In this document: one piece after another, positions 1-24,190 of the stretch
Layout: each line of letters starts with the position of its first letter
Position numbering within the stretch: the first letter of the stretch is position 1
Source of the DNA: a virus
Strand: one strand, 5' to 3'
DNA length: 24,190 bases
IMG/VR virus record: IMGVR_UViG_3300042691_000130
Coordinates: 1 to 24,190 of that record
Notes under the pieces: model-generated
The model's input: the letters and a program-made list of their open reading frames with translations, nothing else
What the model was told of the DNA's origin: nothing
Databases searched by the model: none
Translations under genes and position numbers: made by a program

Positions 1-1
1 A

Positions 2-112
2 GAAGAAGCAAAGAAGGCGGTCTTAGCATTTCTAGAAGAAGGCGATAATGAGTCAATCAATAGCGGAGAAATATCAACAGAAGAGCCGAACGGAACGCCG
101 ACTCTGGGTTGA
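2..112 (+). CDS. C-terminal end of an upstream gene, possibly the small terminase subunit (partial)
   Basis: The frame beginning at base 2 is open through 37 codons to a TGA at 110-112. It encodes an acidic, hydrophilic tail starting E-E-A-K-K-A-V-L-A-F-L-E-E-G. It overlaps the large terminase start by 65 bases in another frame. Small terminase genes normally sit directly upstream of terL and often end in a charged tail, so TerS is the likeliest identity. The recognition domain lies outside the window, so this rests on position and composition only. The reading frame itself could also be chance. Confidence 0.45.
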   Translation, partial: EEAKKAVLAFLEEGDNESINSGEISTEEPNGTPTLG

Positions 113-1472
113 AAATCTACCGCCACAGTTAGTTCATGATTTAGTCCGTAAGCCTTGGTGGTTTATTGGCAGACCTGAACAACAAGAACCCGAAGGCAGT
201 TGGAATGTCTGGCTCATCTTGTCTGGTCGTGGTTGGGGTAAGACTAGAACTGGTGGCGAATGGCTAGCAAAGCAGGTTATAGAAAATCCTAAAGCGCCTG
301 ACGGAGTGCCTACACAATGGGCAATCGTTGGACCTACTTTCAGCGATGCTAAAAATATCTGCGTAGAAGGACCGAGTGGTTTTCTCAAAGCGTTAGAGCA
401 TAGAGGCTTGATACGCGGAGAAGATTTCATATATAACAAATCGTCATACAAAGTTATTTTCAAAGAGGGTCAGTTAGTCCACATGTTCGGTGCTGACTCG
501 CCTGATGCTGGTCGTGGTCTTAATCTTTCAGGCGCATGGCTAGACGAGTTAGCAATCTGGCAGTATCCGTATGAAACATGGACAGAAGGTCTTGCTCCTG
601 CTCTGCGTATCGGTGAACACCCACGCGTTGTTGTAACAACTACGCCGAAGCCAATCAAACTGTTACGCGATTGGGTTACACGCACAGATGGCTCAGTTCA
701 TATCACACGCGGAAGCACATTTGATAATCGTAAGAATTTATCGGAAACCGCACTTGCGGAACTGAAGGCGCGCTACGAAGGTACGCGCACAGGAAGGCAA
801 GAGTTATACGGCGAACTGCTTGAACAAGCAGAAGGCGCACTATGGCAACGCGATTGGATAGAACGAAGCAGACTAACACCTGACAAAGTTCCGCCTATGT
901 ATCGCATAGTTGTAGCAATAGACCCAGCAGTTACTAGCGGTGAAGACAGCGATGAAACAGGAATCATCACAGCAGGAGTTTCTTCTGATGGTCGGTTCTT
1001 TGTCTTGGCTGATGACACGCTACGCGCCACCCCGAACGAATGGGGCAAGGTCGCAGTAGAAGCATTTAAGAAACACAAGGCTGACCGCATTGTTGCTGAA
1101 ACAAACAATGGTGGCGATATGGTCATCATGGTGCTACAACAGGTAGATAGAAATGTTCCTGTTACTAAAGTTCATGCGACAAGAGGCAAGCGAGTAAGGG
1201 CAGAACCTATATCGGCTCTCTATGAGCAGTTTCGTGTTCATCATGTCGGCGCATTTCCACAGTTAGAAGACCAAATGGTTATGTGGACTCCCGACAGCAC
1301 TAATTCACCAGATAGACTTGATGCGCTAGTATGGGCACTTACAGAACTCAAAGATGGTTCAGTATCTTTAACAGGACTACAGAACCTCGCGATAATATGC
1401 GCTAAGTGTCAAATGCCGAATAAGAAAACGAATAAGATTTGCGAATACTGTAACACAGCGCTAGGAGCATAA
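48..1472 (+). CDS. terL: Terminase large subunit with C-terminal zinc-ribbon
   Basis: This is the packaging motor ATPase and headful or cos nuclease, which acts at the portal of the empty prohead. The 474 residues show a Walker A motif G-R-G-W-G-K-T at 60-66, Walker B A-W-L-D-E-L-A at 163-169 with the catalytic acid pair D166-E167, and a coupling motif T-T-T-P at 197-200. The RNase H-like nuclease follows, with acidic residues D292 (I-D-P-A), E351 (A-E-T-N-N-G-G-D) and D422/D425 (P-D-R-L-D-A-L-V-W-A-L). The last 25 residues add a C-x-x-C pair at 451-454 and another at 465-468, a zinc-ribbon-like extension not needed for the core fold. A GAAGG ribosome site precedes the ATG. The next gene overlaps by one base. 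Confidence 0.97.
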   Translation: MSQSIAEKYQQKSRTERRLWVENLPPQLVHDLVRKPWWFIGRPEQQEPEGSWNVWLILSGRGWGKTRTGGEWLAKQVIENPKAPDGVPTQWAIVGPTFSDAKNICVEGPSGFLKALEHRGLIRGEDFIYNKSSYKVIFKEGQLVHMFGADSPDAGRGLNLSGAWLDELAIWQYPYETWTEGLAPALRIGEHPRVVVTTTPKPIKLLRDWVTRTDGSVHITRGSTFDNRKNLSETALAELKARYEGTRTGRQELYGELLEQAEGALWQRDWIERSRLTPDKVPPMYRIVVAIDPAVTSGEDSDETGIITAGVSSDGRFFVLADDTLRATPNEWGKVAVEAFKKHKADRIVAETNNGGDMVIMVLQQVDRNVPVTKVHATRGKRVRAEPISALYEQFRVHHVGAFPQLEDQMVMWTPDSTNSPDRLDALVWALTELKDGSVSLTGLQNLAIICAKCQMPNKKTNKICEYCNTALGA

Positions 1473-1819
1473 TGGCAGTTACATACAACACGACTATTGA
1501 CCAAGGTGCTGATTGGTATATTACTTTTGTTTATGAAAACCCAAACGGAACAGCAGTAAATGTAACTAACTATACTGCTGCGCTACAAATACGCACTTCG
1601 CCATTAGCAAAAACAGCCGTATTGACTTTAACTAATACATCAGGTATTACTATTACTGGCGCAACAGGCACATTTGCCTGCCATGCTACTAATGTTCAAA
1701 CAAGCGCAATCACAAATGGCAAGTACTCATACGATTTAGAAATCACTTCGCCAGCAGGAATAATTACGCGTCTTGTTCAAGGCACGATTGATGTAAGCCC
1801 ACAAACGACGAGGACTTGA
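1472..1819 (+). CDS. Small beta-rich structural protein, fibre/baseplate associated
   Basis: This 115-residue protein has no signal peptide or membrane segment. Its sequence alternates hydrophobic and polar residues, with many Thr, as expected of a beta-sandwich. Phrases such as Q-G-A-D-W near the N-terminus, A-A-L-Q-I-R-T-S-P in the middle and Y-D-L-E-I-T-S-P near the end resemble small phage proteins usually found beside tail fibre genes and annotated as hypothetical; some of these have been likened to the N-terminal domain of lactococcal phage BppU. The start ATG overlaps the terL stop (TAATG) behind an AGGAG site, so translation is probably coupled. A role as adaptor or accessory for the fibre genes just downstream is inference. 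Confidence 0.6.
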   Translation: MAVTYNTTIDQGADWYITFVYENPNGTAVNVTNYTAALQIRTSPLAKTAVLTLTNTSGITITGATGTFACHATNVQTSAITNGKYSYDLEITSPAGIITRLVQGTIDVSPQTTRT

Positions 1820-1820
1820 T

Positions 1821-2108
1821 ATGTCAGAAACAGTAGTAGTCCAAGTAACGCAACCAGTCGTTCGTGTTAGTGCTCCCGGACCTCAAGGACCAGCAGGAGC
1901 ATTTACAGTTGGCGATGTTGCTTATACTCATACACAAGCAATCGCATCAGCGACATGGACTATCAATCATAATCTTGGGTTTAATCCTACTGCGGTAGTA
2001 TTAGATTCAGCAGGTACACAATGCGAAGGCGCTTTCGCTTATCCATCAGTAAATCAAATGGTAATAACCTTCACGGCTGCTTTCACAGGCACCGCGTATG
2101 TAATCTAA
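1821..2108 (+). CDS. Short fibre-like protein with collagen-like triplets and a tip domain
   Basis: The 95 residues divide into three parts. Residues 1-18 are a beta-type segment. A short collagen-like stretch G-P-Q-G-P-A-G follows near residues 20-26. The rest is a beta domain with the motif W-T-I-N-H-N-L-G, then V-V-L-D, which is common at the C-terminal ends of phage fibres. The same type of end (T-I-T-H-S-L, then V-S-V-Y-D) occurs in the next gene, so both may carry related tip domains. It starts one base after the previous stop and ends ten bases before the next start. It is probably a short fibre or fibre-tip subunit; the receptor is unknown. Confidence 0.6.
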   Translation: MSETVVVQVTQPVVRVSAPGPQGPAGAFTVGDVAYTHTQAIASATWTINHNLGFNPTAVVLDSAGTQCEGAFAYPSVNQMVITFTAAFTGTAYVI

Positions 2109-2117
2109 GGAGAAACA

Positions 2118-3614
2118 ATGGCACGCAAGTTCCTCGTCAGTATTGACCTGACAAAGAATGAATTACAGAACGCGGTAATTCAGAATCTAGCCACAGCGCC
2201 TTCAACACCAAGCGCAGGTCAGATTTATTACAACACCAACGACAATGAATTGTATTTCTACAACGGCACTGCATGGGAAAGCACACAAGCAGAATCCGAA
2301 GTTCTGTATGGTGTTTTTGCTGCGCGTCCTGCTGCTGGTACTGCTGGTCGTCTTTACTACGCAACTGACCAAGCACTTCTTTATTTTGATGATGGTGCTA
2401 CATGGGCACAGGTATCTGCATTCGGTTCAGTAACAGCACAAACATCTTATGGCGCGTCAAGCGGTAATGGTTCAGCGAATACCTATTCTCGTAGCGACCA
2501 CACTCACGGCACACCATCATTAACGAACAATGCTGGTAGCAATCTCAGCGTTGGTGGAACTGCTGCGGTAGGAACTGGAACTGCTCCTGCTCGTGATGAC
2601 CATACTCACGGAATGCCGTCATTCGGTAGCGTTACTGCTCAAACATCTTTTGGCGCTTCAAGTGGCGATGGTGCTGCAACTACTATTGCTCGCGCAGACC
2701 ATACACACGGAACGCCAACACACGATAACTCCGCACACAGCGCAATTAATCTTTCAGCACTTGCTGTTCCATTGGCAGATATCAGCCTCAACAACAACAA
2801 GATAACAAACCTAGCAACACCAACAGTTGCGTCAGATGCAGCAACTAAAGGTTATGTAGATGGCGTTGCTGAGGGATTAAATATCCATGCTGCTTCATAT
2901 GCCGCAACAACAACAAATCTCAATGCTACTTATAGCAACGGAACTGCTGGCGTAGGCGCAACACTCACAAACGCAGGAACACAAGCAGCATTTAGCACCG
3001 ATGGCGTAAGTCCTGCTCTCAATGCTCGTATCTTGGTGAAGAATCAAACGAGCACTTTCCAAAACGGTATTTATGTTCTTTCAACTGTTGGCGATGGTTC
3101 AACTAACTGGGTTCTAACACGCGCAACTGATTTTGATACTGCTGTTGAAATGGCTGGCGGAGATTTTACTTTCGTTGATGCTGGCTCAACTCTAGCCAAT
3201 ACTGGCTGGGTAATGGTTGATGCAGTTACAACTGTTGGTACTAGCCCTGTTGTATTCCAGCAATTCTCTGGTGCTGGTACTTATACAGCAAGCAACGGCA
3301 TTCTTTTAACTGGCAATGACTTTAGTGGTGTAGTTGTAGCAAGCGGTGGATTAACAGTAGGAGCATCAGGCTTCGCTCTTGATACTGCTATTGCTGTTCG
3401 CAAGTATGCGGCAAATGTTGGCGACGGAACTGCGACTTCTTACACAATTACTCACAGTTTGAACACGAAAGATGTTATCGTTTCGGTCTATGATAATAGC
3501 AGTCCGTATGCTGAGGTAGTCTGCGATGTACAACATACATCTACTTCTGCCATTACTCTGCTATTCTCAGTTGCTCCAACTTCAAATCAATATCGTGTAG
3601 TCGTACACGCTTAG
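2118..3614 (+). CDS. Tail fibre protein with triple HxH repeat
   Basis: This 498-residue protein looks like a trimeric fibre. Residues 30-100 hold two copies of a G-x-I/L-Y-Y-x-T-x-x-x-x-L-Y-F type beta unit. Residues 101-200 hold repeats each closing with D-H-T-H-G (127-131, 161-165, 194-198). Residues 240-385 form a conserved phage-fibre block with G-Y-V-D-G at 245-249 and a Q-N-G-I-Y-V segment at 315-320. The C-terminal 70 residues contain T-I-T-H-S-L, resembling the end of the preceding gene. HxH motifs in T4-type fibres bind metal along the trimer axis, so a metal-stabilised shaft is a reasonable inference. A strong AAGGAG site precedes the ATG. The position between terminase and portal is unusual for a fibre gene. 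Confidence 0.8.
   Translation: MARKFLVSIDLTKNELQNAVIQNLATAPSTPSAGQIYYNTNDNELYFYNGTAWESTQAESEVLYGVFAARPAAGTAGRLYYATDQALLYFDDGATWAQVSAFGSVTAQTSYGASSGNGSANTYSRSDHTHGTPSLTNNAGSNLSVGGTAAVGTGTAPARDDHTHGMPSFGSVTAQTSFGASSGDGAATTIARADHTHGTPTHDNSAHSAINLSALAVPLADISLNNNKITNLATPTVASDAATKGYVDGVAEGLNIHAASYAATTTNLNATYSNGTAGVGATLTNAGTQAAFSTDGVSPALNARILVKNQTSTFQNGIYVLSTVGDGSTNWVLTRATDFDTAVEMAGGDFTFVDAGSTLANTGWVMVDAVTTVGTSPVVFQQFSGAGTYTASNGILLTGNDFSGVVVASGGLTVGASGFALDTAIAVRKYAANVGDGTATSYTITHSLNTKDVIVSVYDNSSPYAEVVCDVQHTSTSAITLLFSVAPTSNQYRVVVHA
2418..2717 (+). repeat. Intragenic repeats encoding D-H-T-H-G units of the fibre shaft
   Basis: Two clear long units (S-V-T-A-Q-T-S-Y/F-G-A-S-S-G, ending D-H-T-H-G) and one diverged middle unit occupy residues 101-200 of the fibre. 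The DNA copies differ at many third positions, so the repeat is old rather than freshly duplicated. Confidence 0.8.
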
Positions 3615-3623
3615 GAGGCTAGC

Positions 3624-5498
3624 GTGGGTCTGCTTGACAGATTGGCTAGAGCGCTTGCGCAGGAGATTCAGAAAGCACCGAATCTTCCTGCTGGCTCGGT
3701 AACCATGACCGAACAGGAAATGGTTAATCGCTCTAGTCCTATGAATCAAACATATGGGCAATCAGTTGGATTACCTCGTAATTCGATATGGCCTAATGTT
3801 CCATTTACTCCTGGGCAACCAATTATTCCGGGAGCGATTAATCCTGTTCGCGAAGATGGTCGTCCTGACCCTCGGCGTTATGAATATCAAGTCGCGCAGA
3901 ATATCAATATTACTGAAACGCGTCTTATTCCATTCAAGACGCTGCGTGGAACTGCTGACCAAGTAGATATTATTCGCCGTTGCCTTGAAGTTGTTAAGAA
4001 CAAAATAACAGGCATGGATTGGGATATTGTTTTAAGTGATGATGCTTCTGAGCGCATCGCTGCTGAATCAGGCAAAGACCATGTTCGTGCGATGGCTTCG
4101 GCTCGTCAAGATTACACAGATGATATTGCTCGTCTTCGTAATTTCTGGGAAAACCCTGACCGCGCTAATGGCTTTACTTTCACTGATTGGATTAATCAAT
4201 CACTAGAAGAAATTTTAGTTATTGACGCATGGGCTATCTGGCCACAGAAATCAGTTGGCGGAGAGTTATACGGATTTCAAGTTCTTGATGGTTCAACTAT
4301 CAAACCACTTATTGATGACAGAGGCATGCGCCCAATGCCACCAAACCCAGCGTTCCAACAAATTCTTTATGGTTTTCCTCGTAGCGAATTTATGGCACCA
4401 ATGGAAATGGAAGATGCTGATGGTGAATTCACCGCTAACGAATTATCTTATCTGGTCAAAAATCGCCGTTCATGGACTATCTATGGATTTTCCCCAACAG
4501 AGCGCGCATTACCTCTTGCTGACATTTATCTCAGAAGACAACAATGGTTGCGAGCCGAGTATACAGATGGCGTTCTCCCTGAACTGATGTTTGCTACCGA
4601 TGCTACTTTCGGTAACAATCCAGAGTTGCTTCGTGCTTATGAAAACATTTTCAATGATGATTTAGCAGGACAAACACAACAGCGTAAGCGCGCTCGCGTA
4701 TTACCTGCTGGTATGACACCGCATCAATTTGATGGTTATGGTGAGAAGTTCAAAGATGTTTTAGATAACTATCTTGTTACTTCTATTTGCGGACACTTTG
4801 GCGTTCTACCATCAGAAATTGGATTTAGTGGTTCAGGCTCTTTGGGTGCGTCTGGCATTCAAGAAGGTGAAACACTTTCGGGAGAAGTTATTGGTATTGC
4901 TCCGCTCGTTGAGTGGATTAGCAAACAACTAACAAATCTTTCTTATGTTTATCTCGGCATGCCACGCGAACTTGAATTCAAAATCAAGTTTGAATCTAAG
5001 ATTGACACAGAGGCAGAAGCGCGCCGTATTGACCTAGAACTTAAGAACGGAAATCGCACAGTAAATGAAGCAAGGTCGCTGAATGGTTTGCCACTATTAG
5101 ACACACCGCAAGCAGATATGCCAATGCTTCATAGTGGCGCTGGTCTGTTCTTCCTGTCACCAGAAGGAATCATTGATGCGACAACAGCAGCCAACGCAAG
5201 TGCTCTTGAAGGTCCTGATGCTGAAGCAATTGACGGCGAAATCACCATCGGACAAGAACCTGAAACGGAAACAGGAAAACCTGTTACAGAGGTGGTTGAG
5301 GATACGAAGGAAGAAGAAAGTAATCAGGCTGCTCAGGAGGCTAAGAAATTCCTAAAGTGGCTACGCAAGGGATATCGCAATCGCTCATTTAATTTTGAGC
5401 ATGTAGAACCTGAGTATGCTGAAATCATCAACAAGTATGTAGCGTTAGGCGACGAGGAATCTGCTCGCTGGCACATGGAGAGATATCTAGGATTGTAA
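3624..5498 (+). CDS. Portal protein with C-terminal extension
   Basis: This is the dodecameric ring at the capsid vertex through which DNA enters and leaves. The 624 residues match the siphovirus portal plan. A proline-rich N-terminal arm runs to about residue 85. The core contains R-C-L-E-V-V-K-N-K-I-T-G-M-D-W at 119-133, the wing region D-A-W-A-I-W at 201-206, and a stem/crown region around 370-500 including G-V-L-P-S-E-I-G-F at 393-401 and the N-E-A-R-S-L-N-G-L-P segment at 481-490. After that come an acidic linker (about 529-570) and a basic-aromatic C-terminal domain of about 50 residues. The start is GTG, five bases after AGGAGG. The next gene overlaps by one base, as usual for portal followed by MuF. 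Confidence 0.93.
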   Translation: MGLLDRLARALAQEIQKAPNLPAGSVTMTEQEMVNRSSPMNQTYGQSVGLPRNSIWPNVPFTPGQPIIPGAINPVREDGRPDPRRYEYQVAQNINITETRLIPFKTLRGTADQVDIIRRCLEVVKNKITGMDWDIVLSDDASERIAAESGKDHVRAMASARQDYTDDIARLRNFWENPDRANGFTFTDWINQSLEEILVIDAWAIWPQKSVGGELYGFQVLDGSTIKPLIDDRGMRPMPPNPAFQQILYGFPRSEFMAPMEMEDADGEFTANELSYLVKNRRSWTIYGFSPTERALPLADIYLRRQQWLRAEYTDGVLPELMFATDATFGNNPELLRAYENIFNDDLAGQTQQRKRARVLPAGMTPHQFDGYGEKFKDVLDNYLVTSICGHFGVLPSEIGFSGSGSLGASGIQEGETLSGEVIGIAPLVEWISKQLTNLSYVYLGMPRELEFKIKFESKIDTEAEARRIDLELKNGNRTVNEARSLNGLPLLDTPQADMPMLHSGAGLFFLSPEGIIDATTAANASALEGPDAEAIDGEITIGQEPETETGKPVTEVVEDTKEEESNQAAQEAKKFLKWLRKGYRNRSFNFEHVEPEYAEIINKYVALGDEESARWHMERYLGL

Positions 5499-6352
5499 TG
5501 AAACCGAACAGAACGCGACTCAAAACAAGACTCGCTGTTCGCCATGTTCGTTCTATTCGTTCTGGTATCCGTGCTTTAGTTGATGTTGAGCAAATACTAG
5601 ATTCGTGGTTTGCTACGCAAGACCCGATAGATAGCACAGATGCTAATGAAGCAAGAACTATCTCAACACAGATGGCGCGTGATTGGGCAAAAGTTCATAT
5701 ACGGATAGAGAATACAGAACTGCTGTATAACGCTTTAGGCAGAATCTATGCTGATGCTTGGGTTCTAGGCGAAGACATTACAGACTACGAATTGGCTCGC
5801 GCTCTCGGTCTGCGTAAAGCAGCACCAAGCCCAAAACAATTGCGTAGAGCATTGACTATCAACTGGAATACATGGCGTCCGGGAAATAGAGCAGCAGCAA
5901 GATTAGTAGCACCGCCAAACGGGCTTAAACGCCTGTTAGACGCTCGCAGAATAGATATACAAGGAATTACCCGCACTACCTTAGACCGCATTGGCACAAG
6001 GCTTGCTGATGGGCTTAAACAGGGTTTGTCGCGTAGGTCTATGGCTAAACTTATCAACGAAGTATTGAACGACCCTGAACGCTCGTTGATGATTGCTGGA
6101 ACTGAGAGTTCTAGAGCCGTAGTACAGGCGAGCAAAGACCTGTATCAAGATAGTGGCGTAGAAATGATTCAATGGCTAGTCGCAGACCCTTGCGAAGATT
6201 GCCAAGATAACTATGACCAATCACCGATACCCATTGGTGAGGAATGGCGCAACGGCGACCCACCTGTTCACCCAAACTGTATGTGCGATGTTGCTCCTTA
6301 TGTCGTAGATACGAAAGAATGGGCAGCAGTTTATGGCGAAGACGCAGAGTAA
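5498..6352 (+). CDS. MuF-like head morphogenesis protein
   Basis: This minor head protein binds the portal and is taken into the prohead, like Mu gpF and SPP1 gp7. The N-terminal half (284 residues in all) is basic and helical. Residues 195-270 carry the MuF signature: R-S-L-M-I-A-G-T-E-S-S-R-A at 195-207, the C-E-D-C pair at 232-235, and H-P-N-C-M-C at 258-263. The Cys/His set is complete, so the presumed metal site is intact. Translation is probably coupled to the portal through the TAATG overlap. I see no fused toxin or enzyme domain after the MuF domain, unlike some MuF proteins. Confidence 0.9.
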   Translation: MKPNRTRLKTRLAVRHVRSIRSGIRALVDVEQILDSWFATQDPIDSTDANEARTISTQMARDWAKVHIRIENTELLYNALGRIYADAWVLGEDITDYELARALGLRKAAPSPKQLRRALTINWNTWRPGNRAAARLVAPPNGLKRLLDARRIDIQGITRTTLDRIGTRLADGLKQGLSRRSMAKLINEVLNDPERSLMIAGTESSRAVVQASKDLYQDSGVEMIQWLVADPCEDCQDNYDQSPIPIGEEWRNGDPPVHPNCMCDVAPYVVDTKEWAAVYGEDAE

Positions 6353-6361
6353 AGGATAAAT

Positions 6362-7708
6362 ATGACACAGACAAATGCTTACGCAGCGATTGTTAAGATG
6401 GACGACAATGCTGATGGCACTCTTACTGTTTATGGAAAAGCAACAGATGATTCCATTGACATTGACCAACAGATTTGCGACCCTGCTTGGTTAGACCGCG
6501 CAATGCCTGAGTGGTTCATGACTGGTGGTAATATTCGTGAGCAACACAGCAACATTGCTGCTGGTGTAGCGCAAGAGTATGAGCAGAAATCAGACGGACA
6601 TTACATCTCAGCGCTAGTTGTTGACCCTGTGTCCGTAAAGAAAGTGAAGTCGCGTGTCCTCAAAGGTTTCAGCATCGGAATTAAATCTCCGCGTGTTGTT
6701 CGTGACCAGAAGGCGGCAAATGGTCGCATCATTGATGGTCAAATCGTAGAAGTTAGTTTGGTCGATAGACCTGCTAATCCAAATTGCCAACTCGTTTTGG
6801 CTAAATCAGTAAATGGTGAAAAATCATTAACGAAAGTAGAGGAACTGGTGGAAACTAACATAGAGAAAGAAATGGCATCTGACGAAATGCCTATGAGCGG
6901 TGAAGCCAAAAATGTTCCTTCCCGTGAAGAAATGGTAGAGCGTTACGCTGCTGCTCGCAAAGCACTAGACGATGTAAAGTCTATGTGCAAAGAATGCGGA
7001 TATGACGACATTGAAAAACAATATGGCGAAACCGCAGAGCAAGAAACTGCTGAAGGTCCAATGGTCGGAGCAGAAACAGCACAACACGAACTTGAAGAAG
7101 CCAAGAAAGAAGTTGTTGTAGAAGACAACGAAATGGCTGACAAGTCTGCGAATAAGTGCCTTGAATGCGGATGCAACATGGTTGGTAATAATCATGGAGG
7201 CGGAACTATTGTTCTTCCAGATGGTACAACCTCAAATATGACTTCTGCTGATATGGTCACAGAAAAGTCAATCACCGATATTGTTCCACCTTCAACTATT
7301 GAAGAAATCGGAACAGTAATCGAAGAAGAAGATTCTGACGAGGAAAACTCGGCAGAGAAATCCCTGCTCGCTGATATCAACATTAACGATATCGTTGAGA
7401 AAGCCGTAAAGAGTGCTATCGCGTCTGTTGAAGCACAAGTCGCTGAGTTAAAGTCCGCAAAAGAGGCGGTAGAGAACAAGGCTGCTGAACTTGAAACAGA
7501 GTTAGCAACGGCAAAATCTCTCGCAATAGGTGGCGGTCCAAAACGGACAACCATAGCGACAGGTGCTAAAACAAACAACGAGTGGAAAGCCAAAGCAGAT
7601 TTATATACGCTAAAGGCTTCCGCAACAACCGATAACGATTTGGCTAAGGGCTATCGCGAAATGGCAAAAGAATTTCTTGCCAAAGCGAACACCGAAGTCA
7701 AGGCGTAA
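6362..7708 (+). CDS. Prohead protease fused to a scaffold-like coiled coil, with Cys pairs
   Basis: This is the capsid maturation protease, expected to be of the HK97-type serine class, and it cuts internal head proteins during maturation. Of 448 residues, about 1-147 form the protease. The candidate catalytic residues are H62 (R-E-Q-H-S) and S104 (K-G-F-S-I-G-I); the conserved V-E-V-S-L-V-D-R-P-A-N-P follows at 129-140. The remainder is acidic and helical, ending in a coiled coil at about 345-386, as in scaffold domains fused to or encoded beside such proteases. Two Cys groups, C209-x-x-C212 and C266-x-x-C269-x-C271, interrupt the linker and could bind zinc. Next comes the major capsid gene, the standard order. 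An AAAGGA site lies before the ATG. Confidence 0.9.
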   Translation: MTQTNAYAAIVKMDDNADGTLTVYGKATDDSIDIDQQICDPAWLDRAMPEWFMTGGNIREQHSNIAAGVAQEYEQKSDGHYISALVVDPVSVKKVKSRVLKGFSIGIKSPRVVRDQKAANGRIIDGQIVEVSLVDRPANPNCQLVLAKSVNGEKSLTKVEELVETNIEKEMASDEMPMSGEAKNVPSREEMVERYAAARKALDDVKSMCKECGYDDIEKQYGETAEQETAEGPMVGAETAQHELEEAKKEVVVEDNEMADKSANKCLECGCNMVGNNHGGGTIVLPDGTTSNMTSADMVTEKSITDIVPPSTIEEIGTVIEEEDSDEENSAEKSLLADININDIVEKAVKSAIASVEAQVAELKSAKEAVENKAAELETELATAKSLAIGGGPKRTTIATGAKTNNEWKAKADLYTLKASATTDNDLAKGYREMAKEFLAKANTEVKA

Positions 7709-7728
7709 CTCTTTACAGAAAGATAAAC

Positions 7729-9393
7729 ATGTCAAAGACACAACTGAAAGCAGCGGACTTATACAATGAGTCCAATCCTAAAGTTGCTGCCGAGCGTCAT
7801 GAGGAATACACCGCAGAATTAAACAAGGCGCTATCAGCACCTCGTTCGTTCAATGGTGAAACTCTTGGCGGTTCTAGCGATGCTACTGCTCAACTTGAAG
7901 CACTTGTTTCAAACAAGTCTTTGAGCCCTGATGCTGTTGCTTCTCTAAACAACGCACTCGCAGCACAGCGTGGCGCAATGGGTGATATCAATAAAGAAAT
8001 CACTCTTACTCAGCCACTCAGCACTTCTTTTGCAGCATTCGACCTCGAAGCACCTGCGAAACTATTAACACCTCGCCCAACTCCACTCCGTAACAAACTC
8101 CCTCGCAAGAAGGGTGTTGGTACTTCACACCGCGTCAAGAGAATTCTTGGCTACACAGGTACAGGTACTGGCGGACAAGGAAACATTTGGCCGGGAATTA
8201 CCGAAACAACACAAAACAACTTTGCTCCGGGAGCATCTAACCCACTCTACTTAGAGCGCGGTCCTCAGATTAATTACACTGCTGATGACTTAGTGTTGCC
8301 TTACAGTTCATACTCACTATCTGACCAAGTTTCGTTTGACGCAAACTTCTCAGGTATGGGATATCAAGACCTACGCCAACTTTCCTCAACATCTACGCTA
8401 TATGCGACAATGTTGATGGAAGAGCGCATGCTTCTAATGGCACGCGGAACCGCATCAGGTTATTCAGGCGCACTTTCAACTCCTGCTGCTCCAACAGTAA
8501 CCGCTAAGGCTGCTACTGTTTCACTTCCTGCTGTTACTGGTGTAACTGGCAAGGTATGGGCAAAGGTAGTTGCTTCTGCTGGCGCATTTGGTGGAACAGT
8601 TCCATCAGCAGTCGGCTCAGATACTCCTGCTGCTGGCGAGTACATCGAAGTAGCAATCGCTGGCGTTGTCGGCGCAGTTTCTTATGATGTTTATGTTGGA
8701 ACAGGTGCTTCTGCTCCTGCTGATTCAGCAATGTTCTATGCAGGTTCAACAGCAACTTTAACATTCAATGTTACTGGCGCTCTACCAACCACAGGAACAA
8801 CTGCTGCAACTATTGCTGCTGCTGGTAACACCTCTGCATACGCAACAGGTTATGACGGAATTCTTCCAACAGTTCTTGGTCCTAATTCAGGATACAACAA
8901 CAACATTAACGCAGCATTCAGCACCGGAAATCCGGGAGTTGAATACCAAGAGGTCTTCTACAACATTTACAACAATGTTAAGGGCGACCCAGATGAAATC
9001 CTTATCAATGGCGCAGACCGCCGTCAGTTGTCTGATGCTATTAAGAACGGCTCAACCGCTAACTATCGTCTAAACCTCACACAAACTGAGGCTGGAGATT
9101 ATATTGGTGGCGCAACCATCGGTGCTCTTTACAATGAAATCACTGGTAAGATGGTTCCTCTGACTGTTCACCCATGGCTACCACAAGGCGTAAGCCCTGT
9201 ATTGTCATACACACTTCCAATTCCAGATACAGAAGTTTCCGATGTATGGTCGGTCATCAATGTTCAGGACTACATGGGTATTCAATGGCCTGTAGTTCAG
9301 TTCTCTTATGACTTCTCAACCTACTTCCGTGGAACATTCTTCTGCTACGCTCCAGCATGGAACGGCGCAGTTTCCGGAATTAAGAACGCGTAA
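7729..9393 (+). CDS. Major capsid protein (HK97 fold) with Ig-like insertion
   Basis: This is the shell protein of the icosahedral head. The 554 residues exceed the usual 300-400. Residues 1-90 look helical and charged and may be an arm or a cleaved delta region. The E-loop/N-arm region includes R-P-T-P-L-R-N-K-L-P-R-K at 116-127. Residues 250-370 are a Thr/Ala/Val-rich insertion with V-S-Y-D-V-Y-V-G-T-G at 317-326 and L-T-F-N-V at 344-348, typical of an Ig or fibronectin-like beta-sandwich. The HK97 core resumes with D-P-D-E-I-L-I-N-G at 420-428 and ends in an aromatic F-R-G-T-F-F-C-Y segment. The insert probably forms a surface projection. The gene is followed by a strong hairpin, consistent with separate control of an abundant product. 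Confidence 0.9.
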   Translation: MSKTQLKAADLYNESNPKVAAERHEEYTAELNKALSAPRSFNGETLGGSSDATAQLEALVSNKSLSPDAVASLNNALAAQRGAMGDINKEITLTQPLSTSFAAFDLEAPAKLLTPRPTPLRNKLPRKKGVGTSHRVKRILGYTGTGTGGQGNIWPGITETTQNNFAPGASNPLYLERGPQINYTADDLVLPYSSYSLSDQVSFDANFSGMGYQDLRQLSSTSTLYATMLMEERMLLMARGTASGYSGALSTPAAPTVTAKAATVSLPAVTGVTGKVWAKVVASAGAFGGTVPSAVGSDTPAAGEYIEVAIAGVVGAVSYDVYVGTGASAPADSAMFYAGSTATLTFNVTGALPTTGTTAATIAAAGNTSAYATGYDGILPTVLGPNSGYNNNINAAFSTGNPGVEYQEVFYNIYNNVKGDPDEILINGADRRQLSDAIKNGSTANYRLNLTQTEAGDYIGGATIGALYNEITGKMVPLTVHPWLPQGVSPVLSYTLPIPDTEVSDVWSVINVQDYMGIQWPVVQFSYDFSTYFRGTFFCYAPAWNGAVSGIKNA

Positions 9394-9410
9394 CAACTGA
9401 ATAATTGAGT

Positions 9411-9440
9411 GAGGGTGCGTCATATATCGGGCGCACCCTC
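9411..9440 (+). terminator. Hairpin after the major capsid gene
   Basis: Perfect 9-bp stem GAGGGTGCG (9411-9419) with CGCACCCTC (9432-9440) and a 12-base loop, in the 65-base gap after the capsid stop. The stem is GC-rich but no clear T-run follows, so it may be a weak terminator, an RNA-stabilising end or a processing site. The stem is certain; the function is inference. Confidence 0.55.
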
Positions 9441-9458
9441 TACTTATAGGGGGCAATA

Positions 9459-9740
9459 ATGGCAAGAATGATTCCACCGCAAGGACTCAAAGAAGTATCG
9501 GTAAAAACAGAACGCGGAACAAAAGTTTATAGGGCAGGGCGCGACGGATTGATAAATGTTGATAATCCGCGTCATGCCAAACAAATGAAGGCAGAAGGTT
9601 TAGGCGAAGCAAGCACAAGCGGAATTATCGTTGGTCAAGGTTTTCCTTGTAGTCAATGTGGTTTTGGTTCATGGTTCAAAAAATGTTCTCGTTGTGGGCA
9701 TGACAACGAACGCATAGAGAGAGATGGTTCAATTGGCTAA
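9459..9740 (+). CDS. Small zinc-ribbon protein of the head/neck module
   Basis: This 93-residue protein lies between the capsid and adaptor genes. The N-terminal half contains D-N-P-R-H-A-K-Q-M-K near residues 35-44, a phrase typical of small proteins in head-tail connector regions. The C-terminal third is a zinc ribbon with C64-x-x-C67 and C76-x-x-C79. It could be a capsid accessory, a head-completion factor or a regulator; the sequence does not decide. An AGGGGG ribosome site precedes the ATG. The end overlaps the next gene by 17 bases. Confidence 0.7.
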   Translation: MARMIPPQGLKEVSVKTERGTKVYRAGRDGLINVDNPRHAKQMKAEGLGEASTSGIIVGQGFPCSQCGFGSWFKKCSRCGHDNERIERDGSIG

Positions 9741-10632
9741 CGCAATCAATCCAACCACGCAGCAATTCTCAATTCCTTATCTCACGACTACGGAATACCG
9801 TAATGCGCCTACCGCTATTGATATTGATAATCTAGTATTTAATAGCAGCGACCCTGATGTTCAAGATAGCGAATTAGCCAATGTTATTGCGCGCGCTTCA
9901 TCATGGATAGATACTTATTGTAATCAAATTCTAGGCGCTACTACTGAAACAGAAACACAGCGCTCGCGCATATCTCCTGACGGCACCATTAAGTTCCACC
10001 CACGCTACAACCCTATTATCGCGCTAACAGATTTCTATTATGGCAACCCATCAACAAATCTTATTCAAGCGCAGGATTGCTCAGTAGCATGGATAGAAAA
10101 CTCACAGATTATTTTTCCTTACGCAAATTCATCTTCATTAATAACATCACAAGGTCCATTACAGTTTGGCTTTCCAAGTACAGCAGGACAAACTGTTTAT
10201 CTCAAATACACATATGTCAATGGATACGCAAATACTCTTATCGCCACCGCAACAGCAACGCAAACCACTTTAACTGTGACAAACGGCGTAGGTATTACGG
10301 CTGGCGATACTCTTAAGATTTATGACGGCATGTATTCTGAAAATGTAACAGTAGGTTCAACTTATGTTTTCGGTTCTACTACTGTGCCATTAACAAGTCC
10401 TCTGCTATACTCGCATAGCGCAGGTGTTTCTATCTCAGCACTCCCACCTGCTATTAAAGAGGCTGCTATTCTTGCTACCACATCAATGCTCAAAATTCGT
10501 GGTGATTCTTCCATGACTATGGCTATCGGCACTCAGCCGAACTACACAGGAACTCCTGTTATCGCACAAAATATCGGTAGCGATATGGCGATGGCGATGG
10601 ACTTACTGAAACCTTATCGCAGGATTAGATAA
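9724..10632 (+). CDS. Head-tail adaptor (gp6/gp15-like) with an inserted beta domain
   Basis: The adaptor is expected to form a ring under the portal. The N-terminal 70 residues have the helical character of this family: the segment A-N-V-I-A-R-A-S-S-W-I-D-T-Y-C at 52-66, then a beta section ending with Q-T-V-Y-L-K-Y-T-Y-V-N-G-Y at 156-168. Normally the final helix would follow directly. Here about 67 residues (172-238, with G-I-T-A-G-D-T-L-K-I-Y-D-G at 190-202) intervene before the helix P-A-I-K-E-A-A-I-L-A-T-T-S-M-L at 242-256. The next gene overlaps by one base. Identity rests on position plus helical pattern, with no diagnostic catalytic motif. Confidence 0.78.
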   Translation: MVQLANAINPTTQQFSIPYLTTTEYRNAPTAIDIDNLVFNSSDPDVQDSELANVIARASSWIDTYCNQILGATTETETQRSRISPDGTIKFHPRYNPIIALTDFYYGNPSTNLIQAQDCSVAWIENSQIIFPYANSSSLITSQGPLQFGFPSTAGQTVYLKYTYVNGYANTLIATATATQTTLTVTNGVGITAGDTLKIYDGMYSENVTVGSTYVFGSTTVPLTSPLLYSHSAGVSISALPPAIKEAAILATTSMLKIRGDSSMTMAIGTQPNYTGTPVIAQNIGSDMAMAMDLLKPYRRIR

Positions 10633-11147
10633 TGTCACGGAAAGTAGTACGCGAAAATGTCGCGAACTGGATTGCTTCGGCGCAGATAACTACTTTGAAT
10701 CAAGTATTTACCTCGTTTCCTAAGCGCATAAACTTTCAAGTCAATTCATTTCCCGGACAGAACTCTCGCGCAGCAGCAGTAGTATTTATTGAAAACGAAC
10801 AAGAAACGCGCCTTGCTATCGGCGGTGTTAATCCTATGACTACCGATAACGGAACAGGCAAAGGCTGGAAACGCGTTGATTATGGTATTGCGTTACAAGT
10901 ATTTCATCACTCGTTACAGCGCGAGGCACAAGACGCGATGGACGACTTTGATGATGTTATTGACGCAATCAAAGATAGACTTCGTGCGGGTCAGCATACT
11001 TTAGGTAATGATAATCCGAACGAGATTTGGCAAGCAGCCGAACCAAACATAGATGTTCAATATGGAGAACCACTAACCAACGAAGGTGGCGCTACCGAAA
11101 CTTGGGCAGCGTTGCGATTTACCGTGACGCAAATGATACAAAGTTAA
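10632..11147 (+). CDS. Probable tail terminator / tail completion protein
   Basis: This 171-residue protein lies between the adaptor and the tail tube, where the tail terminator (lambda gpU type) or head-closure protein belongs. The central strand G-W-K-R-V-D-Y-G-I-A-L-Q-V-F at 77-90 and the helix A-M-D-D-F-D-D-V-I-D-A-I-K-D-R-L-R-A (about 101-118) fit tail terminators, whose core is a beta-sheet packed against helices. The protein ends with another strand, W-A-A-L-R-F-T-V-T-Q. The function is to cap the tail tube at its correct length and join it to the head. A head-closure role is the main alternative. Confidence 0.65.
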   Translation: MSRKVVRENVANWIASAQITTLNQVFTSFPKRINFQVNSFPGQNSRAAAVVFIENEQETRLAIGGVNPMTTDNGTGKGWKRVDYGIALQVFHHSLQREAQDAMDDFDDVIDAIKDRLRAGQHTLGNDNPNEIWQAAEPNIDVQYGEPLTNEGGATETWAALRFTVTQMIQS

Positions 11148-11157
11148 GGAGAATCCT

Positions 11158-11379
11158 GTGCCCCGTTATGAATACAAAGGTGAAGTCGAGCGTTCTTTTC
11201 CTACGCTTGGCATTACTGTTAAGAAAGGTGATGTATTTGATGGTCCAGAAGGGCTAACGGCTCTAGGATTATCACTTGCTGACCCTGCTAAATCCGCACC
11301 TGCGGCACAAGCAACAAAGGAAAAAGACAAAGAAGAAATCAAGCCGTCAGCCCCGTCTGACAAGAACGCAGGAGCGTGA
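11158..11379 (+). CDS. Small neck-region protein of unknown function
   Basis: This 73-residue protein starts at GTG, six bases after AAGGAG. Residues 1-35 look like a small beta barrel (Y-E-Y-K-G-E-V-E-R, then V-K-K-G-D-V-F-D-G-P). Residues 45-73 are a low-complexity Ala/Lys/Glu/Pro tail, probably disordered. Short proteins of this style are frequent between connector and tail tube genes in siphoviruses. I do not recognise a specific function. The end codons carry the ribosome site of the tail tube gene. Confidence 0.65.
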   Translation: MPRYEYKGEVERSFPTLGITVKKGDVFDGPEGLTALGLSLADPAKSAPAAQATKEKDKEEIKPSAPSDKNAGA

Positions 11380-11383
11380 ATAA

Positions 11384-12373
11384 ATGGCATCAGCACAACC
11401 CTCCGTACGCAGTTACCTCGGTATTGCTAAAGAAGTAACACCAGCAACGCCAGTACCAGCAACGGATTTCATTCCAGTTTCTAAAGATGCGTTTAAGCCT
11501 GTTGATATTATCGCACCTCTGTACGACACAGGGCTACGCGGTTCAATGGCTGAAAACTACACTTATATTCAAGGACGCCGTTACACAGAAATTGATGTAG
11601 CAGGTCCAGCATTTGCCGACACAGTTGGTTGGTGGATTGCAGGTATCCTCGGTAGCGTTGCTACTTCGGGAGCCACAGCACCATACACACATATTATGTC
11701 GCTAAAGAACGCAACAGGTATTGGCGCAGACGCGCAGCCTACTTCTCTGACTTTAACAGATATGTATGTTGCTCAGAATCGCTACTATCCCGGATGCAAA
11801 GTAACTGAGTTTGGTTTGACTTTCAACAGCGAAGGTATGCTTGAATATACCGCTCGTTTAATGGGTCACCCATCTTCAACTACATCAGTAGCAACACCAA
11901 CATTTTCAGCAGTAACACCAACTCCTGTTTGGAGAGGTGCAGTTACTATTGGCGGTTCTAGCATTGGTTACATTACCGATGGCGCAATCAATATGACACG
12001 CAAGGCTGAGGCTATCTTCGGCATTAATACTGCGCAAGGTCCATATGAAGTATTCGTTGGCGCACTAGACGCAACAGGAAATCTAACATTCGTTATGGAA
12101 AATGATGACGAACTAACTCGTTTCCTCAGCAACACACAACCAGCACTAACATTTACATTCGCACAAGGAGCTTCAACAACAGCGACTTCAATTGCTTTCA
12201 CAGTAACTAAAGGCGCTTACACCACAGGTGTTATTGACCGCTCTGCTGACCATGTAACTATTAGTGTTGATATCTCCGCGATAGCGAACACAACCGATGC
12301 TGGTACAACAGGCGGTTTTGCTCCTATCAAATGGACACTTCAGAATGCTGTTACTTCTGGTACATATCAGTAG
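11384..12373 (+). CDS. Major tail tube protein
   Basis: This is the repeating subunit of the tail tube. The 329 residues are beta-rich. The N-terminus, with a Y-L-G-I-A-K-E segment at 11-17 followed by an A-T-P-V-P-A-T-D-F-I-P-V loop, is typical of tube proteins. Middle strands such as C-K-V-T-E-F-G-L-T-F and D-G-A-I-N-M-T-R-K-A-E fit the tube beta-sandwich, whose second half starts near residue 180. Position after the terminator and before the chaperone pair agrees. The gene ends in a long gap with a large hairpin, as does the capsid gene, so the two most abundant structural genes both have structured 3' ends. Confidence 0.87.
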   Translation: MASAQPSVRSYLGIAKEVTPATPVPATDFIPVSKDAFKPVDIIAPLYDTGLRGSMAENYTYIQGRRYTEIDVAGPAFADTVGWWIAGILGSVATSGATAPYTHIMSLKNATGIGADAQPTSLTLTDMYVAQNRYYPGCKVTEFGLTFNSEGMLEYTARLMGHPSSTTSVATPTFSAVTPTPVWRGAVTIGGSSIGYITDGAINMTRKAEAIFGINTAQGPYEVFVGALDATGNLTFVMENDDELTRFLSNTQPALTFTFAQGASTTATSIAFTVTKGAYTTGVIDRSADHVTISVDISAIANTTDAGTTGGFAPIKWTLQNAVTSGTYQ

Positions 12374-12389
12374 TAATTAGCGTAGTACG

Positions 12390-12446
12390 GTGAGAGGGGA
12401 TTGTGCGGTATAGTGCCGCCTTCCCACTATACTCTGCCCCTCTCAC
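12390..12446 (+). terminator. Long two-part hairpin after the tail tube gene
   Basis: The outer stem is 10 bp, GTGAGAGGGG (12390-12399) with CCCCTCTCAC (12437-12446). Inside it is an 8-bp stem, GTATAGTG (12408-12415) with CACTATAC (12425-12432), and a 9-base loop. The two stems are separated by unpaired 8- and 4-base segments. No T-run follows, so an attenuator, a stabilising 3' end or a processing site is as likely as an intrinsic terminator. Confidence 0.6.
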
Positions 12447-12480
12447 TCTCTAATCGGGAAGGTAATTAGGAAGGAAGAAC

Positions 12481-12837
12481 ATGGCAACGAAGAATAAGGT
12501 AGAACTACCATCAGGCGGTTGGGTAACATTCAAAGACCCAGCAACACTACGCGTAAAAGACCGCAAGAAGGTATTACGCAACGCAAATGGCGAAGAAGGT
12601 TTGATGCAAGCGCTTTCGCTTGTTGATGGCTTAATTGCTATCTTGGTAGAGGAATGGTCATTTGAACTACCAATACCATCTGTGCGTATTAATTCTCTAG
12701 ATGAATTACAAATGCCTGACTATGATGTTATGGCAGAGGAAGCAGGAAAAGCACAAAAGATGCTATTCCCACAACTCGGTAAATCACCTGAGAGCGAAAG
12801 AGATGTTGATAGCCCTTTCGAAAACTCCAACGACTAA
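12481..12837 (+). CDS. Tail assembly chaperone, short form (G)
   Basis: This 118-residue protein lies between the tail tube and tape measure genes, the conserved place of the lambda G-type chaperone. It is mixed charged and helical (L-M-Q-A-L-S-L-V-D-G-L-I-A-I-L-V at about 41-56) with an acidic end. The start follows a purine-rich AGGAAGGAAG site. A slippery heptamer near the end lets some ribosomes shift to the -1 frame and make the longer G-T product. It is expected to coat the tape measure protein and recruit tube subunits, and to be absent from the mature virion. Confidence 0.85.
   Translation: MATKNKVELPSGGWVTFKDPATLRVKDRKKVLRNANGEEGLMQALSLVDGLIAILVEEWSFELPIPSVRINSLDELQMPDYDVMAEEAGKAQKMLFPQLGKSPESERDVDSPFENSND
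12813..12819 (+). other. Programmed -1 frameshift site CCCTTTC
   Basis: CCCTTTC fits X-XXY-YYZ in the G reading frame (C-CCT-TTC), so both the Pro and Phe tRNAs can re-pair after slipping back one base. The -1 frame has a TAG at 12810-12812 immediately upstream and is then open to 13046. A 7-bp stem, GAAGGAC (12849-12855) with GTCCTTC (12869-12875), lies 29 bases downstream and might assist, though that is farther than the usual spacing. Confidence 0.85.
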
Positions 12838-13049
12838 AATGGACACTTGAAGGACATGAACGCCACGAGTCCTTCTCTTATCCTGATGACGAGTTTATCT
12901 ATTATGTCGCTGCGGAAAAATTTGGCTGGACACCTTCGCAGGTAGATGAACAACCTGCTTATTTGGTTGATTGGTTATTGGCAATTTCAGCAGTAGTAGA
13001 TGAGGTGAAAGCAAAAAGTGGTGCTAACCAGCAATCTAAAACTCGTTAG
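12819..13049 (+). CDS. Tail assembly chaperone T extension, made as the G-T frameshift fusion
   Basis: This frame has no start codon of its own near its beginning. It is read after slipping at 12813-12819, adding 76 residues to G residue 113 for a fusion of about 189 residues. The extension begins R-K-L-Q-R-L-K-W-T-L-E-G-H-E and continues Y-Y-V-A-A-E-K-F-G-W-T-P-S-Q-V, then Y-L-V-D-W-L-L-A-I-S. A tryptophan- and helix-rich T domain of this kind is known to bind the tail tube protein in lambda-like systems. It ends at TAG 13047-13049, overlapping the next gene by 32 bases. Without it the 180 bases after G would seem empty. Confidence 0.85.
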   Translation, partial: RKLQRLKWTLEGHERHESFSYPDDEFIYYVAAEKFGWTPSQVDEQPAYLVDWLLAISAVVDEVKAKSGANQQSKTR

Positions 13050-13437
13050 AAAAGGCGTTGATAAAGTCGCTGCTAATATAGACATTAGTACACGCATGGC
13101 GCGCGACGAGATGATGGCAGCACTTATACAGTTATCAAAAGAACAAATTGAAGGCAGACGACCAGAAGGCGAACGCGCATGGAAGGGTTATCCCACTCCG
13201 CCTATGAATCGCACAGGCGATTTGCGCCGTAGTATTCGTGGCGAAAAGTTCAAGCAAGGTTTTGCCAGTTATTCAGCCATAGTTGGTCCTACTATTATCT
13301 ACGGACGGAGAGTAGAATTAGGTGGTGGTAATTGGCCAGCAGGAGTTCGTTTCCCATACATGGAACCTGCTTATGAAAAGTTCCGCACACAAATAGTTCC
13401 GCAAGTTCAGGCAAAGTATTTTAGGAGGTTCAGGTAA
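13018..13437 (+). CDS. HK97 gp10-like neck / tail completion protein
   Basis: This 139-residue protein starts at GTG, the first of two tandem GTG codons, inside the end of the T frame. The motif M-N-R-T-G-D-L-R-R-S-I-R-G at about 62-74, then A-I-V-G-P-T-I-I-Y-G-R-R-V-E-L-G-G and F-P-Y-M-E-P-A-Y-E-K, is the arrangement of HK97 gp10-like and minor tail Z-like proteins, which help join head and tail. The usual place of this family is before the tail terminator; here it lies after the chaperones. The end holds AGGAGG for the tape measure start and overlaps it by one base. An alternative start at the downstream ATG (13096) would remove the N-terminal helix, so I prefer GTG. Confidence 0.75.
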   Translation: MVLTSNLKLVRKGVDKVAANIDISTRMARDEMMAALIQLSKEQIEGRRPEGERAWKGYPTPPMNRTGDLRRSIRGEKFKQGFASYSAIVGPTIIYGRRVELGGGNWPAGVRFPYMEPAYEKFRTQIVPQVQAKYFRRFR

Positions 13438-16400
13438 TGCTCGGTGGATTCCTGCCTCCTGTTGTATTTGAAGTTACTGCTAACGCAACGCAAGCCTTAG
13501 CAAGTTTCAAAGGCATTAATACGCAGTTGAAAGCCATGGAAGCGCAAGCGCTGAAAACAGGCAAAGCGCTGACTACCATGAATAAGGCTGCTATGGTAGG
13601 AACAAAAGTTCTCAAAGGTTTTGCTGTTGCGTTTGGTTTATTTGCTGCTATTGGCGTAAAAGAAATAATGGCGTTAGAAAAATCATTTGTTCGCCTTGGT
13701 AAAGCATTAGCCAATGTCGGTGTATCTACCGAAGCCAATAGAAAATCTATTGGAGCATTAGTAGATTCTTATGAGCAATTAGGTTTTGGCTCAGATAAAA
13801 CAGCAGACGCTTATGCTGTATTGATTACAGCCACAGGTAATGTTGAGAAATCAAATCGTTTATTAGCAATATCGGCTGACCTTGCTCGAGATAAAACAAT
13901 TAGCATTGATGAAGCGTCGCGCATATTAGCCAAAGCAACACAAGGTTCTGCAAGAATATTCAAAGAATACGGCATAACTTTAGATACAAACAAGAACAAA
14001 GCCGTTGCTGCCGAAGAAGCAATTGATAAATTAGCGCAGCGCATAGGCGGTCAGGCTACTGCTTATTCTAAAACTTTCGCAGGACAACTTGCTATTCTCA
14101 ATGAAAATGTAGGTAATCTTGCCGAACAAATAGGTATGCGTTTATTGCCGTTCCTCAATAAACTTGTATCAGGACTTAACAATACTGGTACTTGGATAAG
14201 AAAGAATAGCGATTTCGTTATCGCGTTAAGTGCCGCTATAACCATAGCACTTATACCTGCTGTTGTTAATCTTACAAAGAAGTTAGCCTTACTTGCTGCG
14301 ACAATTCTTAAAAGTCCAATCGCGCGACTAGCGATTCTTATATTCGCTGCGACTTATGCGTTTGTTAAATTGTATAATCAAACGGATAAAAATCGTAAAA
14401 ACTTTGCCAAGTTTGCTCAAGTAGTTGTAGATTTATCTAAGTTCATGGTAGATGCTTTAGAAAATGTTTGGTGGGTCGTTGCCGAAGCATTACCTACGGC
14501 GTTTGCTAATTTCTTGAAATGGGTAGGTAAGTATGTTCCTTGGGCTAAATCATGGGGCGAAGATTTAGAAAAATCTATCAAATCCTCATTACCAGCAAAA
14601 GCATTTCAAAAGGCAAAAGATGAACTGCTTGAAATGTCTGTTGCGATGGAAAAAATTAAACAGAGTGGTGGCAAACCTCTTAAACTGGAATGGGATTTTA
14701 AGGCGCCAAGCATTCCCGGATTCGATAACAATGGCAGTTTCAGCGATACTATTGTTGGCGAAACAGACAAAGCACTAGACCGCGCTACGCAACGCTTCAA
14801 AGATTTTGCTCGTGATGTCGCTGATGTATTCAAACAAATAACAGCCTCATATAAAAGTATTGTTACAAAAGACTTTGATAAACTCATTTCAGAGCGCATT
14901 GGCGACCCAGTAGACCAATTAATCTATGACGCACAAGCAGCCATTACGCGTTATGAATCAGCCTCAGGCGCATGGACAGCAGCAAATAACGCACTTACTA
15001 AATCGCAAAACGAATATGTAACGGCATTGAAAACAGGCGAAGATAGTTTGATTGCCGCTGCTGAGAGCGCTCTAGGTTATGCCGAAAATGCTGTTGGCGG
15101 ATTAGCAGATGATATGGCTGCGGCACTTGAAGACATAGAGCGCCTACAAGAAGACATGATTAATGCCGTCGTTGAAATGTATGAGAAAATCAGCGAACTT
15201 GAAACCGAGCGCACAAAGATACTCAAAGAGGCACAAAAAGAACGCACAGAATTAGAGAAAGACTATAACAAAGAAGTTGCTCGTCTGCGTAAAGATTACG
15301 ACTCTAGCGTTCTTATTGCCGAAGCCGAAGCAGCAAAACGCCGAGCCGAGATTGTTAAAACTTCAGTTGACCAACTGCGTTCTGCTTTTCGCACAGCAAC
15401 TTATCGCACACTTGGCGATGTTTATTCAAGTCTTACATTTGAGGGTCGCTACCTCAAAGGTGGCTCGATGGAGAAAATACTCAAAACTCTTGGGCTACAA
15501 ACAGAAAAAGCGCAGAGCCTAGCCGATAACGCAGCAAAACTTGCTGGTCTAGGATTCTCTCAAACCTTCATAGAAGAAGTAATTGCTCTTGGTCCTGATA
15601 TGGGCAACAGCCTTTCCAAGACAATTCTCAACTCTACTCCTGAGTCTATTAAACAATTACAGGAGTACTGGAAGAAGTTAGAAACAACAAGCCTACATGG
15701 CGTTGATGGTATAGCGCAGAAACTCAATAGTGGCATGACTTTGGCTACTGAGGAACTTACAGCGCAGTTGCTTCAAGTAGATATTGATTTGAAGAATCAA
15801 CTTGCTGAGGCGCAAGTAGCATTAACCAATTCTCTAACAGAAGCATTTGAAAATTACAGCAGCGCTTTAGATGAAATCAATAATCGCACAGCAGAGCAAA
15901 TCGCGGCTATTGATAATCAAATAGCATTACTTAATGCCAAGATAGCCATGATGCGCGAAGCGTTATCAAAACTATCAGGCTTAGCCACTCCCGGAACAGG
16001 TGGCGGAACTAATATCATTCCGCGCGCTGAAACTACAGAACAAGAAGGTCCTGCTTCTAGTTGCGAATCAGGCAAAGGCGTCTATAAAGTAATTACATAC
16101 AACGGACAAGAAATGAGCCGTACTTTAATTCGTTGTATTCCAAAAACCTCAACTGATTCAACTGATTCTACTGATTCAACTGATTCAACTGATTCTACCG
16201 ATTCAAGCGGAGAGCCATTCATTCCGCCTACAACAGTTACTACACCTTCTACAACTGAATCAGGATTCCCTGAATTATTCACAGTAGGCGGTAAGACATT
16301 TGTTTATGGCTCAGGAACTATTAAGTCAGCGCGAGAAGATGATACGCCTAATGAAACAAGAGCGCGTCAGCGTATTGCAGACATATTTGCTGGTATAACT

Positions 16401-16547
16401 GGCGAAGGTCTGAAACAAGGCATAACAGTAAATGTAACAGCCAACACAAATGCCTCTGCTGCTGATATTGCTATGGAAACAGCATGGGCTATACGCACTT
16501 CTGCTGATGTACAATATCGCACCCCAACAGGAAGGGTTCTTGAGTAA
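13437..16547 (+). CDS. Tape measure protein
   Basis: At 1036 residues this is the longest gene. It sets tail length and is ejected with the DNA. Residues 1-50 are helical and repetitive. Hydrophobic stretches at about 61-74 and 258-312 are candidate membrane segments, as expected for a protein that enters the host envelope. A long coiled coil covers about 561-651, rich in E, K and R (E-L-E-T-E-R-T-K-I-L-K-E-A-Q-K-E-R). A second coiled coil is at about 815-846. The C-terminal 190 residues are different in character: a Gly/Thr/Pro-rich linker with two Cys, six T-D-S repeats (906-923), then a short folded end. I see no peptidase or lysozyme motif. A strong AGGAGG site and a TAATG overlap mark the start. 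Confidence 0.96.
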   Translation: MLGGFLPPVVFEVTANATQALASFKGINTQLKAMEAQALKTGKALTTMNKAAMVGTKVLKGFAVAFGLFAAIGVKEIMALEKSFVRLGKALANVGVSTEANRKSIGALVDSYEQLGFGSDKTADAYAVLITATGNVEKSNRLLAISADLARDKTISIDEASRILAKATQGSARIFKEYGITLDTNKNKAVAAEEAIDKLAQRIGGQATAYSKTFAGQLAILNENVGNLAEQIGMRLLPFLNKLVSGLNNTGTWIRKNSDFVIALSAAITIALIPAVVNLTKKLALLAATILKSPIARLAILIFAATYAFVKLYNQTDKNRKNFAKFAQVVVDLSKFMVDALENVWWVVAEALPTAFANFLKWVGKYVPWAKSWGEDLEKSIKSSLPAKAFQKAKDELLEMSVAMEKIKQSGGKPLKLEWDFKAPSIPGFDNNGSFSDTIVGETDKALDRATQRFKDFARDVADVFKQITASYKSIVTKDFDKLISERIGDPVDQLIYDAQAAITRYESASGAWTAANNALTKSQNEYVTALKTGEDSLIAAAESALGYAENAVGGLADDMAAALEDIERLQEDMINAVVEMYEKISELETERTKILKEAQKERTELEKDYNKEVARLRKDYDSSVLIAEAEAAKRRAEIVKTSVDQLRSAFRTATYRTLGDVYSSLTFEGRYLKGGSMEKILKTLGLQTEKAQSLADNAAKLAGLGFSQTFIEEVIALGPDMGNSLSKTILNSTPESIKQLQEYWKKLETTSLHGVDGIAQKLNSGMTLATEELTAQLLQVDIDLKNQLAEAQVALTNSLTEAFENYSSALDEINNRTAEQIAAIDNQIALLNAKIAMMREALSKLSGLATPGTGGGTNIIPRAETTEQEGPASSCESGKGVYKVITYNGQEMSRTLIRCIPKTSTDSTDSTDSTDSTDSTDSSGEPFIPPTTVTTPSTTESGFPELFTVGGKTFVYGSGTIKSAREDDTPNETRARQRIADIFAGITGEGLKQGITVNVTANTNASAADIAMETAWAIRTSADVQYRTPTGRVLE
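16152..16205 (+). repeat. Six tandem 9-base units encoding Thr-Asp-Ser
   Basis: Six consecutive copies of ACTGATTCA or close variants (ACTGATTCT, ACCGATTCA) encode (T-D-S)6 at residues 906-923 of the tape measure protein. The units are in frame, so unit loss or gain would keep the gene open. The near identity suggests recent slippage expansion. Confidence 0.95.
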
Positions 16548-17446
16548 TGCCTGTTGCCTCGTTAGTTGATTATCGGTTTGCTTTCAATGATTTTGAGTTT
16601 GGTGGCGGTAATTCCGTATATCAGATTCTAACTATTGACGGCTTAGAAGATTTGCCTGTTATTCGCAACCAAGATGATAATCGTGGTTATCAAGATGGTA
16701 TGTGGACAGGTCGCGATTTTCTTTCAGGTCGCACCCTTGTCTTTACAATGACTATTCGTGGCGATAGCAACTTCTCTATGTCGTATTATCTAAATCAGTT
16801 GCAAACTAATCTAGTGCCTCAGCAACAAGGCACAGGATTACTACAATTTCAACTTCCCGGAAATGCCTTACAGCGTTTCAATGCGCGTGTGCGCCGTAGA
16901 GCAATTACGATTAACACCGATTACTCGTCAGGTCTAGCAACAGCCGTATATGAGTTCTTTTGCCCAGACCCTCGCTATTATGACGATACTGAACAGACAA
17001 CTGACCTTATTAACGCAACAACAGTAGCAGGTAGAACTTACAACCGCGTTTATACTGAACCGCCTAACTCTGGTGGCAATAATCCGTTCTTAAGCGGTAT
17101 GTATTTTGGTGGTGGTGCTGGTGCTCCAAACCTGATTACTAACAATGGTTGGACTACTACTTATCCAACTATCTCAATTCAAGGACCTGCGATTAATCCA
17201 CGCGTAACCAATGTAACGGCTGGTCTATATCTACAAATAGATACCACTATTGGCACAAATGATGACTTAGTATTAGATACAGATTTACGAACTGTTACGC
17301 TTAATGGTGTATCACGCAGAGCGTTATTAAACAACGCATCAACTTGGTTTGCTGCTCCACCCGGAACTTCCTACTACACTTTTACCGCTACGGGAACAGA
17401 CAGCAATACTGCTTGTGTTGTATCATGGCGTAGCGCTTATATCTAG
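16547..17446 (+). CDS. Distal tail protein (Dit-like)
   Basis: This is the first tail-tip protein after the tape measure and should form the ring linking tube to hub. The 299 residues start with a beta N-terminal domain (D-Y-R-F-A-F-N-D-F-E-F-G-G-G), followed by a characteristic D-G-M-W-T-G-R-D-F-L-S-G-R-T-L-V-F at about 50-66, and a strand A-V-Y-E-F-F-C-P-D-P-R-Y-Y-D at 133-146 typical of siphovirus Dit proteins. The C-terminal half, about 150 residues, is a separate Gly/Asn/Thr-rich beta domain with a galectin- or carbohydrate-binding look, but I cannot assign it. It overlaps the tape measure stop by one base. Confidence 0.85.
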   Translation: MPVASLVDYRFAFNDFEFGGGNSVYQILTIDGLEDLPVIRNQDDNRGYQDGMWTGRDFLSGRTLVFTMTIRGDSNFSMSYYLNQLQTNLVPQQQGTGLLQFQLPGNALQRFNARVRRRAITINTDYSSGLATAVYEFFCPDPRYYDDTEQTTDLINATTVAGRTYNRVYTEPPNSGGNNPFLSGMYFGGGAGAPNLITNNGWTTTYPTISIQGPAINPRVTNVTAGLYLQIDTTIGTNDDLVLDTDLRTVTLNGVSRRALLNNASTWFAAPPGTSYYTFTATGTDSNTACVVSWRSAYI

Positions 17447-17454
17447 GAGAAGAA

Positions 17455-18588
17455 ATGGCACTTAGAACACCGCCTTCGTGGCTACAGAACGGCACTCACC
17501 CTGCGGACAATGACCGCTTGACTACTACGGGTGCTATTTGGAGGTCGCAAGGTGCTGCCGATTTTGGCGCGTTGAAAGTATCGCAATCTGCCACTCCTGC
17601 TATGTCTGTATCTATTGCTGGTGGTCATGCTCTTATTAACGGAACTGAAACCGCAAACCAAGGTTTATATGTTGCTTTCAATGATGCTGCTACAACAGTT
17701 GCTATTGCTACCGCCGACCCATCTCAGCCTCGTATTGACCGCGTTGTAGTTAAAGTTCAAGACTCATTTTATTCAGGTGCAACCAATTCCGTATCTTTCG
17801 CAGTAGTTACTGGAACACCTGCTGGTAGCCCAGTTGCTCCTGCCGCACCAGCCAACTCTCTTACTCTTGCTCTAATTGCCGTTGCTGCTGGCGCAACTTC
17901 TATCGTCAATGCAAACATTACTGACTCGCGCGTAACGGCTCAATTTAGCGAGCATGAATTTACCGCAGGGGCAACTGCTGCTAATACTTTGGTTGTAAAT
18001 GGTATTGCTGGTCAAACAGGTAAAGCCTTCAAAGTCAATGATAGTACAGGAACGCAGAAGTTTGCTGTTGCCGTAGATGGAACTCTTACTTTCCAAGATG
18101 GAACAACTCAGACTACGGCTGCTGCTGGCGGTGTTACAACTGTTAATGGTGGCACAGGTATCACAGTTACAGGCACTACCTCAGTTAGCGTTGCTATTGA
18201 TACAACAGTTACAGCCGATTTAACAACTGCTCAAACGCTTGCGAATAAGACCCTTACCTCGCCTCTTATTAACCTCGGCATCAATGCTCAAACAGGAACT
18301 ACTTACACGACAGTTTTGGCAGATAACGGCAAACTTGTAACGCTCACAAACGCTGCCGCTATTGCCGTAACTATTCCTCTCAACTCATCTGTCAATTATC
18401 CTGTTGGTGCTCAAATCAATATGGTTCAAATGGGCGCAGGACAAGTAACAGTTTCAGGCGCAGGTGGCGTAACTATCGTTTCAACAGGCGCTACGGCTGC
18501 TTCGCCTAAAACACGCGCGCAATACAGCACATTGACATGCGTTCAAACAAGCACAGATAATTGGCTAGTGATGGGTGATATTTCATGA
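17455..18588 (+). CDS. Minor tail protein / fibre with N-terminal attachment domain
   Basis: The 377 residues start M-A-L-R-T-P-P-S-W-L-Q-N-G, an N-terminus seen in minor tail proteins of actinobacterial phages. Residues 1-165 form a beta domain with D-R-V-V-V-K-V near 95-101. A linker follows with T-F-Q-D-G-T-T-Q-T-T near 216-225. The last 135 residues, from A-I-D-T-T-V-T-A-D-L-T-T-A-Q-T, are a repeat-type shaft and tip domain shared with the protein at 18842-19477. It probably attaches to the tail tip by its N-terminus and presents the tip domain outward. Its ribosome site is AGGAGAAG. The stop overlaps the next gene in ATGA. Confidence 0.72.
   Translation: MALRTPPSWLQNGTHPADNDRLTTTGAIWRSQGAADFGALKVSQSATPAMSVSIAGGHALINGTETANQGLYVAFNDAATTVAIATADPSQPRIDRVVVKVQDSFYSGATNSVSFAVVTGTPAGSPVAPAAPANSLTLALIAVAAGATSIVNANITDSRVTAQFSEHEFTAGATAANTLVVNGIAGQTGKAFKVNDSTGTQKFAVAVDGTLTFQDGTTQTTAAAGGVTTVNGGTGITVTGTTSVSVAIDTTVTADLTTAQTLANKTLTSPLINLGINAQTGTTYTTVLADNGKLVTLTNAAAIAVTIPLNSSVNYPVGAQINMVQMGAGQVTVSGAGGVTIVSTGATAASPKTRAQYSTLTCVQTSTDNWLVMGDIS
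18184..18588 (+). repeat. Fibre tip module, copy 1 (paired with 19067-19477)
   Basis: The encoded residues share A-D-L-T-T-A-Q-T-L, N-A-Q-T-G-T-T-Y-T, G-A-G-Q-V-T and R-A-Q-Y-S with the end of the gene at 18842, in the same order and spacing. Many silent differences show that the duplication or exchange is not recent. Confidence 0.85.
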
Positions 18589-18842
18589 GTCGCTTAGCCT
18601 TAACACCCACTAATGTTCCTGCTAGTGCTTCGGCTATATCAACGCCGACCCTACGAACAGGCGACCTTTATTACAACACTTCTACCGGACTTATGGTTTA
18701 TGACGGCTCCGCATGGACACAGGTTAGTTCAAATGTAACTACCTCTGTGATAGATGGCGGAGTATTTGATAGTATTGCGCCATATCAAGGTGGGTTTCCA
18801 ACCGATGCGGCAACGCAAACTTTTGATGGAGGTACTCCGTAA
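18585..18842 (+). CDS. Small fibre-associated protein
   Basis: This 85-residue protein is embedded in an ATGA/TAATG coupled run. Residues 25-49 hold the unit G-D-L-Y-Y-N-T-S-T-G-L-M-V-Y-D-G-S-A-W, which matches the two beta units at the N-terminus of the fibre at 2118-3614. The C-terminal 30 residues are Gly/Asp-rich (G-G-V-F-D-S-I-A-P-Y-Q-G-G). It could be a link between fibre segments or a small cap; no enzymatic motif is present. The shared unit supports a fibre role; the exact function is unknown. Confidence 0.65.
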   Translation: MSRLALTPTNVPASASAISTPTLRTGDLYYNTSTGLMVYDGSAWTQVSSNVTTSVIDGGVFDSIAPYQGGFPTDAATQTFDGGTP

Positions 18843-19477
18843 TGCCAGTAGTCACACAAGTACAAGTTAGACGCGGAACTGCCTCTCAATGGACTTCTGC
18901 TAATCCAACACTCGCTTCGGGCGAATGGGGATTTGAATCCGATACAGGTAAAGTAAAAATCGGTAATGGTTCAAGCGCATGGAACTCTTTAGGTTATACA
19001 GGCGCAGGAGATATTGAAGGCGTAACAGCCTCAACAGGATTAAGTGGGGGCGGAACAAGCGGTACAGTTTCATTATCTATTGATACTGCCGTAACTGCGG
19101 ACTTAACAACAGCGCAAACTCTTACAAATAAAACTTTAACTGACCCTAAGATTAATCTTGCTCTCAACGCACAAACGGGAACGACTTATACTTTTGCGCT
19201 AACTGATAACGGCAGATTAGTTACTGCCTCTAATGCTTCGGCGCAAACTTATTCAATTCCTACAAACGCTTCCGTTCAGTTTCCAGTAGGAACACAAATA
19301 AACATTATTCAAATTGGTGCTGGTCAAGTAACTATTAACGCGGTAACTAGCGGAACAACAACTATTGCTTCAACTGGTGCTAGTGCTACTGCTCCTAAAC
19401 TACGCGCACAATATTCATCAGCAACTTGTATCAAAGCGGCAACTGATTTGTGGTATGTAATAGGAGATATTGCCTAA
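18842..19477 (+). CDS. Tail fibre protein with Mtd-like N-terminal domain
   Basis: The 211 residues begin with V-Q-V-R-R-G-T-A-S-Q-W at 7-17, then A-S-G-E-W-G-F-E-S-D-T-G-K-V-K-I-G-N-G. This is the N-terminal motif of many fibres and of the major tropism determinant N-terminal domain, used for attachment to the tail. From about residue 76 the protein is homologous to the end of the gene at 17455. The two genes thus share a tip domain on two different attachment domains, which is how modular fibres are built. Overlaps of one base on both sides imply coupled translation. Confidence 0.78.
   Translation: MPVVTQVQVRRGTASQWTSANPTLASGEWGFESDTGKVKIGNGSSAWNSLGYTGAGDIEGVTASTGLSGGGTSGTVSLSIDTAVTADLTTAQTLTNKTLTDPKINLALNAQTGTTYTFALTDNGRLVTASNASAQTYSIPTNASVQFPVGTQINIIQIGAGQVTINAVTSGTTTIASTGASATAPKLRAQYSSATCIKAATDLWYVIGDIA
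19067..19477 (+). repeat. Fibre tip module, copy 2 (paired with 18184-18588)
   Basis: This is the second copy of the tip module. It aligns with the copy ending at 18588 over its whole length, including the identical type of ending (G-D-I-A here, G-D-I-S there). Confidence 0.85.
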
Positions 19478-20067
19478 TGCCTATTCTTGGAGTTGTTGCT
19501 TCTTCTATTAGCGGAAATCTTTATTCTGCTTCTTATGACTCTATTTCTACTGTGACAGTAGGGGCTGGCGGTGCATCTTCTATTGACATCACTAATATTC
19601 CGCAAACCTACACGCATTTGCAACTTAGATTTTTTGCTAGAACGAATCGTTCAACATACAATGTTGATGAAGTTTATATTTATGCTAATGCTGACACTAC
19701 TTTGACAAATTATGCTGGTCATTATTTATGGCCTAATAATAATAATTTTCCTGGAACGGTTGTTTCTGGCGGCGGAGCAAATTTTCCAACTCCTTATATT
19801 GTCGGAGCGAATAATGGAAACGCTCCATTTGGCGGTTGGGTAGTTGATATTCTTGATTATACAAACACTAATAAATTCAAAACAATAAAAGGTCTGGGTG
19901 GCGCAGATTCTAATGGAGATGTTGCAACATTTTGCTGCATGCCTGAATTGTGTTCATCTTTATGGAAAAACACTAACGCTATTACTTCATTAAGAATTAA
20001 CATGGGTTTTGGAACTTCGTTTAATCAATATTCATCTTTTGCTCTTTACGGAATCAAGGTGGCATAA
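19477..20067 (+). CDS. Fibre/adhesin-type protein, array subtype A, copy 1
   Basis: This 196-residue protein is the first of six copies of one domain. I place the start at 19477 (TAATG overlap, AGGAGA about ten bases before) and not at the in-frame ATG at 19450 inside the previous gene. After a 16-residue hydrophobic lead the domain begins S-Y-D-S-I-S-T-V-T-V. The subtype A signatures are Y-T-H-L-Q-L-R, a D-Y-T-N-T-N-K-F-K-T segment, and the end F-A-L-Y-G-I-K. Asn, Ser, Thr and Gly dominate, with the beta pattern of an exposed fibre head. The family name is unknown to me; a role in host or surface binding is inferred from position among fibre genes. Confidence 0.7.
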   Translation: MPILGVVASSISGNLYSASYDSISTVTVGAGGASSIDITNIPQTYTHLQLRFFARTNRSTYNVDEVYIYANADTTLTNYAGHYLWPNNNNFPGTVVSGGGANFPTPYIVGANNGNAPFGGWVVDILDYTNTNKFKTIKGLGGADSNGDVATFCCMPELCSSLWKNTNAITSLRINMGFGTSFNQYSSFALYGIKVA

Positions 20068-20561
20068 TGCCTAGCACATATACGCCGATTGCAACGACAA
20101 CGCTTTCAACTGCTACTGCAAGCATTACATTTAGCAGCATACCAGCAACTTACACGGATTTAATTCTTGTTTTTAATGGTGGACTTGACCCCTCCGCTAA
20201 TGAATTATCGTTGCGATTTAATGGTTTATCATCAAACATTTATTCATATACAAGATTACAAGGTAATGGCTCTAGCGCTACAAGTAATAGGTTTACTAAT
20301 ACAAATTATATGCACATAGGCAGTCCAGGAAATAGTTTGGTAATTGGTAATTCTATAAATCATATTATGAATTATGCAAATACAACTACATATAAAACTT
20401 TATTGTCTAGGAGTAATTTTACAAATCGTGAGTTGATGGCAACCGCAGGATTGTTTTCCAGCACTTCTGCAATTACTTCTTTGACTCTTGCGAACAGTGA
20501 CAGTAATCAATTTTTATCATCGGGTTCAAGTTTGACCCTCTACGGAATAAAGGCGGCATAA
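20067..20561 (+). CDS. Fibre/adhesin-type protein, array subtype B, copy 1
   Basis: This 164-residue protein consists of one array domain only. It opens Y-T-P-I-A-T-T-T-L-S and contains Y-T-D-L-I-L-V, N-I-Y-S-Y-T, Y-A-N-T-T-T-Y-K-T-L-L-S-R and the end L-T-L-Y-G-I-K-A-A. The closest relative in the window is the protein at 21893-22393, which shares I-A-T-T-T-L-S, Y-S-Y-T and K-T-x-L-S-R-x-N. The start overlaps the previous stop by one base, and its ribosome site AAGGTGG is formed by the last codons of the previous protein. The function is probably part of a fibre head; there is no catalytic motif. Confidence 0.7.
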   Translation: MPSTYTPIATTTLSTATASITFSSIPATYTDLILVFNGGLDPSANELSLRFNGLSSNIYSYTRLQGNGSSATSNRFTNTNYMHIGSPGNSLVIGNSINHIMNYANTTTYKTLLSRSNFTNRELMATAGLFSSTSAITSLTLANSDSNQFLSSGSSLTLYGIKAA

Positions 20562-20562
20562 C

Positions 20563-21864
20563 ATGGCAAATACATATAAAGCCTTATCTACTGTAACTGT
20601 GGGCGCAGGTGGCGCGGCAACTATTTCATTTACAAATATTCCTCAAACTTATACAGATTTGAAAATAGTTCTTAGTACCAGAAGTACTGATAATAGTATT
20701 GCTGACAATATGTTGATTGCAATAAATGGTTCTAGTTCTAATTTTACTGGTCGTTTTTTATTCACAAATACTAATGGAACTATTTCTAGCGGGAACGACA
20801 CAACCGCTTCAGGTGCTTACAATGGCGCAACTGCAACAGCAAATACATTTTCAAATGTTGAGATTTATTTTCCTAATTATGTTGGCAGCAATAATAAATC
20901 GTTTAGTGTTGATTCAGTTGCGGAAAACAATGCGACACAATCTAATATGTATATTGATGCTAAATTGTGGAGCAATACTGCCGCGATAACTTCAATAGCG
21001 TTTACACCTACAACAGGTAATTTTGTTCAATATTCAACCGCTACCCTCTACGGCGTATTCAATGCTGATGTATCTAGCGCACCTGCTACGCCGACAATAG
21101 GAACGGCTACGGCTGGCGTTCAGTCTGCTTCTATTACTTTTACAGGCGTATCCAATGCTGCTTCTTACACAATGACTTCTACTCCCGAAAGCATTACAGG
21201 AACAGGCACAACTAGCCCAATCACAGTATCGGGATTAACTGGCGGAACTGCTTATACTTTCAAAGTTAAATCAAATAATCCTCTTGGTTCGTCTGCTGAA
21301 AGCGCGGCAAGTAATAGCGTTACACCAACAGTTCCTTTGAGTTATGAATCTATTGCTACTATAAGTGCTGGCGGTCAAACACAAGTTGCTTTCACAAGTA
21401 TTCCTTCAACTTATTCACATCTACAATTACGAATGATGGTACGCAGTACTATCAACACAGGTGGTTACAATCAGGCTACTGTCGTTTTGCGTATTAATGG
21501 CGCTGCCATTCGTGGAGGTATATACGCATTTCATGAATTAACGGGTAATGGTTCAACTGCTGCTTCAGGCGGTACCGTTAGCAGCCAAGAAGCCTATGGT
21601 GTAGCAGTTCCAACTGCTAATATAGCAAGTAATGTATTCGGCGTTTCAACAATAGATTTCTTAGATTATGCTAATACTAATAAATACAAAACTTGGCGAG
21701 GTATAACTGGGTGGGACGACAATTCTTCATTGGGGTTCGCAAAAACATTTAGCGGTATTATGTTAGAAACAAACGCTATTTCGTCTATGTATTTTTCAAC
21801 CGACTATAATTTTGCGTGGGCAAGCGGAACTGTTTTTGCTCTTTACGGGATTAAATCAGCATGA
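20563..21864 (+). CDS. Two-headed fibre/adhesin protein: subtype C, FN3-like linker, subtype A
   Basis: The 433 residues contain three parts. Residues 1-167 are a complete subtype C domain (V-T-V-G-A-G-G, Y-T-D-L-K, Y-F-P-N-Y-V, V-Q-Y-S-T-A-T-L-Y-G). Residues 174-256 are a fibronectin type III-like domain with S-A-S-I-T-F-T-G-V, I-T-V-S-G-L-T-G-G-T-A-Y-T-F-K-V, and an ending N-S-V-T-P-T. Residues 259-433 are a subtype A domain (S-Y-E-S-I-A-T-I, S-H-L-Q-L-R, D-Y-A-N-T-N-K-Y-K-T, F-A-L-Y-G-I-K). In the array it stands exactly where separate C and A genes would be. It could bind two ligands or join two fibre rings. It ends with ATGA-like spacing before a 28-base gap. Confidence 0.75.
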   Translation: MANTYKALSTVTVGAGGAATISFTNIPQTYTDLKIVLSTRSTDNSIADNMLIAINGSSSNFTGRFLFTNTNGTISSGNDTTASGAYNGATATANTFSNVEIYFPNYVGSNNKSFSVDSVAENNATQSNMYIDAKLWSNTAAITSIAFTPTTGNFVQYSTATLYGVFNADVSSAPATPTIGTATAGVQSASITFTGVSNAASYTMTSTPESITGTGTTSPITVSGLTGGTAYTFKVKSNNPLGSSAESAASNSVTPTVPLSYESIATISAGGQTQVAFTSIPSTYSHLQLRMMVRSTINTGGYNQATVVLRINGAAIRGGIYAFHELTGNGSTAASGGTVSSQEAYGVAVPTANIASNVFGVSTIDFLDYANTNKYKTWRGITGWDDNSSLGFAKTFSGIMLETNAISSMYFSTDYNFAWASGTVFALYGIKSA

Positions 21865-21892
21865 TAAATTATTTTAGAAAGATAGGTGCGTA

Positions 21893-22393
21893 ATGCCAGC
21901 AGGAGCGACTTATGATTCTATTGCAACTACAACACTTAGCAGCACGCAATCAACTATTGATTTTACAAGTATTAGTGGAAGTTATACTGATTTAGTATTA
22001 GTCGTAACAAGTATTTCAAGTACTGGTGGCGATGTGTGGGTAAGAGTAAATGACGATACTGCTAGCAATTATAGTTATACTGTTTTGTATGCGAATACCA
22101 GTTCTACTGGCTCTGCCAACGATAACAATGTAGCAAATGGATTAATTACCGATTATTATGGTTCGGTAGAAAATGCTAATAATCAACTTGCTGTAATTCA
22201 ATTTTATAGTTATGCAAATACATCTACTTTCAAAACTATATTAAGTAGAGCAAACAGAGCCAATAATGGCGTTGATTTGATATGCTCTATGTGGCGTAGT
22301 ACATCTGCTATAACTAAATTGACTTTAAGATTTACTGGTGCCAGTTTTGGTATAGGAACAACAGCAACTCTCTATGGAATAACGGCGGCATAA
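21893..22393 (+). CDS. Fibre/adhesin-type protein, array subtype B, copy 2
   Basis: The 166 residues form one array domain of subtype B, opening Y-D-S-I-A-T-T-T-L-S, with Y-T-D-L-V-L-V, N-Y-S-Y-T, Y-A-N-T-S-T-F-K-T-I-L-S-R-A-N and the end A-T-L-Y-G-I-T-A-A. It differs from copy 1 over most exposed-looking middle residues while keeping the framework, as expected if the copies evolved different binding surfaces. It starts after a 28-base gap with a GATAGG-type ribosome site, the only gap of that size in the array, which may mark the old boundary of the second cassette. Confidence 0.7.
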   Translation: MPAGATYDSIATTTLSSTQSTIDFTSISGSYTDLVLVVTSISSTGGDVWVRVNDDTASNYSYTVLYANTSSTGSANDNNVANGLITDYYGSVENANNQLAVIQFYSYANTSTFKTILSRANRANNGVDLICSMWRSTSAITKLTLRFTGASFGIGTTATLYGITAA

Positions 22394-22395
22394 TC

Positions 22396-22923
22396 ATGGC
22401 ACTTACATTTTCAGCAATAGCAACTGTAACAGTAGGTAGCGGTGGTACTGCTAATATAGAATTTACCAACATACCTGCGTCTTATACTGATTTGAAATTA
22501 ATGTTATCGGGTAGGACTAGCAATAACGACTCATTACATTATGGACCTATTTATATTACATTTAATAACGATACGAGCGCAATTTATGATAATTTAAGAC
22601 TCATGGCTTATGGAACTACTGTACTTGCTGGTTCAGACATAAATCAAAACAATGCGGCAAGCGCTACAAATGGCTCAAGTGCCACAACTAGCGCTTTTAG
22701 TGCTAATGAATATTACATTCCAAATTATGCTTCCAATGTAAATAAACCTTGGTTAGCAGATTACGCGGTAGAAACAAATGACGCAAACAATAATTTAATG
22801 TCATTAGCGGCAAATTGGGCAGAAACTACAAGCGCTATTAGTTCAATAAAAATAGCCGCAACTGGGGGTCAAACAATTGTGCAATATTCAACTGCTACAC
22901 TTTACGGCATCAAGAAAAACTAA
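22396..22923 (+). CDS. Fibre/adhesin-type protein, array subtype C, copy 2
   Basis: The 175 residues form one subtype C domain: I-A-T-V-T-V-G-S-G-G, Y-T-D-L-K-L-M-L-S-G-R, Y-Y-I-P-N-Y-A-S-N-V-N-K, an A-I-S-S-I segment and V-Q-Y-S-T-A-T-L-Y-G-I. The relative is residues 1-167 of the protein at 20563. It is a standalone gene here, unlike copy 1, which is fused to FN3 and subtype A. It closes the array; the following gene is a coiled-coil protein behind a strong AAAGGAG site. Confidence 0.7.
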   Translation: MALTFSAIATVTVGSGGTANIEFTNIPASYTDLKLMLSGRTSNNDSLHYGPIYITFNNDTSAIYDNLRLMAYGTTVLAGSDINQNNAASATNGSSATTSAFSANEYYIPNYASNVNKPWLADYAVETNDANNNLMSLAANWAETTSAISSIKIAATGGQTIVQYSTATLYGIKKN

Positions 22924-22935
22924 AGGAGAAAAACA

Positions 22936-23169
22936 ATGGCAGAAACACCTACACGCATAGAGGTTAATTGCGCAACAGGCGAGCAGAAGGTAATCGAACT
23001 AACTGCCGCTGAGATTGCTGAACTTGACCAAATGCGCGCAAAAGCAGAGGAAGAAGCAGTAGCACGGAAAGCAGAAGAAGACGCCAAGGCAGCAGCCAAG
23101 GCATCGGCTCTTGCTAAACTTGCTGAACTCGGACTCACAGAAGAAGAAGCAAAGGCTATTGCTGGTTGA
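22936..23169 (+). CDS. Small coiled-coil protein downstream of the fibre genes
   Basis: Residues 1-20 of 77 form a short beta segment (R-I-E-V-N-C-A-T-G-E-Q-K-V-I-E-L). Residues 24-65 are a continuous Ala/Glu/Lys helix, and the end L-G-L-T-E-E-E-A-K-A-I is a small helical motif. Proteins of this design are common after fibre genes in phages and stay uncharacterised. A fibre-assembly helper or a short trimerising linker is possible but unproven. The ribosome site AAAGGAGAAA is strong. The 74-base gap after the stop contains a hairpin. Confidence 0.7.
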   Translation: MAETPTRIEVNCATGEQKVIELTAAEIAELDQMRAKAEEEAVARKAEEDAKAAAKASALAKLAELGLTEEEAKAIAG

Positions 23170-23172
23170 TGA

Positions 23173-23197
23173 TATATTTCCTATTCGTAGGGATATA
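23173..23197 (+). promoter_or_regulatory. Hairpin with TTCG loop before the hub gene
   Basis: TATAT (23173-23177) pairs with ATATA (23193-23197). After a single bulged T, TCCTA (23179-23183) pairs with TAGGG (23188-23192) using one G-U pair. The loop is TTCG, a known stable tetraloop sequence, although the closing pair here is A-U and not the most stable C-G. It may separate expression of the hub gene from the fibre array. Function is inferred. Confidence 0.45.
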
Positions 23198-23243
23198 GAC
23201 GACCACATTGACTTAGCGGAGTCGCTACCGCATAGGAGGGCTA

Positions 23244-24190
23244 ATGGCTACGCAATATCGGTATCTGTTTGCCGACCTTCGCACTAACGATATTCTTGCT
23301 GAACTTCCTCTTACTCGCGTTTCATTTACGCAAGTATTAAATACATCAGGAAGTTTCCAAGGAACTATTCTTGGCTCAGATGCGCGTGAATTAGGTTATG
23401 ACATAACCGCCTCAACTGAACCTGCTCGTACTGCAATTTATGTGGACCGAGATGGCGTTCTTATATGGGGCGGTGTTGTTTGGCTACGCACATGGGATAG
23501 CGACAGCCAACACTTTACATTTCAAGCGCGCGAGTTCATGTCTTACTTTGAGCGCAGACGCATAACAGATACAGTAGTTTATGAAGACGAAGACCAGTTA
23601 TTTGTAGCGCAGGATTTGATTACGCTAGCGCAAACCGAAACAGGTGGCGATATTGGCGTAGTAGTGCCAAGCAATTTATCGGGCGTATTGGTAACGCGTG
23701 TCTATTTTGATTATGAGTTCAAAGATGTATCGGGCGCGATTAAAGATTTATCGAATCAACAAGATGGTTTTGATGTTAATATTGATGTTGCTTATGACGC
23801 TTTCCTAGAGCCACGCAAATATCTACGCACACAATATCCGCAGCGCGGTATTCAATACAATGCTGCTAACGCTGACGCTTTAGTCTTTGAATTTCCCGGA
23901 AATATTGTTACTTACGAATGGCCTGATGATGGCGCGCAAGTAGCGAACACAATGTATGGCATTGGACCGAATAGCAACGAAGCCAAGATACGCGCTACGG
24001 CTGTTAGTCCGATAAATCAAATTGCTGCTGGCTGGCCATTATTAGAAGATACTGTTTCTTATACCGACCAGTATGACCCTGACTTGCTATATCAGCAAAC
24101 ACTAGGCGAAGTTACTGCGCGGCAAGTTTCAGTTGTTACACCGAAGATAGTTATACCTGCTTATGCCGAGCCTGTTCTTGGTTCATATCA
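23244..24190 (+). CDS. Tail hub / minor tail protein (Tal or ReqiPepy6 gp37-like), partial
   Basis: The ATG at 23244 follows GGAGGG, and the frame stays open for 315 codons to the window end. The N-terminus reads M-A-T-Q-Y-R-Y-L-F-A-D-L-R-T-N-D, then A-E-L-P-L-T-R-V-S-F-T-Q-V-L-N and S-G-S-F-Q-G-T-I-L. This is the characteristic beginning of the actinophage minor tail protein that forms the hub, with folds like phage T4 gp27. W-G-G-V-V-W and F-T-F-Q-A-R-E-F-M-S-Y-F-E-R-R near residues 75-113 agree. Hub genes usually follow the distal tail gene directly; here about 5.8 kb separates them. The C-terminal part, which may carry a lytic or spike domain, is outside the window. Confidence 0.78.
   Translation, partial: MATQYRYLFADLRTNDILAELPLTRVSFTQVLNTSGSFQGTILGSDARELGYDITASTEPARTAIYVDRDGVLIWGGVVWLRTWDSDSQHFTFQAREFMSYFERRRITDTVVYEDEDQLFVAQDLITLAQTETGGDIGVVVPSNLSGVLVTRVYFDYEFKDVSGAIKDLSNQQDGFDVNIDVAYDAFLEPRKYLRTQYPQRGIQYNAANADALVFEFPGNIVTYEWPDDGAQVANTMYGIGPNSNEAKIRATAVSPINQIAAGWPLLEDTVSYTDQYDPDLLYQQTLGEVTARQVSVVTPKIVIPAYAEPVLGSY

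Follow-up and report, generated by a model that had tools for sequence, protein, structure and literature searches.

The closest working parallel to the locus described here is the heterotrimeric tail of the virophage DSLV2, for which three consecutive tail genes yield a 1:1:1 heterotrimer that was co-purified and binds cells (PMC12724248). Each of these DSLV2 tail proteins contains the tail collar domain (PF07484) and is T4 gp37-like (PMC12724248). Also relevant are the homotrimeric fibre tips, such as T4 gp37, in which one gene provides identical subunits with a stalk of their own, and the T-even gp38-type or Gly_rich_2 (PF21722) adhesins. The globular head of complement C1q is likewise built of paralogous A, B and C chains that form one pseudo-threefold ligand-binding head; C1q belongs to the immune system of animals, has a collagen stalk and gave no fold match here (Foldseek against the PDB), and the likeness is one of analogy only. 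Here, we describe a cassette of three paralogous genes, termed A, B and C, which, judging from its sequence, probably encodes a three-part tip for recognising bacterial hosts.

The window, i.e., the whole stretch of DNA that was analysed, comprises 24,190 bases (GC content, 43.6%) of IMGVR_UViG_3300042691_000130, a virus described as freshwater-type. As read from the sequence, terminase-, portal- and tape-measure-like open reading frames (ORFs) are followed by tail-fibre genes. At positions 19477-22923, one domain of ~165 amino acids (referred to as the tip domain here) occurs six times, arranged A-B-C-A-B-C. A preliminary description had seen in this region a duplicated three-gene cassette; the six domains, their order and all quoted motifs are present in the sequence, but they are spread over five genes (A1, B1, C1-fn3-A2, B2 and C2) and not six, because C1 and A2 are fused. 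The features of the region are as follows.

17455..18588, + strand: virion structural or minor tail protein (phrog_3398, E 4e-28; minor tail families)
18842..19477, + strand: tail-fibre protein with Mtd_N domain, the likely fibre neighbour (Pfam Mtd_N, E 2e-15; tail-fibre PHROGs)
19477-20067, + strand: A1 gene
19477..19524, + strand: N-terminal anchor peptide of A1, MPILGVVASSISGNLY (extension count across A, B and C proteins; MPILGIIASS-type motif)
19525..20067, + strand: A1 tip domain, subtype A (A HMM, tree clade A, alignment)
20067..20561, + strand: B1 tip domain, subtype B (HMM, tree)
20563-21864, + strand: C1-fn3-A2, single ORF of 433 amino acids
20563..21060, + strand: C1 tip domain, subtype C, forming the N-terminal portion of the 433-amino-acid protein (HMM, tree)
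21061..21333, + strand: fibronectin-III-like linker from C1 to A2 (weak Pfam fn3 match)
21334..21864, + strand: A2 tip domain, subtype A; fused to C1 and lacking an anchor peptide (HMM, tree)
21893..22393, + strand: B2 tip domain, subtype B (HMM, tree)
22396..22923, + strand: C2 tip domain, subtype C (HMM, tree, predicted structure)
22936..23169, + strand: 77-amino-acid Ala/Glu-rich protein, directly downstream of C2 (position)

The cassette genes of the window abut or overlap by 1 nt, save for a 28-nt gap 5' of B2; the ATG of B1 overlaps the stop codon of A1 by 1 nt. The fn3 match of the C1-A2 linker (E 0.0023, 18.5 bits) lies below the curated cut-off of 25. RNA and tRNA searches gave no matches. 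The 77-amino-acid downstream protein had no significant PHROG; small ORFs of similar size come after many cassettes, including ORFs of 73-85 amino acids in loci L009, L175, L201, L208, L229 and L265, and one may speculate that this protein is an assembly factor.

The three subtypes are recognisable by independent signatures, as had been proposed: THLQLR/SHLQLR and NTNKFKT/NTNKYKT in A1/A2, IATTTLS together with KTLLSR/KTILSR in B1/B2, and YTDLK and VQYSTATLYG in C1/C2. They are real groups, each forming one clade in a tree of 42 domains that included other viruses (support of 100/97 for A, 100/93 for B and 99/96 for C), and subtype HMMs told 695 domain copies apart by ~98 bits (median margin). 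Mean identity within a subtype is only ~49%; near-invariant residues (C2 numbering) are H32, Q34, R36, D107 and D110 in A, R40, Y107 and P109 in C, and T68 and R86 in B. Chance similarity of the six copies was ruled out by the tree, the HMM margins and the test of gene order described below.

The model of C2 is all-beta and confident (pLDDT 90.2, pTM 0.87). A Foldseek search with this model against the PDB found no resembling solved structure (best TMq, 0.35); against predicted viral proteins, matches reached a TM of 0.88, mostly to uncharacterised proteins but including Stf-repeat, collagen-repeat, Gly-rich and fn3 fibre proteins. Searches of the tip domain against Pfam, PHROGs and PDB sequences gave stray weak matches only, and membership in a known family was discarded on these and the fold searches. 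A weak single copy of the domain is found at the C terminus of a long protein, gp29 of Streptomyces phage Intolerant, whose gene sits shortly after tape-measure and minor-tail genes. Given the fold relatives, the setting of Intolerant gp29 and the mostly tail-fibre-type neighbours of cassettes (Mtd_N, Gly_rich_2 and minor tail PHROGs), we infer that the tip domain sits at the tip of a fibre. The adhesin or tail-fibre context assigned earlier is thus supported by Mtd_N, the tail-fibre PHROGs, the viral fold matches and the neighbours.

The only close named relatives found are the cultured “Ca. Planktophila” phages LanE43AprE7 (E7) and AprF5 (F5), which have one A-B-C cassette each, with neighbour genes unlike those of the window; the main text of the paper on E7 and F5 does not appear to mention the cassette (PMC10202952). 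A scan of IMG/VR with the C1-A2 protein as single query gave no match, and alignments were needed: alignment-based scans yielded more than 500 relatives per subtype. The cassette is not rare, its relatives being found in hundreds of contigs. Loci were retrieved by A, B and C queries (best 80 per scan), a second sample was added by two scans seeded with divergent members, and loci with an identical domain in common were collapsed before counting. In both samples, with near-duplicates collapsed and only full, confidently classified copies counted, 238 loci had the pattern ABC, 18 had ABCABC and 6 had ABCABCABC; arrays are truncated on short contigs, and most shorter patterns were contig ends. 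Exact ABC multiples accounted for 262 of the 271 loci with at least three full copies (best 80 per scan). The cyclic A-B-C order was kept in 663 of 670 adjacent pairs (313 AB, 314 BC and 36 CA, with 7 deviations), whereas 2,000 within-locus shuffles gave 317 such pairs on average and never more than 391. Gaps of -8 to +10 nt accounted for 95% of AB and 88% of BC junctions. A rare B-A-C order was seen in L299/L300 and L315, and L026 and L123 carry an extra B domain at the end of a long fibre-like ORF.

Relatives with one, two or three cassettes, foreseen in the preliminary description, therefore exist, and the random copy order named there as the contrary outcome was not seen, the order being far beyond chance. 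The core pattern is right and larger than first supposed. Since the trio is kept together and in order, the proposal that the three subtypes have distinct jobs is supported as well.

As in DSLV2, the genes are consecutive and paralogous, and the trio is kept across relatives (here in the 262 of 271 loci). PF07484 was absent from the five window proteins and from 60 C-type members in a Pfam scan, and no gp37 was among the PDB matches listed by Foldseek for the C2 model. Because neither its defining domain nor its fold was found in these searches, the A-B-C proteins are not members of the DSLV2 system, but by analogy they probably work like its tail. The trio also differs from it in occurring in tailed phages, in one to three copies, with an anchor only on A and with slot-wise exchange of alleles. 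With homotrimeric fibre tips (T4 gp37; compare Intolerant gp29), the cassette has in common a C-terminal beta domain in likely contact with the receptor, but it consists of three diverged genes with no stalk and one anchor. Gly_rich_2 adhesins differ in being glycine-rich, which the tip domain is not, and no Pfam family matched the tip domain. PF21722 was absent from A1 to C2 of the window in a Pfam scan, and Gly-rich modules are confined to some relatives, in which they extend B or C at the C terminus.

Covariation between the subunits was checked against three kinds of permutation and exceeded them. The top-20 means were 1.10 for AB, 1.08 for BC and 1.23 for AC, compared with permutation maxima of 1.01, 0.93 and 0.93 (20 permutations). 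Covariation was thus strongest between A and C, even though their genes are not adjacent. Contingency tables showed that a subclade of ~25 cassettes contributes to this signal (e.g., A S157/B D97), for which reason the inter-subunit covariation is suggestive support for a heterotrimer and no proof. For structure prediction, relative cassettes that are in frame were read through their stop codons, and single-domain rows were left out of the alignment, MAFFT having put most A and C rows on B; on the resulting A-B-C chain, with only 7 sequences, AlphaFold2 reached a pLDDT of 67.7 and a pTM of 0.37.

An N-terminal extension of at least 10 amino acids was present in 308 of 311 A proteins, 9 of 325 B proteins and 0 of 316 C proteins. 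The A extension has a median length of 18 amino acids and adds about 14-36, while B and C consist of the domain by itself, at about 160-180 amino acids; the MPILGIIASS motif type of the A1 anchor recurs in many relatives. In E7, the A extension MAVISIKNKIKSGTLLAGN resembles the N termini of two adjoining Gly-rich proteins, MSISSLKTGTVSPSSLLVGN and MAIRSLKTGAFSRSLLVGN (M-A/S-I-x-S-L-K-T-G...SLLVGN), a likeness to the gp38-type adhesins; one of these neighbours was checked and matches PF21722. This resemblance suggests that A and the Gly-rich proteins of E7 may have a common docking site. In three-cassette loci, the A anchor types differ between the cassettes in a constant order, seen in full in L211 and L223 and matched by the second and third cassettes of L235, L243, L265 and L277, suggesting that the cassettes of one locus could use separate docking sites. 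In the B-A-C loci L300 and L315, it is B, as the first gene, that bears the extension, and A begins at the domain; L299/L300, a second virus, has the same kind of C-linker-A fusion as the window. C-terminal Gly-rich additions of ~285 amino acids are found on B and C in some phages and never on A, with a PF21722 match in the tested extension of B in L063.

The anchor on A and the fixed gene order would also fit stacked layers of one fibre, in which A docks, B sits on A and C is distal, and the Gly-rich extensions on B and C, never on A, look as if these lay further out. However, the extensions are found on B and C alike (L054, L063, L191 and L197), and A and C would not touch in such a stack, yet their covariation is the strongest, the subclade effect granted. 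We therefore regard a layered fibre as improbable.

Conservation of the flanks was used to follow the exchange of alleles, based on 95 locus pairs whose flanks match at ≥85% DNA identity over 500 bp or more. No slot was in common at ≥85% amino acid identity in 72 of these pairs, and one slot was in common in 3. All three slots were in common in 20 pairs, with flanks 96-100% identical (93% for E7/F5), a count probably lowered by dereplication of IMG/VR, which leaves fewer pairs of viruses with a whole cassette in common. Among cassette pairs with a subunit above 65% identity, 41 of 42 had only one slot in common, e.g., L030/L015 (B 100%, A 47%, C 56%) and L193/L018 (B 99%, A 55%, C 55%, with upstream DNA 91-96% identical). 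Single-slot sharing and the flank comparison together indicate that alleles move between phages, always into the same slot. The variation extends over the whole tip domain and is seen among phages, which does not look like the product of an Mtd-type DGR, of which the upstream window gene has Mtd_N only. Between E7 and F5, which were both obtained on a single host strain, there are zero mismatches over positions 7963-9683 of L005 (cassette span, 7923-9519), covering B, C and all of A but the first codons. This is consistent with a role in host specificity but would be weak evidence for it, because E7 and F5 also show identity or near-identity in some stretches elsewhere.

Hypervariable alleles inside conserved flanks are typical of receptor-binding genes, and the neighbours and fold relatives are mainly tail-fibre, Mtd_N and Gly_rich_2 proteins; both speak against cassettes that encode virion decoration or structural proteins with no part in host binding, whose variability would stem from other selection. 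The “head and packaging” PHROG labels of some neighbours would agree with such a role, which we nevertheless hold to be very unlikely.

Independent exchange of the slots, with only one in common in nearly all close pairs (41 of 42), raises another alternative: A, B and C could be separate homotrimers (or monomers), that is, three heads for different targets on one virion. The occurrence of the related domain as a single unit terminating long phage proteins and the anchor type peculiar to each cassette in three-cassette arrays point the same way. Against this, B and C have no anchor peptide and so no A-like docking of their own, neither the strict 1:1:1 gene ratio nor the fixed order would be needed, and A and C covary. 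Separate heads are thus unlikely, if less so than layers or decoration. The evidence for three layers or for three heads, both conceivable, is weaker than that for a single heterotrimeric head.

The same exchange bears on the origin of the second cassette. The two window cassettes are 37-40% identical per subtype, and, ranked by identity, the second copy comes 175th of 187 from A1, 187th of 192 from B1 and 174th of 185 from C1, which means that most copies from unrelated viruses are closer to A1, B1 or C1 than the window's own second copy is; ranks in most other arrays were similar. A recent tandem duplication was ruled out by these ranks. In the 42-domain tree, A1/A2, B1/B2 and C1/C2 are not sister pairs, an outcome that the preliminary description had named as contrary. 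By that test the claim of a tandem duplication of the cassette fails and is not supported, while the A, B and C types and their order hold. Given that pairing was not rejected by the AU test (p 0.21, 0.08 and 0.27 for A, B and C), an ancient duplication may still have occurred; the second cassette would therefore seem to have been acquired elsewhere, or to stem from an ancient duplication overwritten by exchange.

On balance, we consider it probable that the cassette encodes a receptor-binding tip that is an A:B:C heterotrimer, docks through A and has its slots swapped allele by allele; this arrangement is favoured because of the 1:1:1 trio, the abutting genes, the one anchored member, the signature residues and the tip-like fold. 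Three paralogous beta-domains from abutting genes would assemble into a 1:1:1 pseudo-threefold heterotrimer, and each heterotrimer would dock on a fibre or tail by the single peptide seen on A. The conserved strand framework and the subtype signature residues would hold each subunit in its place, while the variable loops would touch the host surface. Alleles, which by sequence are swapped singly or as a whole set and always into the same slot, may thereby serve a combinatorial renewal of host recognition. The window virus would carry a second head through its C1-fn3-A2 fusion, without an anchor of its own, the two heads standing in series. Free slot exchange counts against such a heterotrimer in one respect, since the A/B/C interfaces must then be generic. 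More tentatively, host specificity may itself be set by which A, B and C alleles come together in a single heterotrimeric head: each slot would read a different surface feature, phages would exchange single slots out of a very large pool of alleles that they share, and two or three heads would be chained or added in some viruses.

Receptor-binding proteins are largely unknown for phages of abundant, hard-to-culture aquatic bacteria. The three-gene module is widespread and, as far as searched, undescribed; hundreds of phage contigs from the environment contain it, as do the two “Ca. Planktophila” phages that were the first to be cultured. If our reading is true, the host-range locus of such phages would be recognisable from sequence, tailed phages would offer a case of an obligate hetero-paralogous tip, and the allele shuffling of the cassette with slots preserved would amount to a natural experiment. 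E7 and F5, together with their host LanE-43, make this reading testable now.

The two fibre proteins encoded immediately upstream of the A-B-C-A-B-C cassettes in the window are a paralogous pair with a common C-terminal domain:

17455-18588, fibre protein, C-terminal domain shared with the product of 18842-19477
18842-19477, fibre protein, C-terminal domain shared with the product of 17455-18588

These adjacent genes both contain a 115-nt repeat (71%). Elsewhere in the window, a tape-measure-like ORF (13437-16547) carries a (TDS)n run, STDSTDSTDSTDSTDSTDSSGE, close to its C terminus, and the gene for a 498-aa protein (2118-3614) lies a short distance 3' of a terminase-like gene. This protein matched the head-decoration family phrog_2647 (E = 3e-47) as well as tail-fibre families.

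Among the cassette-bearing loci of relatives, L186 encodes, from position 1570, a fusion in which an fn3-like linker joins a C-type domain to almost 300 aa of unrelated sequence. Two cassettes in L391 (3612-6689) have frame changes that break up the A and B genes, reflecting either decay or sequencing errors, and L231 has its A gene divided between two frames. L231 comes from a Polynucleobacter bin and L232/L233 from an actinobacterial one; these metagenome-assembled genomes may represent the hosts, or the contigs may be misbinned phage sequences.

Two kinds of small protein accompany the cassettes. One, of ∼120 aa and assigned to phrog_7759, adjoins them in L005 (9762-10133), L034 (2455-2814) and L208 (5245-5592), lying downstream of the cassette in one phage but upstream of it in others. 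The other, of 73 to 85 aa, is encoded directly 3' of many cassettes (window 22936-23169; L009, L175, L201, L208, L229 and L265); it had no significant PHROG match, and is possibly an assembly factor.
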